This document shows positions 1 to 64,000 of a stretch of 64,000 nt of DNA, in pieces (position 1 is the stretch's first letter; every line of letters begins with the position of its first letter). The DNA comes from Bradyrhizobium algeriense (GTDB lineage Bacteria; Pseudomonadota; Alphaproteobacteria; Rhizobiales; Xanthobacteraceae), in NCBI RefSeq assembly GCF_036924595.1, contig NZ_JAZHRV010000001.1, forward strand, positions 7,777,501 to 7,841,500. The letters are read 5' to 3'. The translations under genes and the position numbers were made by a program. The notes under the pieces were generated by a model. It made no database searches. It saw only the letters and a list, made by a program, of their open reading frames with translations, and was not told the DNA's origin.

Positions 1-2
1 TC

Positions 3-644
3 GGCGCCATCTCCTGCTTCTCGCCGCTGCAATCGGTTTTGACCATCAGCATCTTCACCCACATGCTGGCGAGTTTCGGCACCGAAATCCTCGCCGGCTA
101 CGGCATCGGCGCGCGGCTCGAATTCATGCTGACGTCGATTTCATTTGCGGTTGGCATCGCCTCGGTGCCGATGGTCGGCATGGCGATCGGCGCGGAACGT
201 ATCGCGCGGGCCCGCAGGATCTGCTGGATCGCGGGGGTCGTCGCATTCGTCTCGCTCGGCGCGGTTGCGAGCGTCATTGCTGTATTCCCCGACATCTGGG
301 TCAATCTCTTCACCGACGATGCGAGCGTACGCGCCGCCAGCCGGCAGTATTTGTCCACGGCGGCGCCGATGTATGCTTTCCTCGGCCTTGCCACGACGTG
401 CTATTTTTCATCGCAAGGCGCGGCCAAGATGATCGGCCCGGTGCTGGCGCAGACCGCGCGGCTGTTGTTTATCGGCACCGGCGGCTGGTGGCTGTCCGCG
501 CACGATGCGACCGCGCAGGACTTCTTCAAGCTGGCGGCGGCCTCGATGGTGCTGCTCGGCGTGCTGTCGTGCGTCAGCGTGATGCTGACCCGCTGGGGGC
601 CGAAGCAGCGCGCCGTCCCCACCGTGCGGCCGGCGCTGCCGTGA
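3..644 (+). CDS. MATE family efflux transporter, C-terminal part
   Basis: The reading frame is open from the first bases of the window, so the gene starts upstream and only about 213 C-terminal residues are seen. The sequence is almost wholly hydrophobic, with about five or six membrane spans. Motifs typical of MATE exporters are present, such as AGYGIGARLE, GMAIGAERI and a late YFSSQGA segment. MATE proteins export cationic drugs or metabolites in exchange for Na+ or H+ at the inner membrane. The protein ends in a short charged tail. The substrate cannot be told from this part. Confidence 0.85.
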   Translation, partial: GAISCFSPLQSVLTISIFTHMLASFGTEILAGYGIGARLEFMLTSISFAVGIASVPMVGMAIGAERIARARRICWIAGVVAFVSLGAVASVIAVFPDIWVNLFTDDASVRAASRQYLSTAAPMYAFLGLATTCYFSSQGAAKMIGPVLAQTARLLFIGTGGWWLSAHDATAQDFFKLAAASMVLLGVLSCVSVMLTRWGPKQRAVPTVRPALP

Positions 645-665
645 TATCCGCTACTAACAAAGACC

Positions 666-766
666 TCATTCCGGGATGGTGCGTTAGCACCAGACCTCAG
701 GTGTTAAATTGCACACCGGGGAATCTCGAGATTCGGGGTTCGATGCTTCGCATCGCCCCGGAATGA
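666..766. repeat. Palindromic intergenic repeat (TCATTCCGGG type)
   Basis: About 100 bases with inverted ends: TCATTCCGGG at 666-675 and CCCCGGAATGA at 756-766. An inner inverted piece (CGATGCTTCG / CGAAGCATCG-like) lies near the right end. I recognise this as a dispersed element between genes in Bradyrhizobium-type genomes. It lies between the convergent ends of the MATE gene and the next minus-strand gene, where it could fold in RNA and act as a terminator. Confidence 0.7.
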
Positions 767-774
767 CGGGATCC

Positions 775-1227
775 TTACCGCCGCCGGTGACGCCGGCCGT
801 GGCGGCCGCCGCCAACATTGGCCATGCGCATCAGTTGCGGGACCATGCTCATCAGCTCGCCACCGCCACCGCCGCCGAGCATGCCCATGACATCTCCGCC
901 GCCCGTGCTGCCGAAATTCATGCCGCCGGTGCCCACGCCATAACCCTCGGGGACGTAGCCGCCGCCGGCTGAAATTCCGCCCGTCATGCCACCAAAGCCA
1001 CCGCCACCGCCTTCCATCATGCGGCTCATCATCGGGCCCATGGTCTGCATCATCATGGCGAAGCGGCGCTTGCCCATTTTCGCCTTCATCATTTCAAGCA
1101 TCGGCGCCATCTGCGTCATCATGTCTCCGCCGCCGCCGGCGAATTGCGCCTTGGCCGGCGTCGCAGTCAGGGTGAACAGCAAAAGCAGCGTGGCCGCCTG
1201 ACAGACTACCTTGTCAGCTCCAGTCAT
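775..1227 (-). CDS. Secreted Gly/Met-rich low-complexity protein
   Basis: A 150-residue protein starting at the ATG at 1227, with a clear GAGGAG ribosome site eight bases upstream. Residues 1-27 form a signal peptide: charged start, LLLLFTL core, then TPAKA before the cleavage site. The mature part is low-complexity: runs of glycine, methionine-rich helices (MMTQMAPMLEMMKAKM, MMMQTMGPMMSRMM) and a basic C-terminal tail of Arg/His. Methionine-rich secreted proteins sometimes bind copper, but that is only a suggestion here. The family is not recognised. A longer open frame upstream to 1383 lacks a ribosome site. Confidence 0.65.
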   Translation of the reverse strand: MTGADKVVCQAATLLLLFTLTATPAKAQFAGGGGDMMTQMAPMLEMMKAKMGKRRFAMMMQTMGPMMSRMMEGGGGGFGGMTGGISAGGGYVPEGYGVGTGGMNFGSTGGGDVMGMLGGGGGGELMSMVPQLMRMANVGGGRHGRRHRRR

Positions 1228-1324
1228 GGTTCGACTCCTCATGCGCGGGCGGCCGCGGGCGCGGCGCCATTCGGACGCACGCGCCGAGGCTAGGAGCGGG
1301 CAGGGAACCGATCTGTGCGAAAGA

Positions 1325-1855
1325 TCACGCTTTCCTGCGGCGGGCGGTGAACTCGGTGACGACGCGCCATGTTGCACCCGCATCCGCCGAGACTTCGCCG
1401 CGCCAGAGGAACGAGTTGGCGGTGATGTCTCTAAAACTCCAGCGGGCCAACTGGCCGTCCGGCCGCGTGCCCATCTGCTCGATGTCGCGGCCTTCCGCCC
1501 GGCCGATCATCTGCAGGAAAGTCCGCGTGACTGGGTCAGTCCATTGAATCCGCCAGGCGTCGATATCAGGATCGTAGACCCGCAGCGTGGTGCCGTACGA
1601 ATTGAAATTGGCCGCGGCATCGCGGTTGCGCAGTTCGCCGCGTGGCGGCACGATCCAGACATCCTGGATCGCGCGCCCCTCCAGCGCCCAGCCAAAATGC
1701 CATTCGCCGGCGCGGCGGCGTTCGCGGCCATCTTCGGAAAAATGCCTGACATCGAGATCCCAGGAACCGACGAAGCGGCCGTAGAGATCCATCTTGCCGG
1801 CGCGGTCGGCCGAGGGGCCGTCCGCGCCGAGGGCGTCGAGAAACGCTGACGTCAT
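1325..1855 (-). CDS. DUF1579-like conserved hypothetical protein
   Basis: A 176-residue protein with no signal peptide or membrane span. It has the pattern of small lipocalin-like proteins of the DUF1579 type: FVGSWDLDVRHFSEDG near residue 30, a W/G-rich beta-strand region (WHFGWALEGRAIQDVW), then LRVYDPDIDAWRIQW and WRGEVSADAGATWRV. The start is fixed by an ATGA overlap with the stop of the upstream SRPBCC gene, so the two are probably translationally coupled. No catalytic residues are evident. The family name is by resemblance only. Confidence 0.7.
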   Translation of the reverse strand: MTSAFLDALGADGPSADRAGKMDLYGRFVGSWDLDVRHFSEDGRERRRAGEWHFGWALEGRAIQDVWIVPPRGELRNRDAAANFNSYGTTLRVYDPDIDAWRIQWTDPVTRTFLQMIGRAEGRDIEQMGTRPDGQLARWSFRDITANSFLWRGEVSADAGATWRVVTEFTARRRKA

Positions 1856-2253
1856 GCCGCGCTGCGTCCCAATGCCTTCTGCATGGCCTGTGTGCCGAGA
1901 TTCATCTGCGCGTCCATATAGGGGGCGATCTCGTTCGGCAACACATCCGCAATCCACACGAAGCGGGTGCGGCCGTCGCTTTCGGCAAAAACCTGTGCCG
2001 AGGCGCTATGCTGCCTGATGCGCTCGCTGACGATGGCATAGACCAGTCGCCGCTTCGTGTCGTCGCAGTCAACGAGGATTTCGCGCGCGACCGTGCCGTT
2101 CGAAAACGTGACGATGCGCGCGTCGCCGTCGAGCTGGGTGTCGGTCACGAAGCCGGGCACCAGCCGCGTATGCAGTGCGCCGAAATCGCGCAGCGCGTCC
2201 CAGACGTCGTCGGGGGAGGCGTCGATGATGATTTCTTTCTGGATGGAGGCCAT
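1852..2253 (-). CDS. SRPBCC (START-like) family protein
   Basis: A 133-residue protein of the START/Bet v1-like fold. The N-terminus (IQKEIIIDASPDDVWDALRDFG) is the usual first strand and helix of polyketide-cyclase/SRPBCC proteins. A middle strand motif (RIVTFSNGTVAREIL) and a C-terminal long helix follow. Such proteins bind hydrophobic ligands in a central cavity; the ligand is unknown. Its stop overlaps the start of the next gene by ATGA, and both lie in the same minus-strand unit. Confidence 0.85.
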   Translation of the reverse strand: MASIQKEIIIDASPDDVWDALRDFGALHTRLVPGFVTDTQLDGDARIVTFSNGTVAREILVDCDDTKRRLVYAIVSERIRQHSASAQVFAESDGRTRFVWIADVLPNEIAPYMDAQMNLGTQAMQKALGRSAA

Positions 2254-2292
2254 GGTTCTAGTCCGTTGTTGTTAGGTGATGATTGTTGAATT

Positions 2293-2412
2293 CGTCATTG
2301 CGAGGAGCCAACGGGTCGCGCGAATGCGCGCCCAGATGACAGGCTCAGCGACGAAGCGATCCATCTCGCCACTTGCCGAGACATGGATTGCTTCGCTTCG
2401 CTCGCAATGACG
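2293..2412. repeat. Palindromic intergenic repeat (CGTCATTGCGAG type)
   Basis: Perfect 12-base inverted ends, CGTCATTGCGAG at 2293-2304 and CTCGCAATGACG at 2401-2412, enclose about 96 bases that contain a further inverted pair (GAAGCGATCCATC / GATTGCTTCGCTTCG-like). This dispersed repeat class is common in Bradyrhizobium and Rhodopseudomonas. It sits just downstream of the VOC gene. Confidence 0.75.
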
Positions 2413-2420
2413 CGGAGAGA

Positions 2421-2780
2421 TCACGTGCAAACCGCCTCGACATTGTTGCCGTCGGGATCGATCAAAAACGCCGCGTAATAGGTCGGGCTGTAATCGGCGC
2501 GCGGTCCGGCGCTGCCATTGTCGCGGCCGCCGGCCTTCAGGCCCTCGGCATGGAATTGCTTGATCGCCGCATGATCCTTGGCGCGGAACGCGACATGCGC
2601 CGCTGACCCCGCCGATCCCTTGTGCAAATGCAGCCAGAGCGCGGGCGCGCCCTTCGGGCCGAAGCCTGCGCCGGCATCGTCGCGCGAGCACAGCACGAAG
2701 CCGAGCGGCGCGAGCGCCGCCGTATAGAAGCGCACGCTGGCGTCGAGGTTGCCGACGCGTAATCCGATGTGGTCGTACAT
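2421..2780 (-). CDS. VOC family (glyoxalase-like) protein
   Basis: A 119-residue single vicinal-oxygen-chelate domain. It starts MYDHIGLRVGNLDASVRFY, the usual first beta-alpha unit with its metal-binding His, and ends FLIDPDGNNVEAVC, the usual last strand with its metal-binding Glu. A middle HVAFRAKD strand supplies another likely metal ligand. Members include glyoxalases, dioxygenases and resistance proteins; the substrate is not evident. It follows the AraC and ogt genes on the same strand, with a gap of about 50 bases. Confidence 0.85.
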   Translation of the reverse strand: MYDHIGLRVGNLDASVRFYTAALAPLGFVLCSRDDAGAGFGPKGAPALWLHLHKGSAGSAAHVAFRAKDHAAIKQFHAEGLKAGGRDNGSAGPRADYSPTYYAAFLIDPDGNNVEAVCT

Positions 2781-2833
2781 GAGTTTCTCCAGTTGGAAGC
2801 GCTGCGAAGTCGCGCGGCCTGGAGAAAGCCTAG

Positions 2834-3673
2834 TCAGTGGAGGGCCAGCCGTTCTTGGAAAATCTTGCGGTCACCCCGCGAGGCCTGGCGGAATTTTAGC
2901 GGCGAGGCGCCGGCGGCGCGGCCAAACGTGCGCACGAAATTGGACAGGTCCGCAAAGCCGACATCATAGGCGATATCGGTGACCGGGCTGTCGTCATCGG
3001 CGAGCCGCCGCGCCGCATGGCGCAGCCGCGAGCGCAGCAGATATTGGTGGGGCGTCACGCCGAGCACATCCGAGAACAGCCGCAGGAAATGGAAGGGGCT
3101 GATTCCGGCCTGATCGGCGGCGTCTTCCAGAGTGATTGGCCGGTGCGAATGGGCATCGATCCACAGCGCGGTTTCTACCGCGCGGCGGCGGTCGCGCGCC
3201 GCATCGGGGCCCTGTTTGCGCGGCTTGCCGGAAACCACCTCGACAAAGCGGCTCGCCAGCACCTGACCGATCTCGTCGAGCCCGATATCGCTGCTGCCAT
3301 CTGCTGCCGATTGCGCCAGTTCCCCAAGCACCACCAGTTCCGGCAGCGGCGGTGCGGAGCCGATCTGCCAGGGGATCTGGCTGTCGCCGATCGCTTCCAC
3401 TAGTTCGGGCGCGAGGAAGAACGACAGGCACTCATCGCCGCAGACGTGCTCGTGGGTGCAGGTATATTCATCGCCGGGATGGCCGATCAAAACCGATCCC
3501 GCCACCAGTTCGCTGAACTTGCCGCGGCAATGCAGGCCGAAACTGCCCTTGCGCACATAGGAAATCGAATAACGGCTATGCTGCTCCGCAAACGGCTTGT
3601 CGCCGGGCACCGCGGTGCAGCGAAAGTCGGAAACCGAAATGGATTTGCGTTCGAGAAGCGTGGTCGCCGTCAT
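2834..3673 (-). CDS. AraC family transcriptional regulator
   Basis: A 279-residue regulator. The N-terminal 100 residues form a cupin-like sensor ([17 protein letters not shown], then [14 protein letters not shown], which is rich in Cys and His). Residues about 165-265 carry the two helix-turn-helix units of the AraC family ([41 protein letters not shown]). The Cys/His cluster suggests metal or oxidant sensing, which is inference. The start is 9 bases after the stop of the ogt gene on the same strand. The pairing recalls the regulator-plus-alkyltransferase logic of Ada, but this is not an Ada protein. Confidence 0.88.
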
Positions 3674-3682
3674 CCCGCAGAT

Positions 3683-4261
3683 TTAGGGATGCGCGCGCGG
3701 CGGTGCAACCGGCAGCAGCACGTCGAACAGCGTCTTGCTGGCGGTCGGGCTCGCGCCCTCGATCGAGAGCAGCCGCCGCTTGGAGATCGCCCCGCCGTGC
3801 GGCGAGATCTTGTCGGCATAGTTGCCGGCTTCGAGCACGCGGTGGCAGGGCACGATGATCATGAAAGGGTTGCGGCCGATCGCCTGCGCCACCGAATAGA
3901 CCGCGCCAGATGCGCGCAAGGCCGAGGCAATTTCCGCATAGGTCCGGGTCTCCCCGCGCGGGATCTCGCGCGCATAGGCGTAGACGCGCTGGCTGAAGGC
4001 CGGAATGCCGGCCATATCCAGCGCAACCTCGGCGAAATCGCACGCCGCCCCGCGCAGCAGGGCTGTGATGCCGTCGATTGCAGCCTGGACATTCGGGGGA
4101 GGGCGATGTTCGCGCGCATCCGGATAGAGCTGAAACAGCCGCCGCCGCGTATCGATCTCGCGCACCTCAGGAAGCTGCACACCAATGATGCCCGACGGTC
4201 CCCACGCGATGCCGCAGCGGCCGATCCCCGTGTCAAAAATAGTGTAGCCACGCCCCGTCAT
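3683..4261 (-). CDS. ogt: Methylated-DNA--[protein]-cysteine S-methyltransferase
   Basis: A 192-residue suicide alkyltransferase that moves alkyl groups from O6-alkylguanine to its own cysteine. The active site motif PCHRV is intact, with Cys at about residue 139. The DNA-binding wing (GETRTYAEIASALRASGAV) and the IGRNPFMIIVPCHRV strand-helix are typical. I chose the ATG at 4261, which has a GGTGAG ribosome site; an ATG at 4288 has none. The gene probably forms an operon with the AraC regulator 9 bases downstream. Confidence 0.9.
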   Translation of the reverse strand: MTGRGYTIFDTGIGRCGIAWGPSGIIGVQLPEVREIDTRRRLFQLYPDAREHRPPPNVQAAIDGITALLRGAACDFAEVALDMAGIPAFSQRVYAYAREIPRGETRTYAEIASALRASGAVYSVAQAIGRNPFMIIVPCHRVLEAGNYADKISPHGGAISKRRLLSIEGASPTASKTLFDVLLPVAPPRAHP

Positions 4262-4403
4262 ACACTCACCAAGCCCCGAAGGGATCATAACATCGGCCTG
4301 ACGAAGCGCATCCGGAATTTTGGGGAAGTTAACAGTGACGCGAAACGGGCAACGGAACTGCTTGGCGGATCGCGCGAGGTCGGCTAATCATGGGGCGCGA
4401 CCC

Positions 4404-4477
4404 GCGGGCGTAGTTCAATGGTAGAACGGCAGCTTCCCAAGCTGCATACGAGGGTTCGATTCCCTTCGCCCGCTCCA
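4404..4477 (+). tRNA. tRNA-Gly (anticodon CCC)
   Basis: A complete cloverleaf. The acceptor GCGGGCG pairs with CGCCCGC, and the D arm contains TTCAATGGTAGAA. The anticodon stem GCAGC/GCTGC encloses loop TTCCCAA with anticodon CCC. The T arm is AGGGT-TCGATTC-CCTT-like, and CCA is encoded at 4475-4477. It reads GGG codons. It marks the core side of the boundary before the accessory region. Confidence 0.95.
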
Positions 4478-4625
4478 AGCTCAGAAATGCTGATATAATG
4501 GGCTCTTCTTAGGAAATTAGAGAACAGCGGCTCGCTTCCAAACGAAAATCCGTACAACGGCTGTACAATTCTCAGGCCAAGGCAAATCAAGCTCGTCCCC
4601 GAAAACCGGTGGGATAAGCTTAGCC

Positions 4626-4669
4626 CCTCTCAAGGCTGAAACAGGGGTTCGATTCCCCTAGGAGCGCCA
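4626..4669 (+). other. 3' half of a tRNA-Glu(CTC): probable attachment-site scar
   Basis: Forty-four bases match the 3' half of an alphaproteobacterial tRNA-Glu(CTC). They comprise the anticodon loop side CCTCTCAAGGCTG, a full T arm (AGGGGTTCGATTCCCCT) and AGGAGCGCCA, which is one base short of the normal acceptor 3' strand. No 5' half is present, so it is not a working tRNA. A tRNA 3' end without its 5' end is the usual footprint of integration by a tyrosine recombinase. Accessory genes begin directly to its right. No second copy was found in the window. Confidence 0.65.
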
Positions 4670-5005
4670 GATTTCAATCATTTGGCTGTTGGCCTGCGGG
4701 TGGTGTCCAGTTGGTGTCTTGTCGACGCCGACGTCGCATTCGCTCGCACGGCATCTTGGCGCCTGATTTAGTGGCAATCGAATCCTTGGAGCCGGCGAAA
4801 GATTTTGATCTTTGCTGCGCACTCAACAGGGGCAGTTCTCGTCTCCAACTGAAGTTGCCTGGAGCGACCGGGGCGCCCGAAAGCGGAGGACCGGATGTCG
4901 GACGCCGCCGAAGCGAATGACGACGGGCTGTTGGAGTTCTTTCCGGAAGAACGGACCCGCGCTCGGGTGCGCGGATCTGTTCCTATTGGGAGACAATAGC
5001 CCTAG
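4670..5005. other. No supported gene
   Basis: The stretch to the right of the tRNA fragment. Short open frames occur, but none has a ribosome site or family resemblance. It may hold the decayed N-terminal part of the next gene. Confidence 0.4.
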
Positions 5006-5898
5006 GTGGAATGCTTCCATCGCCGCACTGCTGCGGATGTTTCGCAAAGGCGATCGGCCTGCCTTGCGAGTATCGTCGTCGTTCTGCCGCCCGGCAACGA
5101 CGCAGAGGCGACACTGGCCCAAGTGAAGCGGTGCTTTCCGCAAGCTTGGCGGCGCTACGTCAGCTCCGAACTTGCCTCGGACCAGATCGAGAGGGCCTTC
5201 CGGGTCGTCAGCTGTATTGTCAGCGGCAGTCTTGAGGCCGCATCCCTGGTCGAAATCGTGAGGCGCGCGCCGAGCGGGAGCGCATTCATCATAACAGAAG
5301 CCGCCGCTTACCGTACTCCCGACGGGGGCACCCCATCTAACAGTTCAGCCCTGTCGGAGGATTTCTGGGTCGGCCACCTGCATTCACTCGTAGCCTTACT
5401 CCAGGCGGCGGCCGAGCCATCGCTCGCTTACGTGGCGGTCGACGCCGGAGAATTTCTTCCCGATCGGCCCGAACATCGCGACTTGCTGCATACGACCCGT
5501 GACGGTCTGCTCGGCATACAGGACCCGGCACGAAGCTGCCGTGCAGAGTTGCTGTCGGACGACTACTTTCACGCGGTTCAGGAGGCGGTCAAGAGCGTCG
5601 CGGTCAAGATGCGGTCTCGGTCGGGATATCCGATGACGGAGCAGCGCTGGTCGACCGTGTATTAGGCGGCGACCCTCCCCTGTTGGCGATCAACGCGCGC
5701 CCCTCCATGAGCGAGCGCAGCGAACAAAGTGGGTTTGCTAATCTTGTTCGCGGACCCTTCGGAATGTTCCGAAACACAGCGGCCCACGAAGCGCGCATTC
5801 ATTGGCCGATGTCCAAGGAGGATGCCGAAGATCTTCTCTCGATCGTCTCCCTAATCCACCGACGTCTCGATCAGGCCCGTATGCCTCCACGCGTCTGA
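5006..5898 (+). pseudogene. TIGR02391 (Ymh) family protein, frameshifted
   Basis: Two frames make one protein. The first frame (5006-5665) ends with YFHAVQEAVKSVAVKMRSRSG. The second, 5625 to 5898, continues DGAALVDRVLGGDPPLLAIN, SERSEQSGFANLVRG and FGMFRNTAAHEARIHW, and ends in a helix DAEDLLSIVSLIHRRLD. Together these are the C-terminal domain of the TIGR02391/Ymh family, a HEPN-like fold often near defence genes. The frame changes near 5625-5635. The 150 residues before the domain are not recognised. Either the gene is dead, or the shift is programmed or a sequencing error. Confidence 0.65.
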
Positions 5899-5922
5899 TT
5901 GTCTGCGGATATCGAGGAACAT

Positions 5923-6279
5923 TCAACGCAAGTCCGACATCTGAGGCGATGCGGTACTGCGTTCGAGGTTAAGCAGGTCGCTTAGCTGCCCCGCCTGCAC
6001 ACGTGTCCGCTCTTTGATTTCGTTCCACCGTGCCTCATTGCGCTCCTGCGCGATCATCTCAGGATAGACCTCGTCGATGAGTATGCGCATCAGATGGCGA
6101 ACTTGTTTCAACAGGTCGCCCTTGAAGGATTCACGCAGGTTCGCTGAGAGGCTTCCGATCCGTTTCATCGAGGATAGGCATGTCGTCTGCAATTCATTCA
6201 GGCGTCCCTTTGGATCCTGCGTCAGGCACGGCCGACGAATGCCAGCACCGGGGGCGAGGGTTTCGATCGGGCGGCCCAA
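5923..6279 (-). CDS. Hypothetical helical protein, possibly truncated
   Basis: A 118-residue frame whose last 90 residues look like a real, soluble, helical protein, with amphipathic stretches such as RESFKGDLLKQVRHLMRILIDE and EARWNEIKERTRVQAGQLSDLL. The first 25 residues look less like coding sequence, so the gene may be the end of a larger one or may start at an internal Met (6168). It has no recognised family. It is convergent with the frameshifted Ymh gene. Confidence 0.35.
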   Translation of the reverse strand: MGRPIETLAPGAGIRRPCLTQDPKGRLNELQTTCLSSMKRIGSLSANLRESFKGDLLKQVRHLMRILIDEVYPEMIAQERNEARWNEIKERTRVQAGQLSDLLNLERSTASPQMSDLR

Positions 6280-6515
6280 CGCAGTAGACCAGGATGGTCT
6301 TAAAGCCGCGCGCCTTGGCCTCCGCTGGTCGTCCGTTCGACCAGTAGCGCAAGCGAGAATTGGGTTTGCGGCGCCAGGGCATGGCGCATCTCAGCGCCGG
6401 ACATGCGTGCTGGCAAATCGCGCTACCGGTTGAGAGTGGAACAGCCACCCGCTACTGTCTTTGGCGGGTGTTGATAACCAGGCCGCGAATCGTTGCCGAA
6501 CGGAAGAACAGAAGA

Positions 6516-6995
6516 ATGAAGCGCCTTGCGCTGGCTGGAGCGGCCGTTCTCTTGGCCTTGTCTGGGCAAAGCGTTCATCCAGAGCCCATCAGCGTTGACG
6601 CCATTGCCGTGGTAGACGGCGACACCATCGACGTCGGGCCACAGCGGTACCGGCTGGTTGGCTTCGATACTCCCGAAATCTGGACGCGACGCCGCAAGGT
6701 GTCAGCGGATGAAAGGGCTTTGGCGACCATAGTCATGCAGCGCCTTGGCGAACTGCTACACAGCGGCCCGCTGGACTTGACCGAAGTTGTCTGCTCCTGC
6801 CCCGCAAGCACCATCGGGACGAAGGAGTGCAACGGCGGAAGGAAGTGCGGTCTGCTGGCGCTCAACGGGAAGAACGTCGGCGAGACGCTGATAGCTGAAG
6901 AACTGGCCGTTCCGTTTGTGTGCGGAAAGACGCGCTGTCCCAGGATGCCGGACTGGCCCAAGATCATCGAGCGGCAGTTTCCAGCAAGACGATAG
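6516..6995 (+). CDS. Secreted thermonuclease (SNase) family protein
   Basis: A 159-residue protein with a signal peptide (MKRLALAGAAVLLALSG, cleavage near residue 22) and a staphylococcal-nuclease fold: AIAVVDGDTIDVG, then YRLVGFDTPEIW. The second half is rich in Cys (VVCSCPASTIGTKECNGG and VCGKTRC), suggesting disulfides or a metal site in an exported enzyme. I chose the Met at 6516 because it begins the signal peptide, although the frame is open from 6360. Such proteins cut DNA or RNA in the periplasm. It is the first intact gene inside the accessory region. Confidence 0.8.
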   Translation: MKRLALAGAAVLLALSGQSVHPEPISVDAIAVVDGDTIDVGPQRYRLVGFDTPEIWTRRRKVSADERALATIVMQRLGELLHSGPLDLTEVVCSCPASTIGTKECNGGRKCGLLALNGKNVGETLIAEELAVPFVCGKTRCPRMPDWPKIIERQFPARR

Positions 6996-6998
6996 TTC

Positions 6999-7151
6999 CT
7001 AGTCAATCTGGCGAGAAACAACCTTTGCGGCGTTGGTCTCAAACTTCAGACCCTCCTTACCGATTTCAAGCCGGTAGTTCCATGCACCGGCCATGCCGGC
7101 AAGGATGATAACAGCGAGTACGAGAATCAGCCGGTTGGGATCAACTCGCAT
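6999..7151 (-). CDS. Small single-span membrane protein
   Basis: A 50-residue protein: MRVDPNR, then one membrane span (LILVLAVIILAGMAGAW), then a polar tail with EIGKEGLKFETN. The start overlaps the end of the upstream ribbon-helix-helix gene by 11 bases, which supports both the start and co-expression. The family is not recognised. Confidence 0.5.
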   Translation of the reverse strand: MRVDPNRLILVLAVIILAGMAGAWNYRLEIGKEGLKFETNAAKVVSRQID

Positions 7152-7347
7152 TGTACTTCCCGTCCATGTTGGGCATCCAGTACGGCTGTCGAATGAGTTT
7201 GCCGTCGCGGTCGACATATTCCGTCAGAAGGGACTTGATCGCCCGGCTGACCACCTGTGAACGGCTTTCGTTAAAGCGACGGCAGGCCTCATCGAGGGTC
7301 TGCAGTTCGCTTTCGGAGAGACGGAAGGAGATGACTGGTTTGCTCAT
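7141..7347 (-). CDS. Ribbon-helix-helix (CopG-like) protein
   Basis: A 68-residue protein starting MSKPVISFRLSESELQTLD, the first strand and helix of a ribbon-helix-helix DNA-binding dimer. The second helix is SRSQVVSRAIKSLLTEY. Such proteins repress their own operons and are often antitoxins or plasmid/mobile-element regulators. It is followed, with an 11-base overlap, by a small membrane protein. A toxin role for that partner is possible but unsupported. Confidence 0.7.
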   Translation of the reverse strand: MSKPVISFRLSESELQTLDEACRRFNESRSQVVSRAIKSLLTEYVDRDGKLIRQPYWMPNMDGKYNAS

Positions 7348-7502
7348 GGGCAAAAACACTACGCCCAATTGCTGAATAAAATACTAACGATGTAATACGC
7401 CCGGTCGTAGGCAGGTGACAGACCGCCGGAGCCACAAAATGGGTTTATTAATCACGGCCGCCAGCCCCAGGCCGTGAATCCGCTGGCGGAGAGGGCGAGG
7501 AT

Positions 7503-8321
7503 TTAGATTGATTCGTCAATGCGCAAGTGATCGAGGTGTTGTTCAGCTTCAAAAGTTGCGTCGGAGCGATAGAACCTCTCAGAGGACCGTCCGCCGTCAT
7601 CGAAATAGTAAACGCTGTATAATCCAAACTCGTTCGTCTCTTTGAAATGAAATCCGTACCGGCTTTCCACTATGTGGGGCACTCGAAACACCACTAATGT
7701 GCTTGTTTCATACACTACCTGGCCGCGGGGTAGCTCGAAGTTGGTAGCGGTTCTCTGAGCCAAAAACTCGCGCAATGCAGCTTGGAGTTTCTGTAGGAAA
7801 CGGGTGTCCTTGATCTTCGGGATATATTTTTCCAGGTGGTCAAGGTCTCGATCGCTGGTCGCTGGCCCCCTGAACTCCCAGTCCTTGTCGTCAGCACGTT
7901 GCAGCGCATGGAATTTGACGAGGTTTAGGAAATGCTCCTCGATCTCGTCAATGGAATGACGATCGAAGGCGTCGGCATAAAGGACGTGCTCGCGCGTACC
8001 GAGGAAATCGAAATCCTCATAGAGCGGGTATCGCTTCGTGATGAGAAGAAAGTGCGCCTCGCGTTCCTTGTTGCTAGCCTTTTCGATTTCAGCTTCAACT
8101 GATCGCGCCTTGTGATACAGGCGCAAAAATCGATCAGGATCAAACCGCACCAGGTAGTTGGCCAACTCTCGGCGAAAGGTGGCCAGCATCAGGTCACGAT
8201 CGGATGCAGAACTCAGCCCGGACCGGGTGACCGCGGCAGACCCTTTGGTCTTGGTGGAACGCGAACCACGTCCCAGAAAATACGCGCCGGCAGCAACCAC
8301 GATTAGGCCGATCCATTCCAT
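7503..8321 (-). CDS. Membrane-anchored hypothetical protein
   Basis: A 272-residue protein with one N-terminal span (MEWIGLIVVAAGAYFLGRGSR) and a long soluble helical cytoplasmic part rich in charged residues (RRELANYLVRFDPDRFLRLY; AEIEKASNKEREAHFLL). A beta-rich C-terminus ends YSVYYFDDGGRSSERFY. I chose the ATG at 8321, which has GGGGGA eight bases upstream; earlier starts are possible. The family is not recognised. It is divergent from the resolvase gene and shares a short repeat-rich control region with it. Confidence 0.6.
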   Translation of the reverse strand: MEWIGLIVVAAGAYFLGRGSRSTKTKGSAAVTRSGLSSASDRDLMLATFRRELANYLVRFDPDRFLRLYHKARSVEAEIEKASNKEREAHFLLITKRYPLYEDFDFLGTREHVLYADAFDRHSIDEIEEHFLNLVKFHALQRADDKDWEFRGPATSDRDLDHLEKYIPKIKDTRFLQKLQAALREFLAQRTATNFELPRGQVVYETSTLVVFRVPHIVESRYGFHFKETNEFGLYSVYYFDDGGRSSERFYRSDATFEAEQHLDHLRIDESI

Positions 8322-8379
8322 AGAATCCCCCGCCATGCCCGCGCTCGCGGGTTGAGCCATTTAGTGCAAACACGCCGCT

Positions 8380-8461
8380 GTTGCACAAGTCAAGATTAAT
8401 GCAACACTGGTAGACATAAGTCTTCGCAACGGCTTTGACCGTTGCATAAGTCTGTTGCAAA
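8380..8461. promoter_or_regulatory. Putative resolvase site (res-like) and divergent promoter region
   Basis: The gap before the resolvase gene holds several short inverted and direct repeats. GTTGCA at 8380-8385 pairs with TGCAAC at 8400-8405, and GCAACGG at 8426-8432 pairs with CCGTTGC at 8439-8445. The word ATAAGTCT occurs twice (near 8416 and 8445), with ACAAGTCA near 8385. Tn3-type resolvases bind three inverted subsites directly upstream of their gene, which fits this arrangement. Confidence 0.45.
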
Positions 8462-9042
8462 TTGGCAGTGTTGAAATACGGCTATGCCCGCGTCTCTACC
8501 ACCGAGCAGGATCATGCTGGGCAAGTCGATGCGCTAAAGGCCGCTAGCGCTGTCAAGGCCTTCAGCGAAAAGATAAGCGGGATAAGGGCGGACCGGCCAC
8601 AGCTCGCCCGTGCGATTGCCGCGCTCGACCAGGGCGATGTGTTAGCAGTCACGCGGATTGACCGCCTGGCGCCTTCGGCGCGTGATCTTCTTAACATCGT
8701 GCATGACATCGAGGCGAGGGCGCGACCTTCGAGTCGTTGACCGAGCCTTGGGCCAACACGAACTCACCGCAAGCCGCGGCTATGCTGACGATGCTTTCGG
8801 CTTTCGCCCAGCTCGAACGCGCATTTATCTTGGCCAGGACGAAAGAGGGCAGGGAGCGCGCGCGGATTTTAGGCCGAAGCTTCGGGCCCAAGTTCAAGCT
8901 CAGCCAGCAGCAGATCGCGCACGCGCGGGATCTGCAAGGTGAAGGGCGCGGCCTGCGGGAGATTAGTGCGCTGCTTGGTTGTCATGCCTCAACCATATCG
9001 CGCGCCCTGCAAATTCAAAAAGAAGAGGAGGAAATCGCATGA
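8462..9042 (+). pseudogene. Serine resolvase/invertase, frameshifted
   Basis: A small serine recombinase read in two frames. The N-terminal part has the catalytic YARVSTTEQDHAGQ motif and the RIDRLAPSARDLL helix. After about codon 90 the frame shifts, and the protein continues ATFESLTEPWANT, then MLTMLSAFAQLERAFILARTKEG and a C-terminal helix-turn-helix (LREISALLGCHASTISRAL). All parts of a Tn3-family resolvase are present except a single reading frame. The shift lies near 8720-8735. The start is a TTG at 8462. The stop overlaps the WGR gene by ATGA. Confidence 0.75.
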
Positions 9043-9263
9043 CCGCAATCATGCTCACCCGTGTTGACCATCACTACAACATGGCACGGTATTACAAGCT
9101 AGATATTCAGCCTACGCTGTTTGGCGAGTGCTCCCTTGTGCGAGAATGGGGGCGCATTGGGCGTGCTGGCACAGTTCGGATTGAAGCGTATTCGTCCCGC
9201 GGCCTGGCCGACATCGCCATGATCTCAAAATGGGCGCAGAAGCGAAAGCGCGGCTACCGCTAG
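9039..9263 (+). CDS. WGR domain protein
   Basis: A 74-residue protein that is essentially one WGR domain: NMARYYKLDIQPTLFG, then REWGRIGRAGTVRIE, with the Trp-Gly-Arg signature. WGR domains occur in PARPs and in many short bacterial proteins near DNA-processing genes, and probably bind nucleic acid. The start overlaps the resolvase stop (ATGA), so it was probably made by coupled translation. It is common as a small protein on plasmids and genomic islands. Confidence 0.8.
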   Translation: MTAIMLTRVDHHYNMARYYKLDIQPTLFGECSLVREWGRIGRAGTVRIEAYSSRGLADIAMISKWAQKRKRGYR

Positions 9264-9507
9264 ACGATTGATCCTGGCTTACCTCAGCAAAGCGTGTCGA
9301 GAGAGCGGAAATTTGAAACGTAGCGCCAGCTTCTTGCTTAATCCACCGTCTCCCGGCGGGGCTGACAGAGTAGTCTCGCCCAGGCTGAGGCTAGGCACAA
9401 CCGAATCGATTTTCCAATAACCTTTAGGTATAAAAGTGTGTCCTGTTCTCGGAATAGTAGGTAAAGATCGGCCTGATTTGTCGGATGCCAAGGTGCCCTA
9501 GAGGGCG

Positions 9508-10197
9508 ATGGAGGATGATGTGAACGACTTTGAGCAGCAGCCATTTGCGGATGCAGAATTTGCAGAAAATCCTGAGCAGCGTTGTCCTTGTATCCTCTTG
9601 CTGGACACCTCCACGTCGATGCGTGGCGAGCCAATTCGGCAGCTCAATGAAGGGCTCTTGGCGTTCAAGGAAGACTTGCAGAACGATCCAATGGCCGCCA
9701 AACGAGTTGAACTCGCTATCGTGACCTTCGGCCCAGTCGAGACCCGGGCTGATTTCAAGACGGTTGACGGCTATTTTCCAGAGATGCTTGAAGCAAGCGG
9801 CGCCACGCCGATGGGCGAAGCCATTGTCCAAGCACTCGACATGCTACGTGCACGTAAAGACCGCTATCGCGCAAATGGCATCAAATACAATCGGCCCTGG
9901 ATTTTCTTGATCACGGACGGGGCGCCTACCGACAGTTGGCAAGAAGCCAAACACCGCGTCCATGAGAGTGAAGGGCGCAAAGAAGTTCTCTTCTATGCGG
10001 TTGGGGTCGAGGGCGCGGACCTGTCAATCTTGTCGCAGATTGCAGTACGGCAACCGCTCAAACTTAAGGGACTGGCTTTCCGCGAACTGTTCTTATGGTT
10101 GTCGGGTTCGCTAAGCGCGGTGTCCAAATCGGGCCCTGACGACGAGCCGCCATTGGTCAATCCCACGGCTCCGAACGGTTGGGCCTTTGCCGGCTAA
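9508..10197 (+). CDS. TerY-like von Willebrand factor A protein
   Basis: A 229-residue cytoplasmic vWA domain. The metal-ion-dependent adhesion site is intact: DTSTSM at residues 33-38, TP in [10 protein letters not shown] near residue 105, and ITDGAPTD near 145. The shape matches TerY. It is the first gene of a three-gene row with a PP2C phosphatase and a kinase, a set described by Anantharaman, Iyer and Aravind as the TerY-P triad. The vWA protein is thought to act as a metal-dependent scaffold controlled by phosphorylation. It overlaps the phosphatase gene by 11 bases. Confidence 0.85.
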
Positions 10198-10948
10198 TCC
10201 CACCCGCTGGCGTTGGGCTGCTGCTTCCAGAACTGGCACATCCCACCTGCGGGCGGGGACCAGGAAGCAAGATGCTTATTCGGTCTCCAGCCTCCCGGAA
10301 AACGCAATTTGCGTCGTCGTCGCAGACGGCGCTGGCAGCGCGAGTCATGGCGGGGAGGGGGCTTCGCTCGTCTGCCGCTCTCTCATGGTCAAAATGCGGG
10401 CGTGGTTGACGCCCGGTCAGGCCTTGCCAAACGACGAGCAGATTATGGGCTGGCTCGACGAACTGCGCGACCAACTCGCCAAGGCTGCAACCAAGAGAGG
10501 CCTTACACGCCGGCAGTTTGCAGCGACTCTGGTTTTGCTCGTGGTGAAGGATGGTCAGCTCCTCTCTCTTCAGGTTGGTGACAGCGCTCTGGTCGGGCGC
10601 CGTGCTGGCATATGGGAGGCGATCTGCTGGCCCGAGAATGGCGAATTTGCATCTTCAACTTTTTTCGTTACGGACGATCCGGAAGTGCGGCTCCGGACAG
10701 CTAGACTGCCGCTAGAGCACGATGCATTCGCTCTCTTTTCGGACGGAATTGAAAATCTCGCACTTGAGCACGCCACAGTTCAGCCTCACGCTCGCTTTTT
10801 CGAGCCGATGATCCGGCCGGTCGATCAGTCGCCAGAGAGCGGCAGACTCACGAAACTGTCGCTGGCGCTGGGGCAATATCTCGATAGTCCCCCTGTCTGC
10901 GACCGAACCGACGACGACAAAACGCTCGTCTTGCTTTCGGGTGTCTGA
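10187..10948 (+). CDS. PP2C-family Ser/Thr protein phosphatase
   Basis: A 253-residue PP2C-like phosphatase. Metal-binding motifs are [18 protein letters not shown] (residues about 43-60), [12 protein letters not shown] near 190 and [11 protein letters not shown] at the end. The start is a TTG at 10187, inside the end of the vWA gene; the frame gives no better upstream choice. It is expected to reverse phosphorylation by the kinase that follows two bases later. It is shorter than many PP2C proteins but keeps the expected Asp residues. Confidence 0.85.
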
Positions 10949-10950
10949 TT

Positions 10951-13095
10951 ATGCAGTCGGTCAAGATCGGGGGCAAAACATACAAGCTAGGCAAACTGGT
11001 AGGCAAAGGCGGTGAAGGCGAAGTCTTTCTCGTCGAAAATCTGCCCGATCAGGCTGTGAAGATTTACAAGGACAGCTTGCGTGGTAGTCGCGAGCCGAAG
11101 GTCCGCGCCATGGTCAACGGCGCGCTCGCGGCATCTACGGAACTGGTAGCATTCCCTTCGGAAATCATCACCGATCTGACGGGTGGCTTCCGGGGTTTTA
11201 CGATGCGGTTGGTCAAAGCTTTTTGGCCAATGCATGAACTCTATAGCCCGAAGTCCCGCAAGCTTCGATATCCCAAAGCGGATTACCGGCACCTCATTCA
11301 CGCCGCACTCAACGTCGCGCGGGCTGTAGGAACAATCCATCAAACGGGATGCGTCATCGGTGACTTTAACCATTCTGGTGTGCTCGTTTCAGAAGGGGCC
11401 ACCGTTGCGTTGATCGACGCCGATAGCTTCCAGTTTACTATCAACGGGCGTGCTTACCCCTGCGTGGTGGGTGTTCCAGACTTTACGCCCCCTGAATTGC
11501 AAGGGCGCGACTTAAAGACCGTCACCAGAACGAAGGCTCAGGACCATTTCGGGCTAGCCGTCGCCATTTTTCAGCTTTTGGCGATGGGCAAGCATCCTTA
11601 TGCGGGACGATTCGCGGGGCCAGACCTCACGATGGGCGAAGCCATTGCGCAGAACCGCTTCGCATTTTCGATCGTCCGCCAGGCGCAAACCCGCACCACA
11701 CCGCCACCTGGCTCCATCACCCTCAAAGATTTTCCGGCGCCGATTGGGCAAGCATTCGAGGCAGCATTCGGATTAGAGCCTGCGGCACGACCCGATGCCG
11801 CAACTTGGGTTTCATTGCTCAAAGACTTTGAAGCCAAGCTTAGCCATTGCACGAAGGTCAAGACTCACTACTACCCATCCGCCGCGCACGAGTGTGTTTG
11901 GTGTCGCCTGACTGTCCAATCAGGCGTCGACATGTTCCCAGACTTTCTGGGTGGCGACACTCCCGTTCCACCAACCGGGACTTTCGACGTCGAGCGCATT
12001 TGGGCTCAGATTCGCGCGGTCTCCTTACCTCAGCCCGCAAGTCTCATTCCCAAATGGGTCGGCACATTCGGCACGGACGGCGCCATTGCGAGTGCCAAGC
12101 GCGACGTCATGGCAAACAAGGCGGCAGGGGTGGCTGCGCTCATCGCTGCCGGAGCGGGGCTGGTCATTCTTTCTCCTCTAGCAATTGTCTGGCTGGGGCT
12201 TGGCGCCTTTGGTCTGTACAAGCTGTTTGGTGGGGGTATCGATGCGGGACCGTTCAGGAGCGCGTTTACGCTCGCTGACCAACGGGCGCGGGAAGCGGAA
12301 ACCGCCTTTCTGCAGCGTATCGGCCTCACCGAGCTATACGGCGTTCGCGACGACCTCGACACGTGGATTGCTCAGTACCGCCAGCTCGATACAAGCCTCA
12401 ACCGTGACTTAGCGAACCTAAGATCGACCAGAGAGGCGCGACAGCGCGACGCTTTTCTCGATCGCTTCCCGATTCGAGCCGCGAAGATCTCGGGTATAGG
12501 GCCGGCTAAAACTGCCACCCTTGCTTCGTTTGGTATCGAAACCGCTGCTGACGTGAACGAAACCGCAGTGCGGGCCGTTCCAGGCTTTGGCGAGGCCATG
12601 ACCGCCAAGATGATGTCCTGGCGGCGTGCACATGAGGCTAGGTTTCGATACGACCCGGCACCCAGCCCATCTGATGCACAGGCGGAGAACGCCGTTCGGT
12701 CAGCCTGGGCCGTCAAGCGAGCCGATCTGCAATCCAAGATAAATTCAGGCCTCGCTGCCCTTCAGTCAGGCCCACAGCGCGTCGCGATACGCGCCCAGAC
12801 AGTCGATCAGCCGCTCATGGCCGCTCTTGGTGAGCGCTCGAAGGCCGCTCATAACCTTCAGCTGCTCGGCGTGCCTGTTCCATTCTCCGCGCCCGTCACA
12901 ATAACTCGAAAGGCGACGGCAACCCCGGCGGCGCCGCCTTCGACACCCGCGACTGCAACAACATCTCAAGGAGTGCCGAACTGTCCACGGTGTGGCTCAC
13001 CGATGAGGCGTCGGCTTGCCCGGCGCGGGCGGCAGGCGGGCCGAAGCTTTTGGGGATGTAGCCGTTATCCAGCTTGCACCGGCTCGCGCAACTAG
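10951..13095 (+). CDS. TerY-P type protein kinase with HhH and zinc-ribbon domains
   Basis: A 714-residue protein. An N-terminal kinase domain has a glycine loop GKGGEGEVF (residues 18-26), the ATP-binding Lys in QAVKIYK, a catalytic loop written GDFNHSGVLV and a DFG-equivalent IDADSFQF, the variant form typical of triad kinases. Two close membrane spans follow at about 393-432, then a coiled region, a helix-hairpin-helix (ISGIGPAKTATLASFG, about 512) and a topoisomerase-like zinc ribbon at the C-terminus (CPRCGSPM ... GCSRYPAC). It is the last gene of the vWA/PP2C/kinase row. The DNA-binding tail suggests action on or near DNA. Confidence 0.88.
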   Translation: MQSVKIGGKTYKLGKLVGKGGEGEVFLVENLPDQAVKIYKDSLRGSREPKVRAMVNGALAASTELVAFPSEIITDLTGGFRGFTMRLVKAFWPMHELYSPKSRKLRYPKADYRHLIHAALNVARAVGTIHQTGCVIGDFNHSGVLVSEGATVALIDADSFQFTINGRAYPCVVGVPDFTPPELQGRDLKTVTRTKAQDHFGLAVAIFQLLAMGKHPYAGRFAGPDLTMGEAIAQNRFAFSIVRQAQTRTTPPPGSITLKDFPAPIGQAFEAAFGLEPAARPDAATWVSLLKDFEAKLSHCTKVKTHYYPSAAHECVWCRLTVQSGVDMFPDFLGGDTPVPPTGTFDVERIWAQIRAVSLPQPASLIPKWVGTFGTDGAIASAKRDVMANKAAGVAALIAAGAGLVILSPLAIVWLGLGAFGLYKLFGGGIDAGPFRSAFTLADQRAREAETAFLQRIGLTELYGVRDDLDTWIAQYRQLDTSLNRDLANLRSTREARQRDAFLDRFPIRAAKISGIGPAKTATLASFGIETAADVNETAVRAVPGFGEAMTAKMMSWRRAHEARFRYDPAPSPSDAQAENAVRSAWAVKRADLQSKINSGLAALQSGPQRVAIRAQTVDQPLMAALGERSKAAHNLQLLGVPVPFSAPVTITRKATATPAAPPSTPATATTSQGVPNCPRCGSPMRRRLARRGRQAGRSFWGCSRYPACTGSRN

Positions 13096-13126
13096 GATTG
13101 TCGAGAGCGCTCGTTCGCAGGGCAGC

Positions 13127-14188
13127 CTAGCGGCCTGCCCGCAACGCCGCGGTGTCGATCCACGCGCCAATGTTTTTGTGACCTTCCTCGGCAACGTAGT
13201 CGTAAATGGCCGTGACGTTGGAAAGCGGCACAAGAAAGCCGACCTTTGGCGGGTTCGCCTGCATGTATTTCGGCAGCGGCACGGGTGAGCTGAACTTGCT
13301 GTACTTCTCCCACTGCCACTCCCAGGTCGTCTGCCCGTATTGCACGACCTGCCGTAACACGCGCTCATAGAGGAAATAGACGCCCTGCTTGGGGCAGCCG
13401 ACGGCCATGAAGTCGAGAGGATTATCGCCGTGGACACCGGGCGCCAGGCGCTGATGGTGCCTCAGGCTGTTGATGTGGACCGCGAGCAGGCCCTTCTTGT
13501 CGATGACCGACCGTGCGATTTCATACCTGACCCAGGGCCGGCTCCAGGTCTCGCTACCTACGAGGACGCAGACCGCGGAAGCGTGGGCCATGCCGCTACG
13601 GATCAGGTTTTTTAGACCTTCCGGGTTCTTGCGCTGGACGGATTCCCATAGGGAGCGATCGAAGAACTGGCGCTTGTCCTCCCGGCCGGGGGCATTGATC
13701 TTCCAGGCGTTGCGCACGTTATTGACGCGGAGGATGTCGGCGTAGTGGAAGGAGAAGAACCCCTTCCGCTTGATCGTTGCCGGCGCGTAGATGGGCGCCG
13801 GCCTGGCTGGCGCTACCGGTGGAGCAACGAGGTCAAATAGCCTGGGAAGGGGCCTGGAGGGCGTTGCCGGCGGAGCAATCAGGTCGGCAAACGTCGTAGA
13901 AGGGGAGAAGGGGTTCTGGGCCAGCGCGTTGGTGGAGGGGGTGGACGGCGCGAACGGCGAGAACAAGCCCGACAGCGCGTTTGGCGGAGGCGAAGACGGC
14001 TGTCCAATCATGCCGAGCAACCCCGCCAGAGCGTTTTGCGGTGGTGGCGTCGGGGCAGGTGGAGGATTAAAGAGAGAACCAAATTCAGTGCTGCGCAGCA
14101 GCGAGCCAAAAGGCGATTCCGGCTTGGGCAGCGTCGAATTGCCGAGCAGCGCGTTTACCAACGCATTTTTATCATAAGAGTTTGTCAT
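13127..14188 (-). CDS. TIR-like (DUF1863/ThsB-type) protein with proline-rich N-terminus
   Basis: A 353-residue protein. Residues 1-140 are low-complexity and rich in Pro, Ala and the word NAL (ALAGLLG, ALSGLFS, ALAQNPF), like a disordered multi-repeat linker. Residues about 143-250 look like the TIR-like DUF1863 domain: GFFSFHYADILRVNNVRNAW, SGMAHASAVCVLVGSETW, then WVRYEIARSV with the conserved Trp and Glu region. In Thoeris, proteins with this domain make NAD-derived signals after phage infection. It overlaps by 17 bases with a small membrane protein upstream, which may be its effector. Confidence 0.75.
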   Translation of the reverse strand: MTNSYDKNALVNALLGNSTLPKPESPFGSLLRSTEFGSLFNPPPAPTPPPQNALAGLLGMIGQPSSPPPNALSGLFSPFAPSTPSTNALAQNPFSPSTTFADLIAPPATPSRPLPRLFDLVAPPVAPARPAPIYAPATIKRKGFFSFHYADILRVNNVRNAWKINAPGREDKRQFFDRSLWESVQRKNPEGLKNLIRSGMAHASAVCVLVGSETWSRPWVRYEIARSVIDKKGLLAVHINSLRHHQRLAPGVHGDNPLDFMAVGCPKQGVYFLYERVLRQVVQYGQTTWEWQWEKYSKFSSPVPLPKYMQANPPKVGFLVPLSNVTAIYDYVAEEGHKNIGAWIDTAALRAGR

Positions 14189-14612
14189 AGACCTGCCTTG
14201 CAATGGCTACCGCCGCGACCGCCACGATTGCGAGCGGCAGGTAGAATCCTGCGACCGACCAGCTGAAGAACGCAGACCAGTATGGCGAAACCGGGTTGGC
14301 CCTGTTGCCCATGCTGAAGGTCGGCGGCGTGTCCCAGCCTTCCGCGGTAACCGCGTCGAACCTCTCCCGGAATCGGCGCTCCAGCTGGAGATACCGGGCG
14401 TCCAGGAATGAGAAGGACAAGATCGGCACCAGCGTCAGCAGCGCCACGATCGGGCGCTGCAGCGTGATGGCGAAGCCTGCTACCGCAACCGAGATGGTGA
14501 CGCAGTAGTTCTTCAGGGTGGCGCATTGCGACGACATGCGGCCAACCACCGCCTGGATCATCTCCAGGTGTTTCAACCTCAGGTCAGCAATTTTCTCGGG
14601 GGACAGCGGCAT
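14172..14612 (-). CDS. Small integral membrane protein paired with TIR-like gene
   Basis: A 146-residue protein with a polar N-terminus (KIADLRLKHLEMIQAVVGRM) and two close spans (YCVTISVAVAGFAITL; IVALLTLVPILSFSFLDARYL). A polar loop with QLERRFRERFDAV and a C-terminal span (FFSWSVAGFYLPLAIVAVAAVAIA) follow. The helix-span-span layout resembles small membrane proteins encoded next to bacterial TIR and nucleotide-signalling proteins. The 17-base overlap with the TIR-like gene points to coupled expression. A role as a membrane effector is inference. Confidence 0.65.
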   Translation of the reverse strand: MPLSPEKIADLRLKHLEMIQAVVGRMSSQCATLKNYCVTISVAVAGFAITLQRPIVALLTLVPILSFSFLDARYLQLERRFRERFDAVTAEGWDTPPTFSMGNRANPVSPYWSAFFSWSVAGFYLPLAIVAVAAVAIARQVYDKLL

Positions 14613-14683
14613 GCTGCACTTTAGAACAAAGACGGAACCGCGCCAATGCCCGGTTCTGGGCTTATCCAGCGGAATCTAAAGCA

Positions 14684-14717
14684 AAGGGCCCGGGAGCAAA
14701 TGCTCTACCGGGCCCTT
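14684..14717. repeat. Inverted repeat between divergent genes
   Basis: AAGGGCCCGG at 14684-14693 and CCGGGCCCTT at 14708-14717 form a perfect 10-base stem, with an extra GAGC/GCTC pairing inside. It lies between the starts of the divergent membrane-protein and Abi genes. It has no U run on either strand, so an operator or RNA hairpin is more likely than a terminator. A TATATAGT box at about 14770 could be the -10 of the Abi gene. Confidence 0.5.
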
Positions 14718-14818
14718 AAAAAGCTTGCCCCGAAGGTATGCAAGCGCAGGGACCAAACGGGGCGTACCTGTATATAGTAGGGTATGAAGGGGAAAAGTTC
14801 AAGGGTTTTCAGGGGGCC

Positions 14819-15499
14819 ATGCCGACATTTGTAGATGCCATTTCGGCTGACCGTCTCAGCACTTACCGGCTATGGGCCGGCCAGGATGATGCTCTCGCCC
14901 GCCGACTATACACCTTTAATGTCCAGCTGTCAGAGGCGCTGTACGGGCCCCTACATATGCTCGAGGTGGCGATTCGCAATGTCGCCGATCGCAAACTGAG
15001 TGCGGTCTATGGCTTAGACTGGATGGATGACCCCCAGGCCCTGCGCCACCACTACCAGCAGGACTGCGTGGTTAAAGCCCGTGACCAGCTGGCACGCAAC
15101 CGCAAAGCCGGCACTCACGGCCAGATGGTGGCCGAGCTCAATTTCGGCTTCTGGAGTTCGCTTTTCGGTAGGCACAGCAATCACCTCTGGCAACATTTGC
15201 GCCCGATCTTCCAGACCACCGGCATCCAGCGGAAAGACATCGCTCTCCAGCTCGAAAATTTTCGGGCCTTGCGAAACCGCGTCGCCCATTACGAGCCGAT
15301 CCTGGGGCTTCCGCTGGCCCAGCGGTACGCCGACATCATCACCTTGACCGGTTGGCTGTCTCCCAGCGCCGCCGCGTGGACAAACGGGGCTTCGAAGTGG
15401 AACGACCTTTATCCCGGCGTCCCTATTCTCATCGTTGATCCGGCGACAAATTTAACGCGGGTTTCAGATGGGGTCCTGCAATTCCTGCCGGCGATGTGA
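14819..15499 (+). CDS. Abi_2/AbiD-like HEPN family protein
   Basis: A 226-residue protein of the abortive-infection Abi_2-like family. It begins FVDAISADRLSTYRLWAG, continues LSEALYGPLHMLEVAIRNVA and NFGFWSSLFG, and carries LRNRVAHYEPI, the R-x4-H motif of HEPN ribonucleases. In such families the HEPN pair cuts RNA during phage infection. I chose the ATG at 14819 because family members start close to this motif and GGGGG lies upstream; a start at 14738 would add 27 residues. It stands next to two TIR genes. Confidence 0.75.
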   Translation: MPTFVDAISADRLSTYRLWAGQDDALARRLYTFNVQLSEALYGPLHMLEVAIRNVADRKLSAVYGLDWMDDPQALRHHYQQDCVVKARDQLARNRKAGTHGQMVAELNFGFWSSLFGRHSNHLWQHLRPIFQTTGIQRKDIALQLENFRALRNRVAHYEPILGLPLAQRYADIITLTGWLSPSAAAWTNGASKWNDLYPGVPILIVDPATNLTRVSDGVLQFLPAM

Positions 15500-15600
15500 T
15501 TCGTCGATTTCCGGATCGTGATGCAAGGCAGAAAGGGACTATCGCAACGGACCCTTCCGCTGTTTCATGAAACAGCGATTCTCGGCGGAGAGGTTTGCCA

Positions 15601-16803
15601 GTGATTAGATTTTCAATGGGTGGCAAGGCGCTCGATCCCAGCAACCTCAAGGACGCCGTCATGGCATCGGTGTTGGAGAGTGTTCGCGAACATATTCGCG
15701 AGAAAGTTGGCAACATCCGCGATCCGGATACAGGGGAATTCCCGACGATCGTTGTTCGTGGCAACAGCCTCGACGATCTGAAAATCCACGTCGAAGGCTC
15801 GCCAGCCCTTGTTGCGCTGGTCAACGAGCGGCTGGGGGGCGAATCAATGGCTGAAACCGGCGCGGCACCAGAAAGCCACCCGCGCGTCTTTATCAGTTAT
15901 ACGTCCGACGACATTGACATCGCGCGACGAGTCGCCGAGGCGCTGGAGGGCGCCGGCATCGAAGTGTGGTGGGACAAATGGTGCATTTCGACCGGCGACT
16001 GCCTTCGTCAGAAAATCGACGAGGGAATAGCCGGCTGCACGCACTTTTTGGCATTGCTGACGCCGCGTTCGATCAAGAAGCCTTGGGTCAATCAGGAAAT
16101 GGATGCCGCCCTGGTTCGCAAGCTGAATGACCAATGCCGCTTTCTTCCCGTTCGTCATGACCTTCCAGCGTCCGAACTACCGCCCTTGCTGTCGGGCATT
16201 GCCTCCGCGGCGATTACAACCGGTGCCGACATCGCCCAGTTGATCAATGATATTCACGGTGTAACCCGAAAGCCCCCACGCGGACCGGCGCCCGCGGCGG
16301 TGCTAACCAGTCAGGCATCACAAACCGGCTACTCGGCGGCTGCCAATACGATTGCTCGCTACTTCGTGAAAAAATCCAAAGACGGCCTATTCGGCGATCC
16401 GATCTGCGAAGTCGAGGATCTCGCCAAGGAACTAGGCCTCAGCGTCGAAGACACTGAAGATGCCCTTCATGAGCTTTCGGGCTTTCTACGGATTTCGACT
16501 GGCTCCGTCCTGGTCGAAGGGGCGCTTTTCGCTGAATTCGACCGTTACTGGAAAGCTTGGAACACGGCCGATGATGCGCTCCGGTTGGCGGCCGACGTCA
16601 TGAGCGACCCGAAGTTTCCCGATAACTGCGAAGAAATCGCAAAGCGATATGAATGGGAGCCACGCCGGTTGAACTCGACCACTTATTATTTGCTAGAGCG
16701 GTCTCTCATTGTGGACTACCAGGGCATCGGCACCGCGCCGTGGGCCGTTTTTCGAATCGTCGGCAACCAGAACATGCGGCGATTTGTGAAGAGCCGAGCT
16801 TGA
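15601..16803 (+). CDS. TIR domain protein with N- and C-terminal extensions
   Basis: A 400-residue protein starting at GTG 15601, seven bases after GGAGAGG. Residues 1-85 are a small alpha-beta region (VMASVLESVREHIREKV). Residues about 95-220 are a TIR domain: RVFISYTSDDIDIARRVAEAL, EVWWDKWCIS, THFLALLTPRSI and WVNQEMDAAL, where the Glu is the expected NADase residue. Residues about 240-400 form a helical region with a winged-helix look (VEDLAKELGLSVEDTEDALHEL). TIR proteins of this kind degrade NAD or make NAD-derived signals in defence. The exact role of the C-terminus is unknown. Confidence 0.85.
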   Translation: MIRFSMGGKALDPSNLKDAVMASVLESVREHIREKVGNIRDPDTGEFPTIVVRGNSLDDLKIHVEGSPALVALVNERLGGESMAETGAAPESHPRVFISYTSDDIDIARRVAEALEGAGIEVWWDKWCISTGDCLRQKIDEGIAGCTHFLALLTPRSIKKPWVNQEMDAALVRKLNDQCRFLPVRHDLPASELPPLLSGIASAAITTGADIAQLINDIHGVTRKPPRGPAPAAVLTSQASQTGYSAAANTIARYFVKKSKDGLFGDPICEVEDLAKELGLSVEDTEDALHELSGFLRISTGSVLVEGALFAEFDRYWKAWNTADDALRLAADVMSDPKFPDNCEEIAKRYEWEPRRLNSTTYYLLERSLIVDYQGIGTAPWAVFRIVGNQNMRRFVKSRA

Positions 16804-17201
16804 AAATATTCTGGTCACCGAAAGGGACGACCCTGGCAAGATCGGCGCCCGGAGCGTTGAGGCGGCTCTGCCGCAGGCATGATCAGGCTTGCAGCACTCA
16901 CGCGCTCGCCCAAACTTCAAGCCGCTGATGCCCGCCACGCACAAGGTGATAGTTGGCTGCCGCCATCACCTCCGCCAATCGCGGCTCCACCCCGTCGGCA
17001 CCACCGGTAACGCCAGTTCCCGCCATGCCGTTGGCCACGGTGCGGCAGCGGCGGAGACGTACACGTACACGCTTGTGCGCGCGTTGCAGGCGCTGCTCAC
17101 CCTGGATAAGTTGGCCTTTTGTACGTGAGTCGCGGTAGACGGCTTTCTGCCGATCTGATGCTGCGTCAGCTGCGGGTCCGATATGATCAATCATGAGCCG
17201 T
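16804..17201. other. No supported gene
   Basis: About 400 bases between the TIR gene and the end of the helicase gene. A minus-strand frame at 16898-17194 is open, but it is arginine-rich and shows no ribosome site or recognisable domain. It may be gene debris. Confidence 0.4.
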
Positions 17202-20200
17202 TCAAGCGGGAACCGTCACCCAGTCAACGCGACCGGACGTCATGTAGACGACGGCTCCGCGCTGTGCCCCGGTTGCGTGAAGATATTGCGCCAACTGCTG
17301 CCTGTACGCTGAACGGTCGGCTTCTTTGGGGGAAATGTCGCTCTTCCAGTCGAACACGACCATGCTGCCGTCGGCGGCTTCTGCGACCGCGTCCGCCCGG
17401 CCGGCGATCAAATCACCTGGGCCCGCCGGGCCGATTGCGTAGATCGGTACCTCCGCCATCAGCCGATTGCGAAAGGGCTTGATGTCGGGCAGCCGGAGGG
17501 TGTTGAGCGCTGTACTCGCAAGCTCAATCGCATCCACGGGCGCGGTGGATGACGACACGGAAAATAGTTGGTCGCGCAGCCGCGCGGCTCTCGAAGTCGC
17601 CATTTCCTGGCTCTCTTCCAGTTCGCCGGTCACCAGCTCTTCCATCAGTTTGTGCAGAAGTATGCCGCGGATGCGGCCGCCCTCCAGAGTCGATGGGGGA
17701 CGAAGTGGCTCTTCTTCGTGCACTTCCGACGAGAGCTGTTCCGTGATCACGTCGGGATCGCCATCGCTCGGTGTGATCCACCGAACCTTCGGCAAAGCCT
17801 CGAGCCGCGATTGCTCCTCCGCGAATACTTCCGCGCTCTGCAGATTTTCGGCCGCACTCGGCGGAGAAATGCTGGCTCGGGGAAAGCGCGAGACATTCAG
17901 CTCCGGTATCGTGTCCGGTCGGAAGCTCAACAGCTTGGCCCACGATTCGTCGTTGCTCCAGGTGAAGTCCGGTATAATCAATGACTCCATCGCCCGAGTG
18001 CAGGCGACGTAAAGAAGCCGCAAGTTTTCAGCTCGCTTTTCGGCCTCCTCCGTCAGAAGGGCGTCCCCCAAGCTCGGTGGAATTATTTGACCGAGCGCCC
18101 AATGAAGACTCTCGTCGCTGCGCCGATACACGAAGGTCTCGGCGCGCCGCGGCATGGATGCACGGTTGATTGGAATGACCACTGGCCACTCGAGGCCCTT
18201 CGAACTGTGAACGGTGACGATCTCGATCGATTGTCCATCGGCCTCGACCATGCCTTCCGCGGAGCTCGATCCGCCCGACCACTCTTCGTCGATGTCCCTC
18301 GCGAACTGCGCGAATCCGCGGACCCTGTAGCTACGGGCGCGCTCGAGCAATCCATCGATGTTTGCTAGGGATCTGACGGACTGGTCCGCGCTGCGCGCAG
18401 CCACGATGGTGCGTACGTGCAGTCGCTCGATCGCTTCTGCAAGGATCAGCGCCGGACTGGTGCCGTTCACGCGTCTACGAAGATCGCGGAGAACGCCGAG
18501 GACTTCGCGTGCGGTATCGTGCTGAACAGTCGCCGGATCGGTCAGGAGCGTCAGTCCGGTGATTTGGTCGGGATCCTCCGACGGCGGCAGGCCGCCAGTG
18601 ATGTTCAGAAGCTCGCGCTCGGTCAGGCCAACCAACGGTCCGCGCAATAGGGATCCGAGGGCGAGGGTATCTCGGGCGTCGGCCAGCGCCCTGACCAGTG
18701 CCACCAAGTCCTGGGCTTCCTGTCTCTTGAAGAGGTTTTTGCCGGCCTGCGAGGCGAAGGGCAGGCCAGCCTCCTCCAGAGCGCGTTCGTATCGCCACAG
18801 ATCCGTCGAGACAGGAGCCAATAGCGCTATGTCGCCGGGGGCCAGTCGTCGAACCTTACCGTCGTTGAGCCTCAATTCGACATTCCCGATCAGCCGAGCG
18901 CAGAGTTCGGCGACGACGCGGGCTTCTTCATCGCGCGCGCTGGCGACCCGCGTCTCTGGAGGTAGCTCGACGGATACCTTCGCGACGCCAGGCAAGACTT
19001 GGTCGGACACGCTGCGAGTGCCTTGCAACGCGATGTAACCGGCTTCCTGCTGCGACAGATGCAGCGAGAAGCAGTTGTTGATGTGATGAAGGATCGAATC
19101 GCGTGAGCGGAAGTTCGCCGATACTCGGACGACATTGCCTGGAAATTGATCTTCGATGGCCTGCCGCACCGTCAGATAGGTTGCGAGATCGGCACCCCGG
19201 AATCGGTAGATTGCCTGCTTGGGATCGCCAACTACGAAAAGCTGTCCCGGCCTCAGCGATCTCCTGTGCCACGCCGTCGCATCCGCGGCGCCGGAACACA
19301 GCAGAAAAATAATGTCTGCCTGAACGGGGTCGGTATCCTGGAATTCGTCGACGAGAATTCGAGAGAACCGCTCGCCGGCCGTGTTTCGCACGACCGGAAA
19401 ATCGCGCAGCACCTGGCGGCAGATGTACAGAAGATCATCGAAGTCCAAAACGGCGGCGCGTCGTTTGAAGGCCTCGTAAGCTTCCAGCACGCCGTCCAGC
19501 TCGATCGAAAAACTGCCGATGATCGCGGTCGCGATCCGACCCATCAACGCCCCGTATGCCGTCCGACATCGGACGTAGTATTCCTCCGCCTGATCTGCCA
19601 GGCGATCGCCGTCTTCTCGCCCGGCCGCCCTCCGCCACAAGGAGCGGCGCCTGTAATCGCGCAAGGCGAACGCGTCCTTGCGCATGATGGCCAGGCTCGG
19701 TGGATGGGCCAATTCCCAGAGCCGCTCGAAGCCGGGAAGGGGATCGAAAGCTCCCCCGAAGTGAGAGGCCAGCGTCTCAAGAGCGACGATATCCGGATCG
19801 GCTTCGGGCGGAACGTCGACGTGATCGCACCAGCGACGGAATTCACGAACGCTCTCCACGAATTCCAGATCCGCCGCAGCGTCGAGGTCCGAGGGCAGGG
19901 GCCTGGCCGAACGATAGCGTCGACGGAACTTCGCAAATCTCCGCAACAGCTCTTCGGCGCCTGTAGGATTTCTACGGGCCACCGACGCGACTGGGTCGTC
20001 CGCCACCGGAAGAGGTCGATCGAGCCGATCCCGCCACCATCGATCGAAAGTCGAATCGAACACGAAATCCGCTTGGTCCGCGTCGAGCACCTCCGCGCCC
20101 GGATCGATTCCGGCTTCCACCGAATTAGACAGCAGGAGATCGTGACAAAAGGAATGGATCGTTCCGCAAGTCAACTCGTCGAGCCGTTCGGAAGCCGCCA

Positions 20201-20504
20201 CCAGCGATCGCCTTTGTTCGGGCGTCGGGCCATCGGGTAGGCAAAGCCGAAGTTCGCGGGGAACGCTGCCGTCGAGCAGGGCGTCCAGATAGTCCGAAAT
20301 GCGATGACGTAGTTCGCCGGCCGCAAGCTCGGTGAACGTAATGGCGACGATCGAGCCCGGCGATATGCCGGACGCCAGCAGCATCACGACGCGGCCGGCG
20401 AGAAGAGAAGTCTTTCCCGTTCCAGCACCGGCTTCCACCAGCAGCGTGGAATCGAGGTCCGTCAAAGCTCGCATGCGCTCGGCATTATCGACCACGAAAG
20501 TCAT
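17202..20504 (-). CDS. AddA-like UvrD-family helicase with C-terminal PD-(D/E)XK nuclease
   Basis: An 1100-residue protein. Motif I (VEAGAGTGKTSLLAGR, residues 23-38), motif II (VDEFQDTDPVQ, near 383), motif III-like GDPKQAIYRFRGAD and a late motif (TVHSSKGLEWPVVI) mark an SF1A helicase. The C-terminal 80 residues carry the nuclease: LIAGRADAVAEA, FDWKSD near 1051 and QLAQYLHA. The domain order is that of AddA, the recombination helicase-nuclease that resects DNA ends. The ATGA overlap with the upstream AddB-like gene fixes the start at 20504. The pair lies among defence genes, so it may be a mobile version rather than the housekeeping enzyme. Confidence 0.85.
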   Translation of the reverse strand: MTFVVDNAERMRALTDLDSTLLVEAGAGTGKTSLLAGRVVMLLASGISPGSIVAITFTELAAGELRHRISDYLDALLDGSVPRELRLCLPDGPTPEQRRSLVAASERLDELTCGTIHSFCHDLLLSNSVEAGIDPGAEVLDADQADFVFDSTFDRWWRDRLDRPLPVADDPVASVARRNPTGAEELLRRFAKFRRRYRSARPLPSDLDAAADLEFVESVREFRRWCDHVDVPPEADPDIVALETLASHFGGAFDPLPGFERLWELAHPPSLAIMRKDAFALRDYRRRSLWRRAAGREDGDRLADQAEEYYVRCRTAYGALMGRIATAIIGSFSIELDGVLEAYEAFKRRAAVLDFDDLLYICRQVLRDFPVVRNTAGERFSRILVDEFQDTDPVQADIIFLLCSGAADATAWHRRSLRPGQLFVVGDPKQAIYRFRGADLATYLTVRQAIEDQFPGNVVRVSANFRSRDSILHHINNCFSLHLSQQEAGYIALQGTRSVSDQVLPGVAKVSVELPPETRVASARDEEARVVAELCARLIGNVELRLNDGKVRRLAPGDIALLAPVSTDLWRYERALEEAGLPFASQAGKNLFKRQEAQDLVALVRALADARDTLALGSLLRGPLVGLTERELLNITGGLPPSEDPDQITGLTLLTDPATVQHDTAREVLGVLRDLRRRVNGTSPALILAEAIERLHVRTIVAARSADQSVRSLANIDGLLERARSYRVRGFAQFARDIDEEWSGGSSSAEGMVEADGQSIEIVTVHSSKGLEWPVVIPINRASMPRRAETFVYRRSDESLHWALGQIIPPSLGDALLTEEAEKRAENLRLLYVACTRAMESLIIPDFTWSNDESWAKLLSFRPDTIPELNVSRFPRASISPPSAAENLQSAEVFAEEQSRLEALPKVRWITPSDGDPDVITEQLSSEVHEEEPLRPPSTLEGGRIRGILLHKLMEELVTGELEESQEMATSRAARLRDQLFSVSSSTAPVDAIELASTALNTLRLPDIKPFRNRLMAEVPIYAIGPAGPGDLIAGRADAVAEAADGSMVVFDWKSDISPKEADRSAYRQQLAQYLHATGAQRGAVVYMTSGRVDWVTVPA

Positions 20505-23188
20505 TCCGAACTCCACAGCCGTGCGATGCTTTCGCTCGCCTTGCCGAAGGCCAGTCGCTTGCGCCGCTGATAGCCGGGAGAAGCGGGGAGCGCCAATCGC
20601 AGATCGTTAGTCCGTTCGAAGGAGTTCGGGCCTGGTACGGCGGTGCCCCGCATCAGCATGGCAACCACAACATTGACGAAGGCTGCGATCTGTTCGATGG
20701 CGCCGTCGAGGTCTTGGAGCCGGTGTGCTGATTGTTCGCCGCGCAGGTAGAGGAGTCTGGCGACGATCTGCGGGTCGCCCGGCAGGAGCTGACGGCACGC
20801 GAGACCATAGAGCGCACGCTGCAATTCGGAGCCTCTTCCGATGGTGATGCGCGCGGCATTTCTCGGGGGCTCGCTTGTCTTATAGTCCGTCACGCGCACA
20901 GCGGCCGGCGCGGTTCGCAAGTCTAGGCGATCGATGGTGCCTCGAAGACGGATGGGCGTGTTCGGCACGGAAACCGGCGCCGTGGCGTCCCAAGGCAGTT
21001 CCCGTCCTGCGACGAAACCTTCGGGCTGTCCGAACGGAACTTCAGTCCAACTTCGCGTGGTCGTTTCCGCGATCTCCTTGCGCAGCAATCCGACGAGCGC
21101 CAGGGACGCGGCATAGTCCACCGTATTCTTCCAAAGCAAACTCGGTGGCACCGGACCTTCGAGCGGCCATGCTTCTCGCACCACTCGAGCAGCGTCCTCG
21201 AGCGCGTCTGCGATCTCCTGATCCGATGCTCGCGCATAGCCCGGCCGAGGTTCGAGCAAGTCGACCGCACGCCGCAGCAACTCGTGAACCAACTTGCCAA
21301 AGGCGTCAGGCGCAATCGAGAGGGGTTGTTCGCGTTCCTGCGGGGTTCGCCAACCAAGCGCGTAACGCCAAACGAACCCCATGGGATCCTGCAGCATGAG
21401 CCGAAGCGAAGTCGCCGACTGCACACGGTCGATCGCCCGTCGCATCGCGGGATGGTCTGCGGAAAACTGTGCGTCGTGCGTCGTAAGACCTTCTTCGTGC
21501 CAGCTCGTCCAGCATGCGTTCGCCGATCTAATCCGATCAACCTTCGCTGAGTCCGCCGGTCGAGCCATCAAGCGGTCGGCTTCGTTCCAGGCGTGTTCGG
21601 GGACGCGCGCTCGCGACAGCGGAATCTCCGGCCGGTCCTGCAGCAACGGGCTTCTTCCGACACGGCTACCTTGCGCGCTCCGACGGCTCCGCGACAACAC
21701 CACCTCGCAGGCGGCTCCGGCGATGATGGCTTCGAAATGCCGCCGATCCGCCTTTGCCGTCGGATCGACGTCAAATTCACTCGCGGGCAGCAGGTGGTTG
21801 GGGAGAATGGAATCCTCCCCGGAGCGTCGCGGCCAGCCCCGGTTCGTGAGCCCAAGCAGCCGCGTGTAAGGGCGGGGCGCGCTCGCGAGATCCCGCGCAG
21901 CGCACCAAGCGATCGAATCAGCCGCGTCGTTCTCCGACGGGAAACGCGCGTTTTGCAGGGCGAACTCGACCGCGTCGGGCGGCGCCGTACGCAGGGCAGC
22001 TTGCCAAAGCTGGGCCGAACGGCCACGCAGAAGGAGGTCGGACGCCTGTTGAGCGGCCGTAATCCCCCTTGCCAACGTTTCCAATATGGGGATGGCGCCT
22101 TGTATCGCTACCAAGGACGCATCGCCTAGAATGGCCATCGAAATCGCGCGGCGCCAATCCTCGAGCTGGGCCAACGCCGCTCCGCGCGGGATCGACGACA
22201 GCCATCCCTGAGGAAGTTCGTCAAGGGCGCCGCCCTCGCCCCGGCACAAGGAGACGAGACGTCGCACGCGCGACTGGCTCAGGCCGTGCAGCAGGACATC
22301 CGCCAGCGCCGCCGCTCGTTGACCGTCTCGGGTAGCAAGGGCGGGAATGCCGTGCACGAAATGCAGTCTTAATCCGGCGTCCGCCGTCGATGCATAGAAA
22401 TGATCGTCCCAAGCCGCGGTACCGGCGGATGCGATGGTGATCTCCTGAGGGTGCGCTTTGCCCGATGCGATCAGTTGGCGAGCCCAACGAAGGCTCTCGA
22501 CCACCTCGTGCCGCGGATCAGCGCAAGAGACCGCGGTGGTGACCTGTTGATGACCCGATGCCTCGAGGCGGACAACCGACCCCGAAAACCAATCCGTCTC
22601 GGCTTGGATCGGAGCGTGCCACTCTAACGGCACTCTTTCGACGAGACCTTCGATCAGGGGGCGCCAATTGGGGGCGATGAACGAGAGACGCTCGATAGTG
22701 ACACGGCCGACGAGCCGTGCTGCGTGAGGGGTTCTCGCCAAGGCCGCATCCCGCAAATCACGCGGCAGCATCATGCTGGAGGGCAGATGACGCCGCACTC
22801 GCTCTTCGATAAGAGCCAACTCGCGGATGCGGACGCCTCCGGCTGCACCCGTCTCGAGGCGGAAATCCGCGTCCCAAACCTTGCGTAGGGTCCTTGAGAC
22901 CGACCGGGTCATGCCCGGAAGGTGTCGTACGCCCTCCAGTTCGGCGAAGCCTCCCTCCTCAAGCGCTCGTTGGATAGCTAAGTCGAGCTGCTCGACCGTG
23001 ACGGGCGTAACAAAGCCACCCGCGAGTCTCGCCGCAAGCTGCGGTAGGTTTAGGATCTGAAGGCCGCACTCATTCGCCTGAGCCGCCTTTGCTCGGCGCA
23101 TCTGGTAGGCGAGAGACCCTTCGATGATGGTGGTCCGGATTTGCAGCGAACGAACTCCCACGTCTCCGCCAACTTGCTTGGCCAGCAC
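20501..23188 (-). CDS. AddB-like PD-(D/E)XK nuclease subunit
   Basis: An 895-residue partner of the AddA-like protein. It begins without the full AddB Walker A region: the first recognisable segment is TTIIEGSLAYQMRRAKAAQA and LNLPQLAARLAGGF. A C-terminal nuclease domain is clear: HELLRRAV, IRLRGTIDRLDL, VTDYKTSE near residue 766, then ELQRALYGLACRQLL. The start is uncertain: GTG at 23188 has no strong ribosome site. Together with the downstream gene it makes a two-subunit helicase-nuclease. The N-terminus is shorter than in typical AddB (about 1000 residues), which may be real or a decayed start. Confidence 0.75.
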   Translation of the reverse strand: MLAKQVGGDVGVRSLQIRTTIIEGSLAYQMRRAKAAQANECGLQILNLPQLAARLAGGFVTPVTVEQLDLAIQRALEEGGFAELEGVRHLPGMTRSVSRTLRKVWDADFRLETGAAGGVRIRELALIEERVRRHLPSSMMLPRDLRDAALARTPHAARLVGRVTIERLSFIAPNWRPLIEGLVERVPLEWHAPIQAETDWFSGSVVRLEASGHQQVTTAVSCADPRHEVVESLRWARQLIASGKAHPQEITIASAGTAAWDDHFYASTADAGLRLHFVHGIPALATRDGQRAAALADVLLHGLSQSRVRRLVSLCRGEGGALDELPQGWLSSIPRGAALAQLEDWRRAISMAILGDASLVAIQGAIPILETLARGITAAQQASDLLLRGRSAQLWQAALRTAPPDAVEFALQNARFPSENDAADSIAWCAARDLASAPRPYTRLLGLTNRGWPRRSGEDSILPNHLLPASEFDVDPTAKADRRHFEAIIAGAACEVVLSRSRRSAQGSRVGRSPLLQDRPEIPLSRARVPEHAWNEADRLMARPADSAKVDRIRSANACWTSWHEEGLTTHDAQFSADHPAMRRAIDRVQSATSLRLMLQDPMGFVWRYALGWRTPQEREQPLSIAPDAFGKLVHELLRRAVDLLEPRPGYARASDQEIADALEDAARVVREAWPLEGPVPPSLLWKNTVDYAASLALVGLLRKEIAETTTRSWTEVPFGQPEGFVAGRELPWDATAPVSVPNTPIRLRGTIDRLDLRTAPAAVRVTDYKTSEPPRNAARITIGRGSELQRALYGLACRQLLPGDPQIVARLLYLRGEQSAHRLQDLDGAIEQIAAFVNVVVAMLMRGTAVPGPNSFERTNDLRLALPASPGYQRRKRLAFGKASESIARLWSSE

Positions 23189-23531
23189 CTACGGCCGTGC
23201 ACGGTAGATATATCATCGCAGACAACACCGATCACCAAAAGCAAGTCCGATCTTCTTGGATGTTTTTCAGGCGACCACTCGCAAGCTGGTTGGAGCCACG
23301 TTGTTCATTTTGCCGAGCCGGGATGCTTGTTTGACGCTCGCAAAGGTTGTAGATTTCCGGGAAAACTTCATTCAATAGCCTGCCGTAAATCGAATTCTCG
23401 CCGCGGTAATCTTCGTTATGGTCAGCCTCTCCGCAGCGCGCGCAGATCGGCTCCTGAGCGGGCGAGATCAGGAGCTTACACCGGCTGTGAGGGGCGCCCC
23501 GCCTTTTTTGCGGATAGGAGGAGAAACTCCA

Positions 23532-23942
23532 TTGGCTACGATCAAAGTCCCGCTGGGGCCTCCGTACGGAACGGTTCCTGTCAACACCGCCGCGATCTGT
23601 GCGGCCATTCCCGATCCGTCCTTGGCCGACGCAGCAACAGAATTGCTTGTCGATTCGGCCGGCGGGCGCTCGATCAACGTGTTGGTCGCGATCGGGGAAA
23701 TGGGAATACGCCTCGGCGCGGATTTTGCCGAGTTCACCGCAGCCGATCCACCCAAGTCGAAGTGCTTTGTGAGTCGGACGGCGTGGGTCAGCGTCGTGCC
23801 GCATCCCCAGGTCAACGGTGTCTCCCAGATAAATTTCGCCAACCGCCGCTATCTTGCGGTTGCGGGCGATGTCGACGAAGTCCTCGCGCGGCTTGAACGC
23901 GGATCGCCCTCCAGGAGCGCAGGCCATTCGCGAACGAGATAG
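23532..23942 (+). CDS. Hypothetical protein with TTG start
   Basis: A 136-residue protein starting at TTG 23532, eight bases after a perfect AGGAGGAG ribosome site (23516-23523). It has regular alternation of hydrophobic and polar residues: IKVPLGPPYGTVPVNTAAIC, NVLVAIGEMGIRLGADFAEF, and a C-terminal INFANRRYLAVAGDVDEVLARL. No family is recognised. The opposite strand is also open here, but lacks such a ribosome site. It lies divergent from the AddB-like gene and convergent with the patatin gene. Confidence 0.5.
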   Translation: MATIKVPLGPPYGTVPVNTAAICAAIPDPSLADAATELLVDSAGGRSINVLVAIGEMGIRLGADFAEFTAADPPKSKCFVSRTAWVSVVPHPQVNGVSQINFANRRYLAVAGDVDEVLARLERGSPSRSAGHSRTR

Positions 23943-24155
23943 TCCGGTCCCTCGAGTTTGCTGGCGGCCTCACGCCTTGCCGACGCGGACAATCAGTCCG
24001 GGTACGCTCTGTCGTCCTGGAGATCTATTACCTAACGCCGACGGGTTTTTGTGGTCGCGCAGCTTGTGGCTCGGGAGGATGATTGTCCTGGTTAGCGTTT
24101 GATTATGGCGACAGACCAGTTGTAAGGAAGGTCGGTTTTCGAGGCGGCAACGCTA

Positions 24156-26414
24156 TCAACAGCGACGGTCTTTGATAACCTGTATGAGGGCAACCACATT
24201 GCAGGCAGCGGTGTCGTTGTTTGCTGCGTAAGCGCCCAGGCGCGCAAATTTGTCGCGATCGTCGATGTTGCTTCCGCCAAGGTAGGTTCCGGCGCGGTGC
24301 GAGAGCCCGCTGTGAATCTCGACGATCTTTCGAGTTGAGGGAGATAATAGCCATCCGAGCGGCAGATCGAAATCGAACAGGTTGAGTGTGAATGAGCTAC
24401 CGTCAACGCGCTTGCCGCATTCAGAGTAGATGGCGCAGACCTCAATGAAGCGCCAAAGCCGCGACAAGGCGACGACAGCCCGCGTATCTCGCGCGCTCAG
24501 CATGGTTCTGATCGGCGACAAGGCTTCGCCGAGACCGAACGACCCGTGCGCCTGTAGAATCTGAAGATTTGTGATAGCGATGACATGTATCTGGACAGGA
24601 GGCAGGTCTCCTCTGAGGCTGTTCTCGCTCTCATAAAATCGTGCGAGCGCCTGCACGAGATCGAATACTGTTTCCGAGCCCGAATTCTCGACATATCCGC
24701 CGTCGACAATGCGCAAAGGCCCATCGCGCTGCGTTGTCAGGCGGCCGGCCGGCAAGACCCAAGGAAAACGTGCGCTCAGGGATACGGCGGTCGCGAGCGT
24801 GGTGTCCCTCAGGCGTGCCGTGGAGCTGTCACCCGCTCTCACCTCGCTGAGGCGGTGAAATTCCGCGAGGTTTGAGAGCGAAACGATGTTGTCCAGCTCA
24901 CCCATGTCGATGATCTCAAACGGCGTCATGGCGATACGGTATCCGTGCTCGACGTTTGTGCTGTTCAGGATAAGCGCAGGCGCGGCGGCTTTGGGGTTCC
25001 AGCCTTCAAGGAAGGGCTTCCCCCACGGATTATCCTTATTTTCGGGGTAAAGCTTTGACCAGGCCCGGGTGAGCGTGCTTTCGAAAGCTCGAGCGCGGTC
25101 AAAACGCGATGTAAACGCGGGCAGAAAGCGCTGCATCGCATCAGGGAAAAGCGTTGCCCCGAGTAGCGGCGATAGGAAATCGGTCTCTATAAAGCGGTTG
25201 CTCTGCTTCTCGAAATCGCCCTCTCCGCCGGGCGGGGGGCCGGACAGACAATCCACATGCGCGCTGTTCGACGCCTGCTTCCGCGCAAGGTTTGCGAATA
25301 GAGCGCCGCCAAGGCTGCCTCCGGAAACACCACTGATCGCGAAGACGTGCTGCGAGAAGTTCGGGCATTGGTCTTGAAGCCGCGCCAGTACCGTCGCGGC
25401 ATGGTGCGCGGCGTAAAGGCCACCTCCAGACGCCGCCACGATAAAGACCGGGTATGGCCTTTGACGGCTTGCATAATATTCGCGGTCAGCGCGACTCTCG
25501 TACCACTGCCTGAAAACGTCCACTGCCCTCTGAAGGCGAGGAGAATCCGTGTTTATGAGCTGGATACGGTGGTTGTCCGTCAGATCGAAAAGGGAAAGCA
25601 AGATAGCGATAAGGATCACGCACGAGAGGACTGGAAGGTGGCGCCGGTCCCCAGCGCGGGTCAGCAGAGACGCCATTGCGCCGACGCCGATAACAGCGAG
25701 CAGGAAAATCCCGATCGGACCAACCAATTGGCTTCCTGTTACCGAAAAGGCCGAAAAGAATACGAGGCAAAACAGGCTAAACCAGACCATGTGCGCGATC
25801 CGGAGCGGGTGACGAGCAAAGAATTCGCGAACCCGCAACGACCGGAGGCCGGCGTTTGGCACCGTGAGGCTAATGGTGATCAGCGTACAAATCAGTCCGG
25901 CTGTGATCAGGTTGGCCCTCGACGCATCGAGAGCCTGCAGGAGTACTCCCAGTTCCGGCATCTTCTCCAGAGTCTCCGCAGGCGGCGTGCCGATCCTGGC
26001 TTCGTGGGCGGCGATGTACAGGCCGGCCGACAGGCTGCCGGGGATCAATCCGCCGCACAGGATTGGCAGTAGCCTGCGCGTAAAGCGCGGCGTCCTCGGA
26101 ACGCTGCTTTCGCGCAACAGTTCGCGTGCCATGAACGACAGGGCAAAGCAGGCCGCGCAGAGGATCACCAGAGAAAGTGCGAGTTGCCAGAGATTACCGG
26201 TCAGGTCTTCAGCAAGGGCGCGGTAGATCTCGCGTGTCTGCGGCGGATAAGCGAGAAAAAGACCTGCTACGATCGCGACGAACAGCGGCGCTCTTGCTGC
26301 GCGAACGACGTTGATGCGCTGGGCGATCGGGCCGGGACGCATGATTTTGGGCTGGAGCCCCAAGGCCGCACACCATGCAAAGGACAATAGGAATTTGCGG
26401 ACGCCCACTCTCAT
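24156..26414 (-). CDS. Membrane patatin-like phospholipase
   Basis: A 752-residue protein. The first 260 residues contain about six membrane spans (for example APLFVAIVAGLFLAY; LALSLVILCAACFALSF; VWFSLFCLVFFSAFSV). A patatin-type hydrolase follows: the oxyanion-hole run SGGGLYAAH near 330, the nucleophile motif GVSGGS near 358 and the catalytic Asp in DGGYVENSG near 565. Such enzymes cut membrane phospholipids, and some act as cell-killing effectors in bacterial defence systems. No signalling gene is fused to it. Same-strand neighbours are the AddAB-like pair downstream and the oxidoreductase upstream. Confidence 0.8.
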   Translation of the reverse strand: MRVGVRKFLLSFAWCAALGLQPKIMRPGPIAQRINVVRAARAPLFVAIVAGLFLAYPPQTREIYRALAEDLTGNLWQLALSLVILCAACFALSFMARELLRESSVPRTPRFTRRLLPILCGGLIPGSLSAGLYIAAHEARIGTPPAETLEKMPELGVLLQALDASRANLITAGLICTLITISLTVPNAGLRSLRVREFFARHPLRIAHMVWFSLFCLVFFSAFSVTGSQLVGPIGIFLLAVIGVGAMASLLTRAGDRRHLPVLSCVILIAILLSLFDLTDNHRIQLINTDSPRLQRAVDVFRQWYESRADREYYASRQRPYPVFIVAASGGGLYAAHHAATVLARLQDQCPNFSQHVFAISGVSGGSLGGALFANLARKQASNSAHVDCLSGPPPGGEGDFEKQSNRFIETDFLSPLLGATLFPDAMQRFLPAFTSRFDRARAFESTLTRAWSKLYPENKDNPWGKPFLEGWNPKAAAPALILNSTNVEHGYRIAMTPFEIIDMGELDNIVSLSNLAEFHRLSEVRAGDSSTARLRDTTLATAVSLSARFPWVLPAGRLTTQRDGPLRIVDGGYVENSGSETVFDLVQALARFYESENSLRGDLPPVQIHVIAITNLQILQAHGSFGLGEALSPIRTMLSARDTRAVVALSRLWRFIEVCAIYSECGKRVDGSSFTLNLFDFDLPLGWLLSPSTRKIVEIHSGLSHRAGTYLGGSNIDDRDKFARLGAYAANNDTAACNVVALIQVIKDRRC

Positions 26415-26512
26415 CGCTCGCGCCCCGCCTAAAATTCACCGGAGAATATCGGATCACATAATTCATTGCAATTGAGAGAGGTGCCTTCGTCAACCACTGC
26501 AAGATCGCCGAT

Positions 26513-27619
26513 TCAATCCGTACGCAGCAGGGAGGGATCCAGCGCAGGCAGCCTCATCGGGTCGAACGGGGCCAGATCGATGTCTTGTGCTGCGCCGTCA
26601 GTGATCAATTCGGCTATCGCTTCGCCGGTCGCTGGTGAGTTGAGGATACCCCAGACATTGTGACCGGTAGCGACATAGAGCCCCTTGCTGCGTGGGACTT
26701 TGCCGATCAGCGGCAAGCCGTCCTGTGTGACCGGACGGAAGCAGGCTTGCCGCGCGAGGATCTTTTCTGCGTGGAAGACCGGCGACAATCGTTCGGCGAT
26801 GGCCTGCAGGCGACCGATGGCCTCTGGGTCCGGCTTCACCTCGGCGGGGTCGATCGGCAGCGGGACCACGTCGGATAGAGCCGTAATATGGGTGCTGCCG
26901 TCTGCGCGCGGAAACACCTCAACGCTTACCATGTCACCGGTCTCGTCGTGATAGTCTAGAAATAGTGCGTGTGGGGGAACGTCTGCGCCGGTATCGTAGA
27001 CAAGGCTCGGACTACGCTGCCCGAAAACGGCCGGCAAGCTCATCCATTCCGCCGCCAGCAATGACCACGGTCCCATGGCGACAACTACGGCGTCTGCCTC
27101 AAGGATGTCGTCGTCAACTTCGACGCCCCGCACAGTCGTGGCGTGGGTATGCCTCACCACGCCAGTAGCGCGCCCGCGGCGCAATTCGGCGCCGCGCGCG
27201 TGGGCGGCGCGCATCATAGCGGAGGTGAACATGCGGGGATGAACAATTGCCGTCGTCTCAGTGGTGCTTAACCGCGACGCAATAACAACGCCGTTGGAGA
27301 GCCAATCGAGCTCCGAAGGTTTCTGGCGGCGCGGGTCGCGCTCGGAAGCGACGAAGCCGCCGTAAGCGGTCATGGGACGATAGCCCCAATCGTCGGCGAT
27401 CTCCTGCGGCAAAGCAGCGTGCAGCTGGAAACTGCGTCGGGCCAGCGCGTCTAACGGCGTGCCGGCACACCAGTCGAGTGCCAGAAATCCGCCGGCCTTT
27501 CCAGATGCTGCGGCGGCAACCTCGGTGCTCTCAACCACGATCACTTGGGCGCCGCGTCGGCTGAGGAAGTAGGCTGTGCAGGCGCCCACTACGCCGCCAC
27601 CGCAAATCACAACCCGCAT
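26513..27619 (-). CDS. FAD-dependent D-amino-acid oxidase family protein
   Basis: A 368-residue flavoprotein of the DAO family. The N-terminal dinucleotide fold is VVICGGGVVGACTAYFL followed by IVVES with the adenosine-binding Glu. The C-terminal FAD loop is CFRPVTQDGLPLIGKVPRSKGLYVATGHN. It probably oxidises an amino acid or secondary amine, in the cytoplasm. It resembles glycine/sarcosine oxidase-type proteins and the dehydrogenase DadA; the substrate is not evident. It is a plain metabolic gene inside the accessory region. Confidence 0.85.
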   Translation of the reverse strand: MRVVICGGGVVGACTAYFLSRRGAQVIVVESTEVAAAASGKAGGFLALDWCAGTPLDALARRSFQLHAALPQEIADDWGYRPMTAYGGFVASERDPRRQKPSELDWLSNGVVIASRLSTTETTAIVHPRMFTSAMMRAAHARGAELRRGRATGVVRHTHATTVRGVEVDDDILEADAVVVAMGPWSLLAAEWMSLPAVFGQRSPSLVYDTGADVPPHALFLDYHDETGDMVSVEVFPRADGSTHITALSDVVPLPIDPAEVKPDPEAIGRLQAIAERLSPVFHAEKILARQACFRPVTQDGLPLIGKVPRSKGLYVATGHNVWGILNSPATGEAIAELITDGAAQDIDLAPFDPMRLPALDPSLLRTD

Positions 27620-27927
27620 GGTCTCTCCGCTTGCAAGCTATCAAAACGCCGAGGAAGTCCGGATGCTAACGCGTCGGCTGTCCCTTTGTCTCCTTGAGCT
27701 TATCGACGTACCTTTAGTTACAGACGTGTCCGCTGTCGGAACGACGATGGTTGCGCACGTGGGCGCTGATGAAAGGGCCGACACACCCTGGCGTCTCTGG
27801 CGTGCAGTTCCAACGGTTTGGAACCAAGATTCATCGAAAGAGTGGCTGTATCCTGAGACTAATCACGCCGGTTGACCGATGCCATCACGTAGACTGGCTG
27901 GATGCTTACCGCGTTGGCCATTGCGGT
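27620..27927. other. No supported gene
   Basis: About 300 bases between the oxidoreductase start and the end of dinB. Overlapping plus-strand frames run into dinB and are shadows of it. The promoter of the oxidoreductase gene probably lies at its left end. Confidence 0.4.
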
Positions 27928-29031
27928 TCAAATCCCGAAATCCAGTTGCGGCTCCGTGTCATTCTCGCCTTGCAGGGAAGACAGCGACACTCCCAGGAGG
28001 CGCACCGCTTTTGGAAGGGGCATCGCCTCTTCCAGCAGGCCTATCGCCAGACGCGCGAGATCGTCGCGATTCGCGACAACCGCAGACACGGATCTGCTGC
28101 GCGTGATGATCTCGAAGTCGGCGAACTTCACTTTAAGTGTCACCGTTCGCCCCCGGGTGCCCGCCGAGTCGCAATGTTGCCAGACCTTCTCTATTAGCGG
28201 CTGGAGTTCGGCGCGCATTGCGTCGAACTCCGTGAGATCGGTGAAGAACGTGTTCTCGGCGCCGACCGATTTGTGGATACGATTGGCCCGTACGGGGCGG
28301 TCGTCGACGCCGCGCGAAATCCAATAGTAATAGGTACCGGACTTGCCGAAGTTCTCCTGCAGGAAAGCGAGGGACTGGTTGCGAATGTCGAGGCCGGTCC
28401 AAATCCCGAACGCGTTGAATTTGGCGGCGGTCGCCGGCCCGATGCCGTGAAACTTCCCCACCGGCAGCGTCTCGACGAAAGTCGGTCCCATCTCCGGCGA
28501 GATGACGTACTGCCCGTTGGGTTTGCGGTGATCGGAGGCGAGCTTCGCCAGGAACTTGTTATAGGAGATGCCCGCCGAGGCGTTCAGGCCTGTTTCAGCC
28601 TTGATCTTCTCGCGGATCCTTAGCGCGATGTCTCTGGCCAGCAGGATGCCTTGCAGGTTTTCGGTGACGTCGAGGTAGGCCTCGTCGAGCGAAAGTGGCT
28701 CGATGATTGGCGTGTGCTCGGCGAAGATCTTGCGAATCTGTAGGCTGACCGCCTTGTAAACTTCGAAGCGTGGCTTGACGAAGATCAAGTCCGGACACTG
28801 CCGTTTCGCGGTGACCGAGGGCATGGCAGAGCGAACGCCGTACTGGCGGGCTTCGTAGCTCGCGGCGGCGACGACGCCGCGCTCGGCGGAACCGCCCACT
28901 GCCACCGGCTTGCCGCGCAGGTCCGGATTATCGCGCTGTTCGACCGACGCGTAGAAGGCATCCATGTCGATATGGATGATCTTGCGGTGAGGAGCGCTCG
29001 AAGCCCTGTGTTCCGGATCGAGAGGGACCAT
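27928..29031 (-). CDS. dinB: DNA polymerase IV (Y family)
   Basis: A 367-residue translesion polymerase. The catalytic motifs are present: HIDMDAFYASVEQRDNP near residue 20 (metal-binding Asp) and PLSLDEAYLDVTENL near 110 (Asp-Glu). The little-finger domain continues to the C-terminus, which ends QLDFGI. I chose the ATG at 29031 over one at 29061; neither has a strong ribosome site. A fragment of a second, related dinB lies at 48011-48239. It stands with YedK-type and Ku/MBL genes in a DNA-damage block. Confidence 0.9.
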   Translation of the reverse strand: MVPLDPEHRASSAPHRKIIHIDMDAFYASVEQRDNPDLRGKPVAVGGSAERGVVAAASYEARQYGVRSAMPSVTAKRQCPDLIFVKPRFEVYKAVSLQIRKIFAEHTPIIEPLSLDEAYLDVTENLQGILLARDIALRIREKIKAETGLNASAGISYNKFLAKLASDHRKPNGQYVISPEMGPTFVETLPVGKFHGIGPATAAKFNAFGIWTGLDIRNQSLAFLQENFGKSGTYYYWISRGVDDRPVRANRIHKSVGAENTFFTDLTEFDAMRAELQPLIEKVWQHCDSAGTRGRTVTLKVKFADFEIITRSRSVSAVVANRDDLARLAIGLLEEAMPLPKAVRLLGVSLSSLQGENDTEPQLDFGI

Positions 29032-29073
29032 GGACGGATTGTATAGGGGACCGCAAGCCAAGTCGCGGCCAAG

Positions 29074-29340
29074 TCAATCTCCATCCGCCGAGGGGCATTC
29101 AGGGCAGGTGTCGCCGATCGAGTCCAGTACCTCGGCGATCGCGACGGCAGCCACTTGCGATGAAACGCCGGCCGGCGGATCCGTCCGAGCGATCTGAAAT
29201 GCGCGGTCGTGGGCATGTGGATCGGCGCGGTCCTGCATCCACCCGTGCTCCTCACATTCGCGAATGGCGCCGGCCTCACTGAGCACCGAAATCGCCCAGC
29301 CGCGTAGCGTCTGGATCGCGGTTTGTCTCTCCTTTGTCAT
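29074..29340 (-). CDS. Small conserved hypothetical protein
   Basis: An 88-residue protein starting at MTKERQTAIQTLRGWA. It is helical and acidic, with a TCPECPSADGD tail holding a C-x2-C pair. I have the impression of similar short proteins in rhizobial genomes next to repair genes, but no family name. It lies between dinB and the YedK-type gene on the same strand, so it may be part of that unit. A start six bases upstream (29346) is equally possible. Confidence 0.55.
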   Translation of the reverse strand: MTKERQTAIQTLRGWAISVLSEAGAIRECEEHGWMQDRADPHAHDRAFQIARTDPPAGVSSQVAAVAIAEVLDSIGDTCPECPSADGD

Positions 29341-29484
29341 CAGCATTCGAAATGGCTCCTACCGGGCGAATCCTCACGCCTCGCCGCCGTCCGTTCCGGG
29401 CTGCTAACACAGGTCAGGGATTCCGAATTGCATGGCCTCTGGCTTTTCCACGTGTTCCATCGTTCCATCGGTCTGTGCAAAATG

Positions 29485-30213
29485 TCAGGCGGCCAGCGCG
29501 GGATCTTCCTTTTCGCCGGTCGCAACGATCTTCAGCGCCCCGTCCGGCAACGGGCGCTGGAGTGCCTTGGCCTCGCTCCAGGGGGCGCGCAGCCAGACAT
29601 CGTACTCTTCGGTTGTCGTCAGGATCACCGGCATCGCCTTGGGATGGACGCGTTCCACCTCGACGTTGGGCTTGCAGGTCAGGAAGGCGTAGACATCGAT
29701 CGTGACTTCTCCTTCCTTGGCTTTCCGGACGCTCGTCCAGTTCGTCCAGAGGCCGGCGAACGCCAGCAGCGGGCGGCTTTCGTCCGGAGCGAACCATACC
29801 GGCACCTTTTTGCCATCGATCGTGTCGTACTCGCTGAACGACGTGAAGAGGACTAGGCAACGGTGCTCGGTCCCGAGCCACCGCTTCCAGTGCGCGCTGC
29901 CCACGTTTCGAATGTTGGTGGTGCCACTGTCCGGCTCCATCCGAAGCAGTTCCTTGAAATCGACTGGCTTGCCCTTAGCCTCGAGCTTCTGGGCTCGCTT
30001 CTTGGTGGCGTCCAGGAGCGCTTGCTGGGAGGACGGCATGCCCCATCGAGCCATGACGATCTCACGGCCGTCGGGCGCGTTGCGAATGATCGGCGCTGGG
30101 TAGTCCGGAAAGATGCCGGGCATTGAAGGCAGGTTGCCAACGCGACTGTTGAGTGCGCTGAACAGGCGACGGATCGCGTCAACGTTCTTGGTCATCGAAT
30201 AGAGGTTGCACAC
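29485..30213 (-). CDS. SOS response-associated peptidase (YedK/HMCES family)
   Basis: A 242-residue SRAP-domain protein. Residues 2-5 (CNLY) supply the catalytic Cys after removal of Met. Other conserved parts are [25 protein letters not shown] and [20 protein letters not shown] with the active-site His. Family members form a thiazolidine crosslink with abasic sites in single-stranded DNA and so shield them during replication. It is placed three bases before a zinc-finger hypothetical gene on the same strand and near dinB, which fits a damage-response role. Confidence 0.9.
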
Positions 30214-30215
30214 GT

Positions 30216-30665
30216 TCAGTCCTCCGGAGGCACGTTGCGCGGCCGCTGAGTTAGTTGCAGCAGCGTCGCCGAGGGGCGCCGGCCCGCCTTAGCGCATTTC
30301 TGACAGCGCAACCTGCCGGCGAGATCATGAACGAAGGTTGTCGGTGGATGGGGCAGGGCAGCGAGATCGACCTGGCTTGGCGCTTTGCAGCGCGAGCACT
30401 CGATCTGAAGCCAAGGATAGCCGCCGTTTATCGCCTGGTCGACGGTGGGAGAGGGATCGATCGGTTCTCCGTCCGCCCACATCCGCTCGTTCCAGCTTTC
30501 AGCCGGGAGCCGATCGGCTTGGCGTATCAGTGCGTCCCCCTTGGCGCGCAGCTCGTCCGACTGCGTGGCCAAAATGCCCGTCATCGCCCGCGCCTTGCCG
30601 AGCTCCTTCTTCAAGGCCTTGCGGTCTCCGCCGGACAAAGGCGTCGGGTGATGCTTGGGGGTCAT
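30216..30665 (-). CDS. Hypothetical zinc-finger protein
   Basis: A 149-residue protein. The first half is helical and charged ([20 protein letters not shown]). The second half has two Cys pairs, [14 protein letters not shown] and [10 protein letters not shown], about 30 residues apart, forming a likely zinc ribbon. I chose the Met at 30665, 22 bases after the stop of the upstream gene; a Met at 30728 would overlap that gene by 41 bases. The family is not recognised. The next gene upstream has a similar Cys layout, so the two may be related. Confidence 0.55.
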
Positions 30666-30687
30666 CCGGAACGAAGCCGGGCCATGA

Positions 30688-31092
30688 TCAGATGGGCTCG
30701 AAGGCCGGCCAGCAGCCGTCTTCCTCATGGCGGCCAGTCCGGTTCTGACAGGTGTTGTCTAGCAGTCGTTGCCCGACCTCCTTCCAGCTGGCTTGCTGCC
30801 CATACAGGCGGATGGCATCGGCCTTCTGGATTTCGACAATGCGCTCGCACCGACGGCAGGACACCCGCAAGATATGCTGCGGGATTTCGGACAGACGCTG
30901 CCCTGCGCCCGGTTGTCCCAAAGGTCTGTTGCCGACATAGGCATCATTCAGCACGGCCTGCCAATATTCGTCCGGCATCTCGTCCTGGGGGCCGAGAGGG
31001 CGCGTCCCCGCGGCTTTACCTCCAATCGAAGTTACCAGCTTTTCCATTTGTTTCGGGGTAGGCATCCGCCAACTCGCGGGTCGATCGCTCAT
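30688..31092 (-). CDS. Hypothetical zinc-finger protein
   Basis: A 134-residue protein starting MSDRPASWRMPTPKQMEKL. A C-terminal part reads LRVSCRRCERIVEIQKADAI, then GQRLLDNTCQNRTGRHEEDGC, a pattern of Cys/His able to hold one zinc ion. This pattern is common in small DNA-associated proteins of Bradyrhizobium and its relatives. It is the first gene of a minus-strand row leading into the YedK-type gene and dinB, and is divergent from the Ku gene. Its function is unknown. Confidence 0.6.
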   Translation of the reverse strand: MSDRPASWRMPTPKQMEKLVTSIGGKAAGTRPLGPQDEMPDEYWQAVLNDAYVGNRPLGQPGAGQRLSEIPQHILRVSCRRCERIVEIQKADAIRLYGQQASWKEVGQRLLDNTCQNRTGRHEEDGCWPAFEPI

Positions 31093-31271
31093 GGCATAAC
31101 CAGAACATATCGAGAACAAATGTCGAGTCCGACCAACGGTGGGTGGGAATGATTTTTCTGGTTGCGACGGGCCGTAGCCAAATTGAGAGTCGCAAAACAG
31201 AGTGGAGTGTCGGAACCAGCCCCTTTCGATCGTCTTGAATCGGAGCCGCTCGAAAACGGAGTACTGCGTAC

Positions 31272-32198
31272 ATGGCCCCCCGCGCCAACTGGAAAGGCTT
31301 TCTGCGTCTGTCCCTGGTTACGTGCCCGGTCGCGCTGTATCCGGCCACCTCCGAGTCCGAGAAAATCTCGTTCAACCAACTTAATCGGCAGACCGGCCAC
31401 CGCATCAAATACCTCAAGGTCGACGCAGACACCGGCGACGAGGTGCCAAACGAGGACATCGTCAAGGGCTACCAGCTCGAGAAAGACCAATTCATCGAGG
31501 TGACGAAGGAAGAGCTCGAAGAGATCGCGCTGGAGTCCACGCGCACCATTGAGATCGACGAGTTCGTCGAGAAGTCCGAGATCGATCCACGTTACCTGAT
31601 CCGTCCCTACTACCTGCGTCCGGACGGGAAGGTCGGCCACGACGCCTTCGCGGTCATCCGCGAGACCATCCGCGAGATGAACAAGGTCGCGATCGGCCGT
31701 GTAGTGTTGACCAATCGCGAGCACATCATCGCGCTTGAGCCGCTGGACAAAGGGTTGGTCGGGACGCTCCTGCGGTATCCCTACGAAGTTCGTTCCGAAC
31801 AGGAGTATTTCGACGATATCCAGAACGTTAAAGTCACGAAGGACATGCTGGATCTCGCCAGGCATATCGTGAACCAGAAGTCTGGACGCTTCGAGCCGGA
31901 GAAATTTGAGGATCAATACGAAACGGCCCTGATCGACCTCATCAACCAGAAGCGTGCCGGCAAGCCGATCACGCCAAAGGAGCGGCCGCGCGGCGAGAAC
32001 GTGGTCGATCTGATGGAGGCATTGCGGCGAAGCGTCGGCGGGGCTGCGGCCGAAACGAAGGCCACGAAGAAGCCGGTGAAAAAGCCGCGCAAGGCGGCAG
32101 CCGGACAGAAGGAAATGTTGATGCCGATCGCCGGCAAAAAGCCGAAGGAGACGGCAGCGAGGAAGCCGGCAGCCAGGCCGCAACGCAAGTCCGCCTGA
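31272..32198 (+). CDS. ku: Ku protein (non-homologous end joining)
   Basis: A 308-residue bacterial Ku. It begins with the usual RANWKGFLRLSLVTCPVALYPA and contains ISFNQLNRQTGHRIKY, GDEVPNEDIVKGYQ and the dimer-barrel core. The last 60 residues are a Lys/Ala/Pro-rich tail (KKPVKKPRKAAAGQ) of the kind that binds DNA in long bacterial Ku proteins. Ku binds broken DNA ends and recruits the ligase LigD. No ligD is in this window, so a partner must lie elsewhere. It is followed by an RNase Z-like gene. Confidence 0.95.
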   Translation: MAPRANWKGFLRLSLVTCPVALYPATSESEKISFNQLNRQTGHRIKYLKVDADTGDEVPNEDIVKGYQLEKDQFIEVTKEELEEIALESTRTIEIDEFVEKSEIDPRYLIRPYYLRPDGKVGHDAFAVIRETIREMNKVAIGRVVLTNREHIIALEPLDKGLVGTLLRYPYEVRSEQEYFDDIQNVKVTKDMLDLARHIVNQKSGRFEPEKFEDQYETALIDLINQKRAGKPITPKERPRGENVVDLMEALRRSVGGAAAETKATKKPVKKPRKAAAGQKEMLMPIAGKKPKETAARKPAARPQRKSA

Positions 32199-32280
32199 TT
32201 GTGATACCGTGTGATCGGCGAAAACCACGCGTGAGCGTTCTTGGCTACCAATGCCGGTAAGAGGGAGAAGCCGGCCTACG

Positions 32281-33186
32281 ATGTTCGCGTTCACATTCCT
32301 AGGGACATCGGCAAGCGTTCCGTCGGCTGAACGGAATCATCCCGGTCTCCTCGTCGAGGCCGGAAGTCACCGCATTCTGGTGGATTGCGGAGAGGGGACG
32401 CAACGCCAGCTGCTGCGCAGCGGCGCGGGCTTTCGAAGGCTCGATCGGCTCTTGCTGACCCACGGCCATTTCGACCACGTGCTCGGCATTCCCGGTCTCT
32501 TTTCGACTCTGCGGCTGCGACAGAGCGCTGATGTCATGACGATTCACGCAAGCCCGGCCACACTCGAAGTCGTCGTCGGGATGCTCGCCGGCCTCTGGGG
32601 TGAGGGGAGGGCACCTATTCCACTCGAGCTTGTTCCGCTGACGGCAGGTCAGGTCATTGACGAAGGCGAGTTCACAGTTGCCTGCTTCCCGGTCCGCCAC
32701 CGCGATACCGACAGTTTCGGCTTCTCGTTTGAAAGCCGGGCTCGCCGTCACCTTCGGCCGGACCGCCTCGCCGCTCTCGGTGTGCCCGACGGTCCGGTGC
32801 GCAAGGAGCTGGCGGAAGGGAGGCCGGCGACACTCGCGGACGGTAGGACAATTGATCCCGAAAGCATCCTCGGCCCGCCAGAGCGGCGCAGGAAGCTGGT
32901 CATCGTCGGCGATGCCGAAACCACCGAGGGATTGGCCGAACCGGTTCGCGGCGCGGATGTGCTGGTGATCGAGGCCACGTTTCTGGACCGCGACGCGGCG
33001 ATTGCCCGTGACTACGGACATCTCACCGCGGGTGAAGCGGCCGCGCTTGCCGCAATGTGCGACGTGAAGCAGCTCGTCCTGACTCACATTTCCGGCCGTT
33101 ATACTAATGAAGACCTATTGGCGGAAGCGACGAAGACGTTTCCAAACAGCCGGATTGCCATGGATTTCGATCATATCGTGATCTAA
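32281..33186 (+). CDS. RNase Z-like MBL-fold hydrolase
   Basis: A 301-residue metallo-beta-lactamase fold protein starting MFAFTFLGTSASVPSAERN. Zinc motifs are LTHGHFDHVLG near residue 60, PVRHRDTDSFGF near 145, and GHLTAGEAAALA plus LTHISGRY in the C-terminal part, in the RNase Z order. True RNase Z matures tRNA 3' ends; this type beside Ku may be a nuclease in end repair, which is inference. I chose the Met at 32281 as the family start. A fragment resembling its 3' end is found at 49678-49737. Confidence 0.85.
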   Translation: MFAFTFLGTSASVPSAERNHPGLLVEAGSHRILVDCGEGTQRQLLRSGAGFRRLDRLLLTHGHFDHVLGIPGLFSTLRLRQSADVMTIHASPATLEVVVGMLAGLWGEGRAPIPLELVPLTAGQVIDEGEFTVACFPVRHRDTDSFGFSFESRARRHLRPDRLAALGVPDGPVRKELAEGRPATLADGRTIDPESILGPPERRRKLVIVGDAETTEGLAEPVRGADVLVIEATFLDRDAAIARDYGHLTAGEAAALAAMCDVKQLVLTHISGRYTNEDLLAEATKTFPNSRIAMDFDHIVI

Positions 33187-33208
33187 CCGGCCGCTGCGGA
33201 GTACATGC

Positions 33209-33826
33209 ATGGCGAAGAAGCTGAAGACCTACGAGACATCATTAGGCTTTTTCGATCTGGCGATAGCGGCGCCCTCGATGAAGGCGGCTTTGGAAGCCTG
33301 GGGCGCGGACAGCAATCTTTTTCACCAGGGCGTGGCGACGCAAAGTGAGGATCCCGACGTTATCGCAGCGACCATGGCGGCGCCGGGCGTCGTTCTGAAA
33401 CGCCCCGTCGGGTCCAGCGGACCCTTCAAGGCGCACGCCGAACTGCCTACCCATCTCGCCGGCGGCCATGGCGCGAAGACGTCAGGCCGCAAATCGCAGA
33501 GCCGCAGGGCACAGAAGCCCCCGAGGCGAGGCAACGACCCGGCGGCCGACCGGAAGGCTGCACTCGCTTTTGAGAAGGAGCAGAATCGCCGCGAGCGCGA
33601 ACGCGCGAAGGAAGAAGCCGCCCGGGAGAAGGAGCGCGAGCGACGGCAGCACGCCATCGACAAGGCACAAGGCGCCTTGGACGCAGCCCGTCAGAAGCAC
33701 GAAGAGAAAACAGCAGGCATTCGAGCCGAGCTAGAGGCTCTCGAGGACGAGTCGCAGGCCGAAGAGGTGCGTTGGGAGAAGGAGAGGACGCGACTGGAAG
33801 CTGCGTTGCGACGGGCGCGAGGGTAA
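33209..33826 (+). CDS. Hypothetical coiled-coil protein (Ku-locus)
   Basis: A 205-residue protein starting MAKKLKTYETSLGFFDLAIA, 22 bases after the MBL gene. The first 80 residues are a compact domain (APSMKAALEAWGADSNLFHQ). From about 110 to the end it is a long charged coiled coil rich in Glu, Arg and Lys (EKEQNRRERERAKEEAAREK). Automatic annotation often calls such proteins TolA-like because of the coil. It follows Ku and MBL with conserved spacing, so it may be co-expressed with them. Its function is unknown. Confidence 0.7.
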   Translation: MAKKLKTYETSLGFFDLAIAAPSMKAALEAWGADSNLFHQGVATQSEDPDVIAATMAAPGVVLKRPVGSSGPFKAHAELPTHLAGGHGAKTSGRKSQSRRAQKPPRRGNDPAADRKAALAFEKEQNRRERERAKEEAAREKERERRQHAIDKAQGALDAARQKHEEKTAGIRAELEALEDESQAEEVRWEKERTRLEAALRRARG

Positions 33827-34051
33827 GCAGCCACTACCTGGAAGCAACCGGTGAGTGGTTAACCATGACACCGCGGCCCGTCACTTGCTCGATACGATTG
33901 ATACTCTGGTAAAGCACGGTGAGCGCTGCAGCCTATTGCTCTCCAACAGAGCGATTAGCGCATCCAGCGCTTTCGGGCGGCGCAACGCTGTCCCTAGCCC
34001 CTAGAGGAACCGGGCGTTCCTCATTGCGTTTTCCGCCCGGAGAGTTGATCC

Positions 34052-35728
34052 ATGGTCAATGCGCTCGTCATTCGCCGCAATACCCAACTGGCAAAAGCCC
34101 AGAAGGCGCTTCGCGCGGCGCAATATGTTCGAATGTCCACCGATCTTCAGCGCTATTCGACCCAGAACCAGGCGGCCGCCATCGCCGCATACGCGCAGCA
34201 ACGAAACCTTACGATCGTTCGGACTTATGTCGACGAAGGGCGCAGCGGAGTGAGGATCAACCGGCGGCCGGCCCTCGCCGAACTGATCAAGGATGTTCAA
34301 TCAGGAAACACGGACTTTGAGCACGTTCTGGTTTACGACGTCAGCCGATGGGGACGCTTCCAGGATGTCGATGAGAGCGCGCATTATGAGTTTGTCTGCA
34401 AGCAAAGCGGCGTCAAGGTCGCCTATTGCGCTGAACAATTCGAAAACGACGGAAGTCTTCTGTCGAGCATCTTAAAGAACATCAAGCGCGTCATGGCGGC
34501 TGAGTTTAGCCGGGAGCTTGGCGTCAAGGTGCACGCCGGCCACTGCCGAATAGCGGGCCTTGGCTATCGCGTTGGTGGTTCGCTGACGTTCGGGCTCGGC
34601 AGGGAGATGGTCGATGAGAAGCAACGCTCGAAAGGTCGGCTCAGGAAGGGCGAGTACAAGGCCCTGAAAACGGACCGCGTGCGGCTTCAGCTCGGGTCTG
34701 GCGAAGAAATGGCGATCGTCAAATGGATATTCCAGCAGTTCGTCATGGAGCGAAAGACCGACGTTGAAATCGCACGGCAGCTCAATAGGGCCAATATCCC
34801 CAATCACCATGGGCGTCCTTGGTCCTACCTGATGGTCCACTACATTCTCAAGAACGAGAACTATATCGGAAACCTCGTTTACAACCGCACCTCGCGGCGC
34901 CTTGGACAGAAGCAGGTGAACAACCCTGATCACCTGTGGATTCGGACCTCATCGGTGGTCGCTCCAGTGGTTGATCAAGACCTCTTCGCGCGCGCCCAAA
35001 AAATCATGGCCGAGCGTTATATCTCAATCCCGGAAGATCAGATGCTCCGCAGGCTCCGTCTCACGCTCGGTCGCAAGGGAAAGCTTAGCTCCAGTATCAT
35101 CAAAAACGCGCCGGGACTTCCCTCTCCCGCATGTTACGTCAAGCATTTCGGCTCGATAAGAAATGCCTACAAGCTCATCGGCTATGAAGGTTCGCGCGAC
35201 TGTAGGTGGTTTGACGTGCGAGATCACTGGACCGAGCGTTTGTCAAAGCTCGCAACACAGGTTGCGAAGGCGCTAAGGACCGATCGCGGGATTCGCTTGA
35301 AGCCAACCAGCGATGGTATAGGGCTGGCACGGAACGGAAACAGAAAGATCATCTCATTTCAGGTGGTCCGGAAAATGGCGAAGAGGACTCCAAACCACGT
35401 TGCACTATGGAGAGCCCACCTGAGGAAGGAGCGATCCGAGCTGTGTGTTTACTTGCGACTGAACGACTCCAACGAGGTGGTTCAAGACTATGTATTGTTG
35501 GCCTCAGCGGACACTACGACGCCTTACTTGACGCTGTCAGATGGCCTTTTAGCTCGCCACCAGGCTGTTCGCGTCGACACCGTTAGCGAGCTTATTCGGG
35601 ACATCACAGCGAGATTTGTATCGGCCAGCCGTGTCTCGCCAACCAGGCCAAGGCGAACGAACAAGCGAAAGAAACCAAGCCGGCCCCGAACCAGGAACGT
35701 CCGCGCGGCACTAATGGAACGCAGATAG
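34052..35728 (+). CDS. Large serine recombinase
   Basis: A 558-residue recombinase of the serine integrase class. The catalytic N-terminal domain begins AQYVRMSTDLQRYSTQNQ with Ser29. DVSRWGRFQDVDESAHYEF follows, and the recombinase domain ends near WSYLMVHYILKNENYIGNLVYN. Unlike most members it has no Cys-rich zinc ribbon; a segment reading GRKGKLSSSIIKNAPG and SIRNAYKLIGYEGSRD takes its place, resembling DNA-binding repeats in this rhizobial subfamily. The tail is basic. GGAG lies eight bases upstream of the ATG. It may have moved part of this island. Confidence 0.85.
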   Translation: MVNALVIRRNTQLAKAQKALRAAQYVRMSTDLQRYSTQNQAAAIAAYAQQRNLTIVRTYVDEGRSGVRINRRPALAELIKDVQSGNTDFEHVLVYDVSRWGRFQDVDESAHYEFVCKQSGVKVAYCAEQFENDGSLLSSILKNIKRVMAAEFSRELGVKVHAGHCRIAGLGYRVGGSLTFGLGREMVDEKQRSKGRLRKGEYKALKTDRVRLQLGSGEEMAIVKWIFQQFVMERKTDVEIARQLNRANIPNHHGRPWSYLMVHYILKNENYIGNLVYNRTSRRLGQKQVNNPDHLWIRTSSVVAPVVDQDLFARAQKIMAERYISIPEDQMLRRLRLTLGRKGKLSSSIIKNAPGLPSPACYVKHFGSIRNAYKLIGYEGSRDCRWFDVRDHWTERLSKLATQVAKALRTDRGIRLKPTSDGIGLARNGNRKIISFQVVRKMAKRTPNHVALWRAHLRKERSELCVYLRLNDSNEVVQDYVLLASADTTTPYLTLSDGLLARHQAVRVDTVSELIRDITARFVSASRVSPTRPRRTNKRKKPSRPRTRNVRAALMERR

Positions 35729-37119
35729 AGAATTGCGCCCAATACCTTGCCCTAGTTTCTCCTGAAATCGCCATTGAGCTTCGAAATCTGGACGAGCTCG
35801 GAACGCTGGTTGGACATTACATTCTCCCTGGAAACATCCCAGGAGCCCCATAGAACGCTGATTTGCCTGACCAGTCAATTGGAATTTCGGATTTTCCGAA
35901 GTTGGGGGCTCGCCGCCGGCGCCCCGCCGTCATGTCATTCCGGCGGCGCTATCACTGCGCCTCTGCGGGGTGCCTTCTTAACCTAACCGGTCTCGCGACT
36001 GCAGTCGGTCCCGCGTCCCGCCGCGTTCCCGCGTCGGCGCTATGCTGACGCTCTTGCGGCTTTAGTTTTGTCGGACTCAGGCGACTTCGCTCGCACTGCG
36101 CGAGTCCTAAGGGCCGCAGCCCCTCGCGCCGCGCCAGGGTAAAGCGCCGGCAAGCGCCGGCGGGGTGGTCTCCCCGGTCTTCCGCGCTTCTCGGATCTCC
36201 ACGCCCGAACTCTTGGCACGCGCTTGTGCAGACCCGCTCTTCGAGCGGCCCTGTTAGGGCGGGCGATCCCCTCCGCCCGGGTCGCCCCCATTCTGGCCGC
36301 AGAGCGTCTGCTGGGCGGCGTGCACGACTGGTAATATCCGCCTTCCGACGGGTGACTACCTGCTGTCAGCCTGGCAGTCGCGATATGGTGACGCGAACCT
36401 CTTCGGTCGCTGCGTGATCGTGGGCCACGATCGCAAGACGGACTACTTCGCCGACGTGGCGGTCGGGGTCGAGCATCTGCGGAAGCGGGTCGAATTCCGT
36501 GGGCCCGACGACAAGTGCTGGATCCGCTATGCCGATCGCCAAGCGGTGGCCGCGCCGGCGGCGGCCGAATAGCATGCCGCGCTCGTGAGCGCGAAAGCCA
36601 GACTGTAGAGGGCCGTCAGCGGTCGACCGAGCCGCTTCGATTCGTCGCGCCGCTGGACCACGCAGAATGTCGCGTCGCAGATAGCGTGCTTCCTTTGTGC
36701 GCGTCTGCGGATCACGATGGCCCACAGGTCCAGCCGCAGACATGGAATACGCCTATCTGGGTGGTTGATCGACCCCGAAAATGCCACCATTGGTCGGACA
36801 TGCGGCAGTCGCTTTCACAGCATGAAACGGCGTCTTTTCTCGCACGCGCGAAACGGTTTCGTCGTGGGACGAGCCCAGGTCGTCCGTAGTGCGCCGGTCT
36901 CGCGGAGTACGTCGAGCAGGCGGTGATCGAGCGTGTCCTTGGCTTCCGACGCGCGATTGCTGCCTCGACAGCGGCGGATATCTCCGCGTGCAAATGCGAA
37001 TAATTCACTGTATTGATTGAAGTGCAGGCCGAACGATGTGAAACCTTGGCGCTTGCGATATTCGAATCCTTGCGTAATAAATCCACAGCACCAAAAAACT
37101 CACGCGAAGCAAAGCGCTC
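35729..37119. other. Long region with little coding support
   Basis: About 1.4 kb after the recombinase. The middle part (36040-36330) is very GC-rich and has many short inverted words, such as CGCCGGCAAGCGCCGGCG near 36150. It looks structured rather than coding, and resembles non-coding leader DNA. One codon-biased frame without a clear start is listed separately at 36258-36572. Other open frames here lack starts or family resemblance. Confidence 0.4.
36258..36572 (+). pseudogene. Coding-like fragment without a start codon
   Basis: A frame open for about 105 codons, with the third-position GC bias of real genes here. It reads GNIRLPTGDYLLSAWQSRYG, DANLFGRCVIVGHDRKTDYF, ADVAVGVEHLRKRVEF and KCWIRYADRQAV before a TAG stop. 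There is no ATG; the first usable start is a GTG at 36414, which would give 52 residues and cut the conserved-looking part. It could be a remnant or a gene with an unusual start. The family is not recognised. Confidence 0.3.
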
Positions 37120-38094
37120 GTGCGGACACCTAGCAGGCATGCGCCTCCGATCCATGAAGCTTTACAGGCTGCCCGAAAGGCTGCAGGATTCGACACGTCC
37201 GCCGCAGCCGCAGCGCATTTCGGATGGTCGGTCGGTCGCTACCGTTCACACGAGAGCGGAGCGCGCAACATTCCTGACGCCGATATAAGCGTCTATGCGA
37301 AATCCTTCAAAGTTTCTGCTACCTCCATCCATAGTCCTGATCCGCAGACTATAGATCGGCAGCTCGATAAGGCTCGGAATTCGGCTCAAGCTCCTAGGCA
37401 AGAGGTCGCTCGACGACTTCGATGCGCGCGAATCCTTCGAGGGCTGCCAAGCGCCATCGTCGCATCTCGAAAAATGGGCATAAAAACCCCAACGTATCTC
37501 AAGCACGAGAATGGTGCCAACGGGATCAGCGACGGGTTGCTTGAAGAGTATGCGAGGGAACTTGCCGTCTCATCCGACTGGCTATCGACCGGCCGATTGC
37601 CGTCTGGTCTCGGAGCCGACTTGGATTCAAGGATTCATCAGGTACTACGCGACCCTTCAAAGTTCGCAAGATTGGCCGAAGTTTCTCTACCTTTCGTGCA
37701 CGAAAACCAGCCACCGCCAATCCTCGATACTGGGCGCCCTGTGGGTGTCGTTGCTATACCCGAGTATCTCTGGTCGGATCTACTTGACTGCTCCGGCGAC
37801 ATCTCGAGGGCAATTCCTCACGGTGTGGTCCAACTTCCAAAATCCGCTGACCTGGAATACTGGGAAGATGGTCTTTTCTCCATCTTTCTAGATACGGCAG
37901 ATCCGCGACCAGGGTCGTATTCTCGCTTGTTCGTTGCCCGGGCACTCGCGAGCGATTTCGCCGAGACGGAGTACCTCGTTGCCGATGGAAGAAACCTAGA
38001 GATAGTTAGGCTTGACTCCGCGCGTCTTGCGCGGGTTCGCGGGCTAGTAGGTCGGCTTGTGGGAAGCCTCCAAAAGTCTCCCAGCGCTCGCTAA
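37120..38094 (+). CDS. Double helix-turn-helix (XRE-like) regulator
   Basis: A 324-residue protein with two N-terminal XRE-type motifs in tandem. The first reads ALQAARKAAGFDTSAAAAAHFGW, then SHESGARNI. The second reads RRLRCARILRGLPSAIVAS, then YLKHENGANGI. After about residue 170 comes a beta-rich C-terminal region (GVVAIPEYLWSDLLDC; LFSIFLDTADPRPGSYSRLFVA) like the sensor part of phage or island repressors. The start is a GTG with only weak ribosome-site support. A repressor of the neighbouring recombinases is plausible but not shown. Confidence 0.65.
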   Translation: MRTPSRHAPPIHEALQAARKAAGFDTSAAAAAHFGWSVGRYRSHESGARNIPDADISVYAKSFKVSATSIHSPDPQTIDRQLDKARNSAQAPRQEVARRLRCARILRGLPSAIVASRKMGIKTPTYLKHENGANGISDGLLEEYARELAVSSDWLSTGRLPSGLGADLDSRIHQVLRDPSKFARLAEVSLPFVHENQPPPILDTGRPVGVVAIPEYLWSDLLDCSGDISRAIPHGVVQLPKSADLEYWEDGLFSIFLDTADPRPGSYSRLFVARALASDFAETEYLVADGRNLEIVRLDSARLARVRGLVGRLVGSLQKSPSAR

Positions 38095-39029
38095 TGCTCC
38101 GCGGTTACAACGTGCTTCAGTCGACTATCGGTGTCGATCAATCGGTGAATGTCCAAACGGGCTTGCAATTGTTAGCGGAGCGGCACGGGAACGGGATCTA
38201 GCGGGATTACCAAAGCTCGAAGGCCAGCTACGGTAATGATTGCTTGCGCATATCGGGCCAATCTCGCGTTTGGCAGGGGAAACGGCAATCCCGATACTTC
38301 TCTTGGGCGCTACAATTATTTGAAATAATCAACTCTCGGCCGGTGTACGCGACCGCCGAACACGATGCGCGCTTGTACTGCCGATTGCATCCAGCCGAAG
38401 TCTCCGGCTTCGCCGTCCGGGACTTCTTGCCGGCGCGCGGCTGGCGAACTGGGCGCGCGCGTGCGACCGCGCAACGCTATCAGCGCGAGTCCTGAGAAGT
38501 GAGAATAGTCGACCCGGCCGGCCCGCGGAGCACCATGCAGACGGGGGCGCCGGCAGCAGCAAAAGCGTCGATCAAGTTCATCGCTTCCGGCGGGCTCACT
38601 AATGCGTCGCTACCGGAGGCATTACCTCACTGCAGGCCAATTGCACATACGGCTAATTAAACGAATTCAATACATACTGGTTAACCGCTGCTCAAACCGC
38701 TCCCGAGGGTTTTCAGCCATGGAATTCAACCCCCGCGTGCTTTCGAGCGATGCCCAATAGCCTCGCTAACACGTTGTTATATCGGCTCATTCCCGCCGTT
38801 CCGATTAGGTGCGGCGATTATGTGCGCGAGTTCACGTTTTGAAGTTCTGTGGCTGCTCAGAACTGCAAACGCCGAAGAATTCGCACAAGCCAACCGAGAT
38901 GCGATAGCCTGCCCGTTAAGCTTTTGTTCACGCTAAAAAATCCAGCGAGTCTATTGCCTTCCATATAAATACGTTTATTTTTACATCTTCATTCTCGGCC
39001 CAGGGGCCACCCGCAGGAGGCAGACGAAC
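38095..39029. other. No supported gene; promoter of the recombinase fusion at right end
   Basis: About 935 bases. Short frames at 38244-38562 overlap on both strands and have no family or ribosome site. The right 100 bases are AT-rich (near 38960-38990) and lead to an AGGAGG at 39015-39020 that serves the next gene. Confidence 0.45.
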
Positions 39030-42020
39030 TTGGCTCGCACTACCCACGACCTCGCTTCGTTGACGATCCTTCAGCGCAAAAGTCCCACGGCTCGGACCAA
39101 GTGGCTGCCAAAGCCGGGCGAGCGTCATCCGACCCAGACCCTCGTGTGCGTGTACGCTCGCTTCTCCTCGTCTGAGCAGAAGCAGCGGAGCATCGAGCGC
39201 CAGGAAGGACGATGTGGGGACTACATCGACAGGAGGCTCGACGGCGCCAAATACATGATGTTCTCCGATCCTGCGCGTAGCGGAACGCTTCTCCAGGAGC
39301 GGCCCAACCTCATGGCGTTGCTCGAACTCGTGAAGACCGGCAGCGTCCGCCACATCGTGATAGAGGCGATGGACCGCCTCACGCGCGTGATCTGGGATGC
39401 CACCAGGATCGGGGAATTGTTGGAGGCCTACGGGGTCGAGCTTCACGTCTGGAACCTCGACCGAGGCGTCAGCCGCCAAGAGCTCCTCGACGAGGCCAAG
39501 CGCGCCGAGGCGGATCGATTTCGGCGTGTCGAGCTCACGACCGACGGGCTCTACGACCTGATACGCCGCGGCGGCATGCCGTTCAAATGCTTCGGCTACG
39601 AAGAGAGCGACGTTCCCGGCTTTCCGGTCAAGTCCGTGGAGCAGGCGAAGGCCGTGAAGCGCGCCTTCGAACTCACGCCGTACCATTCCGATGCGGTCGT
39701 GGCGACCAAGTTGAGCGAAGAGGGCTTCATAAGTCCCAACGGTACCACGACGTGGGACAAGTGGGACATCGCCCGGATATGCAACAACCTAGCCTACATC
39801 GGCGTCGTCAATTTCCGAACGACGGACCAGGAAACCACGAGACTTCTGGACGAGGACCACGAGCCGGCGTTCGGCGACATCAGCGTGAAGATGAAGGTCA
39901 TCAAGAACCACTTCAAACGTGACGTCGAGGAGTGGGTCGTGGGATACAACGAGGAGCGTTATGCGATCGTGACGGACGAGGAGTTTGTCGCGGCCGACAG
40001 AGCGAGAACGGCGCGACGTCGAGGCCCCGGAGCTGCCGAGCGTGCGGGTCAGACATCCGTCCGAGATCCGTTCGTCAATCCCATCTGCGATTGTCCGGGA
40101 AGGGCTTCGAGCCAGCGCTTCCACTTGACCCGCAACAACGGCTACGAGGTGTACCAATGCTCGCAGCAGCGAGGTTATCACGGCTGCGTCAGCCGGCTCG
40201 GACAAAGCAACATCATGGTCGAGGACGTGCAGCGCGTGATCATGAGTTCCCTCCGAAGGCACGCCCTGCCGCTGTGCGAAAGCGCCGACTTCCGCGCCGA
40301 CTTCATCGAACGCGTTAGGATGCGGGCAGCGGAACAGGAGCTCCGGCGAGCCCAGATGCAGAGGGAGCGTGACGACCTGGACGCGCAGATCGACGATCTG
40401 CTCGAGAATGCGCTCAAGAGCGGCTTCGGTCGGGACCGGGTGGCTAAAAAGGTGGAGGCGCTCGAGGAGGCTCTGCGCCAGAAGGAATCGGACATCGTGA
40501 AGCTTCCAAAGATCGATCCGGACACGGTCGATGTCGAACGCGCCGCCGGCGACTTGTCCGAGGCCTTCGAGTTAGTCGACGGACACCTTCCGTTCAGGCC
40601 CGAGAGTGAGAACGAGGCAAAGGTCGCGTCAAGATTGCGGTCCATGATCGGCACGGTAGTGGTCCGCCGCGAAAACGTACCGGTCGGCCGAGCCGAGATC
40701 GAGGTCGCACTCGACGTCGAAGGCTTCATCCTCGAACCGAAGGAGCGCACGGAGCGCACGTGGATCCTGGAAAGACAGGAAATCCGCGGGATGAGGCTGC
40801 TCAAATCGACTGAAAAGATGTCCGCAGCGTTGGACGAGCTGGCCGCATCCGGCCACTACGCGCTCACCGACGCGCAGTGGGAGATCGTGGCACCGCATCT
40901 GCCGAATATGAGCAAGGTCTACCGCAACGTCACGCGGGCCATGCCGACGCGCGCTCTGGCCGACGCTTGCATCTTCAAGTTCCGAACCGGCGTCGACCCG
41001 TTGCGGTTACCTCGAATGTTTGGCGAGCCAAATGGCATGCGTGCTCTCATCGGACGGTTCGTTCGGATGGGCGGCATGACCGAGATCATTACGAGACTGG
41101 GCGCGGTCGACCCGTCGTGGCCGGAGGGTCTGGACGTGCGCGAATTCGAAGCCTGGTCCCATCGCAAAGATCCGGTTTGGTTGTTCGACAACGATGGTAC
41201 CAAACTAGCGGCGACGTGGGCGGCCGAGAAACGCTTCAGCCTGACGGATGCTCAATTCCGAGCCATCGAAGATCTGATCGACCCGGGTGTTCTCGAGCCG
41301 AACAAGGGACGGCAAGCGCTCGACGCGCGTCAGCTTATCGACGGTATCGTCCTGAAGCTCCGCTCCGGCATCACTTGGAATCGTATGCCCGCTCCTTGGG
41401 GCAAAGGCAGCGACTTTTCGCGTGCGTCGGCGGCTTTGGCGCGTTCCGGCGGGTGGGGCAGAATCGTCGAAGCATTGCGCGTTAAATTCCCAGAAATCCT
41501 CGACGGGCTTGCGGTCGACGTCATCGATCGGCATGGCGCCAGTCTCGACCGTAGGAAGACGCGCAACACCGTGATCAACAACCGCGGAAAGGATAACTCG
41601 AGAGGGATTTTCGCGAACATCGGGACGCTTTTGCGCTCAGCCACCACGGGTACGGACCTGGCGGTCGGCCTGTCCGGGTCGCGAGTCCGCCTTCCAGGTA
41701 GAGCCCTCCTTCGACCCAACGTCGTCGTCGGGCCGGTTGACGCGATCGTCGGAAAGATATTCACGCAGCCGGTGATCGTCGCGCAGCGCGGCCACCACAA
41801 GGGCGGCGCGCAGACGGCCACGACTGTCGCATCTTATCGTGCAGCCGGAGGCCTCCAGCACATTCTCGTGGTTTCCACGGCGCGCATGCGCATCGACCAT
41901 CACCAGAGAAAGGGCGGCAAGTGGATTTGTCGCGTTTTGAAGGCGGATGATGCGGTCATCTTCGAAGCGATGAACCTCTCCCTGCCTCTGCGCGAGATCT
42001 ATGCCGGAGCGGAGATGTGA
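39030..42020 (+). CDS. Large serine recombinase fused to two DUF4096-like repeats and a degenerate Uma2-like domain
   Basis: A 996-residue protein starting at TTG, nine bases after AGGAGG. Residues 38-165 are a serine recombinase catalytic domain (CVYARFSSSEQKQRSIERQE, Ser46; IEAMDRLTR). Residues 170-330 are the recombinase domain, 350-388 a zinc ribbon (CDC at 353-355, Cys377, Cys386), and 430-495 a coiled coil. Then come two repeats of the IS5/IS402-type N-terminal domain: YALTDAQWEIVAPHLP at 610 and FSLTDAQFRAIEDLI at 736 with KLRSGITWNRMPAPWGKGS. Residues about 855-995 resemble Uma2 (DUF820) nucleases (VRLPGRALLRPNVVVGP; LQHILVVSTARMRI; LPLREIY), but the usual Asp and Glu are Asn897 and Gln919. 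Confidence 0.8.
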   Translation: MARTTHDLASLTILQRKSPTARTKWLPKPGERHPTQTLVCVYARFSSSEQKQRSIERQEGRCGDYIDRRLDGAKYMMFSDPARSGTLLQERPNLMALLELVKTGSVRHIVIEAMDRLTRVIWDATRIGELLEAYGVELHVWNLDRGVSRQELLDEAKRAEADRFRRVELTTDGLYDLIRRGGMPFKCFGYEESDVPGFPVKSVEQAKAVKRAFELTPYHSDAVVATKLSEEGFISPNGTTTWDKWDIARICNNLAYIGVVNFRTTDQETTRLLDEDHEPAFGDISVKMKVIKNHFKRDVEEWVVGYNEERYAIVTDEEFVAADRARTARRRGPGAAERAGQTSVRDPFVNPICDCPGRASSQRFHLTRNNGYEVYQCSQQRGYHGCVSRLGQSNIMVEDVQRVIMSSLRRHALPLCESADFRADFIERVRMRAAEQELRRAQMQRERDDLDAQIDDLLENALKSGFGRDRVAKKVEALEEALRQKESDIVKLPKIDPDTVDVERAAGDLSEAFELVDGHLPFRPESENEAKVASRLRSMIGTVVVRRENVPVGRAEIEVALDVEGFILEPKERTERTWILERQEIRGMRLLKSTEKMSAALDELAASGHYALTDAQWEIVAPHLPNMSKVYRNVTRAMPTRALADACIFKFRTGVDPLRLPRMFGEPNGMRALIGRFVRMGGMTEIITRLGAVDPSWPEGLDVREFEAWSHRKDPVWLFDNDGTKLAATWAAEKRFSLTDAQFRAIEDLIDPGVLEPNKGRQALDARQLIDGIVLKLRSGITWNRMPAPWGKGSDFSRASAALARSGGWGRIVEALRVKFPEILDGLAVDVIDRHGASLDRRKTRNTVINNRGKDNSRGIFANIGTLLRSATTGTDLAVGLSGSRVRLPGRALLRPNVVVGPVDAIVGKIFTQPVIVAQRGHHKGGAQTATTVASYRAAGGLQHILVVSTARMRIDHHQRKGGKWICRVLKADDAVIFEAMNLSLPLREIYAGAEM

Positions 42021-42199
42021 TCCGACGGCCGGACGCGGCGCTCCACCCCGATCGCTGATTTTAGCGGCGACCGGCTTGGACGCGATAGCTCCCATGAAGC
42101 TCTCTTTTGGCCCAACGACTAAAGCAGGTCGGAGGTACATGGGCCTCTTGAGGTGGACCGAAAGGCGCACCTCGCTGATACAGGCGCCAGAAGGCACCG

Positions 42200-42376
42200 T
42201 TACTTTCGGGGACGCTTCGACCTTTGGTAAGGATCCACAGCATCGAGATTGATCCTGGCCTGCCAATTTCGCCGGCGGTCATCGAAATATCTGTCTGCCA
42301 TCATGTATGCGAGCGCACGAACGAGAGCGCGCGCTTTCGTCTCGGGAGGCTGTGATTTCGGGTTAATCGTCTTCAT
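42200..42376 (-). CDS. Short hypothetical protein
   Basis: A 58-residue frame starting MKTINPKSQPPETKARALVR, with GGAG six bases upstream of the ATG at 42376. The middle (ALVRALAYMMADRYFDDRRR) is a basic helix and the protein ends KRPRK. Size, ribosome site and codon use all favour a real gene. No family is recognised. It lies convergent with the recombinase fusion. Confidence 0.5.
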   Translation of the reverse strand: MKTINPKSQPPETKARALVRALAYMMADRYFDDRRRNWQARINLDAVDPYQRSKRPRK

Positions 42377-42504
42377 GTGTGGCTCCGCGACTCCGTAGAG
42401 TTAGTGCACGCGTACAAAGAGTGGATCAAAAGGGCGCAAGAGCATTCCATCCAGGTCGAGCTGGACAATTTGGCTCAAGAAGGTCCCAGGCGCGCGCCCA
42501 GTGT

Positions 42505-42819
42505 TCACGTGGTGCATCCGAGGCTTGCTGAGCCCGCAGAGTTTTGCTGAGCCCCTTGATGAGATTGCGTCACTTCGAAAAATTGAGGCACATAATCCCA
42601 AGCGCCATTCGGCAAAAAGAGCCCTCGCTGGTACTCTTCGAAATGCATGGACGGCGCCCGATGTTCACCGAGCGCTCGCGCGAGTTTAAGCAACAGATTA
42701 GCTGCCTCCACCTCTCGGACGAAGGCGTCGCGAGCATAAAGGCGGACACTCCGGCTGATTGCCGGAAAATCTAAGTTAAGGTGCCCGCTAGGCGGCACGT
42801 CCCAATTTGAGTCTTTCAT
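42505..42819 (-). CDS. Hypothetical protein
   Basis: A 104-residue protein starting MKDSNWDVPPSGHLNLDFPA, with GGAAGGGG nine bases upstream of the ATG at 42819. The body is helical (DAFVREVEAANLLLKLARAL) with a polar tail. Residues FEEYQRGLFLPNGAWDYVPQFF are mildly suggestive of a compact fold. It has no recognised family. It lies about 130 bases upstream of the short gene at 42200-42376 on the same strand. Confidence 0.5.
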   Translation of the reverse strand: MKDSNWDVPPSGHLNLDFPAISRSVRLYARDAFVREVEAANLLLKLARALGEHRAPSMHFEEYQRGLFLPNGAWDYVPQFFEVTQSHQGAQQNSAGSASLGCTT

Positions 42820-43334
42820 TCTTCGACCCCTTCCACTGGTACACATTCCGTCATGCGTTCACCTCGATGATCATTGCCGGATCGAAGCAGCTTTCGTTTT
42901 CAGAACCGTACCCACAAAAATTGGAGAACAACCGCGTTCGACCGCGCCGCATATCCAGGGAAAAGTGCGACCCGAAACCCGGTATTCCGGCTGATGCCTG
43001 TCGATAAGCCAAAGTCGCTGGGCCGATCGCATCCGCACACGTAGCGCCGCAGATCTCCTTCCGATTTAGCGACGTGCTCTTCCGGTGTGCAGTGATCGGC
43101 CCGGCGGGACAACGCGGCGCGGTAACGATCACCGAAGACGGCAACCTCATCGACGAGATCGAATTGGTGGTGGCGAAGGGCTGACAGTGAAAGGCAACGC
43201 AGCGGCGGTGACGATGGCCGGGTGCGATGAAAGTACGACGCACGATCATAGCTTCGGTAAGATTCATGCCTTCACTCCTTGTTCTCTCCACTCCCTTCCC
43301 AATCGGGTTGGTCTTGACATGGTGCGCTTCATGC
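42820..43334. other. Gap with one coding-like remnant
   Basis: About 515 bases. On the plus strand, 43040-43184 has codon bias and reads FRFSDVLFRCAVIGPAGQRG, AVTITEDGNLIDEIELVVAKG, then stop, without a start codon; it looks like the end of a lost gene. The minus-strand frame across the whole stretch has poor codon use and is a shadow. Confidence 0.35.
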
Positions 43335-43682
43335 TCACGCCTCAGTTTCACCGGGATCGACTCCGCCGCCGGCCGGCGCGCCAAGCCGATAGACGCGATT
43401 CCAGCTGCGCGCCCATTGTCGGTTGCGGTCTAGCCAGATCACTTCCGATGTGTGAATCGTCCGGCCGTCGGCGAGGTAGGGATGGCCCGAGACGTGCCCT
43501 ATCAAAACCATGAGCAGCCGACCATCGTCGCTCCTGACGCGCACGGTGACCGCTCGCCAGCCTTGGAGGCGCGGCGCGGAGGCAAGCTCGGGCGGCGGCG
43601 GTGCCTCGCCTTTCAGGTAGGACTCGACATCGCGTTTCCGCCGCGCGTCGGTGCCGTTGTCGTCATGGTCATCGGTCGACAT
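43335..43682 (-). CDS. DUF6634 family protein
   Basis: A 115-residue protein starting MSTDDHDDNGTDARRKRDVE. The family pattern is a leading helix, then ELASAPRLQGWRAVTVRVRS, a strand VLIGHVSGHPYLADGR, the words HTSEVIWLDRNRQWARSWNRVYRLG, and a Gly/Pro tail. I recognise this as DUF6634, an alphaproteobacterial family of unknown role. Two more copies lie at 43742-44053 (broken) and 45599-45925, all on the same strand around the AAA ATPase. The Met at 43682 is chosen; the frame runs open to 43799. Confidence 0.7.
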   Translation of the reverse strand: MSTDDHDDNGTDARRKRDVESYLKGEAPPPPELASAPRLQGWRAVTVRVRSDDGRLLMVLIGHVSGHPYLADGRTIHTSEVIWLDRNRQWARSWNRVYRLGAPAGGGVDPGETEA

Positions 43683-43741
43683 GGTCAGACTTCCCCGATT
43701 TTGCTGGTCCAGCTCATTCGCAAGCTCAAGACGTTGCGGGC

Positions 43742-44053
43742 TCATGACGACGTTGCCCGTTGGCCGAGCCGGTAGAGGCCGTCCTTCGTTCTCGCCCATG
43801 AACTGTTTCGGTCGAGCCAGACCAGCCGCGTCGTCGCGACAAGCTCGCCGCCGGAAGCCTGCGCGCGGCCGGCAAGCACCCTCGCGTCCTCGACCAGAAT
43901 GGACGAAGGACTCTCTGTGGTCTCGAACACGAGATCGACCCGCCAGTCCTCGATGAGAGGGGTCTCCGAGAGTGCTATGGCACTCGGCTCCTTCAGTTAC
44001 CTCTCGATGTCGAGCTTCAGCAGCCGGTCGAGATAGACTTGCGCCAGCGACAT
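43742..44053 (-). pseudogene. DUF6634 family protein with in-frame stop at codon 19
   Basis: The ATG at 44053 shares one base with the ATPase stop (TGATG), so the gene was built to be translationally coupled. It reads MSLAQVYLDRLLKLDIER, then TAA at 43997-43999, then in the same frame IALSETPLIEDWRVDLVFET, TTRLVWLDRNSSWARTKDG and LYRLGQ. The continuation is plainly DUF6634. Either a nonsense mutation killed the gene or a later non-ATG start makes a shorter product. A GTG at 43936 could give 64 residues. Confidence 0.65.
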
Positions 44054-45459
44054 CAATGCCTCACCGCGGTGGCGTTGCGGACCTCGAGCGTGGCGGCGAT
44101 GATCTTCTGTAGGTTGCGGAGAGATAGACCGGCCTGCTCCCAGGCGCGAGCGATCACGGCGAGTTCGTCGTTCGCGAGGGGCTGGACAAATCCCGTTTCG
44201 CCGGCCTCGATCGCGATCTCCTTCAGCACGCCGGCGGCGAGCTGCGCCAGGTGTTTCAGCGTCGGGGCCGGAACGCGGATGATGCGGTAGCGGTCCTTCA
44301 GAGGATCGGGCAGTCCCTCGACACTGTTGGCGGTCGCCATATGGGAGATCCAGGACAAGTCCAGTTCACAGTCGAGCGAGACGTCTCGATAGCGGCAGGA
44401 GGTCTCCCTCTCCAAGAACGGCAGCAGCGCGTTCCACAGCCTGCCATTCCGTGAGGCGGTGCCGGCCTTCTCGAGCTCGTCCACCATCACGACACAATTG
44501 GCAACTCGCGTTTGATTCACCGCACGAGCCGGGGCGGAGGGCGTGCTGTTGCCCCACGCTCTCGGGCTGCCGCCGAACATGTTGTCGCTGGCGGAAGAGC
44601 CGTCATATCGGTAGACCGGCAGCCCCAGAAGTTCAGCAGTCCTTCGCACCAGGCGCGACTTGCCGCTGCCCGCGGGGCCCAACAGCAGGACAGGGGCAGG
44701 CCGCACCGGCTCGCCCTCGCGCAGGGGGCGCAGGATGAGATCGACCGCGGTCGTGGCATGCGGATACTCAGCGATGAGCGTTGCGCGCACCACGGTCAGG
44801 TCGCGGGCGATAACCAGCGGCAGGTGGGCATCGATTAGGTTCCTGAATTCGGAGTGGTCGTTGGTGAGCTTGGTCGCCTTGCCTTTCGCCATCACGACAA
44901 GGCCGGGCGCCTGTAGCGCATCGTTCCGGCTTCTCTCGTTCTCGTTGCGCGTGGTGCGTTCTCTGGCGGACGTCGGCAGCCCCTCGGAAGAATCGGTCTG
45001 CTCCAGCATTTCCATCCTAATGATGAGGAAGATGCTGCGATCGTCTTCGGCGAAATCTCCCCGTGCCGCCCGCCACCAGACAAACAGGCGCTGCAAGGCG
45101 TGATCTCTGGTGATACTGGCGACTGGCCAGTCCCAGAAATGCTCGATGGCATAGGCGAGTTGCGGCAGCACGATCTCGAAGCTTTGCGGCACGGCCGGAT
45201 CGGCGGCGAGCATCAGCGCGGCGAGTGCTTCCTCGCCATGGCCAGCGGCGAACAGCAGGTCGGCAAAGCTCCGGCTGGCCTGCTTGCAGCGGTCCTTGTC
45301 TTCTGACCAGAAATGGGCCGCGAGGTCATCACGCGGGACGCCCGCGATTCCAGCAATGCGCGACCAGAAGACTTGCGCGGCCAGCGGCCAGCCGCGCTGC
45401 CACAATAGCTCGACCGGTAACGGGGTGGACGAGAGTTGAGTGGCTGCTGAATCGGCCAT
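44053..45459 (-). CDS. AAA family ATPase (Lon-like)
   Basis: A 468-residue protein. Residues 1-190 are helical (LLWQRGWPLAAQVFWSRIAG; SFADLLFAAGHGEEALAALM) and may sense a partner. An AAA+ ATPase follows with Walker A LLGPAGSGKSRLVRRT near 260, Walker B VVMVDELEKAG near 325, and a sensor region WISHMATANSVEGLPDPLKDRYR with an arginine finger. It resembles the ATPase part of Lon but has no protease domain. Its stop overlaps the start of a DUF6634 gene, and another DUF6634 gene lies just upstream, so the families probably act together. Confidence 0.8.
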   Translation of the reverse strand: MADSAATQLSSTPLPVELLWQRGWPLAAQVFWSRIAGIAGVPRDDLAAHFWSEDKDRCKQASRSFADLLFAAGHGEEALAALMLAADPAVPQSFEIVLPQLAYAIEHFWDWPVASITRDHALQRLFVWWRAARGDFAEDDRSIFLIIRMEMLEQTDSSEGLPTSARERTTRNENERSRNDALQAPGLVVMAKGKATKLTNDHSEFRNLIDAHLPLVIARDLTVVRATLIAEYPHATTAVDLILRPLREGEPVRPAPVLLLGPAGSGKSRLVRRTAELLGLPVYRYDGSSASDNMFGGSPRAWGNSTPSAPARAVNQTRVANCVVMVDELEKAGTASRNGRLWNALLPFLERETSCRYRDVSLDCELDLSWISHMATANSVEGLPDPLKDRYRIIRVPAPTLKHLAQLAAGVLKEIAIEAGETGFVQPLANDELAVIARAWEQAGLSLRNLQKIIAATLEVRNATAVRH

Positions 45460-45598
45460 AAATCAATTCCTCGGTCTAGGTCGTTAGGTGGCAGCGCTTC
45501 GCAACGTTAGTCGGTGGCCGACGTCATCGATCATCGCAACAACCGTTGAGCGGTACGCCAAGAGCTCATGCCGCGGAGCTCTGTCTGCATCGTGGCTG

Positions 45599-45925
45599 TC
45601 AGACATTCTCAATCTCGGGGACTACTTGCTTTCCTAACCGATAGAACTTCGACCAGGTGCGGGCCCACCGCTTGTCCGGATCGATTAGCACCAGCTCCGA
45701 TGTGTGGATGTGCGGACGAGCACCGAATATGGGGTGATGAGATATCGCTCCTAGCAGACAGGGAGCCGGCAAGAACCCGAACGACCACCTGTCGAGTAGT
45801 GGGCAAGCTTGCAAATCTTGCTCGGAAGGCCGACTGCCTTGGCTTAAGGTACGCAAATCGCACGTTAGCTTCTCTAATTCGCGGCAAAGAGAGCCGATGT
45901 TGCGAGAAGTGGTCACTGTCGCCAT
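45599..45925 (-). CDS. DUF6634 family protein
   Basis: A 108-residue protein starting MATVTTSRNIGSLCRELEKL. It shows the DUF6634 pattern: a leading helix, LQACPLLDRWSFGFLPAPCLLG, then ISHHPIFGARPHIHTSELVLID, KRWARTWSKFYRLGKQV. It is the first of three copies around the AAA ATPase. About 140 bases separate it from the ATPase start, and both are on the minus strand. The three copies differ clearly, so this is an old or imported set rather than a recent duplication. Confidence 0.7.
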   Translation of the reverse strand: MATVTTSRNIGSLCRELEKLTCDLRTLSQGSRPSEQDLQACPLLDRWSFGFLPAPCLLGAISHHPIFGARPHIHTSELVLIDPDKRWARTWSKFYRLGKQVVPEIENV

Positions 45926-46170
45926 TGCAGCCTCCGAGGATTGGATGAGCCAAGGATTTTCCTAAACTTAGGAACTACGCTGGGTAGCGCGGGCAGGTCA
46001 CTGCTCCGGGGCGACGTGCCCTCGCTACACAAAAGCCGGAAGAAGCACATCGGTGCTTTTGGTTCCGCTCCTTGAGGGGGTATCCGGAATGAAGAGGCGC
46101 TTCGAATTCGCGCAAGCGGACTGGCTTGTGCCACCAGGCGGGACTTGAGATGTACTTGAGGTAATTCATC

Positions 46171-46749
46171 TTACTCGTCTCGATATTGAGGAGCCTCGCC
46201 GAAGCGCTCTTCGATCATGCTCCCAACTAGACGCTCCCAGCAGCTCAAAGATTGTCGCGGGCGCTTGCGAACCTGGTAGACAAGCCAGCTGTCCGCGAGA
46301 GGCCCGCAAAGCCCATCGATGTCCCTTCTGCGCTTGAGTACGGAGGACAGCATGAAAGTGGCCGCCAAGTTTCCTTCGATCGCCGCACACGTGACTGCGG
46401 TCATGGCCAGGTCGAACTGGACAGTAGTATTGCCGGCGTGTTTTTGAATGCGAAGAGCCACACCGATCCCCACTGCAGCATCGCCAGCCGCTCCGAGGTT
46501 CCAGCGCGGTTCTCCGATGATGGCGAACTTCGTCAACAGCCTCCGAGCGGTTCGGACATGAACGTGTTTGAATTGTTCAGCGCGGAGCGTACGCCACCAA
46601 CTGAATGGGTGCGGATACAAGATGGTGACCGGCACGTTGCGCCTCGCGCGAGCCACGAAGTCCGCTTGAGTTGGAGAGCGTTGAAACCCGCTGGTCAATC
46701 CGTTCGAAGCATTCGGTGGGAGCTCTTTAGGCACCGGAAAAATCCGCAT
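46171..46749 (-). CDS. Hypothetical protein
   Basis: A 192-residue protein starting MRIFPVPKELPPNASNGLTS. A central part looks like a compact alpha-beta fold with small residues (IIGEPRWNLGAAGDAAVGIG; VQFDLAMTAVTCAAIEGNLA), followed by LSSVLKRRRDIDGLCGPLAD. A palindromic operator (46753-46768) touches its ribosome site, and matching palindromes stand before the XRE genes, so it may belong to their regulon. The family is not recognised. Confidence 0.55.
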   Translation of the reverse strand: MRIFPVPKELPPNASNGLTSGFQRSPTQADFVARARRNVPVTILYPHPFSWWRTLRAEQFKHVHVRTARRLLTKFAIIGEPRWNLGAAGDAAVGIGVALRIQKHAGNTTVQFDLAMTAVTCAAIEGNLAATFMLSSVLKRRRDIDGLCGPLADSWLVYQVRKRPRQSLSCWERLVGSMIEERFGEAPQYRDE

Positions 46750-46752
46750 TTG

Positions 46753-46768
46753 ATGTGATAAATCATAT
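46753..46768. promoter_or_regulatory. Operator palindrome (copy 1)
   Basis: ATGTGATAAATCATAT, an imperfect copy of the perfect palindrome at 47744-47759. It begins four bases before the start codon of the hypothetical gene, so a bound repressor would block both the promoter end and translation start. Confidence 0.5.
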
Positions 46769-47117
46769 GATCGGACTCGAACGACATGGGCGCCTCGTCT
46801 TGAGACGTCGTCTCGTTCTGATCTCGCTTTCCGAGAGGCTTGAGGGCCGCGTGCACGCTCATTTTCCAGCCCTTCAAGGACTGGACTACGGGATTTGAAG
46901 TCTGAAGTAGCCGGAATTCGTCCGGCGGCATCAAACTCACGGTCGCCTTAATCCTTTTCAAGGATTCAATTGTACGCTTGGACCGGAGCCGTCACTCGAT
47001 GCCAATCCCGACTTCGGAACGTGCGCCGAAGAAAGGGTTAACATCTTCTTAATGGATAGCACGAAACTGGAATGTTGTCCCACATCAGGTGTAAGTCGCA
47101 CGAGACAGAATTGACTT

Positions 47118-47393
47118 ATGGTTAACGAGCCTCCTCTTTCGCCAGCTCAGGTCCGCGCGGCCCGTGCGTGGCTTTCCTGGAGCCAGGAGGATCTTTCCAT
47201 TCGATCCGGAGTCTCGCATACGTCGATCGCCCGATTTGAATCGGAGCGCTCGGTTCCGTACGACGGTACGTTGACCAACATCCGAAATGCGCTTGAGGCG
47301 GCGGGAATCAACTTTCGGTTCGCAGGCGCGCTCGGAACAGGCATTTCTGGTCCTGCTTTTCGGCAACCTAAGCCCACGAAGCCCTCGCGCTAG
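47118..47393 (+). CDS. XRE-family helix-turn-helix protein
   Basis: A 91-residue protein starting MVNEPPLSPAQVRAARAWLS. It has one XRE-type motif, SQEDLSIRSGVSHTSIARFE, followed by ALEAAGINFRFAG, the usual tail of small phage-like Cro/CI proteins in alphaproteobacteria. The C-terminus is basic. It is convergent with the XRE gene at 47448-47708. It is not closely similar to that gene. Confidence 0.75.
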   Translation: MVNEPPLSPAQVRAARAWLSWSQEDLSIRSGVSHTSIARFESERSVPYDGTLTNIRNALEAAGINFRFAGALGTGISGPAFRQPKPTKPSR

Positions 47394-47447
47394 GCGAACT
47401 ATGCAGTTCGCCTCGCGCTTTCAGGAAGGGAGCAGGATAAGAGCATT

Positions 47448-47708
47448 TCATTTCGAGGTGCGGGTGTCGAACAGATCTACGAACCGAACCCCGAAACAAT
47501 CCGCGATTGCCTCAAGCGTCTGAAGCGTAGGATTGGCGCGGCAATTCTCAATCAGTGAGACGGCCGTCTGTTCCACCTCAAGCTTGGCGGCCAATTCGTC
47601 CTGGCTCCAGCCTTTGTCTTTTCGCAGTCTTCGAACGTTGCGACCCAATGCCTTGGCAATGGTTGAATCGCGTGTGGGAAAACGCTCATCGAATCCTGAC
47701 CGCACCAT
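47448..47708 (-). CDS. XRE-family helix-turn-helix regulator
   Basis: An 86-residue protein starting MVRSGFDERFPTRDSTIAKA, aligned with the remnant copy at 48240-48389. The DNA-binding motif is RRLRKDKGWSQDELAAKLEV followed by QTAVSLIENCRANPTL, and the tail ADCFGVRFVDLF is typical of the family. A perfect 16-base palindrome lies 35 bases upstream (47744-47759), with near copies before two other genes, so it probably regulates itself and a small regulon. Confidence 0.8.
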   Translation of the reverse strand: MVRSGFDERFPTRDSTIAKALGRNVRRLRKDKGWSQDELAAKLEVEQTAVSLIENCRANPTLQTLEAIADCFGVRFVDLFDTRTSK

Positions 47709-47743
47709 GAACGGCACGGTCAAATGAACTTTGGAGCGGGTCC

Positions 47744-47759
47744 ATATGATTAATCATAT
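47744..47759. promoter_or_regulatory. Operator palindrome (copy 2, perfect)
   Basis: ATATGATTAATCATAT is a perfect 16-base palindrome upstream of the XRE gene starting at 47708. Its inner part, TATGATTAATCATA, is AT-rich as expected for a repressor site over a -10 box. Related sites are at 46753 and 48424. Confidence 0.6.
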
Positions 47760-47796
47760 AAATTGACAACGGGTCGCTGTGTAAATTCCAGATCAT

Positions 47797-47949
47797 CGTC
47801 TCCACGTCGAGCAGGATGCCGGTCTTCGTGCTTTGGCCGACAGGTGGAGTGAAAGCTCCACGACGAACAGGGCGCTGAAGGACCCGGTAGTCGGCTGATT
47901 TGGCCAATGCCTCGGCCATGGCGGCCGGAGTGAAGTCGTTTTTAAGCAT
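47797..47949 (-). pseudogene. N-terminal fragment of a DnaQ-like 3'-5' exonuclease
   Basis: The frame reads MLKNDFTPAAMAEALAKSAD, YRVLQRPVRRGAF, then STKTGILLDVET, the first metal-binding motif (D-x-E) of DEDD exonucleases. After this the sequence turns into unrelated DNA holding the XRE operator. Only about 51 residues of the gene are left. Such exonucleases sit beside dinB-type genes in related genomes, and a dinB remnant lies just upstream here. Confidence 0.55.
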
Positions 47950-48010
47950 TGGATTTCTGCGATCCTCCGGTGCGTCGCACGCGCACCTACAGGCCGCACT
48001 CAAGACCCCT

Positions 48011-48239
48011 TCAAATCTCGAAATCCAGTTGCGGCTCGGCGTCGTCCGCGCCTTGCAGGGACGAGAGCGACACGCCCAGGAGGCGCACCGCTTTCGGAAG
48101 GGGCATGTTGTCCTCCAGCAGGCCGATCGCCAGATGCGCGAGATCGTCGCGGTTCGCTATGGCTGTAGAAACGGATTGACTGCGCGTGATGATATCGAAA
48201 TCGGCGAACTTCACCTTGAGCGTGACGTTCGACCTCGGG
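48011..48239 (-). pseudogene. C-terminal fragment of a second dinB
   Basis: Reads RSNVTLKVKFADFDIITRS, then VSTAIANRDDLAHLAIGLLE and AVRLLGVSLSSLQGADDAEP, ending LDFEI. It matches the last 75 residues of the intact dinB at 27928 with clear differences, so it is from a separate dinB and not a recent copy. The left border near 48239 joins directly to a remnant XRE gene. Confidence 0.75.
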
Positions 48240-48389
48240 TAACCGCCATCTGCTCAATGCCCAGCTTGGCCGCCAGTTCGTCCTGCGTCCAGCCTTGTCC
48301 TTTCGCAATCGTAGTACATTGCGTGCGAGCGCTTTTGCAATTTGCGAATTTCGGGCGGGAAACCGCTCATCGAACCCTGATCGAGCCAT
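48240..48389 (-). pseudogene. XRE-family regulator remnant, frameshifted
   Basis: Starts MARSGFDERFPARNSQIAKA and continues LARNVLRLRKDK. After a one-base shift it reads GWTQDELAAKLGIEQMAV. It is the sister of the intact XRE gene at 47448 but stops at the junction with the dinB fragment. Its own operator (48424-48439) is preserved. Confidence 0.65.
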
Positions 48390-48423
48390 TTCGGCACGGT
48401 CAGTAAGCCCCACGCATCAGTCT

Positions 48424-48439
48424 ATATGATAAGTCATAT
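48424..48439. promoter_or_regulatory. Operator palindrome (copy 3)
   Basis: ATATGATAAGTCATAT, one mismatch pair from a perfect palindrome, 34 bases upstream of the XRE remnant. It matches the site at 47744 in 14 of 16 positions. Confidence 0.55.
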
Positions 48440-48738
48440 AATTGGTGTTATCCGGATTATGGTGTGGGGTGATGGCAAATTACCTATTATCCGTTGCGCG
48501 AGAACACTGGAGCCGTCCGGGCAACCGCGCTCGAATCCTTTGGTATTCCCCGGCCTTGGTTGACCAACTCGTTCTCGGGGCGGTTTGGAGGGATGCAGAC
48601 CATCTCTTTCCTATACTGATGCTCAGGTGAAGAAGTTCGGCATCCCGATCTGGAGGTTCGGCGGCGCGTGAGTGCCGCAATCATTCTTGAAACACTCTAC
48701 TTTGATAGCATCGCAGTCAGTCTCCGAAGGACGCCATC

Positions 48739-48992
48739 ATGGCCGCTGTCACCATCCGCAACCTCTCCGAGGAGGCGCATCGCGCCCTGAAAGTCCGCGC
48801 GGCGCAGCACAATCGCAGCGCGTAAGCGGAAATGCGCGCCATTCTGGAGGCAGCCGTGCGTCCCGAGGGCCGGCTGCGGCTCGCACCGCCCTTTCGGAGA
48901 TGAGCCGGAAGATCGGCCTCACCAATGCCGATGTCGAGGCACTTGAACAGGGCCGCGACGCGCGTCCCGCTGAGCCGATGCGCTTCGAATGA
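48739..48992 (+). pseudogene. FitA-type antitoxin, nonsense mutation plus frameshift
   Basis: Begins MAAVTIRNLSEEAHRALKVR, the ribbon-helix-helix of FitA antitoxins. Codon 29 is TAA (48823-48825), where a Glu codon is expected in the run SAEAEMRAILEAAV. After about 48885 the frame shifts, and the end reads TALSEMSRKIGL, ADVEALEQGRDARPAE. The stop overlaps the toxin start (ATGA). With two lesions, the gene is dead. Confidence 0.75.
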
Positions 48993-49412
48993 TCCTGCTC
49001 GATACCAATGTGGTCTCCGAGGCGATGAAGCCCAATCCGCACCCATCGGTCCGTGACTGGCTCGACGCCCAGGCGGCCGAGACGCTGTTTCTCTCCAGCG
49101 TCACCATCGCCGAACTGTTTGTTCAGCATCGGCGCGCTGCCGCGCGGCAAGCGCAAGGACAGGCTGGCAGCTGCGCTCGACGGCGTGTTGGACCTGTTCG
49201 CGACCCGCATCCTGCCCTTCGATACCGCCGCGGCGCGGCGCTATGCCGAACTCGCCGTCAAGGCGCGCGCGGCCGGAAAAGGCTTCCCCACGCCCGATGG
49301 CTACATCGCTGCGATCGCCGCCGCGCACGGGTTCGCCGTGGCATCGCGCGACACGAGTGCGTTCAATGCCGCCGGTCTGACGATGATCGATCCCTGGACC
49401 CTGACCAGCTGA
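48989..49412 (+). pseudogene. FitB-type PIN toxin, frameshifted
   Basis: Begins MILLDTNVVSEAMKPNPHPS with the first PIN-domain Asp, continues LFLSSVTIAELF, then shifts frame near 49120. The other frame carries on with LPRGKRKDRLAAALDGVLDL, DTAAARRYAELAV, DGYIAAIAAAHGFAVASRDT and MIDPW. All acidic PIN residues are present across the two frames. This would be an RNA-cutting toxin, now inactive. It follows a dead antitoxin. Confidence 0.75.
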
Positions 49413-49788
49413 TAGGGTTGTCGAGCGGGCGCGTCACCGTGACGGCAGAAACCGCAAGGAATTGCTGATCTGGGTAAAAACCATCCCCTTCACCAAGCTT
49501 GAGCGAGACTGTTCGGAAAAACGTCGGTTGATTGCGGGTTCAACATTGTAATCCGAATAGCCAGAATTTCGAAGTCCATCTTGGATCTTCAAAGGCAGCC
49601 TCCGCGGGAGGATGCCTGCCAAATGGAACGGAAGCTCGCCACTCGAGCAGCAGGCGGCGGACACTAAGACGAATGAGCGAGGAAGACGTTCCGAACAGCC
49701 GGGCTGCAATCGATTTTTGATTACATCGTGATCCAATCGGTCGCCGAGGAGCGCGCGTCATGGGCGGCGGCAACCTGTTCCGCCAACC
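49413..49788. other. Gap with an RNase Z-like gene fragment
   Basis: About 375 bases. Positions 49678-49737 resemble the last codons of the MBL gene at 32281-33186 and the bases after it: both have ...NSR-A-DF... and then CATCGTGATC. The fragment is too short to be functional. No other gene is seen. Confidence 0.45.
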
Positions 49789-50802
49789 TCACGGAAATCG
49801 ATCAACGATCGCGCGATACATCGGCCGCGGAGATCCATAGCTGACCAGTCGCACATCTAAGCCGAACTCTTTGACGCGGTCCAAAGCACGGACCATGGCG
49901 TCGTGAATCCAGCTTGGATCGTTGCCGAAAGCTCCGCCGCCTAGTGCGGTCAGCAGCACTCGGTTGGAGCGCCCGCGTTCCATGTTCAAGACTCCACAAA
50001 GCAGAGTCGCCTCATACGCAGCCTCGAGAACCAATCTCGCAAAGGGCTCCCAAAGAGATTTCGGATGGCCGCTGTAGGCAACTGGCAAGGCGGAACAGAA
50101 TGCCTGAGATACGACCACTGGCTGATCTCGGAATCCGTCGGTAATTTCGACGTCTTCATGCAGTCCGATCTGAAGAGTTGCCCCAAGCGAATCGCGGGAG
50201 TCCTCGTCCAGACTCTCCAAATGTCGTGCTATGCTACGTAGGCCATCCGCAGTGCATAGGGCATATCCGTTCCTCATTTCCCACAGTTCTGAAACCGGTC
50301 GTCCCAACGCAGTCTCGAGCTCTTGCCCGATGCGGTTCAGGCAATCGACCTGCCGTTCAGCGGTTTGCCCCTGCTGATCGCCTACGGGTGCAAAATAGTT
50401 CCGGAAGATCGTAGCCGCCCCTGCGGCTATCGCGCAGGCAGGGCCCTGGGTGGGGTCGCTTGCATATCTTGTCACCCCCATGTCCGGAGTAACGTTGGGA
50501 GATACCATTTCCAACAGATTGAACTGGGAGGCCACCTGAAAGAGGGCGGTCGCGTTGTCCGTGTCGCGGTGCATGGCTCTGACATCACCAGACACCAGCC
50601 GGATGGTCAGATTTCCTGCGCCGAGCTTTGCTGAGTTCGCCGAATTCCTCAGCTCACCAAGAGTAGGAATACGTAGGCGTCCGATCCCGTAAACCTTGCC
50701 GTTCGCGCGGGAGCGCAGTTGCGCGCCTTCCACGGCTAGCTTGGATTGGGTGTCCTGATAGCCGCATTCGCGAAACCCCGTAATTCTTTCAAACCAATCC
50801 AT
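49789..50802 (-). CDS. Macro-domain-like protein
   Basis: A 337-residue protein with no membrane span. Key parts are IRLVSGDVRAMHRDTDNATA, LFQVASQFNLLEMVSPNVTP and DPTQGPACAIAAGAATIFRNY in the N-terminal half, and VLLTALGGGAFGNDPSWIHD near residue 290. The last motif and LDVRLVSYG resemble the ADP-ribose loop of macro domains, and the layout recalls PARG-like enzymes. It could bind or remove ADP-ribose or a related nucleotide. It is the last gene of the MBL / PD-(D/E)XK / phosphatase row, 143 bases after the phosphatase. The family assignment is by motif only. Confidence 0.55.
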   Translation of the reverse strand: MDWFERITGFRECGYQDTQSKLAVEGAQLRSRANGKVYGIGRLRIPTLGELRNSANSAKLGAGNLTIRLVSGDVRAMHRDTDNATALFQVASQFNLLEMVSPNVTPDMGVTRYASDPTQGPACAIAAGAATIFRNYFAPVGDQQGQTAERQVDCLNRIGQELETALGRPVSELWEMRNGYALCTADGLRSIARHLESLDEDSRDSLGATLQIGLHEDVEITDGFRDQPVVVSQAFCSALPVAYSGHPKSLWEPFARLVLEAAYEATLLCGVLNMERGRSNRVLLTALGGGAFGNDPSWIHDAMVRALDRVKEFGLDVRLVSYGSPRPMYRAIVDRFP

Positions 50803-50945
50803 CGTCCACCCTTAGTATCAGTCGTACAATCAATCTTGTCATTTCCTGAACGGAAGCCCCTACCGGTCTAGGTCGCGCACCCACTTGTCCCGCGTCGCAG
50901 CCAAAGAGGCTGGCTCTTGGGTTGGGAGGCTCTTGCATCGCCGGT

Positions 50946-51638
50946 CTACAAACGAACAATTTCGCCTGTGTCCGTGACAAACATAATCGGCGCGCGCCGC
51001 GCGCCAGACCACGCCGCGGCCGTTAGCGGACCGCCGAAACAGGCACCCGTATCGAGATTCAACCGGTTTGCCCGCAGATCGGCTTGCCGTGACGTTGTTG
51101 GGGTGTGCCCATGCACAACCAGCACCCCATGATCGTCCCTTGAGGATAGGAACGGCTCCCGTATCCAGAGAAGATCCTCTTCCGACTGGAGAGCAAGCGG
51201 AACACCAGGCCGGACACCGGCGTGGACGAAAAGGCGATGCCGGTCTATGTGCGTCAGCGGGAGCTGCTTCATCCATGACAAGTGTTCAGCCGGCAGCTCG
51301 CTGGGATCGTCAACACCATAGCTTTTGAGGGTTTGCTCACCCCCGTTTCCCCACCAAGTCATGAGATCGTGATCCGAGCGATGCTTGTCCGCGGCGCGGA
51401 CCAACATCTCCTCGTGATTGCCGCGCAAGCAGATGAAGCGGCGTCCCAGATCCGATTGTCGTCGGATCAGGAAATCCACCACCTGCCTGCTGTCCGGTCC
51501 TCTGTCGATGTAGTCGCCAATGAAGATAAACCGGGCATCCTCTCCACCTCGAACAATCTCGCACAGGGCAAGAAGCGTTCGTAGCTTGTCAAAGCACCCG
51601 TGAATATCGCCGATGGCGAACGTAAGCGAATGCGTCAG
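50946..51638 (-). CDS. PPP-family metallophosphatase, probable CTG start
   Basis: A 230-residue phosphatase of the PrpE/ApaH-like PPP group. The metal motifs are all present: AIGDIHGCF (GDIHG) near the start, FIGDYIDRGPDSR (GDxxDRG), CLRGNHEEML (GNHE), and later VVHGHTP and NLDTGACFGGPL. No ATG, GTG or TTG lies between an in-frame TGA (51642-51644) and the GDIHG motif. CTG at 51638 stands exactly where family members start (xTHSLTFAIGD), six bases after GGAG. A GTG at 51482 would delete the catalytic GDIHG, so CTG is the likely start. It lies 31 bases after the PD-(D/E)XK gene. Confidence 0.75.
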   Translation of the reverse strand: MTHSLTFAIGDIHGCFDKLRTLLALCEIVRGGEDARFIFIGDYIDRGPDSRQVVDFLIRRQSDLGRRFICLRGNHEEMLVRAADKHRSDHDLMTWWGNGGEQTLKSYGVDDPSELPAEHLSWMKQLPLTHIDRHRLFVHAGVRPGVPLALQSEEDLLWIREPFLSSRDDHGVLVVHGHTPTTSRQADLRANRLNLDTGACFGGPLTAAAWSGARRAPIMFVTDTGEIVRL

Positions 51639-51669
51639 AGTTCACTCCAGGTGGCTACAGCGGTTTACC

Positions 51670-52623
51670 TTACGCGTCTGCTCCAGCGAAGTGCGCAGGC
51701 GGACTAACTTTCGCCAGCTGCCGCAACAGCTCCTTGAATTTGGTCAGATCGAGCATGCATGCATTATGCATTCCGTAGCCAGCAAAGCTGGCATTGAAGA
51801 AGCGAAGGTCGAAATCTGCAGGCTCTTTGACCTCATCAAGAATGTTCAACAGCTTCGTGCTGCGCGGATTATTGTTGGCGAGGAGAAAAACCACTTCAGG
51901 TCGACCGGAGACAATCGCCCGATCGTATTTTACATGCTTGTTGAAACGGACGAGTCCTAGTTGAAGCAACTGCTCAAACTGCTGTTCGATCGTCCTGTTG
52001 AGGCTTTCACGCTTTATGGGATCAGCCAGGATCTTTTCGAGATCTGCGATATGCTTCGCGATGCCAGCGGTGCCATCATAAGCTCCGATGCCATATTTCA
52101 TTTCGACGAGAACAGGTGTGCAGCGGGTCTCATCCTTTTTATTCTTGCTTAGCCATTTGAGCCCGACCATGTCGAGCTTGGCTCCCTGGTCGGGGTCAGC
52201 AAATTCGATATCCGTGATAAAGTATTCGGTCTCGTTCGATATAGCTGATCTGTTGTTCTCCCATGCGACAAGCTGCTGAAACTCGCGCTCGGATTTGTGT
52301 TTCCTTGCAAAGTGCGAATTCATTATTTCCTTGAGCTCCGGCAGCGCGGCAACCCAAGCCGAGCAATCCTTGGGCTCCTGAACAACGTTAGGGGGCAGCT
52401 TGACCGGCTTGCCTTGGGCATAGTTGGTATCGAAGGTCCCAACATATCCGCCGTTCTTATCTTCAAGATGCAGGATGCTTCCGCCGCGATAGTAGATGTT
52501 GATATAGTGGTCGCGAAGCGCGAGCATCAGCGTATCGTCCCGCTGAACCCTTTCCGTAAGCTCATGCAGCCGACCTCCTTCCTGCAGGTCCTTCATAAAC
52601 TTCTCGGATATTGCCTTACCCAT
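51670..52623 (-). CDS. PD-(D/E)XK nuclease-like protein
   Basis: A 317-residue protein. The central part carries TEYFITDIEFADPDQGAKLD, VGLKWL and PVLVEMKYGIGAYD, that is, D...E-x-K as in PD-(D/E)XK nucleases, with the Asp in KLDMV. The N-terminus (KFMKDLQEGGRLHELTERVQ) and a C-terminal strand-helix part (VVFLLANNNPRSTKLLNIL) flank it. I chose the ATG at 52623, eight bases after AAGGGG; an ATG at 52671 would overlap the MBL gene. It is the second gene of a four-gene minus-strand row. The fold call is by motif and the target is unknown. Confidence 0.6.
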   Translation of the reverse strand: MGKAISEKFMKDLQEGGRLHELTERVQRDDTLMLALRDHYINIYYRGGSILHLEDKNGGYVGTFDTNYAQGKPVKLPPNVVQEPKDCSAWVAALPELKEIMNSHFARKHKSEREFQQLVAWENNRSAISNETEYFITDIEFADPDQGAKLDMVGLKWLSKNKKDETRCTPVLVEMKYGIGAYDGTAGIAKHIADLEKILADPIKRESLNRTIEQQFEQLLQLGLVRFNKHVKYDRAIVSGRPEVVFLLANNNPRSTKLLNILDEVKEPADFDLRFFNASFAGYGMHNACMLDLTKFKELLRQLAKVSPPAHFAGADA

Positions 52624-52663
52624 CTCTATTGCCCCTTGTTTTGCAGTGCTAAAAAAAGACGAT

Positions 52664-53929
52664 CTAGACATCCCACCATTCGCCATCGTCGCGACGCGTG
52701 ACATTCGCGAAATAGTCGGAGAACCGGTCACCCTGGAATGTGTGAATTGGCACGAGCCGGCCCGGATTGAGAGCGTTGGCCAACCGCTTGAGATCGGCGA
52801 TGCTGGCATGGCCCGATGTATGAATGACGTCCAGCCGGATCCCTCGGCCCAGCAGGTCGGCCTTTAGTTTCGCGCCAGGACCATCGTGGAGGTATCCGTC
52901 CCATTGGGACCAGATCGCCCTCGCGTCGTTCCAGAGGTTGCCCAATTCCACGTCGCGCATCATTGCGGGTCGAAACAGCATCACCACCCTGTCGGCGATT
53001 GCAGCTATATGCTCGCGGAAGATGCGTGCGGACTTGTAAGGTTCGAGTAGGTCGAAACGCTGATTTCTGGCGATGTGCCGGCGTTGATATTCCGGAACGT
53101 AGACCGAGAGGTTAGGCCAGCCCACGTTCGGCAGGTTTGGATTGCTGGTCGCTCTCAGGATCTCCATCGCATAGACATCGAGCAGAAGCGTGCGGTTCGT
53201 CCGCTTGCAGGCGCGATAAATGCCGACCATGCGATCAATATTCTGCGCCGACGCGGAGATCGTGACGAACCCTGGCCGGCTGAAATTCTCGATGAGCCTG
53301 GCCTCGATTTCCTGTTCGCTTTCGAAATGGTCGTGTTCGTTGAGTCGGCCGAGGCTCGAACCCTCCATCAGCATCGTGTCGATCTGTTGAGGTGGCTTCC
53401 TCACCAATTGTTCGAAGAGAGCCGCTTTGCGACCGTGAGCGCGAATGTCGCCGCTGTAGAACAGCCGGCGGCCAGCTGCCTCGATCTCCAGGGCGTAGGC
53501 GTCATAGGCCGAATGGTCGACAAGATAAGGGGTAAGACGGAACGGTCCAATCTGGAGGCGAGTTCGGTCACTCAGATATTTCGACACCTTGGGCGCAAAG
53601 AAATTGGGCGCAAACGGTGCCGCGGCACCCATAATGCGAGCCGTTGCAGCCCCCATGACTAACGGGATCGCGGGCTTGCACAACGGCAGCAATCCCCAAT
53701 GGTCGCCGTGCCCATGCGAAATAACAATCGCGCTCAAACTTGGGTCTTCGCCTTGAAGCCCTGCGACATCCGGCAGCAAATCGTCCGAAGCTCCATCAGC
53801 GTCGAGCGGCAAGCCCAGATCGAGCAAGATCCTTTGGCCATCCGCCTCCAGTTCGATGCAAGTCCCACCAATTTGCCGAGTGCCGCGGTGAACGCGAGCG
53901 CGAAATGCACCCATGGATCTAGTATTCAT
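52664..53929 (-). CDS. RNase J-like MBL-fold protein
   Basis: A 421-residue metallo-beta-lactamase fold protein. Key parts are RGTRQIGGTCIELEADGQRI with DLGLPLD, the zinc motif ISHGHGDHWGLL near 70, LVDHSAYDAYALEI, SGDIRAHGR and a late HTSGHASIADL plus PIHTF. The order matches RNase J/CPSF-type nucleases, with a cap insertion between 190 and 340. It could cut RNA or DNA. The ATG at 53929 has AAGG four bases upstream. It is the first gene of the row with a PD-(D/E)XK protein, a phosphatase and a macro-like protein. Confidence 0.8.
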   Translation of the reverse strand: MNTRSMGAFRARVHRGTRQIGGTCIELEADGQRILLDLGLPLDADGASDDLLPDVAGLQGEDPSLSAIVISHGHGDHWGLLPLCKPAIPLVMGAATARIMGAAAPFAPNFFAPKVSKYLSDRTRLQIGPFRLTPYLVDHSAYDAYALEIEAAGRRLFYSGDIRAHGRKAALFEQLVRKPPQQIDTMLMEGSSLGRLNEHDHFESEQEIEARLIENFSRPGFVTISASAQNIDRMVGIYRACKRTNRTLLLDVYAMEILRATSNPNLPNVGWPNLSVYVPEYQRRHIARNQRFDLLEPYKSARIFREHIAAIADRVVMLFRPAMMRDVELGNLWNDARAIWSQWDGYLHDGPGAKLKADLLGRGIRLDVIHTSGHASIADLKRLANALNPGRLVPIHTFQGDRFSDYFANVTRRDDGEWWDV

Positions 53930-54353
53930 AAGGCCTTCTGGATTTGAGCGAGGGTCAGCGGGGAATGGATGTGATCTGCTCGAGCAGTTCGTGATCTGAG
54001 AGACTATGCGGGCGGCCGTCCTGCTGAAGCGAACCGGCTAGGGGTTCGATCTGGAGAATCGGGGTGGATGCTAAGATTTGGTCCACGAATGCAAAGTAGG
54101 CTCCAATTTAGCGATCAGATATCTATATTCAGTTGAAGGCCCCGGAAATTGCGGCTTAAAGCCAAGAAATAATTGATGTTGCATTCAAGCAACATTCGGG
54201 AGCTGTCGAGTTGCACGGACCTATTGGCGTTGGTCTTGAAAAGTATGGGGAGCCCGCTCCGCCGAACGATCCTCGGGCATAACTCTTGCCAGCTGGGCAG
54301 GCAAGGGCGCCACCACGTGATCCAAGTTATTCCCTCTCCTCTCTGGGTGAGAT
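53930..54353. other. No supported gene
   Basis: About 420 bases between the MBL gene start and the greA-like pseudogene end. It probably holds the promoter of the four-gene row. Open frames on either strand here have poor codon use and no ribosome site. Confidence 0.45.
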
Positions 54354-54843
54354 TCAAGAAATGGCGATAATCTCAATTTCGTTTGTGCCAGAGCCTACGG
54401 TGTCTCCCACGGCTTTACCCATCAGTGATTTCGCGACAGGGGAAGCAAACGAAATGGAACCCTGCCTTCGGATCCGCTCCGTCCTCGCCAACAATAACAA
54501 TGCGAAACTTCTGTGCGCGACCGTCCAGTCGATTGAATGTCACTGTGCTTCCAAGGGCGACGACGTCCGCAGACGTGGGATTGGGAAGGACCTGACCCGT
54601 TCGCAGTCGCTCGGAAAAGTATCGCGTGTCACGAATGGGGATTGCCGAAAGTCGCCGTTTTTCATTGACGTCGTCAGTCTTTTGAGCGGCTTCGTAGGCC
54701 GCGCGGGCTTCATGGAGTTGTCGCTCCAAGGCCTTCAGACCCGTCTCAGTTACCAGATTGGGATGGGGTGAAATCGGACGATCTGGCAAAAGCGTCTCGG
54801 ATGCAGTCTCAGCACTTTCTTCCTTTGTAAAAGCGACGCTCAC
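54354..54843 (-). pseudogene. GreA/GreB-family elongation factor, frameshifted
   Basis: The start MSVAFTKEESAETASETLLP leads into a coiled-coil part (GLKALERQLHEARAAYEAAQ) and the domain VVALGSTVTFNRLDGRAQKF with VGEDGADPKAG. Here the frame shifts (near 54457-54465), and the other frame completes the family end: ISFASPVAKSLMGKAVGDTV, EIEIIAIS. The in-frame product would lack the conserved C-terminal segment. It is a stand-alone accessory Gre factor, now probably inactive. Confidence 0.7.
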
Positions 54844-55034
54844 TCCTAATCTCCAATTTTCGGCTATCCGGATTTTGTTGTGTGGAAACGCTACACTGGC
54901 TCACATCGCTAAGGATCGCCTCGGCGTCAGAGAGTTTCGTCAGGGAACCATTTGTGCTCCGTTATCCATTAAACTCTGCAGTGATGTTGGCTTCAACCGG
55001 CCTCGATATGCCGCATCGACTGAAGGAATAGCAG

Positions 55035-55646
55035 ATGGACGCTGATCGCCAATACGCGGTTGCCTCATTACTATTTGACTACGTAAAGAGCCCCTCATTG
55101 CGGCATCTGCGTGATCCTCACAGCATACACAGACTCGCACGGGACATCGTGAACGCTCTCGATAGAGCGAGATCCATGTGGAAGAAGTGGGGGCCGGAGC
55201 GGGAGGAGGTCGTACAAGCCGCAGCTCCTTGCTGGATACCGCCAGAAGATCTTCAAGCCTTTCTAAATACGTGGCCTGGTCCCCCGCTGACGAAGACGGA
55301 TATTGAGCAGCGGTTACGCGCGATCTGGGAAGAGCCACATACAACCTATCCAAAGGACGAGTTCAAGGACGGTTGCCTCGTGTTATATCAGGCAGAGAAG
55401 GCGCTGGGCACAGAGATCCGCGCGATCATTGGCGCGCTGCAAGAGCACATAGAGCGTGAGGAGGAGCGGCTCAGGCGGGAGCAGCAAGAGCAGTACCACC
55501 GATGGAGGGAAGAAGAACGATTGAAGCTGGAGCGGCGCTTTCTCTCGGGCGCAGATTGTGGGTGGACTCGAATCGAGAAGTCCGATGCGCTTTATTGCCG
55601 TCGCAAATGGTGCGGTGGAATGAAGAGGTTTGGGCAACGGAAGTAG
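55035..55646 (+). CDS. Hypothetical helical protein with C-terminal Cys motif
   Basis: A 203-residue protein starting MDADRQYAVASLLFDYVKSP, with AAGGA eight bases before the ATG. The middle is a long Glu/Arg-rich coiled coil (EHIEREEERLRREQQEQYHR). The C-terminus reads SGADCGWTRIEKSDALYCRR then KWCGG, three Cys that might bind metal. It looks like small proteins seen at rhizobial island ends, but I have no family name. It lies just before the GAGTCG repeat region. Confidence 0.55.
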   Translation: MDADRQYAVASLLFDYVKSPSLRHLRDPHSIHRLARDIVNALDRARSMWKKWGPEREEVVQAAAPCWIPPEDLQAFLNTWPGPPLTKTDIEQRLRAIWEEPHTTYPKDEFKDGCLVLYQAEKALGTEIRAIIGALQEHIEREEERLRREQQEQYHRWREEERLKLERRFLSGADCGWTRIEKSDALYCRRKWCGGMKRFGQRK

Positions 55647-55731
55647 TCGATTTGCGTCCCCCCTTCTTTTTGGAGCCCGAAATATCGGCGAAAAAGTCGA
55701 TGCGGAATTTGCTGTTTCAGCGAGATGAGAG

Positions 55732-55940
55732 ATCGAGTCGTTCTTAAAACGAAATCGAGTCGCTCTAAAAACCCAAATCGAGTCGTTTTCAAAGTGTCCG
55801 CACAACAAAAAAATGTCGGGACCAATCAAAGGCGAGTCGCCTAAGTCATTGATTTCTTATTCGTCGCCAAAAATTCGCGAGTCGAAAAACCAAAGACTCG
55901 CGAGTTGATTTTTGTCCAAAACAAAAATTCATGAGTCGAT
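55732..55940. repeat. GAGTCG repeat array: direct and inverted copies
   Basis: AT-rich DNA with at least six copies of GAGTCG. Three direct copies of ATCGAGTCG start at 55732, 55754 and 55777, spaced 22 and 23 bases, each followed by an A-rich run. A palindrome AGGCGAGTCGCCT follows near 55830. A perfect 9-base inverted repeat pairs TCGCGAGTC (55875-55883) with GACTCGCGA (55895-55903), and another ATGAGTCG is near 55931. The two-turn spacing recalls iterons or repeated regulator sites. Confidence 0.55.
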
Positions 55941-56169
55941 TTGGCAAATGCACACGATCTTGAACTTTGCACGTCTCATCGCCTGCTAAATGTCGTAGGT
56001 CCAATTGCCGGCCATCGGCGAATTGGGGCACCGCAGATTTTGGACGGCCTCGGCAAGTCTGAGCTCCCACCTTCTGCGCGCCGTGACTTCCGTCTTTGAA
56101 TTGAGACAGACAACGGTCCGCTCAGAGGTGACATGAGCGATGTGGCAAACGATAGCTGCCCTATTGGCG

Positions 56170-56775
56170 TTACCGACCGTTGCGGGGCCTCGCACGCCGC
56201 TTCTTGCGGGACTCCGGCAAATTGGCCGCTGAAGCCCGCTGATTCTCCTGAAACTTGAGCGTCGCTTGAACATGTTCGGCGAGCTTCAACGCGCTATCGG
56301 CGTTCGAAGCAAGACGAGACAGCAGCTGGGACAACACTTTGAAATCCTCGCGCGTCAGCATTCCGAACAATGCGTCATTGACCGGGCGTTGCAAGGCCGC
56401 AAGGCGGATCAGTCGGCTCACTCCGTGCTGGGTGAGGGCAAGTTGCACCCGACGTCCGTCGCCGGGATGGGGGGTCTTCTCGATCAGCCCGTCAGACACC
56501 AGCTTGTTGATCTCGTTGGTGACGAAGGCGCCGCTTAGATACAAGCGTTCGGCGACCTGGTTGACCCCCATGGGCTCTTCCGCCGTCGAATTCTTGATCG
56601 CGATCAATATCAGATACTGGGTAGGCGATAGACCGACAAAGCTCGCGAACGTCTCACGGGCGGCTTCCAGGCTGCGCCCGAAAGCGAAATAGTCGTAGAG
56701 GAGGCCGCGAAGCGTGCCGTCTCCATCTTTATCGAGCAGCTCGGGCTTGGACGCTGTCAAAAGCGCATCGATCAA
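56170..56775 (-). CDS. MarR family transcriptional regulator
   Basis: A 201-residue regulator. The winged helix is seen at VNQVAERLYLSGAFVTNEIN and LVSDGLIEKTPHPGDGRRVQ, with the wing and D-R motif intact. Helices before and after form the dimer part, and a basic tail (RKKRRARPRNGR) ends the protein. It is divergent from the flavin reductase/monooxygenase operon, with about 150 bases between, so it probably represses that operon and responds to an aromatic acid. That is the usual pattern, but inferred. Confidence 0.85.
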   Translation of the reverse strand: MIDALLTASKPELLDKDGDGTLRGLLYDYFAFGRSLEAARETFASFVGLSPTQYLILIAIKNSTAEEPMGVNQVAERLYLSGAFVTNEINKLVSDGLIEKTPHPGDGRRVQLALTQHGVSRLIRLAALQRPVNDALFGMLTREDFKVLSQLLSRLASNADSALKLAEHVQATLKFQENQRASAANLPESRKKRRARPRNGR

Positions 56776-56923
56776 AAGTCATTCTCCCGGCGATTCCATG
56801 GGTCTTGCCTAGAAACCATGCGTGGGCCTGCTCAGCAAGAGGGCTTGACATCTCCAAATAGCTTTGTCAGAAAGCTATCTAGGAATTATATTTCAGGGAT
56901 GGGGAATCGAGGCGCGTGTACCA

Positions 56924-57442
56924 ATGGAAGACCGTGCATTCAGGCGTGCTCTCGGGGAGTTCGCGACCGGTGTTGCGGTAGTGACCGCGCGCGGCAAGGG
57001 CGAAGAGCTCATCGGTGTGACCATGAGTTCGTTCAACTCCGTCTCACTTGATCCGCCGCTCGTTCTTTTCAGCGTCGACCGCAAGGCGCGCAGCCTATCT
57101 GCGATGCTCGAAGCGAAGGGCTTCGCCGTGAATATCCTTGCGCGCGACCAGGAGCACATCTCCAATCAATTTGCGCGAGCCCTCTCCAACAAATGGGACC
57201 AGGTCAAGACCTCGGTCGGCCATGCCGAGGCCCCGCTGATCTCGGGTGCGATGGCGCATTTCGAATGCGCGCCCTACGCGAACTATGACGGCGGGGACCA
57301 CATCATCTTTGTCGTGCGCGTCGTCCGTCACACGACCCGCTCTGAGGCGGCCGCCCCACTGGTCTTCTTTCGCGGTCGTTACCGAGATCTCGTGGACGAA
57401 GCCGAACGCGAGCCGACCTGGCCGCTTCCCATTCACTACTAG
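56924..57442 (+). CDS. Flavin reductase family protein (HpaC-like)
   Basis: A 172-residue protein with the flavin reductase domain: FRRALGEFATGVAVVTARGK, VTMSSFNSVSLDPPLVLFSV, FAVNILARDQEHISNQFA and HIIFVVRVV near the end. It reduces FMN or FAD with NAD(P)H and passes reduced flavin to a two-component monooxygenase, here the HpaB-type enzyme 22 bases downstream. I chose the ATG at 56924; the frame is open further up without a better ribosome site. Confidence 0.9.
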   Translation: MEDRAFRRALGEFATGVAVVTARGKGEELIGVTMSSFNSVSLDPPLVLFSVDRKARSLSAMLEAKGFAVNILARDQEHISNQFARALSNKWDQVKTSVGHAEAPLISGAMAHFECAPYANYDGGDHIIFVVRVVRHTTRSEAAAPLVFFRGRYRDLVDEAEREPTWPLPIHY

Positions 57443-57463
57443 CTTCGAACTGGAGAAACCGCG

Positions 57464-58933
57464 ATGCGTAGCGCAAAGGAATATTTGTCAGGCTTGAAGG
57501 ATGGCCGGACCATCTACATCGACGGCGCCTCAGTCGGCGATGTAACGGCGCACCATGCCTTCCGCAATCTCGCTGGCTCGATGGCGGGGTTGTTTGGCTT
57601 TGCGAGCGCGCCCGAGAATGCGGATCTGATGACGTTCGACACAGGCGCAGGCCGCGCCAACCGTATCTGGCAGCTTCCGGCCTCCTATGCCGAGCTCGTG
57701 AAGCGGCGGAAGGCGCTTGAGGCCTGGGCCGCGTTGCATGCGGGGTTCATGGGCCGCGCCCCGGACCACGTGGCGTCCTGCATTTCCGGCCTCTACATGG
57801 GGCTCGACGTCTTCAAGGAGTATGATCCGGCCCGCGCCGGGGCGCTCGAGAGCTACTACCGTTACGCGCGCGACAAGGATCTCTACCTCACTTACGTCAT
57901 CATCAATCCGCAGGCGGACCGTTCGAAGGGTGCGGCCGACCAGGCGGATCCGTTTCTCACCGCCGGCGTCGTCGATCGCGATGCTGAGGGCATTACGATC
58001 CGTGGCGCCAAGATGCTGGCCACCGGCGGCGTCGTGGCCGACGAGGTCTTTGTCACGACGATCCAGCCGATGCGCCCGGGTGAGGAGCGCTATGCGATGT
58101 CCTTTGCGATTCCGATGAGTACGAAGGGCCTGAAGCTGCTGTCGCGCAAATCCTATGAGAACGCGGCGGGCGCCGTGTTCGACAATCCTCTGTCCAGCCG
58201 GTTCGACGAGAACGACTCCGTTCTCTATTTCGACGACGTCAAGGTGCCGTGGGACCGAGTGTTCGTCGAAAGCAATGTCGAGATGTGCCAGAAGCAGTTT
58301 CACGCCACACCCTGTCATGTGTACCAGAACTACCAGGCGATGGTCCGATTGAGCGTGAAGCTCAAGTTCCTGACGGGTCTTGCTCATCGGATCGCCGAGA
58401 TGAACGGAGTCACCCAGTTTCCGCAGGTGCGTGAGATGCTCGGCCAGCTTGCAGCCGAGACCGGTATGGTCGACGCGCTGGTTGCGGCCATGGAGGCGAA
58501 GGGCAAGCAGATCGGTCCCTATTTCATCCCGGACCGTCACACGCTCTATTCCGCGCAGGTGCTGACGCAGCAGCTTTATTCACACATCCTCGGCTCGCTG
58601 CGCGAACTCGCCGGCGGCGGCATGATCATGCTGCCTTCGTCAGTCGCCGACTTCGCCAATCCCGAGATCGCGGCGTTGATCGGCAAGACCCAGCAGTCCC
58701 CGAAGGCGAACTCGCATGATCGCGTGAAGTTCTACAAGCTCGCTTGGGATGCCGTCGGCTCCGAGTTCGGCTCGCGCCATCAGCAGTACGAGATGTTCTA
58801 CGCCGGCGCGACTTTCGTCACCAAGGGGCACTCCTATCGCACCTATGATTGGGTCGGCGCCGATCGGCTGGTCCAGAGCATGCTCGATTCCTACGACCTC
58901 AACGGCGTCTCTTCTTCCAGCAAGGCCGCCTGA
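57464..58933 (+). CDS. HpaB-family flavin-dependent monooxygenase
   Basis: A 489-residue oxygenase component of the 4-hydroxyphenylacetate 3-hydroxylase family. It begins MRSAKEYLSGLKDGRTIYID, as family members do, and contains GAKMLATGGVVADEVFVTTI, YFDDVKVPWDRVF and ELAGGGMIMLPSSVADFANP. The length is normal. It uses reduced FAD from the flavin reductase to hydroxylate an aromatic or heteroaromatic ring. The real substrate is unknown; relatives act on phenols, pyrroles and chlorophenols. Downstream come a cupin and an ABC importer, which suggest uptake and breakdown of an external aromatic acid. Confidence 0.9.
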   Translation: MRSAKEYLSGLKDGRTIYIDGASVGDVTAHHAFRNLAGSMAGLFGFASAPENADLMTFDTGAGRANRIWQLPASYAELVKRRKALEAWAALHAGFMGRAPDHVASCISGLYMGLDVFKEYDPARAGALESYYRYARDKDLYLTYVIINPQADRSKGAADQADPFLTAGVVDRDAEGITIRGAKMLATGGVVADEVFVTTIQPMRPGEERYAMSFAIPMSTKGLKLLSRKSYENAAGAVFDNPLSSRFDENDSVLYFDDVKVPWDRVFVESNVEMCQKQFHATPCHVYQNYQAMVRLSVKLKFLTGLAHRIAEMNGVTQFPQVREMLGQLAAETGMVDALVAAMEAKGKQIGPYFIPDRHTLYSAQVLTQQLYSHILGSLRELAGGGMIMLPSSVADFANPEIAALIGKTQQSPKANSHDRVKFYKLAWDAVGSEFGSRHQQYEMFYAGATFVTKGHSYRTYDWVGADRLVQSMLDSYDLNGVSSSSKAA

Positions 58934-58949
58934 ACCAAGGAGACAACCC

Positions 58950-59330
58950 ATGCCTGTCAACAAGAAGCACGACGAATTCTACACGCTCGACATGAATACC
59001 GGCTGGGAAGTCCCGGTGGGGTATCCGCCGGGCATCCAGCAGAAGATCATTGCGGGCGGTCTCGACGAGACGAATCGGCGCGGTACGCGCACCCGGTTGC
59101 TTCGCTTCGCGCCAGGCGTCTATACGACCGCGCCGTTTTCGCACGAGTACTGGGAAGAGGTCTATCTGGTCTCGGGCGACCTGATCGTCGGCAATGACGA
59201 AAAAGGCGAGGGCGGCAAGAGTTTCCCGCCAAACACCTACGCCTGCCGGCCGCCGCATGCACCGCATGGGCCGTTCAAATCCGTCAACGGCTGCCTGCTG
59301 CTGGAAATGCACTACTTCGATCCGGTGTGA
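58950..59330 (+). CDS. Cupin-domain protein
   Basis: A 126-residue single-domain cupin: TRTRLLRFAPGVYTTAPFSH, EYWEEVYLVSGDLIVG, then PPHAPHGPFKS. The first motif holds a His-x-Tyr-x3-Glu pattern, and the second has a His, so a metal site is likely. It resembles acetylacetonase-type cupins and small dioxygenase-like proteins. It starts 16 bases after the monooxygenase, with AAGGAG upstream, and probably acts in the same pathway. A stem-loop overlaps its stop codon. Confidence 0.75.
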   Translation: MPVNKKHDEFYTLDMNTGWEVPVGYPPGIQQKIIAGGLDETNRRGTRTRLLRFAPGVYTTAPFSHEYWEEVYLVSGDLIVGNDEKGEGGKSFPPNTYACRPPHAPHGPFKSVNGCLLLEMHYFDPV

Positions 59331-59348
59331 CGCCAACAGCGGCGTCAC
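59327..59348 (+). terminator. Stem-loop at end of the cupin gene
   Basis: GTGACGCC and GGCGTCAC form a perfect 8-base stem with a 6-base loop, overlapping the cupin stop. There is no T run, so it is more likely an RNA-processing or stabilising hairpin inside the operon than a full terminator. Confidence 0.35.
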
Positions 59349-59398
59349 CATCGCATTCGATCAAAAACACCAAAACAATCTGACGAGAGGGGAGAATC

Positions 59399-60694
59399 AT
59401 GAAGCTGAGAAGCGGCTTGTCTGCGGTTTCGCTTGTCATTGGTCTTGCGTCGGCGGCGTCAGCCGCCGCGCAGCAAAAGCCTGCCTCATTGGGGCTCGGA
59501 ATCTTCACGTTTACCTCGGGTCCTGCGGCAGCCTACGGGATGCCCGGCAAGAACGCGGCTGACCTGATGATTGACGAGATCAACGCCAAGGGCGGCATCG
59601 AGGGTGTGCCTGTTAGTGCGACCTATGTCGATGAAGCACAAGGCGCGCAGGGCGTCATCGCGGAGTATCGCCGCCTCGCAGGTGACGCCAAGAACCAGGT
59701 GATGGTCGCGGCCTTGTCGAGCGCCAACTGCCTCGCGCTGGCACCGATCGCGGAGCAGATTGAGGTCCCGACGGTAGGGTGGAATTGCGACACCCATCAG
59801 CTTCTGATCGACGGCAAAAGCAAATACGTATTCCGCCCCAACGGCAACACCGTGCCTGAATTCATCGCCTACGCGATCTATCTTCTGGAGCGTAAGCCGA
59901 ACGTGAAGACCGTCGCGATCATCAATCCCGACTACGCGTTCGGTCATGATGCAGCCAAGATCTTCACCGCAGCGCTGAAGGCGTTGAAGCCAGACGTCGA
60001 GATCGTCGCCGAGCTCTATCCGAAGCTCGGCTCGCCAAACTACCAGACCGAGATTTCGCGCCTCACCACCGCGCGTCCAGATGTGGTCTTCTCAAACCTC
60101 TGGGGCGCCGACCTCGAAAATTTCGTTCGTCAGGCCGCGCCGCGTGGGCTATTCACGTCCAGTCAAGTGGTCCTTGCGCTCGGCGAGACCGTGCTGCAGC
60201 GTGTGCCGTTACCCGACGGCGTGATAGTCGGGGTTCTGGGCGACGGCTGGTGGATGTCGCCGGACGCCAAAGCCAATCCCGAGACGGCGAAGTTTGCCGA
60301 GGCATACAAGGCCCGTTTCGGCGAATATCCGGTGTTCCCGTCCATCAAGATGGCCAACGCGCTGATCTACGTAAAAGCTGCCTACAAGGCTGCGATGCAG
60401 AAGAATGGCGGCAAGTGGCCGACGCGCGCCGAGCTGGCGGACGCCATGAAGGGCAGCAAGGTCGCGACCCTGACCGGCACCGCGCAGACGCGCGCCGACA
60501 ATGACGGCCTCGTCGACCAGGTCGTCGGCGTCACCGTGAAGACAGCGGCGCAGCAGTTCCCCGTGATCGGTGACATGGTCCGCTACAAGGGCGACAGCCT
60601 GATGCCACAGGCCGGGCAGGACCCGCTGGCCTGGATTTCGACGCTGAAGCCGGAGTTCGCGAAGAGCCTGCCGAAGCCGGGAAGCTACAAATAG
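59399..60694 (+). CDS. ABC transporter substrate-binding protein, branched-chain type
   Basis: A 431-residue periplasmic binding protein with a signal peptide (SAVSLVIGLASAASAAAQ). It has the type I fold of LivJ/amide-type receptors: LGIFTFTSGPAAAYGMPGKN, DLMIDEINAKGGIEGVPVS, VAALSSANCLALAPIAEQ, and IINPDYAFGHDAAKIFTA. It delivers its ligand to the two permeases that follow. In an aromatic-degradation operon the ligand is probably an aromatic or dicarboxylic acid rather than leucine. AGAGGGGAG lies just upstream of the ATG. Confidence 0.9.
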   Translation: MKLRSGLSAVSLVIGLASAASAAAQQKPASLGLGIFTFTSGPAAAYGMPGKNAADLMIDEINAKGGIEGVPVSATYVDEAQGAQGVIAEYRRLAGDAKNQVMVAALSSANCLALAPIAEQIEVPTVGWNCDTHQLLIDGKSKYVFRPNGNTVPEFIAYAIYLLERKPNVKTVAIINPDYAFGHDAAKIFTAALKALKPDVEIVAELYPKLGSPNYQTEISRLTTARPDVVFSNLWGADLENFVRQAAPRGLFTSSQVVLALGETVLQRVPLPDGVIVGVLGDGWWMSPDAKANPETAKFAEAYKARFGEYPVFPSIKMANALIYVKAAYKAAMQKNGGKWPTRAELADAMKGSKVATLTGTAQTRADNDGLVDQVVGVTVKTAAQQFPVIGDMVRYKGDSLMPQAGQDPLAWISTLKPEFAKSLPKPGSYK

Positions 60695-60741
60695 GCGGCC
60701 GGTAGCCGCGATTTGTCTCCAAACACGCAAGGCATAGGCCG

Positions 60742-61641
60742 ATGTCAAATGCAATCATCCCCCTGCTGCTGGACAGTCTGGCCAGCGCCGCACTGATATT
60801 CTTTGCGGCGGTTGGCCTGACGCTGGTCTTCAGCGTGCTGCGCGTCCTCAACGTGGCCCATGGCAGCCTCTATTCGATCGGCGGCTATGTCGCGGCATCG
60901 ATCTGCCTGTTCATTGCGAACCGCCAGCTCAACCCGTATCTGTCGTTCGTGGCGTTGCTGTTCAGCGCCGTCCTCGTTGCGGCGATATTCGGTCCGCTGA
61001 TCGAGCGCGGTCTGGTCCGTTGGACTTACGGCAAGTCGGAAGCCGTCCAGATCCTGATCACGTTCGGGCTGTTCCTCATCCTGGAGGACCTGCAGCGCGT
61101 GATCTTCGGCGTGAATTCCTTTTACGAGGATGCGCCTATGCGATTGCTCGGCACGTCGAGCATCGGCGGGGTCGTCTATCTCAACTACCAGATCCTCTTG
61201 ATCGGGATGGCGCTTCTCGTCGTCATCGGTCTGCGGCTGTTGATCAACCATACCCGGCTTGGGCGCCTGATCACGGCTGTCGTGACCGACCGTGAGATGG
61301 CGCAGGCGATGGGCATCGACACCAACCGGATTTTCATCCTGGCGTTCTCGCTCGGCGTGTTCCTGGCGGCGCTGGGAGGGGCCCTGGCGACGCCGACGTC
61401 CGGCATCGCCCCGGGGCTCGGGGCCGACACCATGGTGCTCGCCTTTGCGGTGGCGGCGATCGGGGGCCTCGGACAGATCGAAGGGGCCGCGGTGGCCTCG
61501 CTAATCGTCGGTCTGGCGCGCGTGCTCGCGATCTATCTGGCGCCGTCGCTGGATGCCGTTGCGCCCTATGCGGCGATGCTTGTCGTCCTCCTGATCCGTC
61601 CCTACGGCCTGTTCGGATCGGTGACGGCGCGGAGGATATGA
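60742..61641 (+). CDS. Branched-chain-type ABC permease, LivH family
   Basis: A 299-residue membrane protein with about eight spans. LivH hallmarks are ALIFFAAVGLTLVFSVLRVL, NVAHGSLYSIGGYVA and AVVTDREMAQAMGIDTNRI, the loop that contacts the ATPase, and AIGGLGQIEGAAVASLIVGL. It forms the channel with the LivM protein; the two genes overlap by ATGA. Confidence 0.9.
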   Translation: MSNAIIPLLLDSLASAALIFFAAVGLTLVFSVLRVLNVAHGSLYSIGGYVAASICLFIANRQLNPYLSFVALLFSAVLVAAIFGPLIERGLVRWTYGKSEAVQILITFGLFLILEDLQRVIFGVNSFYEDAPMRLLGTSSIGGVVYLNYQILLIGMALLVVIGLRLLINHTRLGRLITAVVTDREMAQAMGIDTNRIFILAFSLGVFLAALGGALATPTSGIAPGLGADTMVLAFAVAAIGGLGQIEGAAVASLIVGLARVLAIYLAPSLDAVAPYAAMLVVLLIRPYGLFGSVTARRI

Positions 61642-62564
61642 TGCGAGCGATCTTTGCCGCCGCCGCGATACTCACACTTGCCGTGCTGCCGGTCGCCGCA
61701 CCCTGGCTGCAATTCGTGCTGACGCTTGCGATCGCCAAGGGCTTTGCGGCGCTGGGCGTTGCGATTCTGCTCCGCGCCGGGCTGATCTCGATCGGTCATG
61801 CCATGTTCTTTGCCGCCAGCGCCTATGGTGTCGCATTCCTGGCGCGTGCCGGCATCAATGATTTCGGCCTGCTCCTGGTCCTCTCGGTGCTGTCCGCCGC
61901 GCTGGTCGGCGCCATCGCGGGATCGTTCCTTGTCCGATATCGCGCGATCTTCTTCGCGATGCTGAACCTCGCGGTCTCCATGGTCTTCTACGCATTGTGC
62001 TCCAAGCTTTATGGAGTCACCGGTGGGACCGACGGCTTGCCCGTTCCCATTCCCGGCATCTTCGGCATCGTGGTGACCGAGCCTGTCTTCAAGAGCATGC
62101 TCTTCTATCTTAGCCTGACGCTGATGGTGCTGGTCGGCTTTGCCGTCCAGCGCTACCTGAACAGTCCGTTAGGCCATGCGCTCTCGGCGGTCCACACCAA
62201 CGAGATCCGGCTTGAGTATCTCGGAATACCCGTCTGGGCGATCCTCCTGATTGCCTACGCCATTTCGGCGGCGCTGGCGGGGCTTGGTGGCGTGATCGCC
62301 GGTTTCGCGATCGGTCGAGTGGTGCCTGAATTCGCCTTTTGGACCGCGTCCGGCCATCTGGTGCTGATCGCCGTGCTCGGCGGGATCGGCGGCGTGCCCG
62401 GCGCCTTCCTCGGAGCGCTGTTCCTGGAGTTGCTCCACAGCGCCGCCGTCACCGTGACCGACGCCTGGAATCTGATCGTGGGCGTGGCCCTGATCGCCGT
62501 GATCATGTTCATGCCGCAAGGGTTTTATGGACTGTTCTCGCGCAAGGAGGCGTCAAGCCTATGA
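61638..62564 (+). CDS. Branched-chain-type ABC permease, LivM family
   Basis: A 308-residue permease. It has the LivM features FAALGVAILLRAGLISIGHA, GVTGGTDGLPVPIPGIFGI, AVHTNEIRLEYLGI (the ATPase-contact loop) and LIAVLGGIGGVPGAFLGAL. About eight spans are seen. It overlaps the LivH gene by four bases before and the LivG gene by four bases after, so the cassette is tightly coupled. Confidence 0.9.
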   Translation: MMRAIFAAAAILTLAVLPVAAPWLQFVLTLAIAKGFAALGVAILLRAGLISIGHAMFFAASAYGVAFLARAGINDFGLLLVLSVLSAALVGAIAGSFLVRYRAIFFAMLNLAVSMVFYALCSKLYGVTGGTDGLPVPIPGIFGIVVTEPVFKSMLFYLSLTLMVLVGFAVQRYLNSPLGHALSAVHTNEIRLEYLGIPVWAILLIAYAISAALAGLGGVIAGFAIGRVVPEFAFWTASGHLVLIAVLGGIGGVPGAFLGALFLELLHSAAVTVTDAWNLIVGVALIAVIMFMPQGFYGLFSRKEASSL

Positions 62565-63307
62565 CGCGTCCCATTCTCGAGGCCAAGGACCTTCATGTCG
62601 CGTTCAACGGGATCAAGGCTGCCGACGGTGTGAGCATCGCGATTCACGACGGCGAATTCCTCGCAATCATTGGACCGAACGGGTCGGGGAAGACGACCCT
62701 GCTCAATATCTGCACCGGCTACATCCGGCCGAAATCCGGCAGCGTGCAGCTCGATGGTTACGACATCACCCGCCTGTCGCCGCGCGCCATCGCGCGCCGC
62801 GGCGTCGCTCGCGCCTTCCAGATTCCGCAGCTGTTCTCCGCGCAACGCACCATCGACAACATGATGCTGGCGCTGGCGGCAACGGATGGATTGTGGAGCG
62901 CGGGCCGCCCGCTCGAGACCGCGGCGCGACGCGAGGAGGCGGAGGCGCTGCTCGACCTGGTTGGGCTCGCCGACGACAGTGAGCGGATCAGCAGCACCTT
63001 GCCCGAAGGGCATCGCAAGCTCCTGGACATCGCGGTTGCGCTGGCTCTCAAGCCGCGCCTTCTGCTGCTGGACGAGCCGACCAGCGGCGTCAGCGCGCTC
63101 GAGCGCTTTCAGCTCATGGAGGCGCTGATGGGTGCGCTCCGCCAGCGCCGCATCACGGCGCTGTTCGTGGAGCACGACATGGACGTGGTTGCCCGCTACG
63201 CGAGCCGTGTCCTGGTCTGGAACGCCGGCAACATCATGGCCGAAGGGCGACCCGACGAGGTATTCAAGAACGCGCAGGTCCGCGAACGCGTCGTGGGGGT
63301 GGCGTGA
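62561..63307 (+). CDS. ABC transporter ATP-binding protein, LivG family
   Basis: A 248-residue ATPase starting MTRPILEAKDLHVAFNGIKA, with AAGGAGG upstream of the ATG at 62561. Walker A is GPNGSGKTTLLN and Walker B LLLLDEPTSG. The signature motif reads LPEGHRKLLDIAVAL, which departs from the standard LSGGQ; this variation is worth noting, because His-bearing and otherwise altered signatures occur in some importers. The usual LivG motif ARTFQIP is close to ARAFQIPQLF. The stop overlaps the LivF start. Confidence 0.88.
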   Translation: MTRPILEAKDLHVAFNGIKAADGVSIAIHDGEFLAIIGPNGSGKTTLLNICTGYIRPKSGSVQLDGYDITRLSPRAIARRGVARAFQIPQLFSAQRTIDNMMLALAATDGLWSAGRPLETAARREEAEALLDLVGLADDSERISSTLPEGHRKLLDIAVALALKPRLLLLDEPTSGVSALERFQLMEALMGALRQRRITALFVEHDMDVVARYASRVLVWNAGNIMAEGRPDEVFKNAQVRERVVGVA

Positions 63308-63999
63308 TGCTCAGCCTCGACAAGGTCTGTGTCTCGATCGAAGGCGTTCGCGTGTTGCGCGAGGTGAGCTGCGACATCGTCGAGCGCAAGACGACGGTGC
63401 TGATCGGGCGCAACGGCGCTGGTAAGACGACGACGCTGCGCGCGATCATGGGGCTGCTTGGCCTTGATGGCGGCAACATCCGTCTCGACGCCGACGACCT
63501 CGGCCGTATGCCGGCCCATCACCGCGCACGCGCCGGAATCGGCTATGCGCCGGAGGATCGCCGGCTGATCTCGGAATTGAGCGTGGACGAGAACATTCGC
63601 CTTCCGGCGCTGGCGTTGAAGCTCGAGAAGGCGGAGATCGAGCGAAGGCTCGATGAGGTCTACAGCTTGCTGCCCGAGCTGCATGTCATGCGGGCAAGGC
63701 CGGCAGGTGGCGTCTCCGGCGGGCAGGGCAAGATGGTTGCGCTCGGCCGCGCGCTCACGGTGGCACGCAAGGTGCTATTGCTCGATGAACCCTTCCAGGG
63801 TCTTGCGCCGGCGCTTGCGCTCAACTATGCGCGCACGCTCGGCGAGTTGCGCAAGCGGCGACCGGAGCTTTCGCTGTTGATCACCGAATCGTCGCCGGCG
63901 CTGCTCGACCGGATCGCCGACAGGACACTGCAGATCGAGCGCGGCGAAATCCTCGCCACATCGACCAAGGATAGGGAATCCCATGTTGCTGCAATTTGA
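63307..63999 (+). CDS. ABC transporter ATP-binding protein, LivF family
   Basis: A 230-residue ATPase starting at the ATG at 63307, which shares a base with the LivG stop (TGATG). Walker A is GRNGAGKTTTLRAIMG, the signature is GGVSGGQGKMVALGRAL, and Walker B is VLLLDEPFQGLAPALA. The LivF marker GYAPEDRRLISELSV is present. It pairs with LivG to power the importer. The stop is at 63997-63999, just inside the window. Confidence 0.92.
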   Translation: MLSLDKVCVSIEGVRVLREVSCDIVERKTTVLIGRNGAGKTTTLRAIMGLLGLDGGNIRLDADDLGRMPAHHRARAGIGYAPEDRRLISELSVDENIRLPALALKLEKAEIERRLDEVYSLLPELHVMRARPAGGVSGGQGKMVALGRALTVARKVLLLDEPFQGLAPALALNYARTLGELRKRRPELSLLITESSPALLDRIADRTLQIERGEILATSTKDRESHVAAI

Positions 64000-64000
64000 C
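63983..64000 (+). CDS. Start of a further gene (partial)
   Basis: An ATG at 63983 with AGGGAA just upstream opens a frame (MLLQFD) that runs off the window end and overlaps the LivF stop. The overlap style matches the rest of the operon, so another operon gene probably starts here. The product is not known. Confidence 0.3.

Follow-up and report, generated by a model that had tools for sequence, protein, structure and literature searches.

The window analysed here, a 64,000-nucleotide stretch of the Bradyrhizobium algeriense genome, encodes a large serine recombinase (LSR) that carries a long C-terminal tail. LSRs integrate elements at att sites via a catalytic serine; recognition of the att half-sites falls to their recombinase and zinc-ribbon domains, and the coiled coil controls direction. 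Is the tail a genuine part of this protein, and what could it contribute to such an enzyme?

The recombinase core and its tail

The features discussed are the following:
39030..42020 (+): whole gene, LSR with two OrfA-like modules and a Uma2-fold domain, 996 aa
39015..39020 (+): ribosome-binding site AGGAGG, nine bases 5' of the TTG start (sequence)
39147..39545 (+): catalytic (Resolvase) domain, residues 40-172, Ser46 nucleophile (Pfam, motif YARFS, fold)
39546..40049 (+): recombinase domain, residues 173-340 (Pfam 204-327)
40062..40799 (+): putative zinc ribbon (cysteines 353/355/377/386), a coiled coil at 419-491 and the return strands, together about residues 345-590 (alignment, model)
40854..41135 (+): OrfA-like module 1 (DUF4096), residues 609-702
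41136..41231 (+): linker, residues 703-734
41232..41510 (+): OrfA-like module 2 (DUF4096), residues 735-827; the NCBIfam IS5_3 match spans 735-855
41580..42017 (+): Uma2/DUF820-fold domain, residues 851-996, Asn897 and Gln919 replacing Asp and Glu
34052-35728 (+): ordinary large serine recombinase, 558 aa
43328-48453 (-): DUF6634, AAA ATPase (Lon-like ATPase match) and HTH genes

The gene is one uninterrupted open reading frame with a TTG start, and its AGGAGG is the strong ribosome site that the initial annotation had pointed out. Pfam reports a Resolvase domain (59.5 bits, cut-off 23.3), a Recombinase domain (32.6 bits, cut-off 21.1) and two DUF4096 stretches. The LSR catalytic residues are present (YARFS46, D115, R116, R119), the serine being common to 53 of the 54 LSR cores compared, with a gap in the remaining one. 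Pfam gives no zinc-ribbon match; four conserved cysteines are seen in the alignment and a coiled coil in the model, and the fold of the core is that of an LSR with its serine kept. Alignment, Pfam and fold search agree with the domain order initially proposed (LSR, two DUF4096 copies, Uma2-type fold), and the residues named at that time were located at their positions.

Both DUF4096 copies were found by Pfam, also when the two pieces were searched separately, and they share 29% identity over 100 columns. A unit of about 125 residues, linker included, matches an IS5-type OrfA; the NCBIfam IS5_3 score of the protein (72.2 bits, profile positions 2-120 of 258) lies under the cut-off of 110. IS5 OrfA-type domains form a DNA-binding part of transposases and bind transposon ends. 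Fold searches with the modules gave no clear match to DNA-binding folds. Each module has a net charge of +3 and the Uma2 part one of +8, against -1, -4 and -5 in the LSR core's three parts; the charge on the modules is small, and in the relative P0005 two of its four modules are at -1. A phage family of 463 positions and unknown function, PHROG 6657, matches residues 732-821 and the modules of another locus (L048) near its own C-terminus. IS5 elements next to the gene were considered as its source or target and rejected: six places in the genome match DUF4096 at E <= 0.001, of which two belong to the gene under study and the remaining four all lie outside the window.

The fold search also matched residues 851-996 to the Uma2 fold, as had been suggested, and the catalytic Asp and Glu are indeed lost (Asn897, Gln919). 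Pfam PF05685 has no match in this piece and gives 13.5 bits, against a cut-off of 27, for the relative P0002. An active nuclease was rejected on the basis of these residues. We hold it highly improbable that this end still cuts DNA: such activity would fit the fold match and the Asp retained in P0002 and P0003, but in the window protein Asn and Gln stand in the places of Asp and Glu, and the Glu is missing in all three proteins with the domain.

Relatives and conservation of the tail

When about 5.8 billion proteins were searched, the 8000 candidates scored included three clusters of two-module relatives besides the window's own: P0002 (58% identity over 95%), P0003 (45% over 99%), whose six members come from seven contigs, and P0004 (30% over 80%). 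Metagenome contigs with P0002 and P0003 measure 31.6 and 26.1 kb, respectively. The database sequence of P0002 starts after the catalytic serine, which leaves its start or activity unsure. Many homologues of the same length had been named as what would support the fusion; P0002 and P0003 do share the C-terminus, but two-module relatives are few, and P0004 has both modules and ends ahead of the Uma2 part. Thus the relatives run on past residue 600, near which all homologues of an accidental tail had been expected to end. Identity to P0002, P0003 and P0004 is 69, 59 and 38% in the catalytic domain, 61, 46 and 32% in the recombinase domain, 63, 49 and 30% in module 1, and 63, 49 and 35% in module 2; for the Uma2 part it is 50 and 39% to P0002 and P0003. 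Constraint is alike on modules and enzyme, and weaker on the Uma2 part.

That the tail is an accidental read-through or an assembly chimera is therefore hardly credible. The small number of database relatives would suit such an origin, but three diverged relatives have the same order with module identity equal to enzyme identity, which rules out read-through or chance fusion, and the chromosome is a single contig.

The relatives bear one, two or four modules, and the arrays have a constant period of 120-127 residues. Across array proteins, modules at the same position share 61% identity versus 29% at different positions; P0010 (672 aa, taken as incomplete) was excluded from these pairs and from the tree. 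The sequences behind the module HMM were P0001-P0004 and P0005, the protein of G016, and their own scores therefore follow by construction; the HMM finds the module of G006 marginally (11.2 bits), and the modules of G208 score under the Pfam cut-off. The Uma2 domain is present in only three of the 13 full-length array proteins (P0001-P0003, the window's own included), since P0004 and nine four-module proteins have at most 64 residues after the last module, too few for Uma2. Of the architecture first described, LSR and OrfA-like modules are the constant parts, with module number varying, and Uma2 falls outside the core architecture.

A tree of 54 LSR cores groups the two-module proteins in one clade and the four-module proteins in another (100/100 each), and places both apart from 35 ordinary LSRs that group together (99/99); support for the two clades as sisters is 28/49, and several branches are long. 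The double-module profile, run on 233 genomes of the genus (E <= 1e-16, top 11 candidates per genome), reached one further genome, G016, which has two copies with unrelated sequence. Among 385 genomes of the class (E <= 1e-12, top 7 candidates per genome) and 397 of the order (top 6 per genome) it found none besides the window's gene. In the order survey G208 has a single module; the other matches of these two surveys span about one module, in frames of 115-449 aa. Named genomes gave none in collection A1 and three loci in collection A3. The tail query had no match in phage and plasmid collections, and IMG/VR scans gave no relatives; full-length queries of the collections reached one single-module plasmid protein, and module queries just weak phage matches, some annotated as transposase. 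One relative lies on a plasmid typed as conjugative.

Companion recombinases and genomic surroundings

Five module-bearing LSR loci (L043, L044/L048, L045/L050, L049 and L207) have a shorter serine recombinase immediately upstream, on the strand of the LSR, and the marginal G006 locus (L047) has one immediately downstream. The CM4 pair, on a plasmid, consists of WP_041929360.1 and WP_012606065.1. In all six the companion lacks the canonical serine, the residue in that column being V (CM4), R (L048), A (L049, L050, L047) or G (L043), whereas the serine is kept in all eight long proteins compared. The companions are likely to be inactive as recombinases, but this is not certain, because four of the six have an offset serine (one residue earlier in the three A companions, YARSA, and one later in CM4) and a second alignment places a gap at the serine column for L050 and L047. 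In L050 the main domain of the companion is preceded by a short stub that bears a serine and is followed by a third piece. Since the companion domain HMM has companions among its training sequences, independent support comes from Pfam Resolvase (CM4 8.5e-18, L048 6.4e-15, L050 3.9e-20, L047 1.8e-14). Our own LSR HMM gave 1.2e-19 for L049 and 4.2e-11 for the very diverged L043 companion, which fails Pfam (E 0.062).

No second serine recombinase was found within about 5 kb in 20 LSR loci used as a control; these were drawn from surveys scoring the top 13 or top 2 candidates per genome, the LSR was found in the stretch in 19, and two were shortened by contig ends. A counter-case is G035 (L046), with two adjacent serine-bearing LSRs and no DUF4096. 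The longer of these (L046:6809-9451, -) ends in HTH_33/HTH_32-type helices, another transposase-type tail. Searching the window with the companions (tblastn) revealed none: the one match at E < 1e-4 was to the 558-aa recombinase at 34052, and a second (E 0.004) lay near 50.3 kb.

The 558-aa recombinase, 3.3 kb upstream of the gene, keeps its own catalytic serine and seems to be a distinct LSR of the ordinary kind. It is CcrB-like by NCBIfam, far under the cut-off, and its gene has 86-87% DNA identity to two copies in G019, both preceded by a relative of the 205-aa gene at 33209-33826. Downstream, the DUF6634, AAA and HTH genes (43.3-47.8 kb) have same-order counterparts with 70-74% DNA identity next to the four-module LSR of G016 C2, a single case that hints at a shared element backbone. 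The AAA-DUF6634-HTH cassette found no support as a general LSR partner, with an LSR match in none of 18 AAA loci fetched from other genomes; the closest cassette adjoins a four-module LSR.

Homology to four relatives begins at 56160-56272. The only similarity among their flanks is a 95-bp match linking two of the relatives; to the 240 kb that lie upstream in the window's genome, it is a single stretch of 514 bp (68%), and consequently no empty site or element ends were found from these sequences. No att site was found near the LSR genes, where the repeats are two-copy families and short inverted pairs that we take as chance.

Some further observations concern these regions. A conserved gene of about 220 aa, with a PVGGRGPYA-type N-terminus and no Pfam or PHROG match for the copies tested, lies downstream of all three four-module LSRs fetched (L048:13910-14890, L050:14391-15056, L049:9280-9936). 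In the window, 48626-49563 is a repeat that recurs in several genomes of the genus as 83-96% copies; its first 54 bases match in many of them, and it contains no tRNA or Rfam family. A resolvase-like gene at 8462-9042 (+) is apparently split over two overlapping frames, and the three genes at 9508-13095 (+) resemble, by eye, a von Willebrand, phosphatase and protein-kinase triad, presumably of the TerY-P type.

Proposed function and comparison with known systems

The protein has an apparently complete LSR core with its serine, two equivalents of an IS5-type OrfA and a Uma2 fold without the acidic residues, and its tail is conserved. It is probably an intact and active LSR, most likely acting as integrase for an integrative element, in which the modules would add DNA contacts and the Uma2 remnant would be no nuclease. 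This is suggested by the tail conserved in three relatives, the LSR fold with serine, the module homology to IS5 OrfA, the constant period, the position-specific conservation, the positive tail charge and the relative on a conjugative-type plasmid; the Uma2 fold with lost catalytic residues points to a non-cutting end. The core would cut and join att sites like known serine integrases, while each module, on its linker, would make one more DNA contact beside the att core, adding specificity or steadying the synapse. As initially suggested, the tail may bind DNA or set target choice. The Uma2 remnant may form a structural or DNA-contacting cap, and in the sister systems the companion probably tunes synapsis or direction. 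Against this explanation stand the slight module charge, the fold searches that gave the modules no clear match, the lack of a companion in the window, the few two-module relatives and the failure to find an att or empty site.

The weak module charge, the companions adjoining module-bearing LSRs and the absence of a clear DNA-binding match would be expected if the modules worked through protein contact (oligomerisation, the companion recombinase or a host factor) rather than DNA reading. We regard this as unlikely, for the modules are homologous to a transposase DNA-binding part, flexible linkers separate them, and the window has modules but no companion. It is rather improbable, too, that the protein is a resident recombinase, e.g. 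an invertase or a domesticated regulator. That element ends were not found and that relatives are few would fit such a protein; the LSR architecture, the two copies with unrelated sequence in G016 and the plasmid-borne relative speak against it, and absence from nearly all of the 233 genus genomes (top 11 candidates per genome) is expected of a mobile gene.

Going beyond the integrase reading, we tentatively consider that these proteins might represent an undescribed alphaproteobacterial branch of two-component serine integrases, although this is on the doubtful side: a catalytic LSR with one, two or four IS5-OrfA-derived, position-tuned DNA readers would act with a serine-less regulatory recombinase, the window having a one-component version whose array is capped by a dead Uma2 domain. 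The offset serine in four of six companions makes this less probable. If true, the array would extend integrase specificity in a natural way, module by module. Serine integrases are in demand for the insertion of large DNA, and their site choice is hard to extend. A natural LSR family lengthened by transposase-type repeats, often with a probably inactive partner, would show how specificity or control is added; the repeats allow testing one module at a time, and a transposase domain and a dead nuclease domain appear to have been reused jointly in one recombinase.

CcrA and CcrB are a pair of cassette recombinases. The relatives resemble them in having two serine recombinases side by side, but one partner is without the canonical serine in the six loci, and the window has no such partner. 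Serine integrases of known structure (SPbeta YokA, phiC31, Bxb1, TP901-1) match the window protein in fold and in the catalytic and recombinase parts, and apparently also in the zinc-ribbon and coiled-coil parts, whereas the window protein adds the OrfA-like pair and the Uma2-fold domain past the usual end at about residue 590. In comparison with an IS5-family transposase, whose OrfA (DUF4096, IS5_3) one window unit matches, these units stand in tandem on a recombinase and lack the DDE half. The C-terminal domain has the fold of the putative Uma2/DUF820 nucleases (3ot2, 1wdj, 9y1l), but with Asp and Glu replaced and fused to a recombinase. The protein would be a serine integrase whose tail is modular and derived from a transposase. 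Among the matches listed in the open-licence full-text literature, no description was found of an LSR with DUF4096 or Uma2, and the nearest printed parallel is formed by the multi-targeting LSRs bearing DUF4368. In these (PMC10083194) an LSR likewise bears one additional domain, whose function is unknown; in the window protein the extra domains are of the DUF4096 and Uma2 types, and Pfam reports no DUF4368.
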